Shown: piece after piece, positions 1-64,000 of the stretch
Layout: every line of letters starts with the position of its first letter
How positions within the stretch are numbered: position 1 is the first letter of the stretch
Assembly: GCF_003852235.1 (NCBI RefSeq)
Contig: NZ_CP027732.1
Coordinates: forward strand, 2,046,001 to 2,110,000
DNA: 64,000 bases
Source: Pseudomonas sp. R4-35-07
GTDB lineage: Bacteria; Pseudomonadota; Gammaproteobacteria; Pseudomonadales; Pseudomonadaceae
Direction: 5' to 3'
Translations under genes and position numbers: made by a program
Notes under the pieces: model-generated
What the model was told of the DNA's origin: nothing
What the model saw: the letters and a program-made list of their open reading frames with translations, nothing else
Databases searched by the model: none

Positions 1-5
1 AGGAC

Positions 6-362
6 TTACTCGCCGCGATAGATACATCCGCTGGTGCACGTCTCATGGATGCGAATCGCGCTGAGTTCCGGCAGCAAGGGTTTCAATTCAGTCCAGATCC
101 ACTTGGCCAGCACTTCGCTGGTGGGGTTTTCCAGGCCGGGGATGTCGTTGAGGTAGTTGTGGTCGAGACGCTCGTAGAGCGGCTTGAAAATCGCCTTGAT
201 TTCCGAGAAGTCGCGAATCCAGCCGGTATGGGGATCCAGGTCGCCGCTCAAGTGGATCGCCACCTTGAACGAATGCCCGTGCAGGCGCCCGCATTTATGG
301 CCGTCGGGGACGTGGGGCAGGCGGTGGGCGGATTCGAACGTAAACTCTTTGAAGATTTCCAC
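6..362 (-). CDS. queD: 6-carboxy-5,6,7,8-tetrahydropterin synthase QueD
   Basis: Converts 7,8-dihydroneopterin triphosphate to 6-carboxytetrahydropterin, the second step of queuosine/7-deazaguanine synthesis in the cytoplasm. The 118-residue protein has the usual family length. Visible zinc ligands are His13 (in FESAHRLP), His28 and His30 (LHGHSF); Cys24 is the expected catalytic cysteine and LDHNYLND carries the catalytic His. I chose a GTG start at 362 because it gives [13 protein letters not shown], where the family begins; an upstream in-frame ATG at 470 would add 36 residues that do not look like QueD. The stop lies at the window edge. Confidence 0.93.
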
Positions 363-438
363 GGTATTTTCAGCTCGGTCAGGTATCTGGCAGGCGGCGA
401 GTTTAACAGCTTGACCCGTCGCCGCGCATACCGCTGGG

Positions 439-1518
439 TCAAAGTGCTTGCAAACGCTCGCCCAGTCCACCGTTGTCCGCCAGCTGCAGAAACTCGTCGC
501 CCAACCGCCGACTCTCGCTCATTGCCGTCTGCCAGTATTTGTTGCGACTTTTGTCGTCGCCCATGAAGCGCTTGAAGTCGCTACGGTCCGGCAATTTGCC
601 GTGAGGCAGGCGGGCCAGGTAGTCCCTGGACGGTGCCAGCAGCAAGACATCCTGCAAACCCTGTGGATTGCTGCGCCGCCATGGCAGGCCTTTGTCGAAC
701 CAGCCGGGAATGACCCGGTCGGTAAAGTGCGGGTACAACACGATATCGTCGCCGCAGTAGGGCAGGTCGAGGTGGTAGTCCAACAAGCCGCCGTCGCGGT
801 AGGTTCCGGCGCCTGCACCGGGCAGGTCGCGTACGCCCTGCATCACCATGGGAATCGAGCCGGACGCCAGCAGCGCCTGGCGCAGGTTGCTCATTTCCAG
901 TGCAAGGAAGCGCGACGGAAAATCCTTCAGCGGGTGCACCGGGGGCGCCTGGCGGGGGTCGTGGACGATCAGGCGTTCGAAATGCCGCGACAATCGTGCG
1001 CGGCCGCGCAGGTTATCGGCGATCACCGAGGACAGGCCCAGGCCCAGCCGGCCTCGGTGGTCATCGGCGAGCAGGCCATGGCTTTTCACCACCATGATGT
1101 TCAGGCGATAGTCGGGGTTGTCCAGCACCTGTGCATCGCGGCCGGCCAGCAGGTCGTCGAGCATACGCTCGCAGCTCTGGCTGACTTCGGTCATGGTCAC
1201 GCCTTTCGAAAAACGCTGCTCGTTATACAGGCGGCCCAGGTCGAGCAAGCCTTGCACCGGGTCGGGCAGGCAAGCGCTGGCAAATCGCCAGGAACCGATG
1301 GACGCACCGATCAGCGCGCGCTCCCGAGGCGCACGCGCCAGCCAGTCGCCGAACAGCGCCAGGTCAAGGCCCTGAATGCCCAGGGCCTTGGGGCCGCCGG
1401 CCGCGCCGGGAAGGATGCCAACGTCAGCAGGCGCAAGGCCTTGCTCGCGAATACGAGTGAAGGCGCGCGTGCCGGCCTTGAGCGTCAGCGCGGGGAATTT
1501 GATGTGAATGGCGGTCAT
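439..1518 (-). CDS. Patatin-like phospholipase family protein
   Basis: A 359-residue cytoplasmic-looking protein with the patatin serine/aspartate dyad: the nucleophile elbow G-A-S-I-G at residues 71-75 (Ser73), a glycine-rich oxyanion stretch [12 protein letters not shown] near residue 40, and the D-G pair in [10 protein letters not shown] near residue 240. Patatin enzymes hydrolyse acyl esters of lipids; the substrate cannot be read from sequence. There is no signal peptide. It lies 76 bases upstream of queD on the same strand, so the two may be cotranscribed, but no functional link is evident. Confidence 0.85.
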
Positions 1519-1613
1519 ACACGTCTCGGGCAGGGGCGAGGGTGCTCGCGAAAAACGTTAACGATAACGGTTGTATCCAGAGTAAACAGTATGGCGTGGG
1601 AGATCGAAGCGAA

Positions 1614-1630
1614 ATTGCCATGGTGGCAAT
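1614..1630. promoter_or_regulatory. Perfect inverted repeat upstream of the PepSY/two-component operon
   Basis: Seven-base arms ATTGCCA and TGGCAAT around a TGG spacer, about 75 bases before the first PepSY start at 1702. Position and symmetry fit a regulator site, but no known box is recognised. Confidence 0.3.
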
Positions 1631-1701
1631 TCAGTTTCAGTTAAGTTGCCGCGCGTACCGTGATCAGGTGTAGGAAAAACATCCTGAAACGGAGACTCAT
1701 C

Positions 1702-2004
1702 ATGAAGCGCCTTACAGCGCTGGTCGCCGCCGGTATCATTGCATCCTTGATCACGCAGGGCTGGGCAATGGACCCCGACAAACCGCTGAAATTGCCTGGC
1801 ACTGTTACCATTGTCGCCTTCGATCAGCTTGAAGCCACGGCCCTGGCCTTGCATCCGGGTTCCACCTTGCTGGGCACTGACCTGGACGAGGAGTACGGCA
1901 AGTACGTCTACCAGGTCGAACTGGAAGATGCCCATGGCCTTGAGTGGGACGTTGAATTGGATGCGCTCACCGGGCACGTTCTCAAGAATCATCAGGACAC
2001 GTAA
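1702..2004 (+). CDS. PepSY domain exported small protein (first of a pair)
   Basis: A 100-residue protein with an N-terminal signal peptide (MKRLTALVAAGIIASLITQGWA) followed by one PepSY domain with the typical ending DAxxGxVL. PepSY proteins are periplasmic or membrane-facing and often accompany two-component systems; their direct activity is unknown. ATG at 1702 follows a GGAG at 1691; a longer in-frame start at 1660 would hide the signal peptide. The stop overlaps the next ATG (TAATG), so this heads a four-gene operon with a response regulator and a kinase. The layout matches the small genes in front of bqsR/carR in P. aeruginosa. Confidence 0.85.
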   Translation: MKRLTALVAAGIIASLITQGWAMDPDKPLKLPGTVTIVAFDQLEATALALHPGSTLLGTDLDEEYGKYVYQVELEDAHGLEWDVELDALTGHVLKNHQDT

Positions 2005-2315
2005 TGACGCTATATCGACGCGCCGGTAGTCTGGTGCTGCTGGCGCTCCTGGCCTTTTGCTCAAGCCTGGCCGCTCGCGACCTCAATCAGGATGAAGCCT
2101 TGGCGCTGCGCCAGCAGGGGGTGATCCTGCCGCTGGAGGACCTGTTGCATACGGCCATGTCACGCTACCCTGGAGCCCGGCTGCTGGAGGCGGAGCTGGA
2201 GAAAAAGCACGGCGAATATGCCTATGAAGTGGAACTGGTGACCACCGAAGGCGTAGTGCGCGAAATCAAGCTCGACGCAACCAACGGTACATTGATCAAA
2301 GATAAGGAAGACTGA
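2004..2315 (+). CDS. PepSY domain exported small protein (second of a pair)
   Basis: 103 residues with a signal peptide (hydrophobic [16 protein letters not shown]) and a single PepSY domain ([19 protein letters not shown], then [13 protein letters not shown]). It is a diverged duplicate of the preceding gene: both share the pattern GxxLLxxxLxxxxGxYxYxVEL. It overlaps its neighbours at both ends (TAATG and TGATG), so all four genes are probably translationally coupled. The pair may modulate the periplasmic input of the kinase; this is inference from context. Confidence 0.85.
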
Positions 2316-2983
2316 TGCGCCTGCTCCTGGTGGAAGACAACGTCCCGCTGGCCGATGAGCTGCTGGCCGGCCTGCAGCGCCAAGGCTATGCGGTCGACTG
2401 GCTGGCCGATGGGCGCGACGCGGCGTACCAGGGCCGCAGCGAACCCTATGACCTGATTATCCTCGACCTTGGCCTGCCGGGTTTGCCGGGGCTGGAGGTG
2501 CTGGCGCAATGGCGCGCGGCAGCCCTGGCCACGCCGGTGCTGGTGCTGACGGCGCGTGATTCCTGGGCCGAACGTATCGAGGGGCTCAAGGCCGGAGCCG
2601 ATGATTACCTGAGCAAGCCGTTTCACCCCGAAGAACTGCACCTGCGCATTCAGGCGCTGTTACGAAGGTCTCACGGGCATGCCAACCAACCGACCCTGCA
2701 AGCCGCCGGCCTGCACCTGGACGAAGGCCGCCAGTGCGTGCTGCGCGACGGTGAAGAGATCCAGCTCACGGCAGCCGAGTTCCGCCTGTTGCGTTATTTC
2801 ATGCTGCACCCCGAACAGATCCTGTCGAAAAGCCATCTGGCCGAGCATCTTTATGACGGCGAGACCGAGCGCGACTCCAACGTGCTGGAAGTCCACGTCA
2901 ATCATCTGCGCCGCAAGCTGGGGCGCAGCGTGATCGAAACCCGGCGTGGCCAGGGCTACCGGTTTGGCGCCAGCCCTGCATGA
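2315..2983 (+). CDS. bqsR: OmpR-family response regulator, BqsR/CarR-like
   Basis: 222 residues: receiver domain (1-115) with acidic pocket E7/D8, phospho-acceptor Asp51 in [10 protein letters not shown] and Lys101 in YLSKPF, then a winged-helix DNA-binding domain (about 125-220, ending TRRGQGYRF). It is transcribed with two PepSY genes and the downstream kinase, whose ATG overlaps its stop by four bases. The order PepSY-PepSY-regulator-kinase followed by a TlpQ-like receptor matches P. aeruginosa PA2659-PA2654, where the pair is called BqsRS (ferrous iron) or CarRS (calcium). The family call is firm; the orthology rests on context recalled from P. aeruginosa. Confidence 0.88.
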
Positions 2984-4293
2984 AATCGATCCAGCGGCGC
3001 TTGAGCCTGGGGTTGATCAGCGTGCTGGTGATCGTCGGCGTGGTGCTGGCGCAAACCAGCCTGTGGCTGTTCGAAGCCGGGTTGCAGCGTTATCTGGAGG
3101 CCGGCCTGCGCAACGACAGCGAAAACCTGCTGGTGGCGTTGGTGCGCGGGCCCAACGGCGTACAGTTGGATGAGCATCGCCTGTCGCCCGCCTATCAACG
3201 ACCCTTCTCGGGGCATTACTTCCGCATCGATTTTGCCGACACTCACTGGCGCTCCCGCTCCTTGTGGGACCAGGAACTGCCGACGCTCCCCGAGGCCGGG
3301 ATCAAGGGCAACCTGCAACTGGGGCCTGAAGGCCAGAAACTGCTGGTATTGCGCTCCGACTACAAACGCTTCGGCCTGCCGATCTCCATCAGCGTGGCGC
3401 AGGACTACACGCCGGTACGGGAAAGCTTTCGCCTGATGCGCCAGATCGGCCTGGTACTGGGGCTGGCGGCATTGCTGGTGGTGCTGGTATTACAACGGAT
3501 CACCGTGCGCCGCGCCTTGCGCCCGTTGGAAACTGCTCGCAATCAGATTGCTCAGTTGCAACAGGGCCAGCGTTCGCAACTGGACACCCAGGTGCCGCTG
3601 GAGCTGGAGCCGCTGGTGGCGCAGATCAACCATTTGCTGGCACACACCGAAGACAGCCTCAAGCGCTCGCGCAATGCCCTGGGCAACCTGGGGCACGCGC
3701 TGAAAACCCCATTGGCGGTGATGTTGAGTGCGGCGTCGAGCGAGGCACTCAGGGATCAGCCGCAGTTGAGCAAGTTGTTGCGCGATCAGCTTGAGCAGGT
3801 GCAGCAGCGCCTCAACCGCGAGCTCAATCGCGCGCGTCTGGCTGGCGAAACTCTGCCGGGGGCGTTGTTCGACTGTGAAAAAGAACTGCCGGGGCTGTTG
3901 GCTACCCTGAACATGATCCACGGCGAACACCTGGACCTGCGCTACCACGTCGCCCCCGGCCTGCAACTGCCCTGGGACCGTGAAGATTTGCTCGAGTTGC
4001 TCGGCAACCTGCTGGACAACGCCTGCAAATGGGCGGATGCCGAAGTACGACTGAGCGTGAGTGAGACGCCGCACAGCTACCTGCTGGCCGTCGAAGACGA
4101 TGGCCCCGGCATTCCCGAGACCCAGCGTGACCAAGTGTTCAGCCGTGGCGCACGCCTGGATGAGCAGGTCGACGGCCACGGTCTGGGGCTGGGCATCGTG
4201 CGCGATATCGTCGAGGTGTGGGGCGGGACGTTGCAGTTGCAGGAAAGCGAGTTGGGCGGGCTCAAAGCGTTGATCGAATTGCCCAGGCGGTAG
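2980..4293 (+). CDS. bqsS: Sensor histidine kinase, BqsS/CarS-like
   Basis: 437 residues: membrane segment about 10-32, periplasmic sensor about 33-150, second membrane segment about 155-172, HAMP, phospho-acceptor His239 in [13 protein letters not shown]-box ([13 protein letters not shown], about 340), G-boxes ([16 protein letters not shown]). It phosphorylates the regulator encoded just upstream. The periplasmic stretch near residues 44-48 reads RNDSE, where the P. aeruginosa BqsS iron-binding motif is reported as RExxE, so the first glutamate is absent. Ligand therefore uncertain. Confidence 0.88.
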
Positions 4294-4307
4294 TGCCGAT
4301 TTAAAAA

Positions 4308-4336
4308 TGTGGGAGGGGGCTTGCCCCCGATGGCCA
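4308..4336. repeat. REP palindrome (TGTGGGAGGGGGCTTGCCCCC type)
   Basis: A standard P. fluorescens REP hairpin directly after the kinase gene. Its inverted partner lies at 4742-4773. Confidence 0.85.
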
Positions 4337-4395
4337 TAGGTATCTACACAACTTTTGTAGCATCAGCCTACGGTAACCACAATGCGAAGCGAGCC

Positions 4396-4443
4396 GCTCT
4401 TGATCTTGCTCTTGATCTTGCTCTTGATCTTGCTCTTGATCTT
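4396..4443 (+). repeat. Four tandem copies of a 12-bp unit (GCTCTTGATCTT)
   Basis: Four exact head-to-tail copies. Translated it would give Leu/Ile repeats, but the surrounding frame does not look like a gene. Confidence 0.9.
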
Positions 4444-4479
4444 AGGCGCCCCGTTAAACCACGCTGGCCGGAATTCGAT

Positions 4480-4565
4480 AGTGATTTGGGGGGTAAACCG
4501 GCAGGGATGCCGGTTTAGCCGCCCCGCGCCATGGATGGCGCGTGGCGGCGGCCCCCCAAATCACT
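4480..4565. repeat. Perfect three-way-junction inverted repeat
   Basis: An outer 14-bp stem (4480-4493 AGTGATTTGGGGGG with 4552-4565) encloses two hairpins. The first is a 10-bp stem at 4494-4517 (TAAACCGGCA, loop GGGA); the second is at 4518-4549, with GCCGCC/GGCGGC outside and CGCGCCAT/ATGGCGCG inside. All three helices are free of mismatches. Confidence 0.85.
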
Positions 4566-4741
4566 GTCGGATTACGGGCACACCGAGCCTAGGCGAGGTG
4601 CCGAGTGGTGGGGCAAGAGCGTTTTGCTTACTTTTGCGCTTTTCAAAAGTGAGACGCCGTAAGGGCGGAACCCTAAGCCGCCGTTACCGCAGCAACGGAT
4701 ATGTACTCGCCTTGATCCAACATCTTGGTCGGCTGTCAGGC

Positions 4742-4773
4742 CGCTATCGGGGGCAAGCCCCCTCCCACATTTG
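4742..4773. repeat. REP palindrome, inverted relative to 4308
   Basis: CTATCGGGGGCAAGCCCCCT followed by CCCACATTTGG; same class as the copy at 4308, opposite orientation. Confidence 0.85.
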
Positions 4774-4921
4774 GATCGCGCGGCATCAGTCAGATAGCTA
4801 TAGGCCGCCAAGTCGCCACGGGCGCAAGCTCCCTCGTCACAGGTTCAGGGCCGTGCCAAAGTTGTGTAGATACCTATGCCCCGATGAGGGAGTGTCGTCA
4901 ACACATCAGTGACTGACCCAC

Positions 4922-4968
4922 CGCCATCGGGGGCGAGTCGAATCGTCGCACCGCCCCTCCCACATTGG
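4922..4968. repeat. REP variant with an expanded apex
   Basis: Same outer stem as the other REPs (CCATCGGGGGC ... GCCCCTCCCACATTGG), but the usual AA loop is replaced by about 18 bases (GAGTCGAATCGTCGCACC). It lies just downstream of the chemoreceptor gene on the minus strand. Confidence 0.7.
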
Positions 4969-4990
4969 ATCTGCGTCAGGATAAGAGTGG

Positions 4991-7138
4991 TTACACCCTG
5001 AACTGATCCATCAACCCCTGCTGCTGATTCGCCAGGCTGTTCAACGCCCGGCTCACCCGCGCCGATTCATTGGCCTGTTCCGACAGCGACTCAGTCACAT
5101 CCCGAATCGTCGCCACGTTGTGGTTGATCTCTTCGGCCACCGCGCTTTGCTCTTCGGCGGCGCTGGCGATTTGCAGGTTCATGTCGCTGATCACGGTCAC
5201 GGCGTCACCGATCTGGCGTAGCGCGGTGACGGCCTGGCCGACCTGTTCGACGCTGCCTTGGGCCTGGCGGTAGCTGTTGCCCATGGCACCGACCACTTCC
5301 TCGGTGCCGCTTTGCAATTGTTCGATCACCACGCGGGTTTCTTCCACCGACTCCTGGGTACGCCGTGCCAGGTTGCGCACTTCGTCGGCCACCACGGCAA
5401 AGCCACGGCCAGCCTCACCGGCGCGGGCTGCCTCGATGGCGGCATTGAGCGCCAGCAGGTTGGTCTGCTCGGCGATGCCGCGAATCACTTCCAGGACCGA
5501 GCCGATTTTTTCGCTGCTGCTGGCCAGGCCTTCAACCTGCGCCATGGCCGTGCTCATGTCAGCGGCCAGCAAGCCGATGTTGCTGGTGGTCTGATCGATC
5601 ACGGTCAGGCCATCGCGGGTCGATTGGTCGGCATCGCGGGCGGCTTGCGCTGCCTGGGCTGCGCTGCGGGCGACGTCCTGGGCGGTGGCGCTCATTTCGT
5701 GGGAGGCGGTGGCCACTTGGTCAACCTGGCGATACTGCTGCTCCATGCCGGCACTGGTTTCGCTGGCAATCGCGGCGGATCGGTCGGCCGTGCCACGGGC
5801 GTCCTGCACCGAGCGTTTGACCTCGGCGATGATCGGCTGCAGCTTGTCGAGGAAACGGTTGAACCAGCCCGCCAGTTGGCCCAGCTCGTCCTGTTTGTCG
5901 TAAGCCAGGCGGCGGGTCAGGTCGCCTTCGCCGCTGGCGATGTCCTCGAGCATGTGCGCCACGCCGAGGATCGGCCGGGTCACGCTGCGCGCCATCAACC
6001 ACACCAGAATCAAACCGACCACGGCGGCCAGCAGGCCCAGCCCGAGTTCCAGCAGGGTGCCCCGGGTATTGTCGGCATCCAACTGGGCCTTGAGCGCCTC
6101 GGCCGGCGCCACCAGGACTTTTTTCGGCACGTCCAGCAACACGCCCCACGGCTTGCCGCCGGGGATCGGGGCAAAGGGCGCCAGCACTTTGAGTTGCTGA
6201 TCGCTACGCAGGCTGTGGGTCTGTGTGCTGCTGGCCAGGGCAGTGATCAACTCTGCGCCATTGGCCGTGTCGACCTGGTCCAGGCGCTGGCTGAGCTTGC
6301 TGGCGTCCGGGCTGTAGCCGGCGAGCAAGCCGGTGGGGCTGAGGATGCTGACGTGGGTCTGGCCGTCGTACAGTTTCTGGCTGGCCTGTTGGCTCACGGC
6401 CTGCAGGCTGTTGAGGTTGATGTCCACCGACAACGAGGCAATGACCTTGCCGTTGACGATCAGCGGGAAGACGATACTGGTCATCAGCACATTCTGCCCG
6501 TCGATCACATAAAAGTAAGGCTCGATCACGCAGGGCTTGAGGGTGGTGCGCGGGCAGGTGAACCAGGCGTTGGCTTTTTCGCCGCTGGGGCCGACGGAGG
6601 TGTCGCTCATGTCGCTTTCGGGCAGCGCCATGGAGGTGATTTTGCCGGGCGTCGGCTGCGACCAGTACAGCGCGAAGCGGCCGGTGTCGTTACTGCCCAG
6701 TTCCGCCTGGTTGGCGAACAACTCATCCTTGCCGTCCAGCGCATTGGCTTCGAACACCAGGGACAAGCCGAGCAGGTCGGGGTTGGCCTGGAGCGCGGCC
6801 CTGACCTGACGGGTCAGGTCTTCGCGGGTGTCGAAGGCGTCGAGAAAGCGTTTTTCCGCCTGCTCGCGCAAAAACAGCACCTGGCGGGAAAACCCATGGC
6901 CGTACTGGTAGGCATCCATGAACTGCTGGCGAATGCCCAGCGCCTGCACTTCACCTTGAGCCTCGATGCGCGCCTGGGCGGCCTCATCGAGCATCTGCAT
7001 GCTGGACGCTTTGACCTGCTCGGAACTCTGCGCCATGCGATACAGCGACAGACCCACCAGCAGGGTCACGATCCCCAGCAGGCAGAGGCCCGCGAGCAGG
7101 GTGATTTTCCATTGAATGGAGAGCTGCCTGAGCGACAT
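4991..7138 (-). CDS. tlpQ: Methyl-accepting chemotaxis protein, dCache sensor (TlpQ-like)
   Basis: 715-residue inner-membrane chemoreceptor: N-terminal membrane helix (about 10-32), large periplasmic double-Cache domain (about 40-365, with [13 protein letters not shown]), second helix (about 370-395, ending [11 protein letters not shown]), HAMP, and a long cytoplasmic signalling domain with hairpin [19 protein letters not shown]. It signals to CheA/CheW. The start at 7138 ([10 protein letters not shown]) has AAAGGAT eight bases upstream. Adjacent to a BqsRS-like system as tlpQ (PA2654) is in P. aeruginosa; TlpQ/McpU receptors sense polyamines and histamine. The ligand here is inference from position and domain type. 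Confidence 0.87.
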
Positions 7139-7375
7139 CGGGACATCCTTTACCTGAATACACATAGAAAACCGTTATCGGCTACGCTGGTTTTTTCTTT
7201 ATTCAAACATTCAATTTAACCCTCAAAACGGCGTCGCTTTTTGACATGGCCGCCCGGCTGCTGCAAAGTGCGCGCCCTCTAATAAGACCTCTTTGAGCCC
7301 GTACGCCGGCAGCGCCTTCAATGGCCGCTGAGGCGCGGGCATGCCTGTCTTTTATGTTTATGTCCTGAGGTAACC

Positions 7376-8698
7376 ATGATTAACGCTGTTATCGCCGCGG
7401 TCGGCACCATGCTGGTGCTCAGCCTGTCCCGCGTGCATGTGGTCATCGCCATCATCGTGGGCGCCCTGGTGGGCGGCTTGACCGGTGGCCTGGGTATCGA
7501 CGCCACGCTCAAAGCGTTCAACAGTGGTTTGGGCGGCGGTGCGACGGTGGCTTTGTCCTACGCCTTACTCGGCGCTTTCGCGGTGGCGATTGCCAAATCC
7601 GGCCTGGCCCATGCCCTGGCGGACAAAGCGCTGTTGCTGGTCGATCGCCAGGAAGCCAGCGGCGGCAATCACGTCAAATGGCTGTTGATCGGCCTGTTGT
7701 GGGCGGTGGCGATTGCTTCGCAGAACATCCTGCCGATCCACATCGCGTTCATCCCGCTGCTGGTGCCGCCGCTGTTATACGTGTTGACCAAGCTGCAACT
7801 GGATCGTCGCCTGATCGCTTGCGTCATGACGTTCGGCTTGATCACGCCCTACATGTTCCTGCCGGTGGGCTTCGGCAATATCTTCCTCAACCAGATCCTG
7901 CTGGCCAACGTGGCCAAGAGCGGCGTGGACATCAGCCAGGTCAACGTAACCCACGCCATGAGCCTGCCCGCGCTGGGCATGGTGGTCGGCCTGCTGGTGG
8001 CGGTGTTTATCAGCTACCGCAAAAAGCGCGTGTACGACCTTGAAAAAATCGAGCGTGTCGAGCAGGTGGCGGTGCAGTACAACCCGTTGACCCTGCTGGT
8101 CGCCGGCCTGGCGATTGCTTCGGCGTTCATCATTCAGCTGTGGCTGGACTCGATGATCATCGGTGCGCTGGCCGGGTTCCTGATTTTTTCGGTGTCGGGC
8201 ATCGTGCGCTGGCGCGACACCGATGACCTGTTCACCGAAGGCATGAAGATGATGGCGATGATCGGCTTCATCATGATCGCCTCGTCGGGCTTTGCCGAAG
8301 TGCTCAAGGCCACCGGTGATGTGCGCTCGCTGGTGGAGGCCTCGGCGGCGTTCATCGGCCATAGCCGTGGGGTAGGGGCGCTGTTGATGCTGCTGGTGGG
8401 GCTGTTGGTGACCATGGGCATCGGTTCGTCGTTTTCCACAGTGCCGATCCTGGCGGCGATTTTTGTGCCGTTGTGCGTGCAGCTGGGTTTCAGCCCGCTG
8501 GCGATCGTGTGTATCGTCGGCACCGCCGGGGCCTTGGGCGACGCCGGTTCACCGGCGTCAGACTCCACCCTCGGGCCGACCTCCGGCCTGAACATCGACG
8601 GCCAGCACCATCATATCTGGGATACCGTGGTGCCGACCTTCCTGCACTACAACCTGCCGCTGCTGGCGTTCGGCTGGCTGGCGGCGATGACGCTCTGA
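7376..8698 (+). CDS. Na+/H+ antiporter-family permease (YuiF/NhaC type)
   Basis: A 440-residue inner-membrane protein with about 11-12 hydrophobic helices and no soluble domain. The repeated glycine-rich helices (IIVGALVGGLTGGLG, GALGDAGSPASDSTLGPTSGLN) are characteristic of the COG2056 YuiF group, annotated as predicted Na+/H+ antiporter or histidine permease. It sits between two chemoreceptor genes, the same place as the uncharacterised transporter PA2653 in P. aeruginosa, which suggests it may import a compound sensed by one of them. ATG at 7376 follows CTGAGG. Substrate not determinable from sequence. Confidence 0.83.
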   Translation: MINAVIAAVGTMLVLSLSRVHVVIAIIVGALVGGLTGGLGIDATLKAFNSGLGGGATVALSYALLGAFAVAIAKSGLAHALADKALLLVDRQEASGGNHVKWLLIGLLWAVAIASQNILPIHIAFIPLLVPPLLYVLTKLQLDRRLIACVMTFGLITPYMFLPVGFGNIFLNQILLANVAKSGVDISQVNVTHAMSLPALGMVVGLLVAVFISYRKKRVYDLEKIERVEQVAVQYNPLTLLVAGLAIASAFIIQLWLDSMIIGALAGFLIFSVSGIVRWRDTDDLFTEGMKMMAMIGFIMIASSGFAEVLKATGDVRSLVEASAAFIGHSRGVGALLMLLVGLLVTMGIGSSFSTVPILAAIFVPLCVQLGFSPLAIVCIVGTAGALGDAGSPASDSTLGPTSGLNIDGQHHHIWDTVVPTFLHYNLPLLAFGWLAAMTL

Positions 8699-8719
8699 CA
8701 GCCGGGCCCATACCTTACT

Positions 8720-8818
8720 GTAGGAGCGAGCTTGCTCGCGAAAAACGTTTAGATAATGCGTTCATCCAGAATGCACGTGTTAGGGCGGAGACCTTCGCGA
8801 GCAAGCTCGCTCCTACAG
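8720..8818. repeat. REPIN (paired inverted REPs, TGTAGGAGCGAGCTTGCTCG type)
   Basis: Two REP hairpins in inverted orientation (8720-8748 and 8794-8818) separated by about 45 bases, lying between the antiporter and chemoreceptor genes. They may fold into one long hairpin and reduce read-through. Confidence 0.85.
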
Positions 8819-8874
8819 AAATCACGCGTTTGGCCGCTAACCTCTCAAGTCGCCCCTAATAAGAGAGAAAAGCC

Positions 8875-10554
8875 ATGCGTCTGAGCCTCAAGGCCAAAGT
8901 CCTGACCCTTGCCATAGTGCCGGTGTTGCTGTTCGCCCTGGTGATCAGCCTGACCACCGTGTGGATACTTCAGGGCCAGGCGCGCAACGAAGTGGATGAA
9001 ACCCGTCAACGTCTGCTCAATGACGCCAAGGCCACGCTGCACAGTTATGTCGAGGTGGCCCTGACCACCATCAAGCCGTTCTACGACGCGGCCGCCCCCG
9101 GTGATACGGCAGCGCGGGCGCAGGTGGTCAAGTTGCTGTCCAACACCAGCTACGGCAAGGACGGTTATTTCTTCGGCTACGATTCCGAGACCATTCGCCT
9201 GTTCAAGGGCAACAGCCCGGACGGCGTGGGCAAGAGTTTCAAGGACAACCGCGACCCCAACGGCGTCTACGTCAACCGCGACCTGGTCAAAGTCGGCAAG
9301 GACGGTACCCACTACCTGCAATACAGCTCGACCCAGCCCGGCCAGACCGAGCTGGTGCCCAAGCTCGGCTATACCGAATACCTGCCCAAGTGGGACATGG
9401 TCATCGGTACCTCGGTCAACCTGGATGGCATCGATGCTCAGGTTGCGGTGGTCGAGGCCAAGGTAGAGAAACGCATGGAAGGCGTACTGTTGAGCATTCT
9501 CGGTCTGGCGGTTGTGGTATTGCTGGTGATTGCTGCCGTCGGCCTGCTGGTGGCCAACACGATCCTGCGCCCACTGAGTCTGATGAAGGCCAACCTGGAC
9601 GATATCGCCGCCGGTGAAGGTGACTTGACACGCCGCCTGGCCATTACCAGCCAGGATGAGCTCGGCGACCTGGCCGGCGCGTTCAATCGGTTTGTCGACA
9701 AGATCCACGGCCTGGTCCGCCAGATCACCGAAATGACCGCGCAACTCACCGGCCTGGTGAGCCAGGTGTCCGAGCAAGCCCAGCGCTCGGAAACCGCCAT
9801 GGAACGCCAGCGTCACGAAACCGATCAGGTCGCCACCGCGATCAACCAGATGTCGTCCGCCGCCCATGAAGTGGCGCGCAGTGCCCAGGGGGCCGCCGTC
9901 GCCGCGCAGCAGACCGATGCCGAGGGCCAGGCCGCCAAGCGTGTGGTGGACGGCAGCATCGCGCAGATCCATGCGCTGGTGAACGATATCCGCAGCAGCG
10001 GTGTGTCCCTCGACAGCCTGCAGCAGGACGTGTCGTCGATTGTCAGTGTGCTTGGCGTGATCCGCTCGATTGCTGAACAAACCAACCTGCTGGCGCTCAA
10101 CGCGGCAATTGAAGCTGCGCGGGCAGGGGAGGCCGGACGTGGGTTTGCGGTGGTCGCCGATGAAGTGCGCGCCCTGGCCAGCCGCACCCAGACCAGCACT
10201 CAGGAAATCCAGGGCATGATCGACCGCCTGCAAAAAGGCACCGAAGCCGCCGTGGATGCCATGCGCCGCTCCAGCGATGCCGGGGACGGCACATCGGCCC
10301 AGGCCAACCAGGCCGGCGCGTCGCTCGACACCATGGCCCAGTTGATCGGCACCATCAACTCCATGAACGCGCAAATCGCCAGCGCCGCCGAGGAACAAAC
10401 CGCCGTGGCGGAAGAGATCAACCGCAGCGTGCACCAGATTGCCGTGGCGGTGGACAGCGTGGCCGATGAAACCCAGCTCGGCGCCCAGACTTCCCGCAGC
10501 CTGGCGGACTTGGGCCAGCGCCTTGGGCAGTTGGTGGGCCAGTTCAGGATCTGA
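8875..10554 (+). CDS. ctpM: Methyl-accepting chemotaxis protein, sCache sensor (CtpM-like)
   Basis: 559-residue chemoreceptor with a first membrane helix (about 10-31), one single-Cache_2 periplasmic domain (about 35-195; [31 protein letters not shown]), a second helix (about 203-228), HAMP and the signalling domain ([19 protein letters not shown]). Start ATG follows AAGAGAGAAAAGCC. In P. aeruginosa the malate receptor CtpM (PA2652) lies at the matching place beside an uncharacterised transporter and TlpQ, and sCache_2 receptors commonly bind small carboxylates. The malate assignment is therefore probable but not shown by sequence. Confidence 0.87.
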
Positions 10555-10555
10555 C

Positions 10556-11869
10556 CTACACGTCGCGCATCAGCAAACCAAACGCAAGGTCCAGCTCGGC
10601 CGGCAGGGGCACATACACCGTGTGCCCATCCCCCGGCGCTACCTCGATGGCGTCGCCCTTGGCGTTATGCAAGGTGGCCAGGGCAAAGTGAAAGTTGCCG
10701 GCCGGCGTCATCAGTTCCAGCTGATTGCCCACGGCAAAGCGGTTCTTCACCTTGACCTCGGCCAGCTCGCCCCGGCGTTCACCGGTCAACTCACCCACAA
10801 ACTGCTGGCGCTCGGAGACGGAGCTGCCGTTCTGGTAGTTCTGGTATTCGTCGTGCACATGGCGGCGTAGGAAACCTTCGGTGTAACCGCGCTGGGCCAG
10901 GGATTCGAGGTCGGTCATCAAGCGGCGGTCAAAGGCGCGACCGGCCATTGCATCATCAATTGCGCGGCGATACACCTGGGTGGTGCGCGCGCAATAGAAG
11001 TGCGATTTGGTACGGCCTTCGATCTTCAGTGAATGCACGCCCATGCGGGTCAGGCGCTCCACGTGCTGCACGGCGCGCAGATCCTTGGCGTTCATGATGT
11101 AGGTGCCGTGTTCGTCTTCGAACGCCGGCATCTGCTCAGTGGGGCGATTGGCTTCCTGCAACAGGAATACCTGGTCGGTCGGCGTGCCGATGCCCAGCGT
11201 CGGTTCGAATGCCTGGACGATGTCACCCGTGGCGTTTTCCACCGCCGGGGTGGCCTGGTATTTCCATCGACATGCATTCGTGCAGGTGCCCTGGTTGGCG
11301 TCGCGCTTGTTCATGTAGCCCGATAGCAGGCAACGCCCGGAATAGGCCATGCACAGGGCGCCATGGACGAACACCTCCAGTTCCATGGCCGGCACGTGTT
11401 GGCGAATCTCGCCGATCTCTTCCAGCGACAACTCCCGTGACAGGATCACCCGGCAGATGCCTTGTTGTTGCCAGAACGCCACACTGGCCCAGTTGACGGT
11501 ATTGGCTTGAACCGACAAGTGAACCGGCATCTGCGCAAAATGCTGGCGCACCAGCATGATCAGCCCTGGGTCAGACATGATCAGCGCGTCCGGGCCCATG
11601 GCGACCACGGGGGCCAGGTCCTTGAGAAAGGTTTTCAGCTTGGCGTTGTGCGGCGCGATGTTCACCACCACGTAGAAACGCTTGCCCTGTGCATGGGCTT
11701 CCTGGATCCCGAGGGCCAGGTTGGCGTGGTCGAATTCATTGTTGCGCACGCGCAGGCTGTAGCGCGGCTGGCCGGCGTACACCGCATCGGCGCCATAGGC
11801 AAAGGCGTAACGCATGTTCTTCAACGTGCCGGCGGGCGCGAGCAGTTCGGGGGCGATCAGTGGGAGCAT
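10556..11869 (-). CDS. trhP: tRNA 5-hydroxyuridine modification protein TrhP (YegQ), peptidase U32 family
   Basis: Closely resembles E. coli YegQ/TrhP, which makes 5-hydroxyuridine at wobble U34 of tRNAs using prephenate. The 437-residue form begins MLPLIAPELLAPAGTLKNMR, the usual start region. Hallmarks are AYGADAVYAGQPRYS, FVHGALCMAYSGRCLLSGY, GTCTNACRWKY (cysteines expected for an iron-sulfur cluster) and SLKIEGRTKSHFYCAR. An upstream in-frame ATG at 11923 with a GGAT nearby would add 18 residues, so the start is not certain. The 3' end abuts the chemoreceptor gene stop tail to tail. Confidence 0.93.
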   Translation of the reverse strand: MLPLIAPELLAPAGTLKNMRYAFAYGADAVYAGQPRYSLRVRNNEFDHANLALGIQEAHAQGKRFYVVVNIAPHNAKLKTFLKDLAPVVAMGPDALIMSDPGLIMLVRQHFAQMPVHLSVQANTVNWASVAFWQQQGICRVILSRELSLEEIGEIRQHVPAMELEVFVHGALCMAYSGRCLLSGYMNKRDANQGTCTNACRWKYQATPAVENATGDIVQAFEPTLGIGTPTDQVFLLQEANRPTEQMPAFEDEHGTYIMNAKDLRAVQHVERLTRMGVHSLKIEGRTKSHFYCARTTQVYRRAIDDAMAGRAFDRRLMTDLESLAQRGYTEGFLRRHVHDEYQNYQNGSSVSERQQFVGELTGERRGELAEVKVKNRFAVGNQLELMTPAGNFHFALATLHNAKGDAIEVAPGDGHTVYVPLPAELDLAFGLLMRDV

Positions 11870-11934
11870 GGAGGTGTGAGCCGCAAAAGGCGCGAGGGTA
11901 GTGCAGGCCTTGGCGTGGTGCATTGATCCACGTC

Positions 11935-12030
11935 TAGATAAGCCGATCTATGCTTGTTCGAACAACCAGGGCACTCCCAGGTTTCGCTGCGGACTAAGCA
12001 ACAGGGCCGACACCGGCCCTGTGCTTTTTT
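11935..12030 (+). ncRNA. Candidate small RNA or attenuated leader
   Basis: This forward stretch between two genes ends in a strong terminator (12001-12030) although no forward gene precedes it. It contains a perfect 12-bp palindrome TTGTTCGAACAA (11954-11965) and possible -10 boxes TAGATA (about 11935) or TATGCT (about 11949). It could be a short independent RNA or a leader that attenuates the AI-2E-family gene starting at 12045. No known RNA family was recognised. Confidence 0.35.
12001..12030 (+). terminator. Rho-independent terminator in front of the AI-2E-family gene
   Basis: Nine-base perfect stem ACAGGGCCG/CGGCCCTGT, four-base loop, then GC and six T. It ends 14 bases before the next start codon. 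Confidence 0.8.
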
Positions 12031-12044
12031 GACATGGATCGGAC

Positions 12045-13112
12045 ATGAATCAAACCAACCTGCAATTCAAGACCCTGCTGTTACTGCTGGCCCTGGTGAC
12101 CGTCGCCTTCATCTGGATATTGCTGCCGTTTTACGGCGCGGTGTTCTGGGCGGTGATCCTCGGCATCATCTTCGCGCCCATGCAGCGCCGCCTGCAGCAG
12201 CGCTTTGGCTGGAACCGCAACCTGACTTCCCTGACCACCTTGACGGTGTGCCTGGTGATCGCGATTTTGCCAGTGATCATTACCAGCGCCTTGCTGGTGC
12301 AAGAGGGCGCCACCCTTTACAAGAACGTCGAAAGCGGCCAGTTGGATGTGGCCGGTTATATCGAGCAGTTCAAGCATTTCCTCCCGCCATACTTCCAGCA
12401 CCTGCTGGACCGCTTCGGCATGGGCAACCTGGAAGGGCTGCGGGAAAAGGTGGTGAAAGGCGCGATGCAGGGCAGCCAGTTCTTCGCCACACAGGCGTTC
12501 AGCTTCGGCCAGGGCACGTTCGATTTCCTGGTGAGCTTTTTCATCATGCTCTACCTGCTGTTTTTCCTCCTGCGCGACGGCCCGGAACTGGTGCGCAAGG
12601 TGCGCACGGCGGTGCCATTGGCCGAGCCGCAAAAGCGTCGCCTGCAACTCAAGTTCAACCGGGTGGTGCGAGCCACGGTCAAGGGCAACGTGCTGGTGGC
12701 CGTCACTCAAGGTGCGCTGGGGGGCTTTATTTTCTGGTTCCTGGATATTCCCAGTGCGTTGCTCTGGGCGGTATTGATGGCGTTTCTATCCCTGCTGCCT
12801 GCGGTGGGTGCCGGGATTGTATGGGGCCCGGTGGCCGCCTACTTCCTGTTGAGCGGTTCGATCTGGCAGGGCGTGGTGCTGGCGCTGTTCGGCGTGTTCG
12901 TGATCGGCCTGGTAGACAACGTACTGCGCCCGATTCTGGTGGGCAAGGACACCAAGATGCCGGACTACCTGATCCTGATCTCGACGCTGGGCGGCTTGTC
13001 GGTATTCGGCCTGAACGGCTTCGTGATCGGGCCGCTGGTCGCGGCGCTGTTCATTTCCTGCTGGGCGTTGTTCGTGGAAACCAAGCCGCGCGTCAAATTG
13101 CCGTTGCCCTAG
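12045..13112 (+). CDS. AI-2E family (PerM-type) inner-membrane permease
   Basis: 355 residues with about 7-8 membrane helices in the family pattern: two N-terminal helices, a soluble region with amphipathic helices (about 85-150), then LLFFLLRDG and the conserved C-terminal block LPAVGAGIVWGPVAAYFL ... DNVLRPILVG. Members export autoinducer-2 or act as Na+(K+)/H+ antiporters; which applies cannot be read here. GGATCGG precedes the ATG, and a terminator sits immediately upstream. The stop overlaps the convergent small gene below by four bases. Confidence 0.85.
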   Translation: MNQTNLQFKTLLLLLALVTVAFIWILLPFYGAVFWAVILGIIFAPMQRRLQQRFGWNRNLTSLTTLTVCLVIAILPVIITSALLVQEGATLYKNVESGQLDVAGYIEQFKHFLPPYFQHLLDRFGMGNLEGLREKVVKGAMQGSQFFATQAFSFGQGTFDFLVSFFIMLYLLFFLLRDGPELVRKVRTAVPLAEPQKRRLQLKFNRVVRATVKGNVLVAVTQGALGGFIFWFLDIPSALLWAVLMAFLSLLPAVGAGIVWGPVAAYFLLSGSIWQGVVLALFGVFVIGLVDNVLRPILVGKDTKMPDYLILISTLGGLSVFGLNGFVIGPLVAALFISCWALFVETKPRVKLPLP

Positions 13113-13285
13113 GCTTCAAGCCTGTAGTTGGCAGCCAGTTGCAGTTGGGCGTCGGATAACGAAGTGAGCGGGCCGCTGATAGGCTCGCCATCGCGTACTA
13201 CATACCAGCAGGCGAGCAAGCCCAGCTTGCGAAGAGGGGCGGGAACGGCGCTGCCGATGACGGACATGATCTGAACAGTGGGCAT
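13109..13285 (-). CDS. Small conserved hypothetical protein (58 aa)
   Basis: A short protein beginning MPTVQIMSVIGSAVPAPLRK with a perfect GGAGG six bases before the ATG at 13285. It contains CWYVVRDGEPISGPL and ends QLAANYRLEA. The strong ribosome site and sensible composition support a real gene. It is convergent with the AI-2E-family gene and the two stop codons overlap (13109-13112). Function unknown. Confidence 0.65.
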   Translation of the reverse strand: MPTVQIMSVIGSAVPAPLRKLGLLACWYVVRDGEPISGPLTSLSDAQLQLAANYRLEA

Positions 13286-13376
13286 AAGTACCTCCAAACG
13301 TTATGGAGGTCACCTTACGGTGCGGCGGCGCGTAGGAAAAATCACCTGGCTCGATAGTCAATATCAACGCCGGGCG

Positions 13377-13571
13377 TCAGTCCACCACTTGGTCGAGCAT
13401 GTGCACCACTTCCTGTTCGCTGAGCAGGCCCTTGCGCACCAGGTTCTCTGCCAGCAATGCCAGGAACTTCGCGCTGCGGTGGCCTTCCAGGTGCTTGAGT
13501 TCGGTCAGGGCGCTATAAACCTTGCTGGAAGTGCAGAGGCCAGCGGTGCGATGCGGATTTTGTGTGGGCAT
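13377..13571 (-). CDS. Small conserved hypothetical protein (64 aa)
   Basis: A 64-residue protein from ATG 13571 (MPTQNPHRTAGLCTSSK), mostly helical, ending LSEQEVVHMLDQVVD. The region upstream of the ATG has only a weak GGA ribosome site. The longer frame to 13664 would add a poor N-terminus. No domain recognised; it has the look of a stable cytoplasmic helical protein. Confidence 0.55.
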   Translation of the reverse strand: MPTQNPHRTAGLCTSSKVYSALTELKHLEGHRSAKFLALLAENLVRKGLLSEQEVVHMLDQVVD

Positions 13572-13752
13572 GGTCAATCGTCCGTAATTGTTATTGGGTG
13601 GACAGGGTCGATAGTGAAACGGGCTCATGACACAAACATGACAGCGTTCGTACCGGTCGAGCAAGAGGAGATCCCAACCGGATCATGTGGGATTGCCGCC
13701 CGAGCATTGTCCTCACAACGACCTTTGCAAGATAAATCCAGACGTTCCAGGC

Positions 13753-13784
13753 AAAAAAAAGGCCCCGCGTGTGGGCGAGGCCTG
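13753..13784 (-). terminator. Rho-independent terminator downstream of the Tyr/Pro-rich protein gene
   Basis: On the minus strand an AGGCCTCGCC/GCGGGGCCT stem is followed by eight T. It is correctly placed about 20 bases after the stop at 13804. Confidence 0.75.
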
Positions 13785-13803
13785 TTGCATGTACAGCAAT
13801 GTG

Positions 13804-14157
13804 TTACCAGCCGTGGCGGTAGTAGCCGTGGGGCGGGCCATAGTAGCCATAACCCCGTGGCGGGCCGTAATAGACCGGCGCCGGGCGGTAATAAACCTGT
13901 TGCTGCACGTACACCGGTGGCGGCGGTGCGTAGTAGACCGGCGGCGGAGCGGCATACACCGGCTGCGGCTGGACGTACACCGGTTGCTGCACATAAACCT
14001 CACGAGGCTGGCTGGCAACCACGGAGCCGACAACGGCTGCACCGACAAGAGCACCCAATACGGCCGGGCCGCCCCAACCACCACCGTGGGCGGAGGCTTG
14101 GCCTGCCATCGCGAGTGCGCCAATAAGCAAGGCGATCCTGGGGACTTTACGCATCAT
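13804..14157 (-). CDS. Exported Tyr/Pro/Gly-rich small protein
   Basis: 117 residues from ATG 14157 (GAGG eight bases upstream). It has a signal peptide (MMRKVPRIALLIGALAMAGQ, cleavage near ASA/HGGG) and a glycine/alanine helix VLGALVGAAVVGSVVA that could insert in a membrane. The rest is low-complexity, rich in Tyr, Pro, Val and Gln (repeats of PVYVQ, PPPVYY, YYGPP). Similar proteins in Pseudomonas are annotated as hypothetical or glycine-zipper-like envelope proteins. The role is unknown. Confidence 0.7.
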   Translation of the reverse strand: MMRKVPRIALLIGALAMAGQASAHGGGWGGPAVLGALVGAAVVGSVVASQPREVYVQQPVYVQPQPVYAAPPPVYYAPPPPVYVQQQVYYRPAPVYYGPPRGYGYYGPPHGYYRHGW

Positions 14158-14319
14158 GGTCATTCCTCGGTTAGCCCCTGCGCTTGTGGTCTGCAATCAA
14201 TAGACTCAAGGATTGTCGCGGGGATACTTTTAAGACAACGTATTTCTGAAAAACAGCACAGCCGATAGGTAAAGGTTGTGTAAGGTCTGTACCGATTTGC
14301 TTACTTCAAGGAGCTACCC

Positions 14320-15138
14320 ATGCAGATGCACCCCAACAAGGACACCCAACTGTGCATGTCACTGTCGGCGCGGCCCGGGAATTTCGGCCTGCGTTTCCAT
14401 AACCATCTGTATGAGCAGTTGGGCCTGAATTTTTACTATAAAGCCTTCAGCAGCCAGGATCTGCCCGGCGCGATCGGTGGCATACGGGCGCTGGGCATCC
14501 GGGGTTGCGGCGTGTCGATGCCGTTCAAGGAGGCTGCCATCGCTTTAGTGGACGAACTGGACGATTCGGTTCAAGCCATCGATTCCCTGAACACCATCGT
14601 CAACACCGGCGGCAGTCTCAAGGCCTACAACACGGACTACATTGCCGTCGAGCAACTGCTGAAAAAACACCAGGTGCCGAAGGACTCAAGCTTCGCCCTG
14701 CGCGGCAGCGGCGGCATGGCCAAGGCCGTGGCCAGCGCTTTGCGTGACGGCGGTTACGCCAATGGCGTGATCGTGGCGCGCAATGAGGTGGCGGGCAGGG
14801 CGCTGGCACGTAATCTGGGGTATGAGTGGCAAGCTGAACTGGGCGGGTTGCGCCCGCGCATGCTGGTTAACGTGACACCGATTGGCATGACCGGCGGGGC
14901 AGAGGCGGATCAGTTGGCATTCGAGGCCGATGCCGTTGATCAAGCCGAGACGGTGTTCGATGTCGTGGCGATCCCCGCTGAAACCCCGTTGATCGTGCGC
15001 GGGCGTGCCCAGGGCAAGCGGGTGATTACCGGCCTTGAAGTGATTGCGATCCAGGCATTGGAGCAGTTTGTGCTGTATACCGGCGTGCGTCCTACACCGG
15101 AGCAATTTCAGGCGGCCGTGGCGTTCGCCCGGACCTGA
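14320..15138 (+). CDS. Shikimate 5-dehydrogenase-like protein (AroE paralogue)
   Basis: 272 residues with the shikimate dehydrogenase fold: catalytic Lys70 in GVSMPFKEAAI, Asp106 in KAYNTDYIA, a diverged nucleotide loop RGSGGMAKAVASAL (about 128-141) and VNVTPIGMTGG. The N-terminal substrate region (LCMSLSARPGNFGLRFHN) departs from the SPIAHSxSP pattern of true AroE, so this is probably one of the AroE-like side groups with another substrate (for example quinate-like). Monocistronic, followed by a REPIN. ATG at 14320 has AAGGAG nearby. Confidence 0.8.
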   Translation: MQMHPNKDTQLCMSLSARPGNFGLRFHNHLYEQLGLNFYYKAFSSQDLPGAIGGIRALGIRGCGVSMPFKEAAIALVDELDDSVQAIDSLNTIVNTGGSLKAYNTDYIAVEQLLKKHQVPKDSSFALRGSGGMAKAVASALRDGGYANGVIVARNEVAGRALARNLGYEWQAELGGLRPRMLVNVTPIGMTGGAEADQLAFEADAVDQAETVFDVVAIPAETPLIVRGRAQGKRVITGLEVIAIQALEQFVLYTGVRPTPEQFQAAVAFART

Positions 15139-15157
15139 CGGTTTAAGCGGGGAGCGA

Positions 15158-15271
15158 TGTAGGAGCGAGCTTGCTCGCGAAAAACTCAAGGCCGCCGCGT
15201 TTATCCAGAATAAATGCGTTGCCTGGGCGTTTTTCGCGAGCAAGGGCTAGCCGCCCGCCTCGCTCCTACAA
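15158..15271. repeat. REPIN with an expanded right-hand apex
   Basis: The left REP is canonical (TGTAGGAGCGAGCTTGCTCG). The right REP carries 14 extra bases, GGCTAGCCGCCCGC, between GCGAGCAAG and CTCGCTCCTACA. Confidence 0.8.
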
Positions 15272-15300
15272 CTGGCAGCATGTTCCAAGTTGGATGCTCG

Positions 15301-15951
15301 TCAGGCCTGTTCCAACTGCGCCAGGCGTTCTTCCAGCGCCGCAATTCGCGCTTCCAGCTCTTCGATACGCTCGACGGAGACGCCCCCGCCGCCGCGCTCC
15401 ACCGGGTTACCGCGCGCGGCAATAATCGTTTCGATATCCGCCGGGTCCCCCAGCGCATGGGTATACCGGTCCTCGCGCTGCCCCGCCTGGCGCGGCACCA
15501 ATAGCGCCAGGCCCCGTGCAATCAGGCGTTCGAGTTGGTGCACCACCTGCTCGGCGTCCTCAAAGTCATGCATGCGCCCGCTGCGCGTCAGCAACTCATT
15601 GACCGTCTGCGGGCCGCGCAGGAACAGCAGCCCGATCAGGATCATTTGCGCGGGCACCAGTTCCAGCGCCTTGTCCACGCGGTGTTCCCAGCGGTCGGCG
15701 CGGCTGCCCATGACCAGCCGGGTATAACCCTGACCTTCCAGTACGCGCAAGCTCTGGCCAACCTGGCCTTGGCTGAGATTGGTCACCGGTTCCCGGCTGG
15801 TTTTCTGGTTGCACGCCAGCACCAGGGCGTTGAGGGTCAGGGGGTAGGTTTCCGGGTTGGTCGCCTGTTTCTCGATCAGGCAGCCCAGGATGCGGATTTC
15901 CGTGCTGTTCAGGCGCGGCTCAGGCGTGTCGGTGTCGTGCTCGGCGGTCAT
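15301..15951 (-). CDS. yceH: YceH family protein (DUF480)
   Basis: 216 residues with two winged-helix-like DUF480 units: [28 protein letters not shown] at the start, and [26 protein letters not shown] in the middle. It ends in a coiled coil ([21 protein letters not shown]). The family is widespread in proteobacteria with no settled function; DNA binding is possible from the fold. ATG at 15951 has AGGGA nine bases upstream; the longer frame to 15978 is unlikely. Confidence 0.88.
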
Positions 15952-16021
15952 CGCGCTTTCCCTATGCAGTGAATCCACTAGCCTAAGCTGGAAAAAATAA
16001 AAGACAAGCGGCAGGCATGGC

Positions 16022-16027
16022 TATAAT
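16022..16027 (+). promoter_or_regulatory. Consensus -10 box of the DUF1993 gene
   Basis: A perfect TATAAT 39 bases before the ATG at 16067; the -35 region is poor. Confidence 0.4.
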
Positions 16028-16066
16028 CGTCGCTGGTTCCAACCCTGCCATTACTACGAGACTGAC

Positions 16067-16576
16067 ATGACCATTTCCCTGTATGCCGCTTCTATCCCAG
16101 TCTTCAAGCAAATGCTCAACGCCCTCAGCGATGTGCTGAACAAAGCCGAAGCCCACGCCACCGCCAAGAACATCGAGCCGAACGCTCTGCTGCAAGCGCG
16201 CCTGTTCCCGGATATGTTCGCGCTGGTGCGCCAGGTGCAGATCGCCGTCGACTTCGCCAAGGGCGTTTCCGCGCGCCTGGCCGAGATCGAAGTGCCGAAG
16301 TACGAAGACAGCGAAGTCACCTTCGCCGACCTGCAAGCGCTGATCGCCAAGGTGCTGGCCTTCGTCGATACCATCAAGCCCGAGCAGATCGACGGCAAGG
16401 AAGGCATCGAAATCGTCACCCGCCCAGGCACCCCGAAAGAGAAGCGCTTCAGCGGCCAGTCCTACTTGCTGACCTACGGCCTGCCGCAGTTCTTCTTCCA
16501 CGTCACTACCGCTTACGCCTTGCTGCGCCATAACGGCGTTGAAGTGGGCAAGCGTGACTACATGGGCGCTTTCTAA
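16067..16576 (+). CDS. DUF1993 domain-containing protein
   Basis: 169 residues, all helical, matching the DUF1993 pattern (ASIPVFKQMLNALSDVLNKAE, LFPDMFALVRQVQIA, the late PQFFFHVTTAYALLRHNGVEVGK). The family relates to the DinB-like four-helix fold and is of unknown function. It is expressed alone, between a consensus -10 box and a strong bidirectional terminator. Confidence 0.88.
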   Translation: MTISLYAASIPVFKQMLNALSDVLNKAEAHATAKNIEPNALLQARLFPDMFALVRQVQIAVDFAKGVSARLAEIEVPKYEDSEVTFADLQALIAKVLAFVDTIKPEQIDGKEGIEIVTRPGTPKEKRFSGQSYLLTYGLPQFFFHVTTAYALLRHNGVEVGKRDYMGAF

Positions 16577-16585
16577 GCACCCACT

Positions 16586-16629
16586 AAAAAGCCCGGGTGC
16601 GTTCGTCAATGAACGGCCCGGGCTTTTTT
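16586..16629. terminator. Bidirectional rho-independent terminator
   Basis: AAAAAAGCCCGGG/CCCGGGCTTTTTT-type stem with an inner CGTTC/GAACG helix, between the convergent DUF1993 and sstT genes; A-run on one side and T-run on the other serve both strands. Confidence 0.9.
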
Positions 16630-16640
16630 ACAGCCGGCGT

Positions 16641-17861
16641 TCAAGCCAACTGTTTATCCTTGTCCAGGCACGCCGCCGCGGTAAACAGCACATCGGTGGA
16701 CGAGTTGAGCGCGGTTTCCGCCGAATCCTGCAGCACACCGATGATGAAGCCTACAGCCACCACCTGCATGGCGATCTCGCTCGGAATGCCGAACAGGCTG
16801 CACGCCAGCGGAATCAACAGCAGCGAGCCACCGGCCACGCCCGAAGCCCCGCAGGCGCAAATGGCCGCGACCACACTGAGCAGCACGGCGGTGGGCAGGT
16901 CTACGGCAATGCCCAGCGTGTGCACGGCCGCCAGGGTCAGCACCGTAATGGTGATCGCGGCGCCGGCCATATTGATCGTGGCGCCAAGCGGGATCGACAC
17001 CGAGTAGGTGTCTTCATGCAGGCCCAGGCGTTTGCTCAGCGCCAGGTTCACCGGAATATTCGCCGCCGAACTGCGGGTGAAGAACGCGGTAATACCGCTT
17101 TCGCGCAGGCACAGCAGCACCAGCGGATAAGGGTTGCGACGCAGTTTCCAGAATACGATGGCCGGGTTGATCACCAGCGCCACGAACAGCATGCAGCCGA
17201 TCAGCACCACCAGCAGGTGGGCGTAGCCGAGCAGGGCGCCGAAGCCGGAGGTGGCCAGGGTCGAGGCGACCAGGCCGAAGATCCCCAGCGGGGCAAAGCG
17301 GATCACCACGCGCACGATCAGCGTCACACCGTTGGACAGGTCATCGAGCACCGTGCGGGTCGTTTCGCCGGCATGGCGAATGGCAATGCCCATGCCGATG
17401 GCCCAGGCCAGAATGCCGATGAAATTGGCATTCATCAGCGCGCTGATCGGGTTATCGACCACGCTCAGCAGCAGGCTTTGCAGCACCTCGCCAATACCGC
17501 CGGGAGCGCTCACGGTCGCGTCATGGGTGGCCAGTACCAGGGACGACGGAAACAGCATGCTGGCAACCACCGCAACCACGGCAGCGGCAAAGGTACCCAG
17601 CAGATACAGGAACAGGATCGGCCGGATATGGGTTTCCTGGCCGTGTTTATGATTGGCGATAGACGCCATCACCAGCACGAACACCAGGATCGGCGCGACG
17701 GCCTTCAGCGCCGTGACGAACACTTTGCCGATAAACCCGGTGGCCTTGGCGGCCTCAGGCAAGCACAGGGCCAGCAGAATCCCGGCGATCAGGCCGATGA
17801 TAATTTGGGTGACCAGGCTGACGCGCATTAAACGTTGCAGCAGGGAAGGGGCAGCAGTCAT
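16641..17861 (-). CDS. sstT: Serine/threonine:Na+ symporter SstT
   Basis: 406-residue dicarboxylate/amino acid:cation symporter (DAACS) with eight helices and two re-entrant loops. Visible motifs are [18 protein letters not shown] (serine-rich hairpin), [16 protein letters not shown] and [23 protein letters not shown]. These match SstT rather than GltP or DctA. It imports serine and threonine with sodium. The start gives [20 protein letters not shown]; the gene shares the bidirectional terminator with the DUF1993 gene. Confidence 0.92.
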
Positions 17862-18022
17862 AAACAGTTGTCTCTGGTTTTTTTAGTAGGGCACAGCATT
17901 GCAAGGAGAAAGTACTGTAGGCAGCAGGCGCGAAGTCTAACATGCTGTAGGACGGGTCCCGTTCGCTGCGTCATTCCGTCACCCGCACTGTCGGATTTGG
18001 ATTCATCGGCGCGGGCGTGTCA

Positions 18023-18925
18023 TCAGGGCAGGGTGGTAAACAGTTCGCGTCGGGCGCCCTCGGTAATCGCCACGATGCCAGGGTGCTTGACCTTGCGCTC
18101 CACCGAGATGGCATAAAACGACTCGGTCACCGCGTCGGTCTGGCCGATCAGCGCCACGCCGTATTGGCGCACCACCTCATCGGCGATCACGCTGGGGGCG
18201 ATAAAGATGCCGCTGCCCGATTGCCCGAAGGCCTGCATCAATGCGCTGTCGTCGAACTCGCCGATGATCCTGGGTTGAATCTGCTGATCGGCAAACCAGC
18301 GTTGCAGACGGCTGCGCACCACGGTCTCTGCGCCGGGGATCAGCAACGGTGCGCCGTGCAAACACCCTGGGAAATCGCCGCTATGTTGGTCAGCCAATGC
18401 CTGGGTGGCGAAAAAACTGATGCCACATTCCCCCAGCTTCTGGCTGTAGCCCTTGATGTCCAGGTGCGTGGGCATCGGGCTGTCGGAGATCACCAGGTCC
18501 AGGCGCTGGATGGCCAGGTCGGCCAATAACCGTTCGAGTTTGTCTTCACGGCAGGTGATGCGGATCGGTTCGCTCAGCTCCATGGTGGGGGCAATCAGCC
18601 GGTACACGATGGACTTGGGCACCACATCCGCCACGCCGACGCGAAATACAATCTGCTGCTCGTTGGGTTGTGCGCGCAGCATCGCCTCCAATTCATTGCC
18701 GGTCTGGAACATCTGCTCGGCATAGGGCAGCGCCTGGCGTCCGGCTTCGGTCAGCTCCAGCTGGCGGCCGACACGCTGAAACAGCGCGATGCCAAAGGTA
18801 TGTTCCAACAGGCTGATCTGCCCGCTGATGGTCTGGGGGGTGAGGTTCAGTTGCTCGCAGGCACGCACGATGCTGCCGGTCTTTGCCACCACCCAGAAGT
18901 AATGCAGTTGTCGATAATTGAGCAT
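18023..18925 (-). CDS. nhaR: LysR-type regulator, NhaR-like
   Basis: 300 residues: N-terminal winged helix-turn-helix (MLNYRQLHYFWVVAKTGSIV ... LTPQTISGQISLLE), linker helix and periplasmic-binding-protein-like effector domain. The LTPQTISGQ recognition helix and YxxLxYFW start are typical of NhaR, the sodium-responsive activator of nhaA in enterics. No NhaA gene is adjacent here. ATG at 18925 is preferred over a GTG at 18937; neither has a strong ribosome site. A palindrome directly upstream (18932-18958) may be its operator. Confidence 0.83.
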   Translation of the reverse strand: MLNYRQLHYFWVVAKTGSIVRACEQLNLTPQTISGQISLLEHTFGIALFQRVGRQLELTEAGRQALPYAEQMFQTGNELEAMLRAQPNEQQIVFRVGVADVVPKSIVYRLIAPTMELSEPIRITCREDKLERLLADLAIQRLDLVISDSPMPTHLDIKGYSQKLGECGISFFATQALADQHSGDFPGCLHGAPLLIPGAETVVRSRLQRWFADQQIQPRIIGEFDDSALMQAFGQSGSGIFIAPSVIADEVVRQYGVALIGQTDAVTESFYAISVERKVKHPGIVAITEGARRELFTTLP

Positions 18926-18931
18926 CGCTGT

Positions 18932-18958
18932 GTACACTTCGTAAAAATCGAAGTATAC
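18932..18958. promoter_or_regulatory. Inverted repeat upstream of the NhaR-like gene
   Basis: Arms GTACACTTCG and CGAAGTATAC (one mismatch) around a seven-base AT spacer, immediately in front of the start. A typical place for LysR autoregulation. Confidence 0.4.
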
Positions 18959-19059
18959 GCGAGAAAAATACGAATTTTCCTGAACTGTTTGCCTGCATAG
19001 AATGCGTCGCTATCGCGGGGCTACTATTTGGACCCAAGCGTTCTAACGAGGAATACATC

Positions 19060-19311
19060 ATGAAACTCAATTCCCTGGGCGCGGCTGCACTGCTTGCGCT
19101 TTCATTGGTAATGATCGGCGGGTGCGATCAAGTCGAGAAAAGCGCGCAGCAGGTATTGGGCAAAGCCACCGAAACGGCCAAGCAAGCAATCGATGACACC
19201 CAGAAAGCCGCTGAACAGGCATTGAGTGAAGCGACCCAGGGCCTGATCAATCCGCAGAAGAAGGATGATCAGCCAGAAAAAGATGCAGAATCCGATACCC
19301 AAGAAACCTAA
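19060..19311 (+). CDS. Small predicted lipoprotein
   Basis: 83 residues: signal peptide ending in the lipobox MIGG-C (Cys about 23), then a charged alanine/glutamine-rich helical tail (QQVLGKATETAKQAIDDTQK) with a heptad-like pattern. It resembles small outer-membrane lipoproteins with amphipathic coiled coils. It precedes terC by 28 bases and may be cotranscribed. Function unknown. Confidence 0.75.
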   Translation: MKLNSLGAAALLALSLVMIGGCDQVEKSAQQVLGKATETAKQAIDDTQKAAEQALSEATQGLINPQKKDDQPEKDAESDTQET

Positions 19312-19339
19312 TTCCCCAGCACAACGTCAGGACTGACCT

Positions 19340-20089
19340 ATGGATTATCTTTTACAACTGGCCGCCAGCCCCACCGCCTGGATCGCACTGGCGACCTTGA
19401 TCGTCATGGAAATCGTGCTGGGCATCGATAACCTGATCTTCATCTCGATCCTCACCAACAAATTACCGGAGCAGCACCGGGCCAAGGCGCGGCGCATTGG
19501 CATCAGCATGGCGTTGGTGTTGCGCCTGGGCCTGTTGAGCACCATCGCGTTTATCGTGCAATTGACGACGCCGGTCTTTGAAGTGTTCGGCCAGGCGTTC
19601 TCGTGGAAGGACATGATCCTGATTGCCGGTGGCCTGTTTCTGGTATGGAAGGCAACCACCGAGATCCATCACAGCATGGACCCGGAGCCCGAAGACAAAG
19701 CCAGCGTTGGCAATACGGTTGCCATCGGCTTTGCGGCCGCCATCGGACAGATCCTGCTGCTCGACCTGGTGTTCTCCATCGACAGCATCATCACGGCAGT
19801 TGGCATGACCGAACACTTGCCGATCATGATCATCGCCGTGGTGACCTCGGTGATCGTGATGCTGGTGGCGGCAGAACCCTTGGCCAAGTTCATCAACGAC
19901 AACCCGACCGTGGTGATGTTGGCCCTGGGCTTTTTGATCATGATCGGCATGACGCTGATCGCCGAAGGCTTCGGCGCCCATGTGCCCAAAGGCTACGTGT
20001 ATGCGGCCATGGCGTTCTCGGCGGCTATCGAGTGCCTGAATATCGCACGGCGTAACCGCCACAAGCGTTTGCTCGCTGCCCGCCAGTAA
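19340..20089 (+). CDS. TerC family integral membrane protein
   Basis: 249 residues with seven or more helices and the TerC signature: [20 protein letters not shown] near the start and [17 protein letters not shown] in the middle, each carrying conserved acidic residues in the membrane. TerC proteins are linked to metal (Mn/Ca) export and tellurite resistance. Members lacking CBS domains, like this one, resemble E. coli YgdQ/Alx-type proteins. It ends in front of a bidirectional terminator. Confidence 0.88.
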
Positions 20090-20099
20090 GCGCTGTACC

Positions 20100-20141
20100 A
20101 AAAGGCCGGCTGCGCTCATATGAGCCCAGCCGGCCTTTTGC
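20100..20141. terminator. Rho-independent terminator after terC
   Basis: A 12-bp stem AAAGGCCGGCTG/CAGCCGGCCTTT lies 10 bases after the terC stop. Confidence 0.85.
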
Positions 20142-20182
20142 TGTCTGCTAGAATCGGCGCACTTGATAGCTTGAGGTCCACC

Positions 20183-21217
20183 ATGAACGAGCCGATTCGC
20201 CTTACCCAGTACAGCCACGGTGCGGGTTGCGGCTGCAAGATCTCGCCCCAGGTGCTGGAAGTGATCCTTGCCGGCAGCGGCGCGCAGAACCTCGACCCCA
20301 ACCTGTGGGTAGGCAACGCCTCCCGTGACGATGCGGCGGTGTACGCCATCGACGACGAGCGCGGCGTGGTCTCCACCACCGATTTTTTCATGCCGATCGT
20401 CGACGACCCCTTTGACTTCGGCCGCATCGCCGCCACCAATGCCATCAGCGACATCTACGCCATGGGCGGCGACCCGTTGATGGCCATTGCCATTCTCGGT
20501 TGGCCGGTGAATGTGCTGGCGCCGGAGATTGCCCGCGAAGTCATTCGTGGCGGCCGCGCGGTCTGCGACGCTGCCGGTATCCCGCTGGCCGGTGGGCACT
20601 CCATCGACGCCCCGGAGCCGATCTTCGGCCTGGCCGTGACCGGCATCGTGCACAAGCGCCATATGAAGCGCAACGACACCGCCACCGCCGGGTGCAAGCT
20701 GTATCTGACCAAACCCTTGGGCATCGGCATCCTCACGACCGCCGAAAAGAAAGGCAAGTTGCGCGAAGCGGATATCGGCCTGGCCCGCGACTGGATGTGC
20801 ACCCTCAACAAACCCGGTAGCCGTTTCGGCAAATTGGCCGGGGTGACGGCGATGACCGATGTCACCGGTTTCGGCCTGCTTGGTCACCTGGTAGAGATGG
20901 CCGACGGCAGCGGCCTCACGGCCCGCATCGAGTATGCAAAAGTGCCCCGTCTGCCGGGCGTCGAGTACTACCTGGAGCAGGGTTGCGTACCGGGCGGGAC
21001 CTTGCGCAACTTCGACAGCTACGCCAGCAAGCTCGGGCGTGTGCAGGAGCTGCACAAGCGCGTGCTGTGCGATCCGCAAACCAGCGGCGGCCTGCTGATC
21101 GCCGTCACGCCCGAAGGCGACGCCGAGTTCCACGCGGTGGCCGCTGAACTGGGCCTTACCCTTGAGCCGATCGGCGAACTGCTTGAGCGACAGAGCAACG
21201 CGGTAGAGGTGGTTTGA
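20183..21217 (+). CDS. selD: Selenide, water dikinase SelD
   Basis: Makes selenophosphate from selenide and ATP. The 344-residue protein carries the catalytic pair Cys16/Lys19 in [12 protein letters not shown] and the ATP-binding stretch [24 protein letters not shown] region, plus [16 protein letters not shown] cysteine, not selenocysteine, is at the active site. ATG at 20183 follows GAGG. Its stop overlaps the ATG of mnmH (TGATG), so the two are coupled: SelD supplies selenophosphate for tRNA selenation. Confidence 0.96.
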
Positions 21218-22320
21218 TGGCGACTGACATCACCGATTACCGCGACATCTTCCTCAACGACCGGCCGATGATGGATACCCGCGCGCCGGTTGAATTCACC
21301 AAAGGCGCATTTCCCGGTGTGGTCAACCTGCCGTTGATGACCGACCAGGAGCGCCAACGTGTAGGCACCTGCTACAAGCAGCAAGGCCAGCAAGCTGCAA
21401 TCGTGCTGGGCCATGAGTTGGTGTCGGGGCCGATCAAGGCCGAACGCATCGCGCAGTGGGCGCAGTTCGCCCAGGCCAATCCAGACGGCTACCTGTATTG
21501 CTTTCGCGGCGGGCTTCGTTCACAGATCGTGCAGCAATGGTTAAAAACCGAGGCGGGTATCGAATACCCCCGCGTCGGCGGCGGCTACAAGGCCATGCGC
21601 ACCTTCCTGCTGGACACGCTCGAGCAGGCCACCGTCCAATGTGATTTCGTCTTACTCGGCGGCATGACCGGCACCGGCAAGACCGAAGTGCTCGGCCAAC
21701 TACGCAACGCCCTGGACCTGGAAGGCCACGCCAACCATCGCGGCTCCAGCTTCGGCAAGCGTGCCACGGCGCAACCGTCCACTATCGACTTCGAAAACCG
21801 CCTTGCGGTAGACCTGCTGAAAAAGCGCGCGGCAGGCATCGAGCAGTTCGTGGTCGAGGATGAGAGCCGCATGATCGGCAGTTGCGCGCTGCCGCTGCCG
21901 TTGCACAAAGGTATGCAGGCGTTTCCAATGGTGTGGCTGGAAGACAGCGTTGAAGGCCGCGTGGAACGCATCCTGCGCGATTACGTGGTCGACCTGTGCG
22001 CCGAGTTCATCGGGGTATGGGGTGAGAATGGCCAAGCGATGTTTGCCGAACGGCTTACCCAGAGCCTGGCCAATATCCATAAGCGCCTGGGTGGCGAACG
22101 CTTCCAGCGGCTGCAGGCGATTTTGCAGGACGCCCTGGCGGAGCAGGCGCGCACTGGCGCCGTGGATGTGCACCGGGTGTGGATTGAAGGGCTGTTGCGT
22201 GAGTATTACGACCCGATGTATGCGTTTCAGCGTGAGAGCAAAGGCGCACGAATCGAATTTTCCGGGGAGCAGGGCGCGGTGGTGGAGTATTTGCGCGCGC
22301 GGGCTGCTCGGGTGGGGTGA
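21217..22320 (+). CDS. mnmH: tRNA 2-selenouridine synthase MnmH (SelU)
   Basis: Replaces sulfur of 2-thiouridine at tRNA wobble position 34 with selenium, through a geranylated intermediate. 367 residues: an N-terminal rhodanese domain with catalytic Cys95 in [10 protein letters not shown], then a P-loop domain ([12 protein letters not shown], about 148-159) and the [21 protein letters not shown] segments. It overlaps selD by one base. The presence of this pair shows use of selenium in tRNA irrespective of selenoproteins, none of which occurs in the window. Confidence 0.95.
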
Positions 22321-22438
22321 GTTTTCGGATGCCATTGAGCTCACAACAGGTTGAGCCGGTTTCTTCAGTTAATGCCGGGAAACAGGAGTTTTGGCTCTCG
22401 AGCGCCGGATGATCCAGTCCAAACGCCGCAGGCCCAAT

Positions 22439-22528
22439 GTGGGAGGGGGCTTGCCCCCGATTGCGGTGCAGCAGTCACCCATTTTTTAACTGACAGACCG
22501 CCATCGGGAGCAAGCCCCTTCCCACACT
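22439..22528. repeat. REPIN (TGTGGGAGGGGGCTTGCCCCC type)
   Basis: Two inverted REP hairpins around a divergent 40-base centre, between the convergent mnmH and permease genes. Confidence 0.8.
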
Positions 22529-22562
22529 TAGGTCGCGGGGTGCGATAAAGCCTTCCCAAAAC

Positions 22563-23618
22563 CTAAAGAATCACCGCCCCGATCAACCCGCACACCACCC
22601 CCATCAGCATGGTCAGCCCGGCCACCGTCACCAGCACCCGCGCATCGAAATCCTTACGCAGCATCAGCAACGACGGCAGGCTCACGCTCGGCAGGGTCAT
22701 CAGCAAGGCGACGGCCGGGCCGGTGCCCATGCCCAGGGTCATCATGGTTTGTACGATGGGAATCTCCGCCGCCGTAGGAATCACGAATAACGTGCCGACA
22801 ATCGCCAGCGGTACCAGCCACACCAGGCTGTCGGCCATCGCTCCGTCCACATGGGGGAACAGCCAGACCCGCGCCGCGCCAAGGATCAGCACCGCGAGGA
22901 TATACACCGGGATGGTGCTCCAGAACAGCTGCCACAAGGTCCGTAACCAGCGCGCCAGGAAGGATTCGGACTCAACAGTGCTGACTTCGGCCACAGCCTG
23001 CAGCGCCGCTTCCGGCACTTGCTCCGGACGTGCAATGCGCTGCGCCACCAACGACACACCCACCACCAGCACAATCCCCGCCACCAGCCGCAGCGCGGTA
23101 AAGCCCCAGCCCAGCACAAACCCCATGAACACCAAGGTGGCCGGGTTCAAGACCGGGTTGGCGATCCAGAATGCCAGCGCAGCGCCGACCGATACCTTTT
23201 GGCGCCGCATACCCGCCGCGACAGGCGCCGCGCAGCAGCTGCACATCATGCCCGGCAAGGCGAACAGCCCGCCACGCAGGGTCGAGCCCAGGCCGGCGCG
23301 GCCAAACAGGCGCAACAGCCAGTCGCGAGGGATCAACACCTGCAGCAGCGAACCGAGGATTACCGCCAGTACGGCGGCCTTCCAGATCGCCAGGAAATAC
23401 ACCTGGGCATAGGCCAGCGCCGCCGCGAGGGGCGAGCTTTGCTGGTCATTGAGAATCGACGCGCCGATGCTGTGGTTATCGGCCGCTACAAAAGCCTTGA
23501 GGTAGTAGGGCGACCATTTCACATAGTAGAGGCCGATGCAGGCCACCAGTAGAAACAGCGCAGGTTTGCACCAGAACGACCAGCCCCGGTTGGGCTGGGC
23601 AGAAGCGAGGTTGGACAT
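22563..23618 (-). CDS. Permease of the DUF318/ArsP-like family
   Basis: 351-residue inner-membrane protein with about eight helices. It carries the family cysteine motif in LPGMMCSCCAAPVAAGMRR followed by ALAFWIANPVLNPATLVFMG, and a second-half repeat with PTAAEIPIVQTMMTLGMG. Such permeases are annotated as putative two-component membrane permease complex subunits; ArsP members export organoarsenicals, but no ars gene is near. Start chosen at MSNLASAQP (23618); 23642 is a less likely alternative. Confidence 0.82.
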   Translation of the reverse strand: MSNLASAQPNRGWSFWCKPALFLLVACIGLYYVKWSPYYLKAFVAADNHSIGASILNDQQSSPLAAALAYAQVYFLAIWKAAVLAVILGSLLQVLIPRDWLLRLFGRAGLGSTLRGGLFALPGMMCSCCAAPVAAGMRRQKVSVGAALAFWIANPVLNPATLVFMGFVLGWGFTALRLVAGIVLVVGVSLVAQRIARPEQVPEAALQAVAEVSTVESESFLARWLRTLWQLFWSTIPVYILAVLILGAARVWLFPHVDGAMADSLVWLVPLAIVGTLFVIPTAAEIPIVQTMMTLGMGTGPAVALLMTLPSVSLPSLLMLRKDFDARVLVTVAGLTMLMGVVCGLIGAVIL

Positions 23619-23675
23619 GGAGATGATCCGCAGATGAGTCAATAGCGGCCATCATACGCGCCTGACGCCCAACCT

Positions 23676-24377
23676 TCAGGTATCTGCGCTGACCTGGGTC
23701 GGATCCGGGCAGGTTTCCTCACCATTATTGAGCCCCTGCTTGTAGTTGCGACTGAGCAGCGAGGCCTTGCCGTTGTGCCAGGTCAGTGTCAGCACGTACA
23801 GCGAGTCATAGTCGTTACCGGACCAGTCTTCGGTGATGGTGTGCTTTTCGCCGGCCGCTTCACTGGCGACTTTGTTGATCAACTCCGGCAGGTAACCGTG
23901 AGACCAGGCGGTATAGATCGTTGCGTTGTGGTACTTGTCCTCGACCAGCTCATCGGCCAGGGCACTGGTGTCGTTCGCGGAAAACTTGATGTTGACTGGC
24001 AAACCCAGCTTGATTGCGCTGGGACTGATGGTCATCAGTGGGCGGATATAGCTGTAGGAGTTATCCAGCTCGCCTTCCTCGACATTGCGCGTGGGGTTGG
24101 CGGCGAATACGAAATCGGCCTTGCCGAATTTTTCCGGCAATACACTGGCCAGGTTCATGGCGCGGTTCAGGCCCTGGCAATTGAGCTGGCCCAGGCCGCC
24201 GGCAGGTTTTTCGCCGTGGCGCAGGAAGACCAGGGTTTGCACGCCGTCCACCGGTTGTGCGCGGCTTTCGCGGGCATCCAATGCCGTAACAATGCCGGCG
24301 GTGACCAGCAGCAGCGGTAACATCATGTATGAATGGCGTTTGAATTGTTGCACAAGGCGCAGAGGCTTGATCTTCAT
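23676..24377 (-). CDS. Membrane-anchored histidine phosphatase-like protein
   Basis: 233 residues with an N-terminal hydrophobic anchor or signal (MMLPLLLVTAGIVTALDA) and the histidine phosphatase motif FLRHGEKP (the catalytic RHG) near residue 55. A second-half catalytic His may be in WSHGYLPEL. Likely faces the periplasm. Members of this branch dephosphorylate small molecules or are uncharacterised. Monocistronic, divergent from the GST gene. Confidence 0.72.
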   Translation of the reverse strand: MKIKPLRLVQQFKRHSYMMLPLLLVTAGIVTALDARESRAQPVDGVQTLVFLRHGEKPAGGLGQLNCQGLNRAMNLASVLPEKFGKADFVFAANPTRNVEEGELDNSYSYIRPLMTISPSAIKLGLPVNIKFSANDTSALADELVEDKYHNATIYTAWSHGYLPELINKVASEAAGEKHTITEDWSGNDYDSLYVLTLTWHNGKASLLSRNYKQGLNNGEETCPDPTQVSADT

Positions 24378-24631
24378 TATGGGTTCGAGTCTTCGTGCGT
24401 CGGTTTAAGGCGGACAGGCCCGGCCCAATGGCGCAGTGTGCGTCCTGGGGGTGTTCCTTGTCGGTATAGCCAGGTGCCTCCATTCACCCTGCGAGCGCAT
24501 TTAAGAGTGCGCTTGAGCGTTTTGGTTCGCCCGTGTGGGATTCTAGCCAGGCAATGTTGCTTAATGATGACCCATGCAGGGTGGCGAACAGATGACTATC
24601 ATGGGGGCTTTCCGCCCAGGGATGTCTTTTG

Positions 24632-25330
24632 ATGAACGCACTTGCCGCTTTCCCGATCAACAGTAAATGGCCCGCCCAGCACCCTGAGCGCTTGCAACTG
24701 TACTCGTTGCCTACGCCCAACGGTGTAAAAGTATCAATCATGCTTGAAGAGCTGGGCCTGCCCTACGAGGCACACAAGGTCAGTTTCGACACCCAGGACC
24801 AGTTGTCTCCCGAGTTCATGTCCCTGAACCCCAACAACAAGATCCCCGCGATCATCGACCCCAATGGCCCAAGCGGGCAGCCGCTGGCGTTGTTCGAGTC
24901 CGGCGCGATCCTGATTTACCTGGCGGAAAAAACCAGCCGGTTGCTTTCCGAAGATCCGGCCACCCGCTATGAAACCCTTCAGTGGTTGATGTTCCAGATG
25001 GCCGGGATCGGCCCGATGTTCGGTCAGGTGGGGTTCTTCAATAAATTCGCCGGCAAGGCTTATGAAGACAAGCGCCCGCGTGACCGCTACGTCGCCGAGT
25101 CCCGCCGCTTGCTCCAGGTACTGGAGAAACGCCTGCTGGGCCGCACGTGGATCATGGGCGATGACTACAGCATCGCTGACATCGCCACCTTCCCCTGGAT
25201 TCGCAACCTGATCGGCTTCTATGAATCGGGCGACCTGGTGGGTATCGCCGACTTCCCCAATGTACTGCGCGCGTTGGATGGCTTTATCGCACGCCCAGCG
25301 GTGATCCGTGGCCTGAACATTCCGAGCTGA
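24632..25330 (+). CDS. Glutathione S-transferase family protein (YfcG/nu-like)
   Basis: 232 residues: N-terminal thioredoxin fold (LQLYSLPTPNGVKVSIMLEELGLPYEAHKV) with the PTPNG substitution for a catalytic Tyr/Ser typical of nu-class YfcG, the cis-proline and glutathione pocket in NKIPAIIDP and LFESGAILIYLAEK, then an all-helical C-terminal domain (GDDYSIADIATFPWI). YfcG-like enzymes act as disulfide reductases. It is followed after three bases by the PhzF-like gene, so the two form an operon. Confidence 0.87.
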   Translation: MNALAAFPINSKWPAQHPERLQLYSLPTPNGVKVSIMLEELGLPYEAHKVSFDTQDQLSPEFMSLNPNNKIPAIIDPNGPSGQPLALFESGAILIYLAEKTSRLLSEDPATRYETLQWLMFQMAGIGPMFGQVGFFNKFAGKAYEDKRPRDRYVAESRRLLQVLEKRLLGRTWIMGDDYSIADIATFPWIRNLIGFYESGDLVGIADFPNVLRALDGFIARPAVIRGLNIPS

Positions 25331-25333
25331 AGC

Positions 25334-26164
25334 ATGCCGACTTTCGATTTCAAGCAACTGGATGTATTCAGCAGCGTGCCCCTCAAAGGCAACCCGCTGG
25401 CCGTGGTGCTCGGGGCCGACAGCCTGACGGACCAGCAGATGGCTGACTTCGCCAAGTGGACCAACCTCAGCGAAACCACGTTTTTGCTGAAGCCCCGTGA
25501 CCCACGCGCCGATTACCGAGTGAGAATTTTCACCACCTTGCAGGAACTGCCGTTTGCCGGGCATCCGACGTTGGGCAGTTGCCAGGCGTGGTTGCACGCA
25601 GGCGGTGTTCCGCGTGGGCATGAGGTCATTCAGGAGTGCGAAATCGGTTTGGTCCGCATCCGACGTGAAGGCGAGGAACTGGCGTTTATCGCGCCACCGC
25701 TGTTGCGTTCGGGCGTTGTCGAGGCGCCGCTGCTGGAGCGTGTGCGCCTGGGGTTGGGCCTGGCCCCTGACGCGATTGTGCGCAGCCAGTGGGTGGATAA
25801 CGGCGCGGGTTGGCTGGCGGTGATGCTGGCTGATCGCCGGGCCGTGCTGGAGGTAAGGCCTGACTACGCGCAACTGCTCGGGTTGGCCGTTGGTATCATT
25901 GCTCCTTGCGATGGGGAGGACGCACAGTTTGAGGTGCGCGCCTTTATCGCCGGCGACGGTGCCCAGGAAGACCCGGCCACCGGCAGCTTGAATGCCGGCC
26001 TGGCCCAATGGTTGCTCAGCGAGGGCCTTGCGCCGGAGCGCTATGTGGTCAGCCAGGGCACGGCCATGGGACGCGCCGGGCGTATTCGTATTGAGCGCCA
26101 GGGTGATGAAGTCTGGGTCGGTGGCGCCGTTGCGGTATGCATCGAAGGCCGTCTACAGCTCTAG
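25334..26164 (+). CDS. PhzF family isomerase
   Basis: 276 residues of the diaminopimelate-epimerase-like PhzF fold: FKQLDVFSSVPLKGNPLAVV at the start, the catalytic Glu48 in NLSETTFLL, PFAGHPTLGSCQAWL and the second-half GDGAQEDPATGSLNAGLAQWL. PhzF itself isomerises a phenazine precursor, but no phenazine genes are present, so this is a PhzF-like enzyme of unknown substrate. Close coupling to the upstream GST suggests a shared, possibly detoxification, role (inference). Confidence 0.88.
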   Translation: MPTFDFKQLDVFSSVPLKGNPLAVVLGADSLTDQQMADFAKWTNLSETTFLLKPRDPRADYRVRIFTTLQELPFAGHPTLGSCQAWLHAGGVPRGHEVIQECEIGLVRIRREGEELAFIAPPLLRSGVVEAPLLERVRLGLGLAPDAIVRSQWVDNGAGWLAVMLADRRAVLEVRPDYAQLLGLAVGIIAPCDGEDAQFEVRAFIAGDGAQEDPATGSLNAGLAQWLLSEGLAPERYVVSQGTAMGRAGRIRIERQGDEVWVGGAVAVCIEGRLQL

Positions 26165-26281
26165 ATCAATGCAATTGTTACGTGTCGCGCAATACACTGT
26201 TGGGCCCTCGGCATTTGTGCTGCGGGTGCTTGGGGCATAAGCTTTGGTCCCAAAGATTTCAGCCATTTTTTCAGGAAAGCC

Positions 26282-27256
26282 ATGACCAGCCAGTTCCCCC
26301 AAGCCCGCCCCCGTCGCCTGCGCCGCTCCCCGGAGCTGCGTGGCTTGTTCCAGGAAAGCGAATTCACGCTCAACGACCTGGTGCTGCCGATTTTCGTCGA
26401 AGAAGAAATCGACGACTTCGTACCGATCACCAGCATGCCGGGCGTGTTGCGTATCCCTGAGAAAAAACTGGCCGGCGAGATCGAGCGTTATGCCCGTGCC
26501 GGCATCAAGTCGGTGATGACCTTTGGCGTATCCCACCATCTTGACGCCAGCGGCAGCGACACGTGGAAAGAACGCGGGCTGGTTTCGCGCATGTCATCGA
26601 TCATCAAGGACGCCGTGCCGGAAATGATCGTGATGTCCGACACCTGCTTCTGCGAATACACCGACCACGGCCACTGCGGCGTGATGCATGGCGCTCACGT
26701 CGACAATGACGCGACCCTGGTTAATCTGGGCAAACAAGCCGTGGCCGCCGCCCGCGCCGGAGCCGACGTGATCGCACCCTCGGCAGCGATGGACGGCCAG
26801 GTCCAGGCCATCCGCCGCGCTCTGGACGACGCCGGTTTTACCCACATCCCGATCATGGCCTACTCCACCAAATTCGCCTCGGCCCTCTACGGCCCGTTCC
26901 GAGAAGCCGGCGGCAGCGCCCTCAAGGGCGACCGCAAAAGCTACCAGATGAACCCGATGAACCGCCGCGAAGCCGTCCGCGAATCGCTGCTCGACGAGCA
27001 GGAAGGCGCCGACGCGCTGATGGTCAAACCGGCCGGCGCTTACCTCGACATCATCCGCGACATCCGCGAAGCCTCACGCCTGCCGGTGGCGGCGTATCAG
27101 GTGAGTGGTGAGTACGCGATGATCAAATTCGGCGCCCAGGCGGGGGCGATTGACGAAGACCGCGTGGTGCGCGAGACCTTGGGCTCGATCAAACGGGCGG
27201 GGGCGGATTTGATTTTTACGTACTTTGCGATGGATTTGGCGTTGGCGGGGATTTAA
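26282..27256 (+). CDS. hemB: Porphobilinogen synthase, zinc-dependent type HemB
   Basis: Condenses two 5-aminolevulinate molecules to porphobilinogen in haem synthesis. 324 residues; the Schiff-base lysines are Lys197 (AYSTKFAS) and Lys249 (LMVKPAGAY). The metal site [16 protein letters not shown] supplies Cys122, Cys124 and Cys132, the zinc-cysteine type of E. coli. The main Pseudomonas HemB known from P. aeruginosa has aspartates there and uses magnesium. This is therefore probably a second, zinc-type HemB. AGGAAAG precedes the ATG. Downstream DNA turns AT-rich abruptly. Confidence 0.93.
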
Positions 27257-27344
27257 GGGCGCCATTTATCCCTGTGGTGAGCGGGTCGGATTTGCTTGCC
27301 ACAGGGGTAGGAGGGCGACCTTGTATATTGATTTTGAACAGCGC

Positions 27345-27794
27345 TCAATTAAATTTTTCGTAATCTTCCGCACCTAATGACTTTAACCATTTCTTGAAGA
27401 AATCAATTTGATCCTGTGGGTTGTTTGTTAGGTTTTCTTCTTCATAGTCGAATAAATGGACAATGTTGTCGTTGGTTGCTTGTTGGCCTAAAGTCATTTC
27501 GTATGCCACAAGCCCAGCGCTCATCTGAGAGGCCATTCTTGATGGTTTTACATTTATTTTGGCCCCTTTACATAGAAAGGTGATGTGCGGAAAATCCGCT
27601 CTAATATTTGCGAAGCAGACGTACAGGTCTCTTCCTCTATAAATTTTCTTAAAGTTTTCGGCTTCTGAAAATGTCATGGTGAGTTTTGTTGGGTCATATT
27701 TGACGGTGACTTGTTTGTGTTCATTGTTGATTATTACTTTTATATTTTTTGTTTCCATTTTATTTTCTGTTAGGGTTTGGTATGAAATATTCAA
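27345..27794 (-). CDS. Immunity-like protein, paralogue of the gene at 28030
   Basis: 149 residues if the TTG at 27794 is used (GGGAGG nine bases upstream); an ATG at 27758 gives 137 residues and aligns better with its paralogue but has no ribosome site. It shares with the gene at 28030 the patterns FLCKGxKINVxPSxMASQMSxGxVAYE and FDYEExxLTNxxxxQIxxxKKW. No signal peptide or enzyme motif. AT-rich codon use unlike flanking genes. Lying downstream of an rhs gene, both are likely immunity proteins against toxin tips (inference). Confidence 0.72.
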   Translation of the reverse strand: MNISYQTLTENKMETKNIKVIINNEHKQVTVKYDPTKLTMTFSEAENFKKIYRGRDLYVCFANIRADFPHITFLCKGAKINVKPSRMASQMSAGLVAYEMTLGQQATNDNIVHLFDYEEENLTNNPQDQIDFFKKWLKSLGAEDYEKFN

Positions 27795-27842
27795 TGCGGC
27801 TAACCTCCCCTTGGAGCTAGATCAGGTGTTGGCAGAAATTTA

Positions 27843-27912
27843 AGAACGCCGTAATTCTGCGGTGGGCGAACTTGCTCGAGTGGGGCTGGGCGGCAGCAAC
27901 TTAACTGGCTAC
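27843..27912. repeat. Degenerate GC-rich REP-like remnant
   Basis: A GC-rich island (TGCGGTGGGCGAACTTGCTC and following) inside AT-rich DNA that resembles a decayed REP; no gene supported. Confidence 0.35.
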
Positions 27913-28029
27913 ACGGATCTAATTGACTGAGCGGGCCATACTGATTAGTTTTATTCCCTGAGTAAGTAACTGTCGAATTTTTCTATTATGCTCTGTGGCT
28001 CGGGGTTTGCTTGTTACATGGTCGTCGAG

Positions 28030-28416
28030 CTAAATTTGCAGTGATTCGGCCCATTTTTTGCGGTAAGAAATCTGTTCGTTGATGTCATTTGTAAGTTCGT
28101 TTTCTTCATAGTCGAATATACGAACGAGTTTTGCATCGGAATCACCTATTTGCGTTTCATAAGCTACAATTCCGCTGGACATTTGTGATGCCATGGCTGA
28201 AGGATAAACATTTATTTTTGAACCTTTACATAGAAATTTAATATCGCTAAATTCTTTTCTCAATGAGTCAAAGCATAGATAAATATCTGCTTCGCTATAC
28301 GTTTTTTTCAGTCCGCTGGCAAAAGTTATTGAAAGTGTTGCTGTTCTTCCGTCGCATTCTATTGTGGCTGTTTCTCGAGTTGAATTTTTGATTACGAATA
28401 TCTCTAGTTCTTTCAT
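28030..28416 (-). CDS. Immunity-like protein, paralogue of the gene at 27345
   Basis: 128 residues beginning MKELEIFVIKNSTRETATIE. Shares FLCKGSKINVYPSAMASQMS and IFDYEENELTNDINEQI with its neighbour and is mostly beta then alpha by pattern. Low GC, cytoplasmic, acidic. It follows a decayed toxin tail and a decayed immunity gene in the same direction, so it probably belonged to a toxin module whose toxin part has been lost. The AGAAG before the ATG is a weak ribosome site. Confidence 0.72.
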   Translation of the reverse strand: MKELEIFVIKNSTRETATIECDGRTATLSITFASGLKKTYSEADIYLCFDSLRKEFSDIKFLCKGSKINVYPSAMASQMSSGIVAYETQIGDSDAKLVRIFDYEENELTNDINEQISYRKKWAESLQI

Positions 28417-28426
28417 TTTTCAGCTT

Positions 28427-28564
28427 CTATTTGGGTTGATTACTGGGTAGACCGACGCTGGGGTTGGCGCCGTGCCAGAAAGCCGTGCCATTTTCAAAAG
28501 GTGAGCTGAATTCCACATATAAAATTTATCGTTCGGAAAAAACATCGATAGTTCGTATTTTCAT
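28427..28564 (-). pseudogene. Remnant of an immunity gene with an internal stop
   Basis: ATG at 28564 begins one base after the stop of the toxin remnant. The frame reads MKIRTIDVFSER, then TAA, then continues in frame for 32 codons (including SSPFENGTAFWHGANPSVG) to a TAG at 28427. The position matches a coupled immunity gene cut short by a nonsense mutation and a truncated 3' end. Below the size at which composition alone would prove coding. Confidence 0.45.
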
Positions 28565-28565
28565 T

Positions 28566-28768
28566 TCACTTCGTCGTTAATGGGACTCGTACAACAGTAT
28601 TGTCTACATTCGCCGTGTTGTCTTTAGCTCAAACGTCCATGTTTCCTCATGGTAATGATGCTTGCTCGGCTTGCTGTTCATTTCATGAAGGCCGTAACGG
28701 ATGCTTCTTTTTGCTTCGCCGGAAACAATTCTGTCGCGATCAGGTCCGCCGGTTCGTGGGTTGTTGTT
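28566..28768 (-). pseudogene. Orphan C-terminal tail of a polymorphic (Rhs-type) toxin, frameshifted
   Basis: On the minus strand the frame reads NNNPRTGGPDRDRIVSGEAK, RSIRYGLHEMNSKPSKHHYH and EETWTFE. A one-base loss in an A-run near 28624 then shifts the frame, which resumes as DNTANVDNTVVRVPLTTK and stops at 28566. It lacks any start or Rhs core, so it looks like a displaced toxin tip. Its 5' end overlaps the end of the immunity gene at 28740. The family is not named with confidence. Confidence 0.55.
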
Positions 28769-29132
28769 CGTTTGTGACGACTTCTGGGTCGTAATGTTGT
28801 AAGCAGCTTAGTAATACCCTCATGAATTCTTGCTGGTCGAGTACTTCGGCGCCGAAATAAGTTGTCATTTTTTTGAATACATCATCAAAGCTATCACCAG
28901 TCATTAAGAAGTGCTCAATTGAATCAATAAACCAATTTTGCTCGGATTTGGTGTATTCCAGAAATTCTGGTTTTGTCAGTTTGTTAAAAAGCTCGACGAG
29001 TTCTTTTTTGCTATTTACGTCTTTTGATGCGATGAATTCTTCTCTTTTGGGGTCGTCGGTATTTTCGATGTCATACGTAAATAGCAGTCCGCGAATTATT
29101 GACATGCTGGGTGCTCTTTTATTCATAATCAT
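28740..29132 (-). CDS. Presumed immunity protein for the adjacent Rhs toxin
   Basis: 130 residues, helical and acidic (MSIIRGLLFTYDIENTDDPK ... SKKELVELFNKLTKPEFLEY). Its ATG overlaps the rhs stop (ATGA), the classic coupling of toxin and immunity. AT-rich like the toxin tip. Its last codons run into the orphan toxin remnant, so its natural C-terminus may have been altered by recombination. No known domain recognised; the role rests on position. Confidence 0.75.
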   Translation of the reverse strand: MIMNKRAPSMSIIRGLLFTYDIENTDDPKREEFIASKDVNSKKELVELFNKLTKPEFLEYTKSEQNWFIDSIEHFLMTGDSFDDVFKKMTTYFGAEVLDQQEFMRVLLSCLQHYDPEVVTNEQQPTNRRT

Positions 29133-32100
29133 AATTCCGCATAGGCTGTTTTGGGATTGCCGTCTCTATTCAGTATTACTCGAGCTTTAGATTGTTGGCT
29201 GTATTTCATCTCGTCGCCAGAGTATCCTTCGCCTACAATTTTTCCCATATTCATGGGTTCTAATGATTGGGCAAGTCCGTTCCTTCTGAAAATGAGTTGT
29301 GCTCGATATATTGCATTTAATTGATCCCGATGGCTAAGAAAGTGGGTTGCAGCAGGTGGGTATTTAGGTTCCCCGATTTTTGGTCCTGAGGTGAAATATT
29401 CAACTACTCCTGTTGTTGGATTCTTTGCTGTTTGTAATCTTTCCAGTTGAGACACGAGCGTTGTCTGTTTTCCGTGTTTTTCTAAAAAATGTGCGCCGGA
29501 TGTTGCTTTTTCAAGCTCGTCTAAACGCCTATAGGCGTTCGCTTCAGCAAGCTCATCAATTCTAGCCTGCCGTTCCGCACGGGTCAGTTGCGGTAAGCCT
29601 GGCTCTCCGTGGTTAACACTCTCGGTAGGGTTTTGAGCACTAACGCTGGGTTTACATCCGTCGCCGCCTGGGCATGTATTCAAGCCTAGCGGGTCTACCC
29701 AGCCTGTCGGATTGGGCACGTACTGGTACGCGTTGCTCCCACCCGCCAGCTTCACCGGGTCGGGCGTCAGGTAACGACCAATATCCGGATTGTAGTAGCG
29801 ATGGCGGTTGTAGTGCAGGCCGCTTTCCGGGTCGAAGTATTGGCCTTGAAAACGAAGCGGGTTGTCGATTTTGCCTACGTCGAGGCGGCTGATTTCACCG
29901 TAGGCGCGGTAGTGGGCGGACCAGACGATTTCGCCATCGGGCGTGGTGAGTTCTTGCGGTGTGCCGAGGTGGTCGAGTTGGTAGTGGTAAGGCTTGGTTT
30001 CTGCTGGGCCGAAGCCTTCCAGCAGTGCCAATGGTCGGAAGCTGTCCGGTTCGTAGAGATAGCTGCGATGGCGTTCCGCATGGTGTTCTGCGATCAGCTT
30101 GTCGCCTTGCCAGAAGAACTCGGTGGTTTTCCCATCGACGGTTTTGCTGATGCGCCGACCGAACGGGTCATAGCGATAATTAGCGGTGTGGCCGTTGGGC
30201 TTGGTGATGCCGATCAACCGGTGCTGGCAGTCGTAGCGGTATTCGGTGACGAGCTGATGGCTTTTGCCGCGCCGTTCGCGGGTCAGGTTGCCGAAGGCGT
30301 CATAGTCATAATGGTGATCGCCTTGGATCACTAGGCGGTTGCCCGCGACGATGTCCGGGCCAGGCCTGTCTTGCATCAGCAAGTTGCCGGCCGGGTTGTG
30401 GCCGAAGCGTTCCTGGACGTCTTGCGAGTGATCGGCTCGGGTCAGGCGGTGGAGCGGGTCGTAGCGGTAAAGGTGTTCGCCTTTGCGGGTGTCGTGCAGG
30501 CGGGTGAGGTTGCCGGTTTTGTCGTAGTCGTAGTGGCGTTGGTAGAGGTGGTTTTCCTGCTGCGTGACGGTGTGGGCGTGCAGGCGGTTTTGCTCGTCAT
30601 AGTGGTAATGGCTGAGCAGTTGGCCTTGTTGGCGTTGGTGTTCGCGACCGGCTTTGAACAGGTGTGAGGTCAGCAGCGAACCGTTCAGTTCGACGGTGGC
30701 GAGGTGGCCGCCTTTGTCGTGGTTGAAGGTGAGGCGATTGTTGTCCGGTAGGCGTAAATGCTGAAGTTGGCCGCAGGCGTCGTAGCCGTAGCGCAAAGTG
30801 CCCCAGCCTTGGTGTTCGGCAGTGAGGCGGTTTTGGCGGTCGTATTCGTAGGCCAGGAACCAGTGGCCGTCGTCGACGCTGAGGAGGTTGCTTTGGCGGT
30901 CGTAGGTGTATTCAACCGTATTGCCGTCGGGCAGGGTTTTTCCTACGAGGCGACCGGCATGGTCACGCTGGTATTGAGTGACGAGCTGACTGCCATCGTC
31001 GCCGTATTCGGTTTTCTCCAGCAGGTTGCCGTTGAGGTCGTAGGCGTACGCGGTGCGTTGGCCGTCAAAGCCGGTTTCCTGTTGGATCAGGCCGTTGGGG
31101 TGATAGTCGAGTTGGTAGGTTTCGCCGACTTCGTTTTCGATGGCGGTGAGCAGTAAGCGGGCGTTGTCGTAGCGGTAGTTGACCTGGGTGCCATCGGCAT
31201 TGATGCGGCGGCTGATCAGGTGCAGGCCGTCGGCGTATTCGTAGCGGGTGACGTGGCCGAGTTCGTCGCGTTCGGCGGTGATTTTTCCGTAGGGGTTGTA
31301 GCTGAATTCTCGTGTGGCACCGTCCGGCAGTACCAAGCGAGTTAACCGACCCACGGCGTCCCATTGATACTGGGTCAGCGCGCCCTGTTCATCCTCACGC
31401 GCAACCTGACGGCCCAGGTCGTCATAGCGGTAGCGCTTGATCCCGCCATTCGGTAACTGTTCTTCAACGAGCTGCCCGCGTTCGTTCCACACCAGCCGAT
31501 GACAGCTGTGATCCGGATACCAAACCCCGGTCAGTTGCCCTTGCTTGTCGTAGCTGTAGTCGGTCGCGTTGCCATCGGGATCGATCTGGCGAATGACATC
31601 GCCTTGGTCATTGCGCTCATATTTCCAGACCGCTTCACCCCGCCGCACCACCCGTACGAAACCGTTGTCATGCTCGTAGGACGTCGGCTCATCATCCCCC
31701 GGAAACAGCGCGATCAAGCGTCCGGCGTCGTCGTATTGATAGGCCGTCACCGCGCCCAGCGGGTCTTGCTCGACCGTCAGGCGGCCCTTGTCATCGTAGG
31801 ATTTGAAATGCTGGGCGCCGTCTGGGTCGATGCGCTGTACCAGCCGCGCCCGCTGGTCATGTACGTAAACTTCCTGGCTGCCGTCGGCGTTGTGCACGGT
31901 GACGCGACCGTCATCGCCCCAGGCATACCGCGTGTCCATCTGCGAAAAGCTGGCCCAATGGCGGACACAGCGCGCCGCCTTGCCGGAACCTTCCCACTCC
32001 CAAAAGAAACTCGCCCCACCGGCCAGTTGCCGTTCAAGAATGACGTGCTGCTCGTCGTACCGATAACGCTCACACTCACCGACGGCATTGGTCGCTGAAA

Positions 32101-33970
32101 CCAGTCGTCCGGCGCCGTCATAGGCGTAGGAAACGACGTTCTGCTCGGTCACCCAGACGAAGGGTTCATGCCCCGTGGCGCGATGAATCTGGTAGTCCAC
32201 CGCCACGATGCGGTCGAATTCATAACGCAACAAAAGCGAACGGCCCACGCCGTTATCCAACCGCTCAATGCGGCCCAATCGATCCCGGACAACCAACAAC
32301 CGGTTGTCATACGCATCGCTGATCGCCGTCAGCACGCCGTCGCAAAAGTGATAAAACCGAGAGGACTGGACCAGCACCAACTCGTCTGGAACCGAGCCTA
32401 AATAAATCGCCGCTTCCGCCAAGCTGTTGGTAATCGCCGGTCGAGAAACCGTCGGCAAGGGCAGGGTGGTCGCGCGATTCTCATGGTCCGTCCACACCAC
32501 CGAATCGCCCACAACCACAAGCCGCTGCGCCAGCGCATGACTCCAGCCAAACCCCAACCCGCAATCCACTTCCACCGCACTGGTGCGATACAAGCGCGTC
32601 CACTCGAACGGCAAGACCCCATCCAGCGCGCCATCGGTAAGTGTCAGCAGTTCCTCGCCAGTGACCATCGACACCGGGCAGCCGTTCGTAACGGTTTTAT
32701 CCGCAGAGGCCGCCGCATCACCCTTCGGGTTCGAAGCCACGGCAGGCACATCATCCACCGCCTCCTGCCGCACCAACGCCGTACGCTGGGTCTTGCTGCG
32801 CACCGCCGGCACCGGATTCGAAACCAGCGTGTCGCCAGCCTTCAAAGGCGCCACCGGCACCGCCTTGATCGGTATTGGGGCACTGCCCAGCAGCACCGGC
32901 TTAAGCGCTTCGGTGTGTCCTTCCAAGCGAGCGGCCCCGAACTGCGCGGCTATCTGCTCCACCCACCTGCGCACCCGGCGTGACTTGATGCCGGCCAGCA
33001 CTTTGGTGCTGATGCGCACCACAACCCCCATGCCGGCCGACGCCAGTCCCAATAACAGGGTGATGACGACTTCGGCGCCAATCGCCCCGAGCATTTCGTT
33101 CATATACGGCGGTGGCAGCATGCGCATCCAGCTGACCAGGGCCGCCAGGTGAACGAACAGCAAAGGCTCATCGCTGAGCACCAGCAAACCCTTGGCGAGG
33201 GTCTCGGCACTTAACGCGAATAACTTTTCAAGCTCGTCCTGGGAAAGGTAATGCAGCAGCTTTTCAGCGTTGGCCAGCGGGTCGGACAACCACTGGAGTA
33301 ACTGCGTGATGTTGTCCCAAACCGAGTAAAGAACTTCGCCAAAGCCTTGGGCATAAGCTCGGTGCAGCGAGAGGTAACGCTGGAGAAAATTCGCTTCGCA
33401 ATAGTTCTTCCATAGCGGTTCAAAGGTGGTGTCCCACTCGCTGCGCAGCCAGCCTTCCAGTGGCGTGATGACCGACTGATAAGAGGCGTACAGTGCCTTG
33501 AAATGCTCGCTGGAAACGTCGGGGTAGAAACTCACCCGGTACCGCTGGTTGCGGTCGCACTCGGTGACTTCGAGGATGCCGCTTGGGCCGATGGTTTTAT
33601 GGATCGGCTCGCCCAGCGGGCCACCGTCTGGATCGATGCGCTGCAACATCACCGGCGTGTTGCCGATCGGCACGAACCGCGAGCTCTGGAACATATGCAC
33701 CAGTGTCAATGTGCCGTTGGCCTGGCATGTAGCGACGGTGCTGCTGGGGAAGATCGAACGGTTGATCGGGGCGACCAGAGCCACCTCATTCCCGACCTTG
33801 AACACCTGCTCCACATCCAGTGCCGAAGAGCTGAAGAAGTTCTGCGCCCAGCTGTCGTAGTGGTTGAGGCAACCGCGGAAATCGCTGAGCACGGATTCGA
33901 CGTCCCGCGTCTTAGAATCCATCGCGGCCAGCACCAGAAAGCCGATGGCTCGGCCGGTTGCTTCGATCAT
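29129..33970 (-). CDS. Rhs/YD-repeat polymorphic toxin
   Basis: 1613 residues from MIEATGRAIG (ATG 33970; a GTG at 34027 would add 19). Residues 1-430 are a helical N-terminal region with one membrane segment (297-318) and no PAAR motif. About 430 onward is DUF6531 (NGCPVSMVTGEELLTLT), then many YD repeats (YRYDDLGRQ, YEYDRQNRLT) forming the Rhs shell. The core ends RYLTPDPVKLAGG ... PTGWVDPLGL (about 1421-1430). The last 183 residues (29132-29680) are a variable toxin with HFLEKHGKQTT, FLSHRDQLNAIYRAQ and GEGYSGDEMKY. The tip is AT-rich, the core GC-rich. Probably released after self-cleavage and delivered into rival cells; the delivery route is not visible here. Immunity gene overlaps the stop. 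Confidence 0.9.
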   Translation of the reverse strand: MIEATGRAIGFLVLAAMDSKTRDVESVLSDFRGCLNHYDSWAQNFFSSSALDVEQVFKVGNEVALVAPINRSIFPSSTVATCQANGTLTLVHMFQSSRFVPIGNTPVMLQRIDPDGGPLGEPIHKTIGPSGILEVTECDRNQRYRVSFYPDVSSEHFKALYASYQSVITPLEGWLRSEWDTTFEPLWKNYCEANFLQRYLSLHRAYAQGFGEVLYSVWDNITQLLQWLSDPLANAEKLLHYLSQDELEKLFALSAETLAKGLLVLSDEPLLFVHLAALVSWMRMLPPPYMNEMLGAIGAEVVITLLLGLASAGMGVVVRISTKVLAGIKSRRVRRWVEQIAAQFGAARLEGHTEALKPVLLGSAPIPIKAVPVAPLKAGDTLVSNPVPAVRSKTQRTALVRQEAVDDVPAVASNPKGDAAASADKTVTNGCPVSMVTGEELLTLTDGALDGVLPFEWTRLYRTSAVEVDCGLGFGWSHALAQRLVVVGDSVVWTDHENRATTLPLPTVSRPAITNSLAEAAIYLGSVPDELVLVQSSRFYHFCDGVLTAISDAYDNRLLVVRDRLGRIERLDNGVGRSLLLRYEFDRIVAVDYQIHRATGHEPFVWVTEQNVVSYAYDGAGRLVSATNAVGECERYRYDEQHVILERQLAGGASFFWEWEGSGKAARCVRHWASFSQMDTRYAWGDDGRVTVHNADGSQEVYVHDQRARLVQRIDPDGAQHFKSYDDKGRLTVEQDPLGAVTAYQYDDAGRLIALFPGDDEPTSYEHDNGFVRVVRRGEAVWKYERNDQGDVIRQIDPDGNATDYSYDKQGQLTGVWYPDHSCHRLVWNERGQLVEEQLPNGGIKRYRYDDLGRQVAREDEQGALTQYQWDAVGRLTRLVLPDGATREFSYNPYGKITAERDELGHVTRYEYADGLHLISRRINADGTQVNYRYDNARLLLTAIENEVGETYQLDYHPNGLIQQETGFDGQRTAYAYDLNGNLLEKTEYGDDGSQLVTQYQRDHAGRLVGKTLPDGNTVEYTYDRQSNLLSVDDGHWFLAYEYDRQNRLTAEHQGWGTLRYGYDACGQLQHLRLPDNNRLTFNHDKGGHLATVELNGSLLTSHLFKAGREHQRQQGQLLSHYHYDEQNRLHAHTVTQQENHLYQRHYDYDKTGNLTRLHDTRKGEHLYRYDPLHRLTRADHSQDVQERFGHNPAGNLLMQDRPGPDIVAGNRLVIQGDHHYDYDAFGNLTRERRGKSHQLVTEYRYDCQHRLIGITKPNGHTANYRYDPFGRRISKTVDGKTTEFFWQGDKLIAEHHAERHRSYLYEPDSFRPLALLEGFGPAETKPYHYQLDHLGTPQELTTPDGEIVWSAHYRAYGEISRLDVGKIDNPLRFQGQYFDPESGLHYNRHRYYNPDIGRYLTPDPVKLAGGSNAYQYVPNPTGWVDPLGLNTCPGGDGCKPSVSAQNPTESVNHGEPGLPQLTRAERQARIDELAEANAYRRLDELEKATSGAHFLEKHGKQTTLVSQLERLQTAKNPTTGVVEYFTSGPKIGEPKYPPAATHFLSHRDQLNAIYRAQLIFRRNGLAQSLEPMNMGKIVGEGYSGDEMKYSQQSKARVILNRDGNPKTAYAEL

Positions 33971-33974
33971 GGGC

Positions 33975-33995
33975 GAGCCCCATCGATCAGGGCTC
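33975..33995. promoter_or_regulatory. Hairpin in the rhs translation start region
   Basis: GAGCCC/GGGCTC arms around a nine-base loop directly upstream of the ATG at 33970, covering the place of the ribosome site. Confidence 0.3.
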
Positions 33996-34205
33996 TCACT
34001 GGAAAAACCATCTGCACTCCCTCGCACTGTTTGATCAGGCGAGGGACTTTGCAGAGGTTTTCAGGGCAGGGGAGTAGAGCTTATCTGGCGTTAACGTGGG
34101 AATTTTCAACCAGCGCCGCACCACGTTCGGCATAGCAGCGAACCCCGGTTAGACTTGCCTGTCGATATCCCCATTGCCCGGCCCGCCGTTCACCAAGGAA
34201 GCCTC

Positions 34206-35297
34206 ATGTCTTCAAGCCGCCTGATCCTCTGCCTCGCCACCTTGCTGCTGCTGCTGCTGGCCGGTTGCTCCACCTCGCGAGGGCCGCAACAACCCGAGCG
34301 CAGCGAGGCCGAGGTGAAGGCGCAGATCGTGCGCCTGCTCCCCGCCAAGGTCGCGGACCGCGACGGTTGGGCCCAGGACATCTACACCGCGTTCGACGCC
34401 CAGAAGATCTACCCCAGCACCGAAAATATCTGCGCCGTGCTGGCGGTGACCGAGCAGGAGTCCACCTTTCAGGTCGACCCACCGGTGCCAGGCATGGGCA
34501 AGATCGCCCAGGATGAAATCCTGCGGCGTGCCGGGAAAGTTCATGTACCGGCGTTTGTCGTACGCAGCGCCTTGCAAGTGCGCTCGCCCACCGGCAAAAC
34601 CTATGCCGAGCGTTTGAACGCCGCACGTACGGAGAAGGACCTGAGCGCGATCTTCGACGACTTCATCAGCGTGGTGCCCTTGGGCAACACACTGTTTGGC
34701 GGCTTCAACCCGGTGCACACCGCCGGTCCGATGCAGGTCAGCATCGACTTCGCGCAAAAACAGGCACGGGGTTATCCCTACACGGTGGACGGCACGATTC
34801 GCCGCGAAGTATTCACTCGCCGTGGCGGCATGTACTTCGGCATCGCTCATTTACTCGGCTACCCGGTGAGCTATGACCAGCCGCTGTACCGCTTCGCCGA
34901 TTTCAACGCGGGTTGGTACGCCAGCCGCAATGCCGCGTTCCAGGCCGCAGTCAGCCGTGTCTCAGGCAGCGAATTGACGCTGGATGGGGATTTGATTCGC
35001 TATGGTTCGCTGCTGCCCGGTACCACCGAACTGGCGGTGCGTTCACTGGGAGCGAAATTGGATATGCGCAATCCCAGCATCCGCAGCCAACTGGAGCAGG
35101 GCGATCAGTTGGATTTTGAGGACACCACGCTCTACAAGCGCGTATTCGCCCTGGGCGACAAAGCCGCCGGCAAGCCGCTGCCGCGAGCCATCCTGCCGGG
35201 CATCGTGCTCAAAAGCCCGAAGATCACCCGCAACTTGACCACGGCCTGGTTCGCCAAACGCGTGGATGAGCGGTATCAGCGCTGTATGAAACGTTGA
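34206..35297 (+). CDS. DUF1615 family lipoprotein
   Basis: 363 residues with a lipoprotein signal (LCLATLLLLLLAGC, Cys about 18) after AAGGAA at the ATG 34206. The mature part contains the DUF1615 pattern (AVTEQESTFQVDP, PLGNTLFGGFNPVHTAGPMQVS). The E-S-T/ PMQ arrangement recalls lytic transglycosylase-like folds, so peptidoglycan action is possible but unproven. Probably outer-membrane anchored. Monocistronic. Confidence 0.85.
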   Translation: MSSSRLILCLATLLLLLLAGCSTSRGPQQPERSEAEVKAQIVRLLPAKVADRDGWAQDIYTAFDAQKIYPSTENICAVLAVTEQESTFQVDPPVPGMGKIAQDEILRRAGKVHVPAFVVRSALQVRSPTGKTYAERLNAARTEKDLSAIFDDFISVVPLGNTLFGGFNPVHTAGPMQVSIDFAQKQARGYPYTVDGTIRREVFTRRGGMYFGIAHLLGYPVSYDQPLYRFADFNAGWYASRNAAFQAAVSRVSGSELTLDGDLIRYGSLLPGTTELAVRSLGAKLDMRNPSIRSQLEQGDQLDFEDTTLYKRVFALGDKAAGKPLPRAILPGIVLKSPKITRNLTTAWFAKRVDERYQRCMKR

Positions 35298-35386
35298 TCA
35301 GGTGCGGCGCGTCGGACTGAAGCGTTGCCATCGCCGGCAAGCCAGCGCCTACATGTTGATCGAGTTTTTCCAGGGGATCGATAAAG

Positions 35387-35420
35387 AAAAGGCCCGGCTT
35401 TTCGTGGAGCCAGGCCCTTT
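35387..35420. terminator. Terminator between the DUF1615 and atoB genes
   Basis: AAAAGGCCCGGCT/AGCCAGGCCCTTT stem with A and T runs on its flanks; serves the minus-strand atoB operon and possibly the plus-strand gene. Confidence 0.75.
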
Positions 35421-35437
35421 CCGTGTTGCTCGTTGAA

Positions 35438-36619
35438 TCAGTTGCGTTCGAGGGCCAGCGCCACGCCCTGGCCGCCGCCGATGCACAGTGTCGCCAAGCC
35501 TTTCTTGGCGTCGCGCTTGATCATTTCATGCAGCAGCGTCACCAGAACGCGGCAGCCTGAAGCTCCAATAGGGTGGCCGATGGCGATGGCGCCGCCGTTG
35601 ACATTGACCTTGTCAGCGTCCCATTTCAGCTCTTTGCCCACCGCCAGGGATTGCGCGGCGAAGGCTTCGTTGGCTTCGATCAGATCCAAGTCGCTCAATT
35701 GCCAACCGGCCTTGTCCAGGCAGCGGCGGGTGGCCGAAACCGGGCCGATGCCCATGATTGCCGGGTCGACCCCTGCGTTGGCATAGCTGGCGATACGCGC
35801 CAGCACCGGCAGGCCAAGGGCCTTGGCTTTGGCGGCGCTCATCAGCAGCACCGCAGCGGCACCGTCATTAAGGCTGGAGGCGTTGCCGGCGGTGACGCTG
35901 CCGTCTTTTTTGAAGGCGGGCTTGAGCTTGGCCAGGGACTCGGCGGTGGTACCCGCGCGCGGTTGTTCGTCCACCGCAAAGGCCAGCGGGTCGCCTTTAC
36001 GCTGGGGAATCAGGATCGGCGTGATTTCATCGGCAAACCGTCCGGTTTCGATAGCGGCGATAGCTTTTTGCTGGGAGGCGGCGGCAAAGGCGTCCTGCGC
36101 CTCGCGGCTGATGCCGTACTTGTCCACCAGGTTTTCGGCGGTGATGCCCATGTGGTAGTCGTTGAACGCATCCCACAGGCCGTCGGTGATCATGCTGTCG
36201 ATCATCTTGGCGTGGCCCATGCGCAAACCGGTGCGCGCGGCGGGCAGCACGTACGGCGCGAGGCTCATGTTTTCCATGCCGCCGGCGATGATGACGTCGG
36301 CGTCGCCGCAACGGATCGCCTGTGCGCCCAGGTGCAGGGCCTTGAGGCCCGAGCCACAGACCTTGTTCAACGTCAGGGCGGGAACGGCGTGGGGCAGGCC
36401 GGCGAGAATCGAGGCTTGGCGCGCCGGGTTCTGGCCGCTGCCGGCGGTGAGTACCTGGCCGAGGATCACTTCATCCACTTGCGCCGGGTCGAGGCCGGTC
36501 TGCTCCAGCAGGCGACGGATTACCGCAGCGCCCAGTTCAGGGGCCGGGATACTGGCCAGCGAACCTTGAAAGCTGCCCACGGCGGTGCGGGTGGCAGCAA
36601 CAATCACGACGTCTTGCAT
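35438..36619 (-). CDS. atoB: Acetyl-CoA C-acetyltransferase (thiolase)
   Basis: Cleaves acetoacetyl-CoA to two acetyl-CoA. 393 residues with nucleophile Cys88 ([13 protein letters not shown]), the [11 protein letters not shown] histidine motif (about 349) and the second active cysteine in LCIGGGQG (about 379). ATG at 36619 gives [15 protein letters not shown]. Last gene of an operon with the two CoA-transferase subunits (12-base gap), so it completes conversion of the 3-ketoacid to acetyl-CoA. Confidence 0.93.
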
Positions 36620-36630
36620 GGAATCTGTCC

Positions 36631-37290
36631 TCACTGGAAATGCATTTCTGGAACATGGTCCGGGACGATCAGTTTACCGGCGGTCTTGCTCACAATCTCT
36701 TCAACGCTGACGCCAGGTGCGCGTTCCTTGAGGACAAAAGCGCCATTTTCGATTTCCAGGTAGGCCAGGTCCGTGAGCACGCGCTTGATGCAGTTGGCGC
36801 CGGTCAGCGGCAGGCTGCACTGGCTGAGCAATTTCGACTCACCGTCCTTGGACGCATGGGTCATGATCACGATGATATTTTCCGCACCAGCCACCAGGTC
36901 CATCGCGCCGCCCATGCCCTTGACCAGCTTGCCGGGGATCATCCACGAGGCGATGTTGCCCTGTACGTCCACTTCGAACGCGCCGAGTACGGTGAGGTCT
37001 ACGTGGCCGCCGCGAATCATCGCGAAGGACTCGGCGGAGGAGAAAATCGAGGCGCCGATGCGTGCGGTGACGGTTTGTTTGCCGGCGTTGATCATGTCGG
37101 CATCGATGGTTTCTTCGGTCGGGAACGGGCCCATGCCGAGCAGGCCATTTTCCGACTGCAGCATCACTTCCATGCCTTCGGGAATGTAGTTGGCCACCAG
37201 GGTCGGAATGCCGATGCCGAGGTTGACGTAGAATCCGTCCTGCATTTCGCGGGCGACGCGTTGAGCCATTTGTTCGCGGGTAAGAGCCAT
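36631..37290 (-). CDS. dhcB: CoA-transferase subunit B (3-oxoacid/dehydrocarnitine type)
   Basis: 219 residues of the CoA transferase family I beta subunit, with the catalytic glutamate Glu47 in [11 protein letters not shown]. With subunit A it moves CoA from succinyl- or acetyl-CoA to a 3-ketoacid. In P. aeruginosa the same order (dhcA-dhcB-atoB, divergent dhcR) serves dehydrocarnitine breakdown. The name is given from that layout; acetoacetate use is equally compatible with sequence. Confidence 0.88.
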
Positions 37291-37323
37291 GTCATGAGTC
37301 CTTATTGTTCGGGCCGGGGCGGA

Positions 37324-38022
37324 TTACTTGCGCACGGTGCGCTGTTCGATGCGCTTCTCGAAGGTGCCGCAGATGATCCGGTCGACGTAGATGCCAGGGG
37401 TGTGGATCTGCGCGGGGTCCAGCTCGCCCGGTTCGACGATTTCCTCGACTTCGACCACGGTGATCTTGCCGGCGGTGGCGGCCAGTGGGTTGAAGTTCTG
37501 GGCGGTGTGCCGATAGATGACATTGCCGAAGTGGTCGGCTTTCCAGCCTTTGACGATGGCGAAGTCGCCGGTGATGGACTCTTCCATCAGATAGGGACGG
37601 CCCTTGAATTCGCGGGTTTCCTTGCCTTCGGCAACCGGGGTGCCGACGCCGGTGGCGGTGAAGAAGGCCGGGATGCCAGCACCGCCTGCACGCATTTTTT
37701 CCGCCAGGGTGCCTTGGGGGGTCAGCACCACCTCTATTTCGCCGCTGAGCAGTTGCTTCTCGAACAGGGCGTTTTCACCGACGTAGGAGGCGATCACTTT
37801 GCTGATCTGCTTTTCTTCCAGCAGGATGCCCAGGCCGAAACCGTCGACGCCGCAGTTGTTGGAAACCACGGTCAGGTCACGGGTGCCTTTGCGCTTGATC
37901 TCGGCGATGAGGTTTTCCGGAATGCCACACAGGCCAAAACCGCCGGAGAGGACGGTCATGCCATCTTCCAGGCCTGCCAGCGCCTCTTCATAGGACGCCA
38001 CGCGCTTATCGAAACCTGCCAT
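37324..38022 (-). CDS. dhcA: CoA-transferase subunit A (3-oxoacid/dehydrocarnitine type)
   Basis: 232 residues of the alpha subunit, with [16 protein letters not shown] glycine loop (about 27-42) and [17 protein letters not shown] at 38022 has GAGG seven bases upstream; the longer frame to 38139 includes untranslated promoter. First gene of the dhcA-dhcB-atoB operon, divergent from the LysR gene at 38211. Confidence 0.88.
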
Positions 38023-38141
38023 ATGCACCTCGTTATTATTAGTGGGCCAGCCAATGGACCGAGTGTTGCGCCGACTGATTGATTTGTTAAGTTGTTTTTT
38101 TAGGTTGATTGGTTTGAAAAACAGCATAATCAGCTCCAAGC

Positions 38142-38205
38142 GGCAAGCTACAAGTATTGCCAGTGGCCGCTTTCACTTGCAGCTTTCAACTTGCAGCTCG
38201 GAGCT
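38142..38205. repeat. Imperfect GCAAGCTACAAG-type dyad
   Basis: A palindromic run of GCTCCAAGCGGCAAGCTACAAG and CTTTCAACTTGCAGCTCGGAGC around a short centre, lying in the dhcR/dhcA promoter region. A related copy occurs at 43489-43566. Confidence 0.5.
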
Positions 38206-38210
38206 AACCT

Positions 38211-39113
38211 ATGACCGTTAAACAGATGCGTGCCTTCCTGGCCGTGGCCCAGAGCCTGAGTTTTGCCGCTGCCTGTGAGCGCCTGCACCTGTCCCAGTCG
38301 GCGCTGAGCTTGACTATCAAAGGCCTCGAGGAAGGGCTGGGTGGACGCCTGTTCAGTCGCAATACGCGCAATGTAGCGCTCACGCCTGAGGGCGAATCGC
38401 TGCTCCCGCTGGCTCGCCGTTTGATTGCTGACTGGGACAACGCGGAGGACGAACTGCGTCAACGCTTCACCTTGCAACGTGGGCGCGTGACGGTGGCGGC
38501 AATGCCGTCATTTGCCGGTAACCTGCTGCCGCCGATCCTGAAGATATTCCGCGCCCGTTACCCGCAGGTGAACGTGACGGTGCATGACCTGATCAACGAG
38601 CAGGTGCTGGAGATGGTTCGCGACCGCCAGGTGGAATTGGGCGTAGCGTTCGAACCGTCCGACGGTTCGTCATTGGCATTCACGCCGTTGTACCTGGACC
38701 GATTCATTGCCGTGGTACCGGGAGATTCGCCGTTGGCGCAATTGAACGAGATCGACTGGAAAAGCCTGTTGGAACACCCCTTCATTACCCTTCAGCGCCC
38801 ATCGACCGTACGGGTAATGCTCGAAGAGCACCTGGGTGCCTTGCAGATGAAACTGCCGGTTGCGCTGGAAAGTCATCAACTGGCCACAGTGGGCAAGATG
38901 GTTGCCAGCGGCTTGGGCGTCAGCGCTGTGCCCGCGTTGTGCGCGCGGCAGATGGAGGAGGCGGGCGCCCATTGCATCACCTTGACCGGCCCGGTGATCG
39001 AGCGGCCCATTGGGGTACTGACCAAACCAGGGCATGAACTGTCGGCGGCGGCGCAGGTATTGTTTGATATCTTTCAGGATGAAGCGAAGAAGGGGCGGTT
39101 TCCGACGTTCTGA
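38211..39113 (+). CDS. dhcR: LysR-type regulator, DhcR-like
   Basis: 300 residues: winged helix-turn-helix (MTVKQMRAFLAVAQSLSFAA ... LHLSQSALSLTIKGLE) and effector-binding domain. It is divergent from and directly facing dhcA, the usual arrangement for a LysR activator of the adjacent operon, here responding to dehydrocarnitine or a related acid. The short gap of about 190 bases holds a repeat dyad and the two promoters. Confidence 0.83.
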   Translation: MTVKQMRAFLAVAQSLSFAAACERLHLSQSALSLTIKGLEEGLGGRLFSRNTRNVALTPEGESLLPLARRLIADWDNAEDELRQRFTLQRGRVTVAAMPSFAGNLLPPILKIFRARYPQVNVTVHDLINEQVLEMVRDRQVELGVAFEPSDGSSLAFTPLYLDRFIAVVPGDSPLAQLNEIDWKSLLEHPFITLQRPSTVRVMLEEHLGALQMKLPVALESHQLATVGKMVASGLGVSAVPALCARQMEEAGAHCITLTGPVIERPIGVLTKPGHELSAAAQVLFDIFQDEAKKGRFPTF

Positions 39114-39129
39114 AGTTCACATAACAAAA

Positions 39130-39155
39130 GTGGGGGCTGGCAAGCCAGCTCCCAC
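39130..39155. repeat. REP-like hairpin
   Basis: GTGGGGGCTGGCAAGCCAGC and CTCCCAC form a perfect stem between two convergent genes; could act as a transcription stop. Confidence 0.6.
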
Positions 39156-39172
39156 AATAGATCAAGTACTAC

Positions 39173-39502
39173 TTAGTAGTAACGGTCGATCACTTTAACT
39201 TGCGAGCTGTCTTTGAAAGAGGCCCAGGCATTGTTAAGTGTGTCGAACACCTGCTCGATAAAGTTGCGATCGGCTGCGGCTTTCTTGCCGACATAACCCT
39301 GGCCACGACGGTACATCTTCAGGCGCGCCGCCAGTTCGCGGTGATTGCGGTCGAACTCGGCTTCTTCGGTGTGGGGCGCCAGGCAGTCAAGTTGAACTTC
39401 GCCCGATTTGCCAATCCACAGGATATGGTCGTCGAGTGTGTCTTTCTGCGCTGCGAACATCTCAGCCAATTCATCGATAGTTGGTTGGTTGTTCAGATTC
39501 AT
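39173..39502 (-). CDS. Conserved hypothetical protein (109 aa)
   Basis: 109 residues, acidic at the N-terminus (IDELAEMFAAQKDTLDDHIL) with AELAARLKMYRRGQGYVGKKAA in the middle and ending DSSQVKVIDRYY. Well composed and clearly coding by codon use; no domain, signal or membrane segment recognised. It faces the LysR gene convergently. Confidence 0.7.
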   Translation of the reverse strand: MNLNNQPTIDELAEMFAAQKDTLDDHILWIGKSGEVQLDCLAPHTEEAEFDRNHRELAARLKMYRRGQGYVGKKAAADRNFIEQVFDTLNNAWASFKDSSQVKVIDRYY

Positions 39503-40009
39503 GTGTAAGCCCCTTGACCAGTTGGCGATCTATCAATTGATTCATTGAAACTTCAAGTTGTCTCCGGCTCAGAAAACCGGGCGTCAGTGACGGTCTGCCG
39601 AATACGGGCAGGGTCTTGAACCTGATGCATGTAGTCTTGCTGATGAACTGCTACGCAATGCTTTCATAACGAAGACAAGCAGCGCTTAAGCTCCTTGTAC
39701 CGAGCCCCTTCGGGGCCAGTCAGCTTCATCAATCTGCCTTGTGGGCAGTGCACATCCGGAAAACAGCTCGGCGGTCAGACGAGCCTGTTCAAAACGCGTG
39801 TTACCAACACTCCCGATCCGGGAGACGTCTCGATAATGCAAGGGCAAAAAGCTTACGTCAACGATTATGTAGTGATTATTTTCAGACACTACATAAATCG
39901 CTGTGAGGGCGGGAAGATGCGGGAAATCGTGACTTGGGCGTCATTTTTTGGGGCGGCTGGTCTCAGGAGTAACTAGTGTTTCCTGGGTGCACATTGCGAC
40001 TGTAAGTTT
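39503..40009. other. Gene-poor stretch with a possible decayed coding segment
   Basis: About 500 bases without a confident gene. The forward frame 39695-39976 stays open for 93 codons and reads reasonably (GGQTSLFKTRVTNTPDPGD, KAYVNDYVVIIFRHYINRC), but starts only with a TTG lacking a ribosome site. An ATG at 39836 has GGGAGA ten bases upstream. A GAGCCCC/GGGGC hairpin lies near 39702. It may be a gene fragment. Confidence 0.35.
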
Positions 40010-40034
40010 TTCGCGAGCAAGCTCGCTCCTACAG
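40010..40034. repeat. Single REP (TGTAGGAGCGAGCTTGCTCG type) overlapping a gene end
   Basis: The hairpin includes the stop codon of the sirtuin gene (TAG at 40029-40031). Confidence 0.85.
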
Positions 40035-40871
40035 TCGTTTGGCCAGCAAGGGCAGTAATTGCTCGCACGACGCTTCGATTTTCACCTGCAGCAGCTCATC
40101 CCCACGGGTCTTGCCCAGGTTGATCGCAATCACCGGCTTACCCTGTTCCACTGCCGCCTTGCACAGGCGAAACGCCGAGTAAGCCATCAGCGATGACCCC
40201 ACGACCAGCAGCCCCTCGGCATCGTGCACGGCAGCCATGGCCCTGGCGGCGATAGCGGGAGCTACGTTCTCGCCAAAAAACACCACGTCCGGCTTCAGTC
40301 GTTGGCCTTCGCAATGGGGGCAGCGTGGCACCTGGAAGTGCTCCTCAAGCGTAGGGTCGAGCAAGGTGTCACCGTCAGGCGCTTGCACCGCATGGACGTG
40401 CGCAAAGTGCGGGTTGTCGATTTCCATCTGCCGCTGGACCACATCGCGCTCGCTGCGCTGCTGGCAATCCAGGCACAGCACCCGGTGCAAACTGCCATGC
40501 AACTCGATCACATCATGGCTGCCGGCCTGATCGTGCAGCGTGTCGACGTTTTGCGTGATCAGGCCGCTGATGACCTGCCGTTGCTGCAAGGTCGCCAGCG
40601 CCTGATGAGCCTTGTTCGGCCGGGCCAGGCGCACCCGTGGCCAACCCAGCATTGCCCTGGCCCAATAACGGCGCCGTGCTTGCGCGGTGGCGAGGAACTC
40701 CTGGTACATCATCGGCGCCTTGCCCCGGCGCACCCCTTCGCTGTCGCGGTAGTCGGGGATGCCCGATGAGGTGCTGATCCCCGCACCGGTCAGCACCAGA
40801 AAGCGTTTTTCGGCCATCGCCCGATGCAAGGTGTCGAGGTGGTCCTCTTGATGTTCCAGCGTGTCGAGCAT
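40029..40871 (-). CDS. NAD-dependent protein deacylase, SIR2 family
   Basis: 280 residues with the sirtuin NAD site TGAGISTSSGIPDYRD (about 28-43), the catalytic region QNVDTLHDQAG ... IELHGSLH, the zinc cysteines CLDCQQ ... CPHC, and VFFGENV. It removes acyl groups from lysines with NAD. It belongs to the longer SIR2 branch found in Pseudomonas rather than the short CobB. Starts nine bases downstream of the CBS gene, so the two are probably cotranscribed. Confidence 0.88.
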   Translation of the reverse strand: MLDTLEHQEDHLDTLHRAMAEKRFLVLTGAGISTSSGIPDYRDSEGVRRGKAPMMYQEFLATAQARRRYWARAMLGWPRVRLARPNKAHQALATLQQRQVISGLITQNVDTLHDQAGSHDVIELHGSLHRVLCLDCQQRSERDVVQRQMEIDNPHFAHVHAVQAPDGDTLLDPTLEEHFQVPRCPHCEGQRLKPDVVFFGENVAPAIAARAMAAVHDAEGLLVVGSSLMAYSAFRLCKAAVEQGKPVIAINLGKTRGDELLQVKIEASCEQLLPLLAKRL

Positions 40872-40879
40872 GAAGTCTC

Positions 40880-41320
40880 CTATTCGCCGCGGATGTACTG
40901 CTCCAATTGTTTAATCAGGTCAGCCTGTTCGGCGATGGCCTCTTTGACCAGGTCACCGATGGACAAAAGCCCCAGCAGTTTGCCGTCTTCCACCACGGGC
41001 AGGTGGCGTAGGTGACTGTCGGTCATGATGTTCATGCACGCTTCAACCGTTTTGTGGGTATCTACGGTGATGACCGGCGAACTCATCACATCATCCACCC
41101 GGGTAGTCACCGACGACAGACCCTTGAGGATAAGTTTACGTGCGTAATCGCGTTCGCTGATGATCCCGACCACGGCGCCATCCTTGACCACCGGCAAGGC
41201 CCCGACGTTTTTCTCGGACATCCGCACCAGCGCCTCGAATACGGTGTGGTCCCACTGGATAGTGTGGACGTCCTGGTTCTTCTGGTCCTTGGCTTTGAGT
41301 AATTCTGCGACGGTTTTCAT
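40880..41320 (-). CDS. Tandem CBS domain protein
   Basis: 146 residues composed of two CBS domains (HTIQWDHTVFEALVRMSEKN ... VVGIISERDYARKLI; VITVDTHKTVEACMNIMTDS ... LLGLLSIGDLVKEAI). Such stand-alone pairs bind adenine nucleotides and regulate partners. ATG at 41320 has GGAG upstream. Followed after eight bases by the sirtuin gene; a nucleotide-sensing link is plausible but unproven. Confidence 0.87.
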   Translation of the reverse strand: MKTVAELLKAKDQKNQDVHTIQWDHTVFEALVRMSEKNVGALPVVKDGAVVGIISERDYARKLILKGLSSVTTRVDDVMSSPVITVDTHKTVEACMNIMTDSHLRHLPVVEDGKLLGLLSIGDLVKEAIAEQADLIKQLEQYIRGE

Positions 41321-41452
41321 GGCGGCCACTCCGGTGTTGTTGTTAGTAGTCAGCGATTGCCCCTACAGAATCCTAGACGGGCCACGTTGCAGCAAGGTCC
41401 AAAGCGGCGTTAAACCCGTCGAAAAGCGTCATTCGCCGGTTTTTTTTGCGTT

Positions 41453-43402
41453 TTATCCGGCTTTTACCGGCTTTTTCGCCCTTTTGGGGCTGGCCGTCAT
41501 CTTGCGTGGCGCGCTCTTGCGCTTGTTTTTCCACGGTGTGGCGCCTTTGCCTGCCGGGCTGGCGGGACCGGTGATGGTCATGCGCATGCCATGACAGCGA
41601 GCCACCTGCTTGCTCATCCACGCCGCTTGTTTGGCGACAAACTCTTCCAGGCTCATTTCGCCGCTTTGCACCATATCCAGCGCCTGCTCCCAGATGGCGG
41701 TGGTGCCGGGGTCGGCGATGGCGCGAGGCACCGCGTCAATCAGGCTGAAAGCCGCTGCGGTGGCCGACAGCGCCTTGCCGTTCTTCACCAGGTAGCCTCG
41801 GTCCAGCAGGCCCTGGATGATCCCGGCGCGGGTGGCTTCGGTGCCGATGCCGGTGGTGTCCTTGAGCTTCTGCTTGAGCAGCGGGTCTTCGACCAGCTTG
41901 GCGACGTTTTTCATCGCTTTGATCAGGTCGCCTTCGGTAAAGGGCTTGGGCGGTTGGGTCCACAGGTCCTTGAGATTGACCTTGGCCACTGCACAGTCCT
42001 GGCCTTGCACCAGCATCGGCAAGGCTTGAGGCGCAGGCGTTTCCCTGCCTTTGGCGGGAGCAAGGGCTTCGGGCAGCGCGCGTTTCCAGCCCGATTCGAT
42101 GACGACTTTGCCCACCGCGCGCAACGCCTGGCCGGCACAATCGAAATCCGCCTGGGTACGGTCGTATTCATGGTTGGGCAGGAATTGCGCCAGGTAGCGC
42201 GCGCGAATCAGCGTGTAGACCGCACGGTGCTTCCCGGTGAGTTGCCCAACGTCCTTGCCGGCCCCTGTCGGAATAATGCCGTGGTGGGCGCTGACCTTGG
42301 CGTCGTTCCAGGCGCGTGAGCGACGATTGGGGTCCATGTAGGCCATCAGCTCGGCCACGGCTGCATCCGCGCGGCCGAGTGCGGCGAGGATCTTCGGCGC
42401 TTCGCTGTGCTGGCTCAACGGCAGGTAGCCGCAATCGCTGCGCGGGTAGGTGATGACCTTGTGGGTTTCGTAGAGGGATTGGGCGATATCCAGGGTTTCC
42501 TGGGCGCCGAGGCCGAGCTTCTTGGAGCAGATTTCCTGCAGGGTGCCGAGGTCGAAGGGCAGGGGCGCGACCTCACGCATGCGCTCGGTGCGCAGCTTAA
42601 CCAATCGCGCACTGGCAGCGCGGGACATGGCGTCAGCGGCGTCCCGGGCCAGTTGCGGGTTGAGGCAACGGCCCTGGTCATCGCAGGCATCGTCGACGGC
42701 GCGCCATTGGGCAGTAAAGGTCATGCGCTCGTGGAGCAGGTCCACGTCGATGGCCCAATACGCCACGGGTACGAAATCGGCGATGCTGCGGTCACGGTCG
42801 ACCACCAGGCGCAAGGTGGGGGTTTGCACCCGGCCCACCGGCAATACGCCCTGATAGCCGGATTGTCGCCCAAGCAAGGTAAACAAGCGGCTCATGTTCA
42901 TGCCGATCAGCCAGTCGGCGCGGGAGCGGCCCAGGGCCGAGTGATACAGGCTGAAGGTTTGCGCACCGGGCTTGAGGGCGGCCAGGGCCTTGCGGATGGA
43001 GGCCTCGTCCAGTGCCGACAACCACAACCGCTGGATCGGCCCGCGATAACGGCAATGTTCTACCAGTTCACGGGCGATCATTTCACCCTCACGGTCGGCG
43101 TCGGTTGCGATCACCAGTTCCCGGGCTTCCCCCAGCAAGCGCTTGACCACCTTGAACTGGCTGGCGGTCTTGGGCTTGACCTGCATTTTCCACGTTTGCG
43201 GGACGATCGGCAGGTCGGCGAGCACCCAGCGTTTGTATTTAGCGTCATAGGCGTCAGGCGGGGCGGTTTCCAACAGGTGGCCGATGCACCAGGTGACTGT
43301 GACCCCGTTGCCCAGCCAGCATCCATCGCCCCGGCGGCTGGCGCCGAGCACGGCCGCGATGTCCTTGGCCTGGGAGGGTTTTTCACAGAGGTACAGCTGC
43401 AT
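41453..43402 (-). CDS. topB: DNA topoisomerase III
   Basis: Type IA topoisomerase that relaxes and decatenates DNA. 649 residues from ATG 43402 (MQLYLCEKPSQAKDIA; a second ATG at 43408 is possible). The Toprim acidic triad is in ATDADREGEMIAREL, the active tyrosine in ITYPRSDCGYL, and GRVQTPTLRLVVDRD is conserved. There are no zinc fingers; the C-terminus is a basic lysine/arginine tail, as in TopB. Apparently monocistronic. Confidence 0.94.
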   Translation of the reverse strand: MQLYLCEKPSQAKDIAAVLGASRRGDGCWLGNGVTVTWCIGHLLETAPPDAYDAKYKRWVLADLPIVPQTWKMQVKPKTASQFKVVKRLLGEARELVIATDADREGEMIARELVEHCRYRGPIQRLWLSALDEASIRKALAALKPGAQTFSLYHSALGRSRADWLIGMNMSRLFTLLGRQSGYQGVLPVGRVQTPTLRLVVDRDRSIADFVPVAYWAIDVDLLHERMTFTAQWRAVDDACDDQGRCLNPQLARDAADAMSRAASARLVKLRTERMREVAPLPFDLGTLQEICSKKLGLGAQETLDIAQSLYETHKVITYPRSDCGYLPLSQHSEAPKILAALGRADAAVAELMAYMDPNRRSRAWNDAKVSAHHGIIPTGAGKDVGQLTGKHRAVYTLIRARYLAQFLPNHEYDRTQADFDCAGQALRAVGKVVIESGWKRALPEALAPAKGRETPAPQALPMLVQGQDCAVAKVNLKDLWTQPPKPFTEGDLIKAMKNVAKLVEDPLLKQKLKDTTGIGTEATRAGIIQGLLDRGYLVKNGKALSATAAAFSLIDAVPRAIADPGTTAIWEQALDMVQSGEMSLEEFVAKQAAWMSKQVARCHGMRMTITGPASPAGKGATPWKNKRKSAPRKMTASPKRAKKPVKAG

Positions 43403-43488
43403 GGTCATCACATCAGATCGGGTTGATGCCTGGCAGGATGCTTAGTCAGAGAGATTTGAGCAACCATTATCTGTATGGATGTACAGCT

Positions 43489-43566
43489 TAAAGTTTCAAG
43501 CTACAAGCTACAAGAAAGAGCCGAGTGGCTTTTACTTGCCGCTTGCAGCTTGCCCCTTAAAGCTCA
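43489..43566. repeat. Imperfect GCAAGCTACAAG-type dyad (second copy)
   Basis: TTTCAAGCTACAAGCTACAAG ... CTTGCCGCTTGCAGCTTG, related to the copy at 38142; it ends at the stop of the MHS transporter gene. Confidence 0.5.
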
Positions 43567-43567
43567 T

Positions 43568-45190
43568 TCAGTTGTTATCGATATCCACATGCCGGGTTTC
43601 CTTGAGGCAGAACAAGCCGACCACCAGGCTGACCCCGGTCACCACCACCGGGTACCACAAGCCATAGAAGATATCGCCGGTGTACACCACCAAGGCAAAC
43701 GATACGGTCGGCAGGAACCCGCCAAACCAGCCGTTACCGATATGGTAGGGCAGCGACATCGAGGTGTAGCGGATGCGTGTCGGGAACAGCTCCACCATCA
43801 GCGCCGCCAGAGGGCCGTAGCACATGGCGGCGATCAGGATCAGTGCCACGATCAGCACCACCACCATCACCTTGTTGACCTGGGCCATGTCCGCCGAGCT
43901 CGGGTAACCGGCCAGGGTCACCGCGCCGCGCAGTGCCGCTTCATCGAAGCCATCGATACGGACGTCACCGACGCTAACTTGCACCGGCGCGCCGGCCGGC
44001 GCCGCGACGCTGCTGTACGGCAGGCCTTGCTTGACCAGGAAGGTCTTGACCTTGTCGCACGGGCTGTCAAAGCGCGCCTTGCCCACTGGGTCGAATTGGA
44101 AGGTGCAAGTGGCCGGGTCGGCCAGCACGGTAATCGGTGCCTGGTGACTGGCCTGGTCCATCGCCGGGTTGGTGTAGTGCGCCAGGCCCTTGAAAATCGG
44201 GAAATACAGCACGGTCGCCAGCAGCAGGCCGAGCATCAGCACCGGCTTGCGCCCGACCTTGTCCGACAGCCAGCCAAACAGGATGAAGAACGGCGCGCCA
44301 ATCACCACACTGATGATCAGCAGCATGTTGGCCAGGGCCGGGTCCATCTTCAGGAACTGGGTGAGGAAGAACAGCACATAAAACTGCGCCGCATAGAAGG
44401 TCACCGCCTGCCCGCCGTTGATGCTGAACAGCGCGATCAATACGACCTTGAGGTTTTCCCATTTACCGAACGACTCGCGGATCGGCGCCTTGCTGGCCTT
44501 GCCTTCCTCTTTCATTTTCAGGAACGCCGGCGACTCGTGCAGGCTCATGCGAATCCAGGTGGAGATGCCCAGTAGCACGATGGAAAACAGGAACGGAATA
44601 CGCCAGCCCCACACCTCGAACTGGTCGCCGGTGAAGTAACGGCAGGCCAGCACCACCAGCAACGACAGCAGGAGGCCGAGGGTGGCGGTGGATTGAATCC
44701 AGCTGGTGTGCAAGCCGCGTTTGCCGAGGGGCGCATGTTCGGCGACATAGGTGGCGGCGCCACCGTATTCACCGCCCAGGGCCAGGCCTTGCAGCATGCG
44801 CAGCACGATCAGAATGATCGGCGCAGCGATGCCGATGCTGGCATAGGTCGGCAACAGTCCCACGCAAAAGGTTGCCACGCCCATCAGGATGATCGTGACG
44901 AGGAAGGTGTACTTGCGCCCGATCATGTCGCCCAGGCGGCCGAATACCAGCGCGCCGAAGGGGCGCACCACGAAGCCTGCGGCGAACGCCATCAATGCGA
45001 AGATGAACGCCGTGGTGTCGTTGACCCCGGCAAAGAACTGCTTGCTGATCACCGCCGCGAGGGCGCCGTAGAGGAAGAAGTCATACCATTCGAACACTGT
45101 CCCGAGAGACGAGGCGAAAATGACTTTCTTCGAGTCGTTGCGGGTGCTCGCATGTATCGCCGAGCCCAGGGGTTGAGCATGTTCTGACAT
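43568..45190 (-). CDS. MFS transporter, metabolite:H+ symporter (MHS) type
   Basis: 540-residue inner-membrane protein with 12 helices. MHS features are GTVFEWYDFFLYGALAA at helix 1 and RPFGALVFGRLGDMIGRK between helices 2 and 3, with the GGEYGGAATYVAEHAP stretch. It is longer than the usual 430-450 residues because of an insert of about 90 residues (ADPATCTFQFDPVGKARFDS ... VNKVM) between helices in the second half. Import of an organic acid or compatible solute is likely; substrate unknown. It may work with the adjacent GMC oxidoreductase. Confidence 0.85.
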   Translation of the reverse strand: MSEHAQPLGSAIHASTRNDSKKVIFASSLGTVFEWYDFFLYGALAAVISKQFFAGVNDTTAFIFALMAFAAGFVVRPFGALVFGRLGDMIGRKYTFLVTIILMGVATFCVGLLPTYASIGIAAPIILIVLRMLQGLALGGEYGGAATYVAEHAPLGKRGLHTSWIQSTATLGLLLSLLVVLACRYFTGDQFEVWGWRIPFLFSIVLLGISTWIRMSLHESPAFLKMKEEGKASKAPIRESFGKWENLKVVLIALFSINGGQAVTFYAAQFYVLFFLTQFLKMDPALANMLLIISVVIGAPFFILFGWLSDKVGRKPVLMLGLLLATVLYFPIFKGLAHYTNPAMDQASHQAPITVLADPATCTFQFDPVGKARFDSPCDKVKTFLVKQGLPYSSVAAPAGAPVQVSVGDVRIDGFDEAALRGAVTLAGYPSSADMAQVNKVMVVVLIVALILIAAMCYGPLAALMVELFPTRIRYTSMSLPYHIGNGWFGGFLPTVSFALVVYTGDIFYGLWYPVVVTGVSLVVGLFCLKETRHVDIDNN

Positions 45191-45255
45191 CGGGTAGCCC
45201 TCACAGTGATTATTTATTGTTGTTCCACTGTCGGCGCCAGGTGCGGCGCCGCTAT

Positions 45256-46902
45256 TCAGATTGCGTGAACCGTTTCTCTCTGCGGGGCGAGGCTCCTTGT
45301 ATTCGGTGAAAGGATCAGTTGCGCGGCCTTCTCGGCGATCATCAGCGTCGGTGAGCAGGTGTTGCCGGAGGTAATGCGCGGCATGATCGAGGCATCGGCG
45401 ATGCGCAGGCCCGGCACGCCATGCACGCGCAACTGCGCGTCGACCACGGCGTCCTGGTCATTGCCCATGCGGCAAGTACCCACCGGATGGAAGATCGTCG
45501 TGCCGATACGCGCCGCCGCTTCGTGCAGTTGTTCTTCGGTTTGCAGGGCGTCACCGGGCAAATATTCAACCGGTTTGAACTGGCTCAGGGCCGGGGCGGC
45601 CACGATCCGCCGTGTCAGGCGAATGGCGTCGGCGGCTACGCGCAGGTCTTCGGGATGGCTGAGGTAGTTGGGCCGGATCAGCGGTGCGTCCGCCGGGTTG
45701 GCCGAGCGTATGTCGATGCGCCCGCGACTGTGCGGGCGCAGGTCGCAGACCGATGCGGTAAAGGCCGGGAACACGTGCAGCGGCTCGCCAAAACGCTCCA
45801 GGGACAGCGGCTGCACATGGTATTCAAGGTTGGCCGAGGTCTGCTCCGGCCCTGAGCGGGCAAAAGCGCCAAGCTGGCTGGGCGCCATCGACAGCGGCCC
45901 GCTGCGGTCGTACAGGTAGCGCAGGCCCATGCCCATCTTGCCCCAGAGGGTGCCGGCGATCTGGTTCAGGGTGCGGGCGTTTTCCAGCTTGTAGATCAGG
46001 CGCAGTTGCAGGTGGTCCTGCAGGTTGCCACCCACGCCCGGCAGTTCATGAACCACGTCGATGCCCAACGGCTTGAGCACATGGGCGGGGCCGATACCCG
46101 AGCGTTGCAGGATGCCCGGCGAGCCGACGGCGCCGGCGCACAGTACGATTTCCCGGCGCGCTTTCCAGCTCAGTGGTTGGCCGTGTTGGCGCCCGACGAC
46201 CTGAGAAGCGCGACCGTTCTCCAGCACCACGCGATCGACCTCAACATCGGTCAACACGGTCAGGTTGGGCCGTTGGCGCACCGGTTTGAGAAACGCCTTG
46301 GCCGCATTCCAGCGCACCCCGGCCTTCTGATTGACCTGGAAATAGCCGCAGCCTTCGTTATCGCCCTGGTTGAAATCGCTGATGTTGGCGATGCCGCTTT
46401 GCTTTGCGGCCTCGCGAAACGCATCCAGGATCGGCCACGACAGACGCTGCTGCTCGACACGCCACTCGCCGCCGTCGCTGTGGAATGGCGAGGCGCCGGC
46501 AAAATGGTTTTCGCTGTGCTTGAACAGTGGCAATACGTCGTTCCAGGCCCAACCTGGATTACCTTGCGCCGCCCAGCCGTCATAGTCCTGGGCCTGGCCG
46601 CGCATGTAGATCATGCCGTTGATGGACGAACAGCCCCCCAGCACTTTGCCGCGCGGGTAACTCAATGCACGACCTTGCAGGCCTGCCTGGGCTTCGGTCT
46701 TGAAGCACCAGTCGGTGCGCGGGTTGCCGATGCAGAACAGGTAACCGACTGGAATATGGATCCAGGGGTAGTTGTCGCGACCACCGGCCTCCAGCAGCAG
46801 CACGCGATGGGCCGGGTTGGCGGACAGCCGATTGGCCAGCAAGCAGCCGGCGGGGCCAGCGCCGACGATCACGTAATCGTATTCAGCAGGTGCAATGGGC
46901 AT
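45256..46902 (-). CDS. GMC family FAD-dependent oxidoreductase (choline dehydrogenase-like)
   Basis: 548 residues with the FAD Rossmann motif VIVGAGPAGCLLANRL (about 12-27), the GMC signatures RGKVLGGCSSINGMIYMRG and GAVGSPGILQRSGIGP, and the C-terminal active-site block FHPVGTCRMG ... SGNTCSPTLMIAEK. It oxidises an alcohol to an aldehyde, membrane-associated. It resembles BetA/AlkJ-like enzymes but lacks bet neighbours. The MHS transporter lies downstream in the same direction and a LysR gene is divergent. Confidence 0.9.
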   Translation of the reverse strand: MPIAPAEYDYVIVGAGPAGCLLANRLSANPAHRVLLLEAGGRDNYPWIHIPVGYLFCIGNPRTDWCFKTEAQAGLQGRALSYPRGKVLGGCSSINGMIYMRGQAQDYDGWAAQGNPGWAWNDVLPLFKHSENHFAGASPFHSDGGEWRVEQQRLSWPILDAFREAAKQSGIANISDFNQGDNEGCGYFQVNQKAGVRWNAAKAFLKPVRQRPNLTVLTDVEVDRVVLENGRASQVVGRQHGQPLSWKARREIVLCAGAVGSPGILQRSGIGPAHVLKPLGIDVVHELPGVGGNLQDHLQLRLIYKLENARTLNQIAGTLWGKMGMGLRYLYDRSGPLSMAPSQLGAFARSGPEQTSANLEYHVQPLSLERFGEPLHVFPAFTASVCDLRPHSRGRIDIRSANPADAPLIRPNYLSHPEDLRVAADAIRLTRRIVAAPALSQFKPVEYLPGDALQTEEQLHEAAARIGTTIFHPVGTCRMGNDQDAVVDAQLRVHGVPGLRIADASIMPRITSGNTCSPTLMIAEKAAQLILSPNTRSLAPQRETVHAI

Positions 46903-47031
46903 TGGGGGGCTCGCTTGTTTTTCTTATTGGCTCCATCCTAGTTGTTAGTTTTCGTCTTAAAAATGTTAGTTTTTGCCCAGCTGCTGTGCGTTTTTAAACA
47001 GCGCTGCCCACGCGTGCGCAACGGAGGCGAT

Positions 47032-47925
47032 ATGTTCGACTGGAATGACCTGCGGTTTTTTCTCGAGTTGCAGCGCAGCGGCCGTTTGCTCACCGCCGCG
47101 CAACGTTTGAAAACCACGCACGCCACGGTGGCCCGGCACATCGAGGCCATTGAAAAAAGCCTCGGCACCGTGCTGTTCGTGCAGCACGCCCAGGGTTATG
47201 AGCTGACGCCGGCCGGCGAAGCCCTGCTCAAACATGCCGAAGCCATGGAAAACGTGGCCCTGCTGGCGGAAGACGAACTTACCCATTCTGCAGCGCCCCT
47301 GGGCAAGATTCGTCTCGGGGTGGCGGAGGGCCTGGGGGTGATGTTCCTCGCCAGTCGCATGGGTGGCCTGTTTGAACGGTATCCCGGCTTGGAAGTGGAA
47401 TTGGTCGCGGTGCCGCGCTTTGTCAGCATCCTCAACCGCGAAGCGGAAATCAGCATTCATCTGGAACGCCCCAGCGTCGATCAGTTGGTCACCCGCAAAC
47501 TCACCGATTACCGCCTGGCGCTGTATGCCAGCCGCGCTTATCTGGAGCGTCATCCGCCGATTGAAAAACGCGAAGACCTCGCGGCTCATTCATGGATCGA
47601 TTATGTCGATGATCTGCTGTTCAGCCAGGAACTGAAATTTCTCAGCAGCTTCTGTCGCAACCCCAAGGTGGTCTTCCACAGCACCAGCGTGATTGCGCAA
47701 CACCAGGCCGCGCGGTCGGGCTTGGGCATTGCGGTATTACCCTGTTTCATGGCAGCGGGCGATGCGGACCTGGTGCCGTTGTTGCCGGGGGAGAGCATCC
47801 AGCGCAGCTATTGGATCAGCTCGCGTCGGGAGTTGCACAAGTCGGTGCGGTTGCGGGTGTTGTGGGATTACGTGGTGGAGTTGTGCGCGCGCGAGCAGAA
47901 ACTGTTGCTGGGTGAAGCTGACTGA
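47032..47925 (+). CDS. LysR-type transcriptional regulator
   Basis: 297 residues, ATG 47032 preceded by GGAGG. The helix-turn-helix is MFDWNDLRFFLELQRSGRLL ... TTHATVARHIEAIEKSLG, followed by a periplasmic-binding-like domain. The DWNDLRFF start is typical of the large subgroup near AaeR/PtxR-like regulators. Divergent from the GMC oxidoreductase and so probably its regulator. Confidence 0.87.
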   Translation: MFDWNDLRFFLELQRSGRLLTAAQRLKTTHATVARHIEAIEKSLGTVLFVQHAQGYELTPAGEALLKHAEAMENVALLAEDELTHSAAPLGKIRLGVAEGLGVMFLASRMGGLFERYPGLEVELVAVPRFVSILNREAEISIHLERPSVDQLVTRKLTDYRLALYASRAYLERHPPIEKREDLAAHSWIDYVDDLLFSQELKFLSSFCRNPKVVFHSTSVIAQHQAARSGLGIAVLPCFMAAGDADLVPLLPGESIQRSYWISSRRELHKSVRLRVLWDYVVELCAREQKLLLGEAD

Positions 47926-47942
47926 CGAAACCGAATCAACAC

Positions 47943-48033
47943 TGTGGGAGGGGGCTTGCTCCCGATGGCGGTGTATCAGTCAGCAAATTCGAAGCTGACC
48001 CACCGCTATCGGGAGCAAGCCCCCTCCCACATT
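47943..48033. repeat. REPIN (TGTGGGAGGGGGCTTGCTCCC type)
   Basis: Paired inverted REPs after the LysR gene and before the convergent glutamine-synthetase-like gene. Confidence 0.85.
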
Positions 48034-48072
48034 GGATTTGGGCAGGGGCTTAACTTGGGGCGGGGCCTTTTT

Positions 48073-49419
48073 TTAAAGAAACCAGCGATATTCCCGCGCA
48101 GAAATCTCCTGCTGGAACGCCAGATGATCCTGGCGTTTGTTCTCGCAATACACATCGACGAATTCCGCGCCCAGCTTGTCGCGCACCACCGACTGATGTT
48201 GCATGGCGCGCACGGCGTCGAGCATGTCCACGGGGAAGTCGGTGCCACTGCTGCGGTCTTCGTTCAGCGGCGCGATGGGCTCCTGCCTGGTTTCAAGGCC
48301 ATGCTCCAAACCGGCGAGGATCGCCGCCAGCACCAGGTATGGGTTGGCGTCGGCGCTGGCCAGGCGATGCTCGATTCGCAGGTTGCGTGGGTCGGACTCG
48401 GGGATGCGCACGCACGCATCACGGTCTTCGAAGCCCCAGCTGGCGCGGGTAGCGGCGTTGACCGTACCGCCGAGGCGGCGGAACGCGTTGTGGTTGGGCG
48501 AGAAGATCGGCATGCAGTGGGGCAGCAACGCCAGGCAACCGGCCACGGCGTGGCGCAGCGGTTGCTGCTGGTGCGCCGCCAGCACGTTATTGCCCGCGCC
48601 GTCATACAGGCTGACATGCACATGCATGCCGCTGCCGGGAAACTGCAGGTAAGGCTTGGCCATGAAGCTGGCGCGGTAACCATGTTTGAGCGCCACGCCA
48701 CGCGTGCTGCGGCAGAACAGGGCGGCCCAGTCGGCGGCGCGCAGGCCGTCATCGCAATGGCCAAAATTGATTTCGAATTGGCCCGGGCCGATCTCGGCGG
48801 TGATCACCGTGATATCGATGCCCTGGGCCTTGGAGGTTTGTGCCATGTCGTCCAACACGTCGCTGAAGCGTGACAGCCGCTCTATATGCAGGGTGGGCTG
48901 GTCATCGGCCTCGTCGCTCAGCGGGTCGCGGGCGAATTGCGGCAGGCCGTTGTCGAGCTTTTTGTCGAACAGGTAGAACTCCAGCTCAAACGCCACCACC
49001 GGGTGAATGCCCTTGTGATGCAGGCGCTCCAGCACCTTGGCCAACACTTCGCGGGGTTCGAATTCGATGGGCGCTTCGGTGCCGTCGGAAGTGATCAGCA
49101 TCTGCCCCAGCGGCTGCGACTCCCAGCTCACCGGCTTCAGCGTACCCGGCACCAGGCGCCGATTGGCGTCCGGGTCACCGTCGTTGAAGCAGTAGTCGCC
49201 GATCTTGAACAGCCCGCCTTGTGCCCCCAGCAACACGGCGTTCTGCGGCAGCTTCAACGGGCTGCCGGCGGCGACTTTTTCAAGCATCTCCACCGGGTAG
49301 CGCTTGCCGTAGAAATGCCCCGGAATGTCCAGGGCGATCAGGTCGACGTAGCGCACCTCGGGATGGTTCTGGCGGAAGGTCCGTACTTCGGCCAGCAAGG
49401 TTGCAGATGGGCTTTTCAC
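48073..49419 (-). CDS. Glutamine synthetase family protein, gamma-glutamylpolyamine synthetase-like
   Basis: 448 residues of the GS fold: LDIPGHFYGKRYPVEM near the start, ATP/metal residues in FELEFYLF, ITAEIGPGQFEINFGH and PGSGMHVHVSLYD, and the arginine-rich NLRIEHRLASADANPYL. It matches PuuA/Spu-type enzymes that glutamylate putrescine or other amines rather than ammonia-using GlnA. A GTG start at 49419 has AGGAG eight bases upstream. The PuuR-like gene precedes it by 11 bases, which supports an amine-catabolic role. Confidence 0.87.
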   Translation of the reverse strand: MKSPSATLLAEVRTFRQNHPEVRYVDLIALDIPGHFYGKRYPVEMLEKVAAGSPLKLPQNAVLLGAQGGLFKIGDYCFNDGDPDANRRLVPGTLKPVSWESQPLGQMLITSDGTEAPIEFEPREVLAKVLERLHHKGIHPVVAFELEFYLFDKKLDNGLPQFARDPLSDEADDQPTLHIERLSRFSDVLDDMAQTSKAQGIDITVITAEIGPGQFEINFGHCDDGLRAADWAALFCRSTRGVALKHGYRASFMAKPYLQFPGSGMHVHVSLYDGAGNNVLAAHQQQPLRHAVAGCLALLPHCMPIFSPNHNAFRRLGGTVNAATRASWGFEDRDACVRIPESDPRNLRIEHRLASADANPYLVLAAILAGLEHGLETRQEPIAPLNEDRSSGTDFPVDMLDAVRAMQHQSVVRDKLGAEFVDVYCENKRQDHLAFQQEISAREYRWFL

Positions 49420-49430
49420 GGGTGCAGCTC

Positions 49431-49988
49431 CTAGTTGTAAACCCACAGCACGCGGGCGGGCAGGTCAGTCAGGTTGGCATAGCGGCAGTGGGCGAAACTG
49501 GCCAGATGAAAGCTGTCGCCAGGGCCAAGGGTGACCGCATCGGCCTCGCCTTCAACCCACAGCGTCAACTCACCCTCCAGCACAAAGCCGGCCTGTTCGG
49601 CACGGTCGCTCATGGCCTGCTCACCACTGTTGGCGCCGGGTGCCAACAGGCTGTCGAGCATCGAAAACGCACCGTTCATGCTCGGCGAGACGAGGATGTC
49701 GGTGATGCCATTGGCGTAATACAGCGTGCGCCGCTCGTTGGGCCGCGTGACCCAGTCCACCGCCTTGGGTTTAAGCAGGCTGTAGAAGTAAGTGGTAGGC
49801 ACGTCGAGGGCGTGGCTGATGGCGGTCAGGTCGGCCACGGTCGGGCGCGACAAGCCACGTTCCACTTGGGACAGGAAACCCACCGAACGTTGGATCTTGT
49901 GCGCCAATTGCGCCAGGGTGAGTTTCTTGTGCTTGCGCAGGTCGTGGATCAGGGCGGCGAGGGTGGCGAGTTCATCTTGAGGTGTCAT
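49431..49988 (-). CDS. XRE-family regulator with cupin domain, PuuR-like
   Basis: 185 residues: N-terminal helix-turn-helix (about 10-65; KLTLAQLAHKIQRSVGFLSQ) and C-terminal cupin (about 105-180; VLEGELTLWVEGE, LGPGDSFHLASF). This architecture is that of PuuR, the repressor of polyamine catabolism. It lies in front of the GS-like gene, in the same operon. ATG at 49988 is taken; 50012 is possible. A palindrome over the start region (49986-50013) fits autorepression. Confidence 0.87.
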   Translation of the reverse strand: MTPQDELATLAALIHDLRKHKKLTLAQLAHKIQRSVGFLSQVERGLSRPTVADLTAISHALDVPTTYFYSLLKPKAVDWVTRPNERRTLYYANGITDILVSPSMNGAFSMLDSLLAPGANSGEQAMSDRAEQAGFVLEGELTLWVEGEADAVTLGPGDSFHLASFAHCRYANLTDLPARVLWVYN

Positions 49989-50013
49989 GAAATTTAATTC
50001 GAATAATTTCATG
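49986..50013. promoter_or_regulatory. Palindromic operator candidate for the PuuR-like regulator
   Basis: Nine-base arms CATGAAATT and AATTTCATG, with a central ATTCGAAT palindrome; a further TTAATTTCATG half-site lies at about 50028-50038. Confidence 0.45.
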
Positions 50014-50152
50014 AAAAATTACAGGATTAATTTCATGGGGGCAATGGGTGTGGAGATTCTTAGTGGCGAGCACCGGATGAGGTTTTGACCTGAATGTTTT
50101 CACGCCCCTGCGGTCGGAACCTGGGTACGCACTCAAAATTGAAGGAGCACCC

Positions 50153-50461
50153 ATGAAGTCCAGATCCCTCGTTGCCTGTGTTCTCGTTGTGGCAGGCCTG
50201 TCTACCGCCAGTTTTGTGGTGCAGGCCGGCGATACGCCCCAGGAGACCGTGCAGCCTTCCAACATCAATACCCGTGATTTGAAGGAAGGTGACCGCGCCC
50301 CGGATATCCTCATGCGTAAGGAGTCGGCCCTCAGCGACTGGAAAAAACGTGGCCTCAAGCAGCCCGAGGAAGAGAGCCAGTGGGCGCGGGTCGGCGATAA
50401 ATATGTGCTGCTCAAGACCACCAACGGCACCATTCTTGAGATCACACCGGTCAAGAAATAA
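50153..50461 (+). CDS. RcnB family periplasmic protein
   Basis: 102 residues with a signal peptide (MKSRSLVACVLVVAGLSTAS, cleavage near VQA/GD) and the RcnB pattern near the C-terminus (WARVGDKYVLLKTTNGTILEI). E. coli RcnB is a periplasmic protein modulating nickel/cobalt efflux; no rcnA is adjacent. GAAGGAG precedes the ATG. Confidence 0.8.
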   Translation: MKSRSLVACVLVVAGLSTASFVVQAGDTPQETVQPSNINTRDLKEGDRAPDILMRKESALSDWKKRGLKQPEEESQWARVGDKYVLLKTTNGTILEITPVKK

Positions 50462-50550
50462 TCCTGCCGCACCACCTGCTCGTTTCACCTTTCTTGCGTT
50501 AAGGTAACCGACCGCAATGGTCGCGTTATCTTCAAAGAAAAGAGAGCAGG

Positions 50551-51744
50551 ATGCTTGCCACCATCAAAAACTACCCCCGCACGGTGAATCTGTTGCTGTC
50601 CGCCACGTTGCTGCTGACGTTGGCCAAGGCGATCACCTTTCCGTACCTGGTGATCTACCTCACCCGCCACTTTGCCCTCGACATCAGCCAGGTCGGCCTG
50701 GTGATCGGCAGTTCGCTGATTGTCGGCTCGTTGCTCAGCGTCTATGGCGGGTTCCTTGTCGATCGCGTCAACAGTTACCGTTTGCTGCTCGGTTTGAGCC
50801 TGGTGTTTGTGCTGGGTTTTATCGGTACGGTTGTGGCGCAGGATATCTGGGCGTTCTACAGCTGCCTGATCCTGATCAACCTGGCCTATGCGGTCATCGA
50901 TATCGCGATCAAGGCCGGCTTCGCCAGCTTGCTGCCCGAGGATGGGCGCAGCGAAGTGTTCTCGATCAAATATACATTGACCAATATCGGCTACGCGGTG
51001 GGGCCGTTTTTTGGCGCGATGGTGGCGACGCTGGATATCAGCCTGCCGTTTATACTGTCGGCGCTGTTGGGCGTGGGATTTTTCCTGCTGTACTGGCGTT
51101 TGGGCGACCGCACATTGACCTCCGTCGACGCCACGCAAAAACCGGTGCCGTTCCTCGCCGTAGGCCGGGTGCTGCTCAGGGATCGCCGCTTGGTGTGCTT
51201 CACCCTCGGTGGCCTGCTCAGTGCGGTGGTATTCGGCCAATTTACGGCCTACCTATCGCAATACCTGGTGACTACCACCACTGCCGAATATACCTACACT
51301 GTAATCAGCGCCGTGCTCACCACCAACGCCGTGCTGGTGATTGCCTTGCAGTACCTGATTGGCCGGCGCATCTCGCACCGTTACCTGAGTCAATGGCTGA
51401 TCGCGGGTTTAGGCATGTTCATGCTGGGGCTGATTGGCTTTGCGTTGGCCACCAGCGTGGTCTGGTGGGTGGTCGCGATGGCGGTGTTTACCTTGGGGGA
51501 AATCATCGTGTTCCCGGCCGAGTACATGTTTATCGACCGAATTGCGCCTGCCGCCCTGCGCGGCATGTATTACGGCGCGCAGAACCTGTCCAATCTCGGC
51601 GCCGCCTTGGGGCCGGTTTTATGCGGGATGGTGCTGGCCAGCCTGCCGGCGCATTACATGTTTTATATGCTCGGAATGTTTATTGTCGGCGGCGGGGTGT
51701 TCTATTTCATTGGGGCGAAGATGAAGGCAAGTCATCCAGCGTGA
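50551..51744 (+). CDS. MFS transporter
   Basis: 397-residue inner-membrane protein with 12 helices and the signature GGFLVDRVNSYRLLL after helix 2, and GVVVRR-type loops reduced. The sequence LAKAITFPYLVIYLTRHFAL and RGMYYGAQNLSNLGAALGP resemble the YdeE/MdtH group of drug or peptide exporters. Substrate unknown. The 3' end overlaps the convergent DUF1652 gene by 38 bases. Confidence 0.82.
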   Translation: MLATIKNYPRTVNLLLSATLLLTLAKAITFPYLVIYLTRHFALDISQVGLVIGSSLIVGSLLSVYGGFLVDRVNSYRLLLGLSLVFVLGFIGTVVAQDIWAFYSCLILINLAYAVIDIAIKAGFASLLPEDGRSEVFSIKYTLTNIGYAVGPFFGAMVATLDISLPFILSALLGVGFFLLYWRLGDRTLTSVDATQKPVPFLAVGRVLLRDRRLVCFTLGGLLSAVVFGQFTAYLSQYLVTTTTAEYTYTVISAVLTTNAVLVIALQYLIGRRISHRYLSQWLIAGLGMFMLGLIGFALATSVVWWVVAMAVFTLGEIIVFPAEYMFIDRIAPAALRGMYYGAQNLSNLGAALGPVLCGMVLASLPAHYMFYMLGMFIVGGGVFYFIGAKMKASHPA

Positions 51745-51979
51745 GCTTGCCGACGTTGTTGCTTTGCAGCTCATAGCGCAATTCATCCACCATTTTCGCC
51801 ACTTCCTCCGGGGTCTGCAGCCGTTTGGTGCTGATCCCGGTGACCACCAGGTCGACCCGTCCGGTTTCGGCGTCGAATACCTTGAGGGTCAAGGATGCGT
51901 CCCGGCACAGGGTGAATTCGCAGGTCAGCGGCGACAAGCCTTCTTCGATGCAATTTCGCAGTTGAGAGAGGGTAAACAT
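51707..51979 (-). CDS. DUF1652 domain-containing protein
   Basis: 90 residues matching DUF1652, a small family frequent in Pseudomonas: FTLSQLRNCIEEGLSPLTCE, VTGISTKRLQTPEEVAKMVDELR. Cytoplasmic, function unknown. The last 38 bases overlap the end of the opposite MFS gene. AAGGAACC lies at the ATG. Confidence 0.82.
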   Translation of the reverse strand: MFTLSQLRNCIEEGLSPLTCEFTLCRDASLTLKVFDAETGRVDLVVTGISTKRLQTPEEVAKMVDELRYELQSNNVGKLTLDDLPSSSPQ

Positions 51980-52081
51980 GCAGGTTCCTTCAAGGCACAG
52001 AGACGATGCCTTAAAGGTTATTGATTAGCCTGCTGCCTCATAAGGCGAATTAGCACTAGCTGCACTAGTGCATTTGCACTC

Positions 52082-53578
52082 TTAACGCTTGTTCTTTATC
52101 CGTACTTCACCGGCAAACAGCCCGCGTTCGCGGGCCCAGACGATGGCCGTACTGCGGCTGTGCACGCCCAGCTTGGAGTACACCGTCGCCACGTGGTTGC
52201 GCACGGTGTTGGGTGCCAGCTTCAGGCGCGAGGCGATCTCCTTGTCGGCCAGGCCCTCGCAGATCAACCCCAACACGTCGCGCTCACGGGCGGTGAGGTC
52301 GGTGAAGGAAACGTTCGGCAGGTTAGGGCTGTTGACGCTTTTGGCATTGGCGAGTTTTTCGATCAGGGTCTGGCTGAACCAGGACGCGTCCTGCATGACT
52401 TCCTCGATGGCCGCCACCAGTTCCAGCTCCGAGCGTTTACGTTCGGTGATGTTCATGAATACCAGCAGGTAGCACGGCATGTCCTGGATGATCACGGTGT
52501 CGGCAGACACCACGCAGTCGATCACTTCATCGCCTTTCTTGCGCACCTTGAGGTCATGACCTTCCAGGTTTCCGGCTTTCTCCAGGGTCGCGAACAACTG
52601 GGCGCCGGCCTGGGGGCTGTCGATGAAGTCGATGTCTTCGATGGATTTGCCGATCAGTTCTTCACTGATATAGCCGGTGATACTCATGAACGCTTCGTTG
52701 ATATCCACCACCTGGCGATTGGCGGCGTTGCACACCAGGGTTGGCACGGGCGTCAGGCGGAAGGACTTGGCGAAGCGTTCTTCACTCTGGCGCAGGGCAA
52801 TTTCCGCTTTGCGTCGCGGCTCCAGGTCCATGAACGAAAACAGCATGCAGTCCTCTTCGTTCATGTCCAGGGGCTGGCCGGCGACAATCACCAGCTTGCT
52901 GCCGCCTTCGGGCAGTCGCAGCTCTGCCTGCATCTGTGGAATGGTCGAGCCTTGCCCCAGCCGCTCAATGGCCAAGTCCTTGCGTTCGGCCTGTTCGAGC
53001 ACGTCCAGTTCATACACGGATTTACCGATGACCTGGTCGCGGTTGTAGCCGGTCATCTCCAGGAAGCCCTGATTGACCTTGATGTAGCGCAGGTCGCTGA
53101 GGCGGCAGATCACGGCGGGCGCGGGGTTGGCGTTGAAGGTTTTCTCGAAACGCTGCTCGGCGCTCGCCCATTCGGTGGCGTCACTGAGGATCAGCACCAA
53201 CAGTTCCGGCTCGCCGTGCGAGTCGGTAATCACCAGGCTGCGCAGGCGGTGAACCCAGGTCTTTTCTTCATCGGCCGTAGGAATGACCTCCACGATCACG
53301 TCGCTGAACTCATCACCCGCCGCCGCGCGGGCCAGGGGGTAGTTATCCAACTGCAACGGGTGGTAATTGCGATAACGCAAGGTGAAGCGCTCGGCGTATT
53401 CCTGCCCGTTGGCGCCCAGCCCCATGACGTCGGTGACGCCGTGCATGGTCAATGCGGCTTCGTTGGCCCAGAGAATGGTCTGGTCGACCTCGGCCAGGAT
53501 CACGCCGTCGGACAACCCGGAGATGATTTGCTGCAGTTGGCGGCGGTTGGTTTCTTTGGCAAGAACATCCTGTGTCAT
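52082..53578 (-). CDS. PAS-containing LuxR-family transcriptional regulator
   Basis: 498 residues: three PAS domains in series (about 20-140, 145-260 and 270-400; NANPAPAVICRLSDLRYIKV, RLTPVPTLVCNAANRQVVDI) and a C-terminal LuxR helix-turn-helix (LTARERDVLGLICEGLADKE, LAPNTVRNHVATVYSKLG). There is no kinase or receiver, so it senses a signal directly through PAS and binds DNA. Start at 53578 (MTQDVLAKETNRRQL); 53602 possible. Target genes unknown. Confidence 0.85.
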   Translation of the reverse strand: MTQDVLAKETNRRQLQQIISGLSDGVILAEVDQTILWANEAALTMHGVTDVMGLGANGQEYAERFTLRYRNYHPLQLDNYPLARAAAGDEFSDVIVEVIPTADEEKTWVHRLRSLVITDSHGEPELLVLILSDATEWASAEQRFEKTFNANPAPAVICRLSDLRYIKVNQGFLEMTGYNRDQVIGKSVYELDVLEQAERKDLAIERLGQGSTIPQMQAELRLPEGGSKLVIVAGQPLDMNEEDCMLFSFMDLEPRRKAEIALRQSEERFAKSFRLTPVPTLVCNAANRQVVDINEAFMSITGYISEELIGKSIEDIDFIDSPQAGAQLFATLEKAGNLEGHDLKVRKKGDEVIDCVVSADTVIIQDMPCYLLVFMNITERKRSELELVAAIEEVMQDASWFSQTLIEKLANAKSVNSPNLPNVSFTDLTARERDVLGLICEGLADKEIASRLKLAPNTVRNHVATVYSKLGVHSRSTAIVWARERGLFAGEVRIKNKR

Positions 53579-53792
53579 AGGTTCTCCAAGGTGTGGACGC
53601 ATGGGTTTTACGACATCCCCGGTTCAGGATAGTGCAGAGAAGTTGACTGAGTGGGAGTGCGAATGGACCAGGCAGGGTAGTGCATATGGGCCCCATCGCG
53701 TGCCATTGGCTTGATATGGTTTGCAGTAAGGACGCCGCCTGTATGAGTGCGTAAAATGCCGGGATTTTACGCGTTTCACGCAAGGGTGCCCT

Positions 53793-54413
53793 TTGAGCGC
53801 AAGCAAAACCGTCGGACTGTTACTACTCTCTTCCCTGCTGGCGGCGTGCGGCACCTCGCCGCCACGCACGGCCAATGATATCTGCGGCATCTTTCGCGAA
53901 AAGGATGACTGGTACGACGCGGCCAAGGTCACGCAAAAACGCTGGGGTGTGCCGATCCAGGTGCCCTTCGCGATCATGTATCAGGAGTCGGGCTTTCGCT
54001 ACGACGCCAAGACGCCGCGTAAATACCTGTTGTGGATCATCCCCTGGGGGCGCGTGTCCACCGCTTCCGGCTATGCTCAGGCCAAGGACGAAGTGTGGAA
54101 TGACTACCGCAAAAGCACCGGCCGCAGCGGCGCCGATCGCGAGGATTTCGACGACGCCATCGACTTTATCGGTTGGTACATGGACAAGACCTACACCATC
54201 AATGGCGTCTACAAGTACGACGCCTACGGCCAATACCTGAACTACCACGAAGGCTGGGGTGGTTATCGTCAGCGCACCTATGCCAGCAAAGCCTGGCTAC
54301 TGCCGGTGGCGAGCAAGGTGCAGGCCCGTTCGCAGATGTATGCGCGGCAATATGCCGGGTGCAAGGATGAATTGGGGCGGGGGTTTTGGAGCCGGTTCTG
54401 GCATTGGTTATAA
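53793..54413 (+). CDS. Lipoprotein with lytic-transglycosylase-like domain
   Basis: 206 residues: lipobox LLAAC (Cys about 19), then a soluble-transglycosylase-like fold with the catalytic glutamate in IMYQESGFRYDA and the YGYAQ-type block ASGYAQAKDEVW. Probably cleaves or binds peptidoglycan from the membrane. TTG start at 53793 with AAGGGTG upstream; no ATG option gives a signal peptide. Confidence 0.78.
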   Translation: MSASKTVGLLLLSSLLAACGTSPPRTANDICGIFREKDDWYDAAKVTQKRWGVPIQVPFAIMYQESGFRYDAKTPRKYLLWIIPWGRVSTASGYAQAKDEVWNDYRKSTGRSGADREDFDDAIDFIGWYMDKTYTINGVYKYDAYGQYLNYHEGWGGYRQRTYASKAWLLPVASKVQARSQMYARQYAGCKDELGRGFWSRFWHWL

Positions 54414-54444
54414 ATGCCGATTGCGGGAGGCATGCAGATCGAAA

Positions 54445-54534
54445 TGTGGGAGGGGGCTTGCCCCCGATAGCAGGGTGTCAGTCAATGATGGAGTGACTGA
54501 TGCACCGCTATCGGGAGCAAGCCCCCTCCCACAT
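54445..54534. repeat. REPIN (TGTGGGAGGGGGCTTGCCCCC type)
   Basis: Paired inverted REPs with a 40-base centre between the lipoprotein and FKBP genes. Confidence 0.85.
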
Positions 54535-54616
54535 TTGGATCGCGTGTTCATGACACTTGCCAAACCCACCCGGTTCTGGGAAAACCGCAGCCTTTCACGC
54601 ATTCAATGAGAACCCC

Positions 54617-54961
54617 ATGAGCAACGACGAATTGCAGATCACCGACACCCGCGTGGGCGCAGGCAAAACCGTGGTCAAGGGCGCGCTGATCACCACTCAA
54701 TACACCGGCACCCTGGAAGACGGCACGGTGTTCGATTCGTCTTGGGAGCGGGGCAAACCGTTTCAGTGCGTGATTGGTACAGGTCGCGTGATCAAGGGTT
54801 GGGACCAGGGATTGATGGGCATGCAGGTTGGCGGTATACGCACGTTGTATGTACCGGCGCACCTGGCCTATGGCGAACGCTCGATGGGTGCGCATATCAA
54901 GCCAAACAGCAACCTGCGTTTCGAGATTGAATTGCTGGAAGTGCTGACGCGGGATGATTGA
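54617..54961 (+). CDS. FKBP-type peptidyl-prolyl cis-trans isomerase
   Basis: 114-residue single-domain FKBP: YTGTLEDGTVFDSSWERGKP, VIGTGRVIKGWDQGLMGMQVG, ERSMGAHIKPNSNLRFEIEL. These are the conserved active-site residues of small cytoplasmic FKBPs. It assists protein folding. ATG at 54617 chosen because it starts at the domain; the frame to 54557 reads through the REP. The stop overlaps a possible TTG of the GNAT gene. Confidence 0.9.
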   Translation: MSNDELQITDTRVGAGKTVVKGALITTQYTGTLEDGTVFDSSWERGKPFQCVIGTGRVIKGWDQGLMGMQVGGIRTLYVPAHLAYGERSMGAHIKPNSNLRFEIELLEVLTRDD

Positions 54962-54981
54962 AAGGATTGAAAGGATTGAAT
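54953..54981 (+). repeat. Three near-identical GATTGAAAG units before the GNAT start
   Basis: GATTGAAAGGATTGAAAGGA then TTGAATATG: each unit carries an AAAGGA ribosome site and a TTG, so the spacing of site and start repeats. Confidence 0.6.
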
Positions 54982-55581
54982 ATGGACGTTGATCCACATG
55001 TGTTGCCCAGGTGCACCCTCGAAGGCATTCGGGTGGTTGAGCTACTTGGTTGTGACGAGGCTGAGCTGCAAGATTTTTTTGAACAAGCGCCGGATTACTT
55101 CAAGGCGGTTAACGGCGAACCCGCTACCCCGATTGAGGCTCGGGAAGAGCTAAACGGCCAATTGCTCGCAGGCTGGCATTGCAGCCGTATGTACTGGCTG
55201 GGTTACCGCGACGCGCAAAACCAATTGGTCGCCGTGGTGAATATTGCCGCAGATTTGCTTGCCGTCGGAGTGTGGCATATCGGATTGTTGATGGTGCATA
55301 CACGTTGGCATAGCAGTGGGCTGGCGCAGCGGCTGCACGCGGACCTCCAGGCATGGGCGGTGGGGAAGGGTGCCCACTGGCTGCGGTTGACGGTTGTGGT
55401 TGGCAATACCAAGGCCGAGCGTTTTTGGCCCAGGCTGGGGTATGTGACGGTGCGCATTCGAGAGGGAATTGCAATGGGGCGGCAGGTGAATAGGGTGCTG
55501 ATTCAGGTCAAGCCGATTGCCGAAAAGGGTATTGATGCCTATCTGGCCTTGGTCGAGCGCGATCGTCCCGGTGCTCCTTAG
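54982..55581 (+). CDS. GNAT family N-acetyltransferase
   Basis: 199 residues with the acetyl-CoA domain: AVVNIAADLLAVGVWHIGLL, VHTRWHSSGLAQRLHADLQAW (the A-motif analogue) and VVGNTKAERFWPRLGY. Acceptor unknown. ATG at 54982 has AAAGGA seven bases upstream. In-frame TTG codons from 54958 could give up to eight extra residues. Confidence 0.82.
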   Translation: MDVDPHVLPRCTLEGIRVVELLGCDEAELQDFFEQAPDYFKAVNGEPATPIEAREELNGQLLAGWHCSRMYWLGYRDAQNQLVAVVNIAADLLAVGVWHIGLLMVHTRWHSSGLAQRLHADLQAWAVGKGAHWLRLTVVVGNTKAERFWPRLGYVTVRIREGIAMGRQVNRVLIQVKPIAEKGIDAYLALVERDRPGAP

Positions 55582-55603
55582 CCTGGAACTTACACCGAGC
55601 CCA

Positions 55604-55691
55604 TGTTGTGGGCTTGCCTGCGAATGCAGAGTGTCAGGCATGAATTAGTAGCTGACACACTGCCATCGGGAGCAAGCCCCCTCCCACATTG
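55604..55691. repeat. REPIN, left half degenerate
   Basis: The right REP is canonical (CTGCCATCGGGAGCAAGCCC and onward); the left (GTTGTGGGCTTGCCTGCGAA) is decayed. Confidence 0.65.
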
Positions 55692-55759
55692 CTCATTGGT
55701 GTGGTCGAGAAAGGGGTTCCTGAACCCATCCTGAAGAAATTTCTTATTCATCATGTGGA

Positions 55760-56143
55760 AACTTTCCTACGGTTTACTCTGCATAAATCGCGGCGTAAGC
55801 TTCGCGCGTTTTCATCAATAGCGGAGACCCTCAGTGGGTACTTGTTCGAGTGACAGTAGTCGGCCGGTTTCAGTAACCGGCACATACTTGGCAAGGTAAC
55901 GCGCATTTTTTCGATGCCGTTATCTCGCCAGAAAAGCGAGAAGCGGCTTCCCGGCAGCAGCCATTCCTGGCGCCTGCCTGATCCCTCTCATCGACGCTGA
56001 CCAGCACCCGAGTTGCCTCGGGAGGCTACGGACACGCCTGCCTTTTACGGTGGGCGGGCCAGGTTCGGCTGCGCCTGTTCGGCAGGCGCGGTGCGGATGG
56101 GCGGTACCTGCACGAGGGTTTTTCATCGCGCAGGAGTAACACC
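55760..56143 (+). promoter_or_regulatory. Long structured leader of mgtA
   Basis: Nearly 360 bases between a promoter-like GTTTACTCTGCATAAAT (55772-55788; GTTTA resembles half of a PhoP box) and the mgtA ATG. Perfect hairpins are at 55864-55880 (CCGGTT), 55923-55941 (TCTCGC), 56007-56022 (CCCGAG) and 56071-56089 (GCGCCTG). A 28-codon frame with four prolines lies at 55914-56000. Enteric mgtA is controlled by leader RNA and a proline-rich leader peptide, so a similar Mg2+ control is plausible. No Rfam class was recognised. Confidence 0.5.
55914..56000 (+). CDS. Possible leader peptide of mgtA (28 aa)
   Basis: MPLSRQKSEKRLPGSSHSWR then LPDPSHRR. Four prolines, basic, ending in the PDPS stretch reminiscent of MgtL (PDPTPLP). 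The ribosome site is weak (AAGGTAA about 16 bases upstream). It overlaps one hairpin and ends just before the next, as attenuating peptides do. Speculative. Confidence 0.3.
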   Translation: MPLSRQKSEKRLPGSSHSWRLPDPSHRR

Positions 56144-58849
56144 ATGAACCTCACGCTGCTCAAAGAGTTCTTCGCCGGTTTTCTGCGGACCCGGCATATC
56201 GCCCGGCATTTTCGGCGCCTGACGATGCTGGAGACCGTGACCGACGCCAGTGTCAGCCGCGAAGTACCGCCTAGCCTTGCGCAAACCCTGGTGGCCGCAG
56301 CCAACGGCAGTGCCGTGCAGTTGCTGGGCATGCTGGGCAGCCACGCCGAGGGTTTGAACGCCCAAGAGGCCGACGCGTTGCGCGGGCAATACGGGCTCAA
56401 TGAAGTCGAGCACGAGCAGCCGCTGCCTTGGTGGGTGCACGTGTGGCACTGCTATAAAAACCCGTTCAACCTGCTGCTGACGTTGCTGGCGGTGATCTCC
56501 TGGCTGACCGACGACATGAAGGCCGCTTTGGTGATTTTCTCCATGGTGGTGCTGTCGACCCTGTTGCGTTTCTGGCAGGAGGCCAAGTCGAACAAGGCTG
56601 CCGACGCCTTGAAGGCCATGGTCAGCAACACGGCCACAGTGATGCGCCGGGATGCGGCCAAGCGCCTCGAACTGCCGATCAAGCAACTGGTACCGGGCGA
56701 TCTGATCGTGTTGTCGGCCGGCGACATGATTCCTGCTGATTGCCGCGTACTCAGTGCCAAGGACCTGTTTGTCAGTCAGGCGGCGATGACCGGTGAATCG
56801 ATGCCGGTGGAGAAGTTCGTCCAGCAACAGGATGCCCAGGTTCGCAACCCGCTGGACTTGGAAAACATCCTGTTCATGGGCACCAACGTGGTGTCCGGCG
56901 CCGCCACGGCGGTGATTCTCGCCACGGGCAATCACACTTACTTCGGCGCCCTGGCGCAACGCGTCACAGCGACCGACCGTGCCACCACCTCGTTCCAGCA
57001 GGGGGTCAACAAGGTCAGCTGGCTGCTGATCCGTTTCATGTTCGTGATGGCCCCGCTGGTGTTGTTCATCAACGGGTTCACCAAGGGTGACTGGACCGAA
57101 GCCTTGCTGTTCGCATTGTCGATTGCCGTGGGCCTTACCCCGGAAATGCTGCCGATGATCGTCACCTCGACGTTGGCCAAGGGCGCGGTGTTCCTGTCGC
57201 GCAAGAAGGTCATCGTCAAGCGCCTCGACGCGATCCAGAATTTCGGCGCCATGGATGTGTTGTGCACCGACAAGACCGGCACGCTGACCCAGGACAGGAT
57301 TTTCCTGGCGCGACATGTGGATGTGTGGGGCCAGGAATCCGAGGATGTACTGGAAATGGCCTACCTCAACAGCTACTACCAGACCGGCCTGAAAAACCTG
57401 CTGGATGTGGCCGTGCTTGAGCACGTCGAAATCCATCGTGACTTAAAGGTCGGTACCGCGTTCCAGAAGGTCGATGAGATTCCATTCGACTTCAATCGGC
57501 GTCGCATGTCGGTAGTGGTGGCGGAGCAGGACCAGCCGCATCTGCTGATCTGCAAAGGCGCGGTGGAGGAGATTTTGGCGGTGTGCAGCACCGTGCGCCA
57601 CGGCGAGGTCAACGAGGCGTTGACGGACGAGCTGTTGGCACGCATTCGCCAGGTGACCGCAGCGTTCAATGATGAGGGCCTGCGCGTGGTGGCCGTGGCC
57701 GCGCAACCGATGGCGCCAGGTCGCGACACCTACAGCCTGGCGGATGAAAACAACCTGACGCTGATCGGCTATGTGGCCTTCCTCGACCCACCCAAGGAAA
57801 GCACCGCGCCTGCGCTCAAGGCCCTGAAGGCCCATGGCGTAGCGGTCAAAGTGCTGACGGGCGACAACGAACGGGTCACCGCAAAAATCTGCCGTGAAGT
57901 CGGCCTGGAGCAGCAAGGGCTGCTGATGGGCAACGACATCGAGGACATGACCGACGCCGAGCTCGCCCAGGCCGTGGAAACCACCAATGTGTTCGCCAAG
58001 CTCACGCCCAGCCACAAGGAGCGCATCGTGCGCCTGCTCAAGGCCAATGGGCATGTGGTCGGGTTCATGGGGGACGGCATCAACGATGCACCGGCACTGC
58101 GTACGGCGGATATCGGCATTTCGGTGGACAGCGCAGTAGACATCGCCAAGGAAGCCGCTGACATCATCCTGCTGGAAAAGAGCCTGATGATCCTGGAGGA
58201 GGGCGTGCTGGAAGGCCGCCGCACCTTCGCCAACATGCTCAAGTACATCAAGATGACCGCCAGCTCCAACTTCGGCAACGTGTTCTCGGTGCTGGTGGCG
58301 AGCGCGTTTATCCCGTTTCTGCCAATGCTGCCGATGCACCTGCTGGTGCAGAACCTGCTGTATGACATCTCGCAGATCGCGATTCCGTTCGACAACGTCG
58401 ACGAGGAGATGCTCGCCAAGCCGCAACGCTGGCAGCCGGGAGATGTAGGCCGCTTCATGCTGTTCTTCGGGCCGATCAGCTCGATCTTTGACATCACGAC
58501 GTTCGCACTCATGTGGTACGTGTTCGATGCCAACACCCCGGACCACCAGACCCTGTTCCAGTCGGGCTGGTTCGTGGTGGGGCTGCTCACCCAGACGTTG
58601 ATCGTGCACATGATCCGCACCCCGAAAATCCCGTTCCTGCAAAGCCGTGCGGCGATGCCGTTGATGGTGATGACGGGCGTGATCATGGCGGTCGGGATCT
58701 TCCTGCCGATGGGGCCACTGGCGCATTACTTCAAATTGCAGGCGCTGCCGTCGCTGTACTTCGTATTCCTGCCCGTGATCTTGCTGGCGTACATGGCGCT
58801 GACCCAGGCGGTGAAGGGCTACTACATTCGCAAGTTTGGCTGGCAGTAG
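56144..58849 (+). CDS. mgtA: Magnesium-translocating P-type ATPase MgtA
   Basis: 901-residue P3B ATPase that imports Mg2+. Ordered features: N-terminal cytoplasmic part with the cation-ATPase domain (residues about 55-100), helices 1-2, actuator TGES ([11 protein letters not shown]), helices 3-4 with the [13 protein letters not shown] membrane proline, phosphorylation Asp376 in [11 protein letters not shown], nucleotide domain with KGAVEEIL and the hinge [12 protein letters not shown], then helices 5-10. AGGAG precedes the ATG. First gene of mgtA-mgtC behind a structured leader. Confidence 0.95.
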
Positions 58850-58877
58850 TTGCCGCAGCAGTCATGGAGATTTTTTT

Positions 58878-59594
58878 ATGCAGGCAATCAATAACATCAA
58901 CCTCGACTCTCTGGTGGATACCGTTGTCAGCCTCACGGCGGCGTTCCTCCTCGGCGGCTTGATCGGCTTCGAGCGCCAGTACCGCCAACGCACCGCAGGC
59001 TTGCGCACCAATGTGCTGGTGGCGGTCGGCGCAGCGATCTTTGTCGACATGGCCAATCGCCTGGGCGGTGCGGAAGGCGCGGTGCGCGTGGTCGCGTATG
59101 TGGTGTCGGGCATCGGCTTCCTGGGGGCCGGGGTGATCATGCGTGAAGAGGGCAATGTGCGCGGGCTCAACACAGCCGCCACCCTCTGGGCGTCGGCCGC
59201 AGTGGGAGCCTGTGCGGGGGTCGACCTGATCCTCGAGGCGTTGCTGGGGACGCTGTTCGTACTGGCCGCCAATACGTTGCTGCGGCCGATCGTCAACAAC
59301 ATCAACCGCCAGCCTCTGGACGTGGTGTCGGCCGAGGTCACCAACATCCTCTATGTCATCGCGCGGCGCAGCCAGCAACAGGCGGTCATGGTGCTGCTGG
59401 AAGCCGAGCTGGCGCGATGCAACTACCCGGCCAGTGATGTCGACGTAAGGCCGTTCGGCAGCGAAGAAGTTGAAATCGAGGCCACCCTGGCCGCGACGTC
59501 GGTCGACGGTGACGAGCTGGATGCGTTGGTGGCGCGTATTTCCACCTCCAGCCTGGTGGTGCAGGCGTTCTGGAGCCCAAGTACCACCGACTGA
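58878..59594 (+). CDS. mgtC: MgtC/SapB family protein
   Basis: 238 residues: four or five N-terminal membrane helices with the MgtC signature ([61 protein letters not shown]) and a C-terminal ACT-like cytoplasmic domain (about 150-238). MgtC proteins regulate the F-type ATPase and growth at low Mg2+. The gene follows mgtA by 28 bases, as in the enteric mgtCB order reversed. Good ATGGAG ribosome site. Confidence 0.9.
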
Positions 59595-59897
59595 CCTGCC
59601 TGTGCGCAACCCCGTCGAGCAACGTCGGCTAAGCTTTTTTGTGGAGGAAAAATCCTACAGATAGTCAGGAATATCCCTTCAATCAAAACGTCATTGCATT
59701 GTTAAGGTTGGGCACTTACGGCTGGACGCTCGTTCTCTTCCAGCCGTTATTGCTCGTGATGTTTCAATGCGAGGGGCCTGGCTGTGAGTGGTTATCGTCC
59801 TGAGAGTTTGCAGTACCGTTGGTCGGAACTGTCATTTCTCACAGGTGACGAGGTCCCATTTGATCTGTAAGGGTACGTTGACCGCCAAGGGGTGTGT
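59595..59897. other. Spacer before the two-component genes
   Basis: About 300 bases. It contains one short open frame at 59784-59870 (listed separately). I see no terminator for mgtC with a clear stem and T-run and no repeat. Confidence 0.5.
59784..59870 (+). CDS. Possible small protein (28 aa) upstream of the response regulator
   Basis: GTG start with GAGGGG seven bases upstream: MSGYRPESLQYRWSELSFLT then GDEVPFDL, stop TAA 28 bases before the regulator ATG. Good ribosome site and sensible composition, but too short for certainty. It may be a leader peptide or small protein. Confidence 0.4.
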   Translation: MSGYRPESLQYRWSELSFLTGDEVPFDL

Positions 59898-60524
59898 ATG
59901 AGCAAGGCATTAATCGTGGATGACCATCCGTTTATACGTGCGACGGTCAAGCATTTGCTGAAGTTGGAAGGATTCGATGACATTTATCAGGCGGGTGACG
60001 GTGCAGATGCAATGCAATTGGCGCGGGAGCAACGTCCCGAACTGATCATCCTCGACCTGGCGATGCCCAAGCTGGGTGGGTTGGAAGTTATCTGTCGGAT
60101 CAAGTCCCTGGGCCTGCCGTGCAGGATCCTGGTGCTGACCTCTTACCTGGCCGTATTCTTTTCCACCCGTTGCATGCGGGCCGGAGCCATGGGGTTCGTG
60201 GCCAAGACCGGCGAGCTGGACGAACTGCAAAAGGCCATTAGAGCGATCCAGTCCGGCTACAGCTGTTTCCCCAGCCTGCCGACCAGCTCGGTACGCCGTG
60301 ACGATCTGCAAGAAACAGAACGGCAGATGATCGAATGCTTGTCGGACCGTGAACTGACTGTGTTGCAGAAACTGGCCCTGGGGCTGGGCAACAAGGAAAT
60401 TGCCGAAGACATGCTGTTGAGCCACAAGACGATCAGCACCTACAAGACTCGCCTCAAGGAGAAATTACGTATGTCCTCAGTGGTGCATCTGTCCAAATTT
60501 GCCCAGCGCAATCATCTGATCTGA
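59898..60524 (+). CDS. LuxR-family response regulator (BvgA/EvgA-like)
   Basis: 208 residues: receiver with acidic residues D8/D9, phospho-acceptor Asp53 (LIILDLAMPKLGG) and the conserved Lys in VAKTGELDEL; LuxR helix-turn-helix at about 148-205 (LSDRELTVLQKLALGLGNKE, LSHKTISTYKTRLKEKL). AAGGGG precedes the ATG 59898. It is followed after six bases by a BvgS-like hybrid kinase, its likely partner. Confidence 0.9.
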   Translation: MSKALIVDDHPFIRATVKHLLKLEGFDDIYQAGDGADAMQLAREQRPELIILDLAMPKLGGLEVICRIKSLGLPCRILVLTSYLAVFFSTRCMRAGAMGFVAKTGELDELQKAIRAIQSGYSCFPSLPTSSVRRDDLQETERQMIECLSDRELTVLQKLALGLGNKEIAEDMLLSHKTISTYKTRLKEKLRMSSVVHLSKFAQRNHLI

Positions 60525-60530
60525 TTTGAA

Positions 60531-63500
60531 ATGACCGCCATCGCGTTCAAGCGGTTCGCCACGATCCTCTGGTTGAGCCTGTTGCCCATGGTCGCGATGG
60601 CGCTTGATGAGCCCAATGTCTTGCGGCTATTGGGCCACTCCCGTATCACCCCTCCGACCGTCACGCTGCAAGAGGCTGACTGGAGCTGGTTGCGCGAACG
60701 GCGCACATTGCTGATGGGGGTGTCCGCTCCTGATTACGCCCCGTTTGACCTGACCAATAACCGTGAAGAACTCGAAGGCATCACCGCCGACTTTGCAGCG
60801 CTGATCAGCCAGGCCCTGAATATTCCCATTGAGGTCCGGTGTTACGAAACTCGAGATGAAGTGATTGAAGCCCTCAAGCGGGGTGATGTGGACTTCCTCG
60901 GCTCGGCCAATGGCTATGAAGCGGCCGACCCGCAACTGGTCCTGTCCCGTTCCTACGCCAATGACCAACCCACTCTGGTGACCCGCACCAGCGATAGCCA
61001 GGCGCTGACCGAGGACTTGGCGGGCAAGCGCGTGGCGATGCTCTATCACTATCTGCAACCTGAAGTGGTGCGGGCGTTTTACCCCCATGCCCAGGTAGAG
61101 TTGTTTTCTTCGGCCTTCGAGGCCATGGGCGCAGTGGCGTTCGGCCGCGCCGATGTGTATCTGGGCGATGCTATCAGCACCAATTACCTGATCCACCGAA
61201 ACCAGCTCAATGTTGTACGCATGGCGGATTTTTCAACCCTTGAAGTCAACCCGTTTGCCTTTGCGTTCACCCAGCGGAATACGCGGTTGCCGCCGATCAT
61301 CAATGCTGCGCTGGAGGCAATTCCCGCCGGTGAGCAGATGGAAATATTGCGCCGCTGGAGCGGCGGCAACCTCGGGATTGTCGGGGCCGGTCGTTTGCAC
61401 CTGAGTGCCAGCGAACAACGTTGGCTCCTCAAGCATCCACGGGTCAAGGTCGCGGTACTCGACAAACTGCTGCCGCTGTCGGTCATCGACGACCAGGGGC
61501 AGTTCGAGGGACTGAGTGCCGAGGTGCTGGCGCGCATCAGCCTGCGCACCGGTTTGAAGTTCGACGTGGTGCGGGGCAACTCGATACCGCGTCAGATCGA
61601 CCAGGTCAACGTGGGCGCGGCGGATATGATGGCGGTCGTGACCCCCAGTGTTGAACGCGCCGAAAAGGTGCGGTTTACCCGTCCCTACCTGACCAACGCC
61701 TTGGTGCTGATCACCCGAGGTGATCAACACAGCCCGGTCACCTTGGAAGATATGATAGGTAAACGCCTGGCGATGATCAGCGGCAATGGGCTGCGCGATA
61801 CGATCTCACGGGACTTTCCCGGCATCGTGTTTATCGATGTCGAGAGCGCGGAGCAGGCGATGGCGATGGTGGCGAATGGCGAAGCGGAGGGGACGGTCAA
61901 CGCCCTGATCAGTGCGCGCTATATGATCGCCCGGTATTACCGCGACCGGCTGCGAATCACCAGTACGGTCGGCTCCGAGCCTGCGCGAATCACGTTCGGG
62001 GTCAACCGCAGTCAGTTGGAGCTTTATTCGATCCTCGACAAAGCGCTGCTGAGCATCACCCCGCAGGAAATGGATGAGATGATCTCTCAATGGCGCAGCG
62101 AGGTGATCATCGAAGACAGTTATTGGCTCAGGCACCGCAACATGATCATCCAGGGGTTCGGGCTGGCCGCGTTACTGCTGATCATCACATTGAGCTGGGC
62201 CATCTACCTGCGCAGCCTGATTCGCAAGCGCGTCCAGGCCGAACGGGCCTTGAGCGACCAGATGCGCTTCATGAGCGTGTTGATCGACGGCACGCCGCAC
62301 CCAATTTATGTGCGTGACCGGCAGGGGCGATTGATGGCCTGCAATAACGCTTACCTGGACGTATTCGGTTATAAGCTCGAAGACGTGATTGGTAAAACCG
62401 TGGTCGAAACCGACGCCGACAACCTGCCCCAGGCTCAGTCGTTTCATCAGGATTACCTGCGCCTGATGGCAGAAGGCGAGCCGCAGATTCATGATCGAAT
62501 ACTCAAATTGCCCAACGGCGATGCCCTGACCATCTACCAGTGGATGCTGCCCTATCGCGACGGTGACGAGAAAGTGGTGGGCATGATTGCCGGTTGGGTG
62601 GACGTCAGCGAGCGCCAACAGTTGTTGGGTCAGCTGCAAGAAGCCAAGGACGAGGCTGACGCCGCCAACCGGGCCAAGACCACCTTCCTGGCGACCATGA
62701 GTCACGAGATCCGTACGCCGATGAACGCGGTGATCGGCATGATCGAGCTGGCCCTGAAGAATGCCGAGCGGGGCGTGGCCGACCGGGATGCCCTGGAAGT
62801 GGCGTCGGAGGCTTCGCGTGGCATGCTGGAGTTGATCGGCGATATTCTCGACATCGCACGGATCGAGTCCGGTCATCTGTCGTTGGCCCTGGAACCGGCC
62901 AATCTGCACGAGTTACTGACCTCGGTGGCGCGGGTGTTCGAAGGTCTGGCGCGGGCCAAGGGGCTGGCGCTGCAGGTTGAACTTGATCCGTTGATCGACC
63001 GCGTGGTCCTGATTGACCCACTGCGTTTCAAGCAGGTGGTGTCGAATTTGTTGAGCAATGCCATAAAGTTTACCCACGAGGGCGAGGTCAGGCTCGGTGC
63101 TCATGCGGTGATCGAAGGGGAGCATCTGGAGCTGAAATTCTGGGTGCAAGACACCGGAATTGGCATCAGCGCCCACGACCAGCTGCGCCTGTTCAGCCCC
63201 TTTATCCAGGGCAGCAATGGCGAACAGTCGGCACGTAGCGGCTCCGGCCTGGGGTTGGTGATCAGCCGCAACCTGTGCGAAATGATGGGGGGGCGACTGC
63301 ACTTGAGCAGTGTGCTGGGGCAGGGCTCGCGGGTAGATGTAACGTTGGCCTTGGTCATGACCGCTGTATTGGCGCAGGAGGGGGCGTCGGCAAACCCTCC
63401 GGCAGAGCCGCCCGATGCCCTGAGTATCCTGGTGGTGGACGACTACCCGGCCAACCGCTTGCTGCTGGCTCGGCAGTTGAGTTTCCTGGGCCACCGTATC

Positions 63501-64000
63501 ACCACGGCCGAGGACGGGATTCAGGGGCTCGAGCAATGGCGTGCCGGGCAGTTCGATGGCGTCATCACCGATTGCAACATGCCGTTCAAGAATGGCTACC
63601 AGTTGGCACAGGACATCCGCGTATTGGAGCGTGAACGAGGCCTGGCGCCGTGCCTGCTGCTGGGGTTTACCGCCAACGCACAACCCGAAGAGGCCGAGCG
63701 CTGTCGGCAAGCCGGTATGGATGGGTGCCTGTTCAAACCCACCGGGCTTGACGATTTGCGCGTGGCGCTGGCGTCGCGCTCCACTTACGCCCTGAGCCCA
63801 GAGGCGGCAGCGTTTGATTTGAGCACCTTGATCGCGTTGACAGGCGAGGACCATCACGCGCTTACCGAATTGTTGACCCCCTTGCTCGACAGCCTCGAGG
63901 CGGACCGGGCGCTATTGCCGACGCTGCAGCGCAAGGCGGACTTCGCCAGGCTGCACGACCTCGCCCATCGCGCCAAGGGCGGTGCCCGCATGGTCAAGGC
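60531..64000 (+). CDS. BvgS-like hybrid sensor histidine kinase (3' end beyond the window)
   Basis: At least 1156 residues, open to the window edge. Order: signal/membrane helix (about 8-25), two periplasmic solute-binding (Venus flytrap) domains (about 55-290 and 300-530), membrane segment (about 538-563), PAS (about 580-700), histidine kinase with His725 in MSHEIRTPMNAVIG, ATPase boxes (FKQVVSNLLSNAIKF; SGLGLVISRN), receiver with acidic Asp970/Asp971 and phospho-acceptor Asp1014 (GVITDCNMPFKNG), and the start of an HPt domain (His1146 in LAHRAKGGA). This is the BvgS/EvgS phosphorelay plan. ATG at 60531; partner regulator immediately upstream. Signal unknown. Confidence 0.92.
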   Translation, partial: MTAIAFKRFATILWLSLLPMVAMALDEPNVLRLLGHSRITPPTVTLQEADWSWLRERRTLLMGVSAPDYAPFDLTNNREELEGITADFAALISQALNIPIEVRCYETRDEVIEALKRGDVDFLGSANGYEAADPQLVLSRSYANDQPTLVTRTSDSQALTEDLAGKRVAMLYHYLQPEVVRAFYPHAQVELFSSAFEAMGAVAFGRADVYLGDAISTNYLIHRNQLNVVRMADFSTLEVNPFAFAFTQRNTRLPPIINAALEAIPAGEQMEILRRWSGGNLGIVGAGRLHLSASEQRWLLKHPRVKVAVLDKLLPLSVIDDQGQFEGLSAEVLARISLRTGLKFDVVRGNSIPRQIDQVNVGAADMMAVVTPSVERAEKVRFTRPYLTNALVLITRGDQHSPVTLEDMIGKRLAMISGNGLRDTISRDFPGIVFIDVESAEQAMAMVANGEAEGTVNALISARYMIARYYRDRLRITSTVGSEPARITFGVNRSQLELYSILDKALLSITPQEMDEMISQWRSEVIIEDSYWLRHRNMIIQGFGLAALLLIITLSWAIYLRSLIRKRVQAERALSDQMRFMSVLIDGTPHPIYVRDRQGRLMACNNAYLDVFGYKLEDVIGKTVVETDADNLPQAQSFHQDYLRLMAEGEPQIHDRILKLPNGDALTIYQWMLPYRDGDEKVVGMIAGWVDVSERQQLLGQLQEAKDEADAANRAKTTFLATMSHEIRTPMNAVIGMIELALKNAERGVADRDALEVASEASRGMLELIGDILDIARIESGHLSLALEPANLHELLTSVARVFEGLARAKGLALQVELDPLIDRVVLIDPLRFKQVVSNLLSNAIKFTHEGEVRLGAHAVIEGEHLELKFWVQDTGIGISAHDQLRLFSPFIQGSNGEQSARSGSGLGLVISRNLCEMMGGRLHLSSVLGQGSRVDVTLALVMTAVLAQEGASANPPAEPPDALSILVVDDYPANRLLLARQLSFLGHRITTAEDGIQGLEQWRAGQFDGVITDCNMPFKNGYQLAQDIRVLERERGLAPCLLLGFTANAQPEEAERCRQAGMDGCLFKPTGLDDLRVALASRSTYALSPEAAAFDLSTLIALTGEDHHALTELLTPLLDSLEADRALLPTLQRKADFARLHDLAHRAKGGARMVK

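Follow-up and report, generated by a model that had tools for sequence, protein, structure and literature searches.

The rhs gene on the 64,000-nucleotide stretch of DNA from Pseudomonas sp. R4-35-07 analysed here (hereafter, the window) is followed by a series of short frames, and the question that this locus raises is how many times the toxic tip of its Rhs protein has been exchanged, and what became of the immunity genes of the tips that were lost. An earlier note on this DNA had read the series as a record of at least two, perhaps three, past tip changes. A series of changes is supported by the present comparison, but that count appears too low, three changes being well supported and a fourth likely. 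We are quite confident that this is an Rhs locus whose tip has been exchanged at least three, probably four times, the old immunity genes being left behind whole or in part.

Organization of the array behind the rhs gene

The open reading frames of the array were re-examined and match the description given previously. The features are the following, each with the evidence for it in brackets:

29129-34027, minus strand: Rhs gene, tip included (open reading frame)
29681..34027, minus strand: N-terminal part and core of Rhs up to the DPLGL motif (open reading frame, domain and locus comparison)
29132..29680, minus strand: TipA, the present tip, a predicted RNase A-like toxin (structure model, relatives)
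28740..29132, minus strand: ImmA, cognate immunity gene of TipA (relatives behind the tip in other TipA loci)
28569..28771, minus strand: TipE remnant, residues 71-138 (last 68 codons) in two frames (match to a 138-aa tip)
28451..28564, minus strand: ImmE remnant, residues 1-38 with one stop (match to the 126-aa partner)
28417..28445, minus strand: displaced TreX-like (TipB-type) toxin stub, about 8 end codons (DNA match to locus L034 up to 28445)
28030..28416, minus strand: ImmB1, intact orphan TriX-like immunity gene (71% identity to the cognate gene of L034)
27951..27989, minus strand: likely the last 12 codons of ImmF, an immunity gene of CdiI_2 type (sequence match)
27825..27897, minus strand: REP-like stretch at 27857-27897 and, at 27825-27854, a likely relic of an ALAD gene end (sequence match)
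27759..27794, minus strand: second displaced TreX-like toxin stub, about 11 codons plus stop (DNA match to a toxin gene end)
27345..27758, minus strand: ImmB2, intact orphan TriX-like immunity gene (locus comparison, PDB match)
26282..27256, plus strand: ALAD (hemB-type) gene, flanking landmark of the site (gene/domain assignment)

Read in this order behind the Rhs gene, two old immunity genes have stayed intact downstream of a single active pair, and remnants of effectors accompany them. As proposed before, the array is an AT-rich stretch between GC-rich neighbours, with a GC content of 0.39-0.42 across 27250-29499 and of 0.55-0.65 on either side, the intervals at the boundaries being intermediate.

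The Rhs core ends in the DPxGL motif and is followed by a variable tip and an adjoining immunity gene; the overlap of these two amounts to 4 bp (29129-29132), shared by the stop codon of Rhs and the ImmA ATG. An ImmA relative was found behind the tip in all 30 TipA loci examined (from 99 genomes with a TipA match), so that homology of the immunity-like proteins to rhs-associated sequences, on which the first interpretation depended, is present. The last codons of ImmA probably lie in old TipE DNA, the match to TipE beginning at 28774. The predicted structure of TipA, in a model built from 29 sequences, has an RNase A-like fold, and TipA is accordingly predicted to be an RNase A-like toxin; with 7 sequences the model came out poor (pLDDT 64.1) and its fold search was uninformative, and the 29-sequence model was used instead. 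The sequence relation of TipA to the RNase A-like CdiA-CT of Yersinia kristensenii (PDB 5e3e) is weak: TipA has no match to Pfam RNAse_A_bac, and four of its 29 relatives match it below the cut-off (best E 0.035).

Among Pfam and NCBIfam models, nothing above the cut-off was retrieved for TipA, the TipE piece, ImmA, ImmB1 or ImmB2, nor for the intact TipE and ImmE of locus L046; the Rhs protein and the immunity proteins ImmA, ImmB1 and ImmB2 had no PADLOC match at E 0.01, and neither ImmA nor TipE had one in a PDB sequence search at E 1. Of the features that bear on delivery by a type VI secretion system, the genome has, at 5.72-5.73 Mb, a ClpV-like gene, VgrG and a PAAR-Rhs; in the first 400 residues of the Rhs protein studied here, Pfam showed neither PAAR nor any other domain.

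The displaced layers

Counted from the core, layer A is the present one, followed by E, B1, F (likely) and B2, an order that is read from position. Layer E comprises the frameshifted toxin tail and the stop-broken immunity frame already noticed, both of which are real: the former covers residues 71-121 of the tip at 28619-28771 and residues 120-138 at 28569-28625, and the latter the beginning of ImmE. The orphan TipE tail is present in 18 of the 398 Pseudomonas genomes searched, that of the window included. The strain that had been suggested as a check, in which this tail is joined to an Rhs core, does exist: five of the 17 other genomes harbor it within a reading frame that stays open for 1561-1619 aa, and the relatives that were fetched carry it on Rhs cores.

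Toxin end codons of matching type still precede each of the two intact orphan genes, which are indeed paralogous, ImmB1 and ImmB2 being 45% identical. ImmB1 shares 78% identity with its homolog at L036 and 71% with that at L034, the latter belonging to a cognate pair at another site, beside an M20 peptidase gene; the toxin stub in front of ImmB1 is only about 26 bp long, and its donor type is seen away from the ALAD site. As for ImmB2, it probably starts at ATG 27758 and not at the listed TTG 27794, because the preceding 36 bp match a toxin gene end. Its identity to the cognate genes at L022-L026 and at L041 amounts to 87-90% (90% to L022), L041 being a locus of Pseudomonas libanensis DSM 17149, which carries TipB at this site, and the DNA match to L022 covers the toxin end, ImmB2 and the intergenic stretch (27794-27260). 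The same immunity gene stands behind a tip at the ALAD site in eight of the ten ALAD-site loci compared, and an intact TipB-type tip lies directly upstream in 20 of 27 ImmB2-type sequences; these are not, then, genes found widely without rhs.

ImmB2 matches the TriX chain of PDB 8s2m (E 2.9e-24, PDB sequence search), and its TreX chain is matched by the TipB of locus 2, which is related to the tips lost here (E 9.9e-31). The layer thus resembles the TreX-TriX complex in that both chains match TipB and ImmB2; in contrast to it, the window keeps the immunity genes alone, and these are known here from their sequence. TreX itself is described from Xenorhabdus bovienii (PMC12605009). Being intact, ImmB1 and ImmB2 would protect against TreX-like ADP-ribosyltransferase tips, and ImmB2 against tips now carried by sister species at the same ALAD site, while the toxin pieces, of 8-68 codons, would be inert. 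Pairwise dN/dS is as low between orphan ImmB2 copies as between cognate ones, values that also take in the time before displacement and whose medians come only from pairs for which dN lay in the range 0.02-0.25 and dS was unsaturated (219 of 351 pairs were saturated). The open frame of ImmB2 alone is weak evidence of constraint, because it stayed open in 1572 of 5000 drift runs.

The 238 bp between ImmB1 and ImmB2, absent from the earlier note, are likely part of a further cassette: layer F is likely the tail of a displaced ImmF cassette, as suggested by a match of 167 bp at 70%, with the REP-like stretch within it. The alignment scores of the spacer with L111 and L103 were no better than those of shuffles, and the flank set was matched by five of 200 shuffled spacers at E 0.05.

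At the ALAD site of other genomes, the locus comparison retrieved TipE-ImmE, TipB-ImmB2 and TipF-ImmF, each complete on Rhs cores; the displaced tip types are, in other words, joined to cores in other strains at the very same site. These three complete pairs, together with the ImmB1 pair at L034, are the reason for which at least three, probably four, tips are held to have been displaced. The locus places, to within some bases, the junctions left by three or more consecutive exchanges of weapon, with a toxin-immunity pair named for each layer.

Possible histories of the array

In principle, we can depict the following steps for each exchange:

i. One end of a donor DNA from another rhs locus would pair with the conserved core.

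ii. The other end of the donor, beyond the new immunity gene, would be joined non-homologously to the old tip or to the array; this second end may sometimes lie inside the gene flanking the donor locus.

iii. The new tip would then be in frame with the core and the older layers would shift downstream, each exchange leaving the old immunity gene, whole or partial, plus a toxin stub or none.

A different history, which we regard as unlikely though worth weighing, is that the array was assembled in another strain and then imported whole, through homologous recombination in the Rhs core on one side and in the ALAD flank on the other; the layers would be real, and the exchanges would have occurred elsewhere. 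Block imports of this kind are reported from Vibrio (Kirchberger 2017, PMC5361080), and among the relatives fetched, those nearest by ALAD identity (L091, L092 and L094) have different tips, the fetched stretch being devoid of an ImmB2 match. Against this, the downstream end of ImmB2 and the intergenic stretch match L022 at 86% up to 27260, as for a resident gene, although a block import extending into the ALAD gene would give the same pattern.

It is very improbable that the immunity genes were gained as immunity-only genes, as in an acquired defence array of the Bacteroidales type, and never stood behind a tip here. Orphan immunity genes without stubs do occur in relatives (e.g., ImmB2 in L036), but in the window toxin stubs precede both ImmB1 and ImmB2 and layer E retains 68 toxin codons of TipE, and the frequency of ImmB2 behind a tip at this site speaks against the idea as well. 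Even less credit can be given to the idea that the layers form a silent store from which tips could be brought back into use through recombination with the core, as shown for an orphan Rhs tip in Salmonella: complete displaced tips preceded by a core piece exist in L135 and L139, whereas the displaced toxins of this locus are stubs or broken and no core piece was found with any of them. Lastly, a tandem duplication of one immunity gene, to which the position of ImmB1 and ImmB2 as paralogous neighbours might point, can practically be dismissed, each having closer kin elsewhere and a separate toxin stub in front of it.

Comparison with known systems and the ends of flanking genes

Successive exchange at this locus has known parallels, such arrays being already familiar from enterobacteria and Vibrio. 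In Vibrio cholerae T6SS clusters, immunity gene arrays are attributed to sequential effector displacement (Kirchberger 2017, PMC5361080); as described there, a single active effector pair is followed by older immunity genes and a partial old effector, one array holds a short region normally downstream of effectors, comparable to the window, and the model proposed has one homologous and one illegitimate end, like ours. Here, in contrast, the tips are carried by a Pseudomonas Rhs gene that lies at an ALAD-gene site, the toxin pieces measure 8-68 codons, and flank-gene ends are additionally seen at other rhs sites of Pseudomonas relatives. The displacement of rhs C-terminal regions in enterobacteria (Jackson 2009, PMC2935791, where circular intermediates are described) and the orphan cdi/rhs modules (Poole 2011, PMC3150448) are similar in that tips are swapped behind a constant core, with old tips downstream. 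The dissociated tips reported in these works come with core pieces or as whole toxin-immunity modules; the window has intact immunity genes only, and a match search with the Rhs core found no core piece behind the present tip, whereas such pieces are retained in L135, L139 and L128. In Serratia marcescens, an orphan gene behind rhs is likewise homologous to the cognate immunity gene of another strain, and its protection was demonstrated by experiment (PMC10539506); the window differs in having two intact orphans with toxin stubs, recognized here from the DNA. Judged by titles and the beginnings of abstracts, none of the papers retrieved by searches for Pseudomonas rhs arrays deals with this locus. 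The question of kept immunity becomes testable, since ImmB2 would be predicted to protect against the tips of named sister species at the same site.

Less familiar are the flank-gene ends found between layers, or beside tips far from the gene's own site, which hint at the origin of a cassette. They speak for a linear donor DNA of which one end is homologous, so that the route of tip replacement also becomes testable. We give an even chance to the broader idea that Pseudomonas Rhs cassettes travel as linear pieces with the end of the gene flanking the donor, so that arrays hold provenance tags and tips hop between chromosomal rhs sites; if true, the donors of each array could be read off in order. 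The window itself holds a likely ALAD tag between layers (27825-27854). Moreover, the M20 peptidase gene flanks one rhs site, and its end adjoins rhs tips away from the complete copy in genomes G365 (twice), G209, G236, G136 and G031, a count that leaves out two partial frames (G058, 129 aa; G080, 134 aa) and those partial matches that the locus end truncates at the edge of L175 and of L179. The relics of G365, G209, G236 and G350 give no frequency, because these loci were fetched for other reasons. Those of G136 and G031 come from a whole-genome search of 194 genomes and are short, at least 80% identical and about 0.4 kb from the TipA match; in G350, the M20 gene end lies between older layers at its own site.

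The Rhs gene and the layers behind it

The window (G000:C1:2046001-2110000) belongs to a single-contig Pseudomonas genome of 5.84 Mb, and its array is headed by the following gene:

34027 to 29129, minus strand: Rhs gene, followed by the array frames

The frames that the earlier note had placed behind it (an overlapping immunity-like gene, a frameshifted toxin tail, a stop-broken immunity frame and two intact paralogous immunity-like genes) are present as listed, in a stretch with a GC content of 39-42%, compared with 55-65% in the neighbours. The Rhs core is of the standard type (Pfam, NCBIfam and PDB matches); the first 400 residues gave no Pfam match. The names TipA, ImmA, TipB, etc. were coined in the present analysis for toxin C-terminal tips and immunity genes; the layers, read from the core, are A (present), E, B1, F (likely) and B2, followed by an ALAD (hemB-type) gene. 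This gene (26282-27256, plus strand) is one of two in its own genome; some match to it was retrieved from 199 of the 199 genomes searched, many at only about 44% identity.

Displaced rhs/cdi tips and immunity arrays represent a known kind of system (PMC10539506 and PMC3150448), the former paper including a tested orphan Rhs immunity protein from Serratia. The present locus contributes the fine-grained layer record in Pseudomonas, the toxin-immunity pair named behind each layer, and the flank-gene ends as possible provenance tags.

The probable displaced cassettes

ImmB1 and ImmB2 share 45% identity, and ImmB relatives are present in 100 of the 398 genomes of the genus. ImmB2 matches TriX (PDB 8s2m chain A, E 2.9e-24), and the TipB of the second rhs locus of the same genome is Scabin-like (Pfam, 1.3e-13) and matches TreX (PDB 8s2m chain B, E 9.9e-31). 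An ImmB2 relative is encoded in 22 of 75 candidate stretches, corresponding to 21 loci, 10 of which are ALAD sites (rhs sites flanked by the ALAD gene); in eight of these 10 (L022-L026, L030, L041 and L037, whose contig starts at the tip) it is flanked by a TipB tip on one side and the ALAD gene on the other; the remaining two, L036 and L040, are arrays. The window's ImmB2 shares 87-90% identity with its counterparts in L022-L026 and L041, 74% with that of L030 and 70% with that of L037. The DNA match extends 36 bp upstream of the ImmB2 start, which in those loci takes it into the end of the tip gene, and with L022 it also covers the intergenic stretch down to 27260. ImmB1 shares 71% identity with the gene that follows the TipB-type tip of L034, a locus adjoining an M20 peptidase gene; here the DNA match enters the toxin end by about 26 bp. 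Elsewhere (L142 3147-3959, with the same sequence in L082, and L078 1081-1887), two ImmB-type genes share a single open frame (about 270 codons) and may represent a tandem immunity fusion.

Constraint was estimated on 27 ImmB2-type sequences, 20 cognate (directly behind their own tip) and seven orphan. The median pairwise dN/dS was 0.077 (0.034-0.132) for 59 cognate pairs and 0.068 (0.036-0.186) for 56 orphan-cognate pairs, 219 of the 351 ImmB2-type pairs being saturated and a few more lying beyond the dN limits. The window's ImmB2 gave 0.096 against L022, and its ImmB1 0.067 against L034 (25 of 36 ImmB1 pairs saturated). These pairwise values fit a continued selection on orphan immunity genes; on the other side, they include time before displacement, and the ImmB2 frame stayed open in 1572 of 5000 drift runs.

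The readable TipE tail (28607-28759) is present in 18 of 398 genus genomes, including the window's own; in five of the other 17 it falls within an open frame of 1561-1619 aa, and in relatives TipE lies directly behind the Rhs core or a few bases further. Compared with the intact tip of L046, the remnant corresponds to residues 71-121 in one frame and 120-138 in another, and is followed by residues 1-38, with a stop, of the 126-aa ImmE (L046 reference). Complete TipE-ImmE pairs stand behind the core at the ALAD sites L113 and L131. Layer E DNA is 85.5% identical to L133 over 325 bp, starting at 28774; since this match starts upstream of the ImmA stop (28740), the final ImmA codons probably consist of old toxin DNA that is read in a different frame. 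The C-terminal tails of ImmA relatives are variable, too.

At E 0.001, the 238-bp spacer between ImmB1 and the ImmB2 stub has matches in two of the 397 other genomes (L152 and L153). The L153 match consists of 43 bp of a REP-like stretch (window 27857-27897) and lies in a place that has no rhs genes. At L152, again an ALAD site, a tip of the RNase A type (PF18431, 1e-26) is followed first by a CdiI_2 immunity gene (2.2e-13) and next by the ALAD gene; the spacer matches it at 70% over 167 bp, from the last 12 codons of the immunity gene into the ALAD gene end. The window's own ALAD gene end matches the same place (67% over 61 bp). Alignment scores with L152 and with L092, a tip F locus, were above all 500 shuffles, with the REP-like part in or out; those with the tip F loci L111 and L103 did not exceed all 500. 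In a wider control, five of 200 shuffled spacers gave a hit at E 0.05 in a set of 43 flank sequences. The spacer likely stems from a fourth displaced cassette, with less certainty than for the other layers. A parallel case is L112, where TipA-ImmA is followed by ImmF residues 80-102 and then the ALAD gene.

Flank-gene ends inside arrays

One homologous and one illegitimate end have been proposed for exchange in Vibrio (PMC5361080), illegitimate joining has been inferred for P. aeruginosa effector swaps too (PMC11751169), and circular intermediates have been proposed for enterobacterial rhs (PMC2935791). Flank-gene ends inside arrays bear on the mechanism. L150 reads TipA, ImmA, ImmY, an M20 peptidase gene end and then a TipF end piece, ImmF and older layers; the far end of the array holds the peptidase gene in complete form. 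L135 reads TipB, ImmB2, a peptidase gene end, ImmY, a second peptidase end (47 bp; protein E 0.025, DNA E 1.8e-7) and, just behind it, a core piece with TipE-ImmE; the complete gene lies about 0.95 Mb off. In the genomes G209 and G236, peptidase-end relics stand behind TipA-ImmA, and a whole-genome search (194 genomes) retrieved two further short relics (G136 and G031), each with a TipA match about 0.4 kb away; in all four, the complete gene is on a different contig. The relics fit an incoming DNA that was linear and ended within the donor's flank gene, together with a transfer between sites; their numbers are small, and no frequency is derived.

In L135, L139 and L128, displaced tips are still preceded by a piece of Rhs core. 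The long array of L142 (1-7054) runs through TipE-ImmE, two ImmY, the ImmB pair, ImmX and an ImmA relative; after these come the end piece of a TipE, pieces of ImmE and one more ImmY.

The ALAD site in other genomes and the other rhs loci

From the 198 other genomes with an ALAD match, the 37 with the closest gene were sampled, ALAD-site loci fetched for other reasons being left out of the count. An Rhs core stands beside the gene in 17 of the 37; 19 have no Rhs core in the fetched stretch, and one reaches a contig end.

Tips of the 17 ALAD-site cores
L091, L094, L095: one common tip type
L092, L103, L111 (partial in L107): tip F
L109, L110, L112: tip A
L106: tip B
L113: tip E
L098: tip type with an ImmY relative
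L099, L104: one common tip type
L100: Ntox47 tip
L105: without tip

In L105 (genome G171), the tip is gone: the frame ends two codons past the Rhs core, with the ALAD gene 123 bp away.

The window's genome harbors three further Rhs genes. The one at 1.78 Mb ends in a Tox-HNH-EHHH tip, followed by its immunity gene and then by a gene of another kind; the one at 5.73 Mb has a PAAR motif and is located behind VgrG and a ClpV-like gene. The second Rhs gene, at 3.40 Mb, is identical to the window's at 96% in the core and 97% in the N-terminal part, and carries a TreX-like tip with its cognate ImmB. Behind this tip and its ImmB lies a second array:

L009 8118-10893: ImmB2- and ImmA-type pieces; intact ImmX, ImmA relative and ImmY; broken ImmY

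The window locus and the 3.40 Mb locus draw on a common tip pool.
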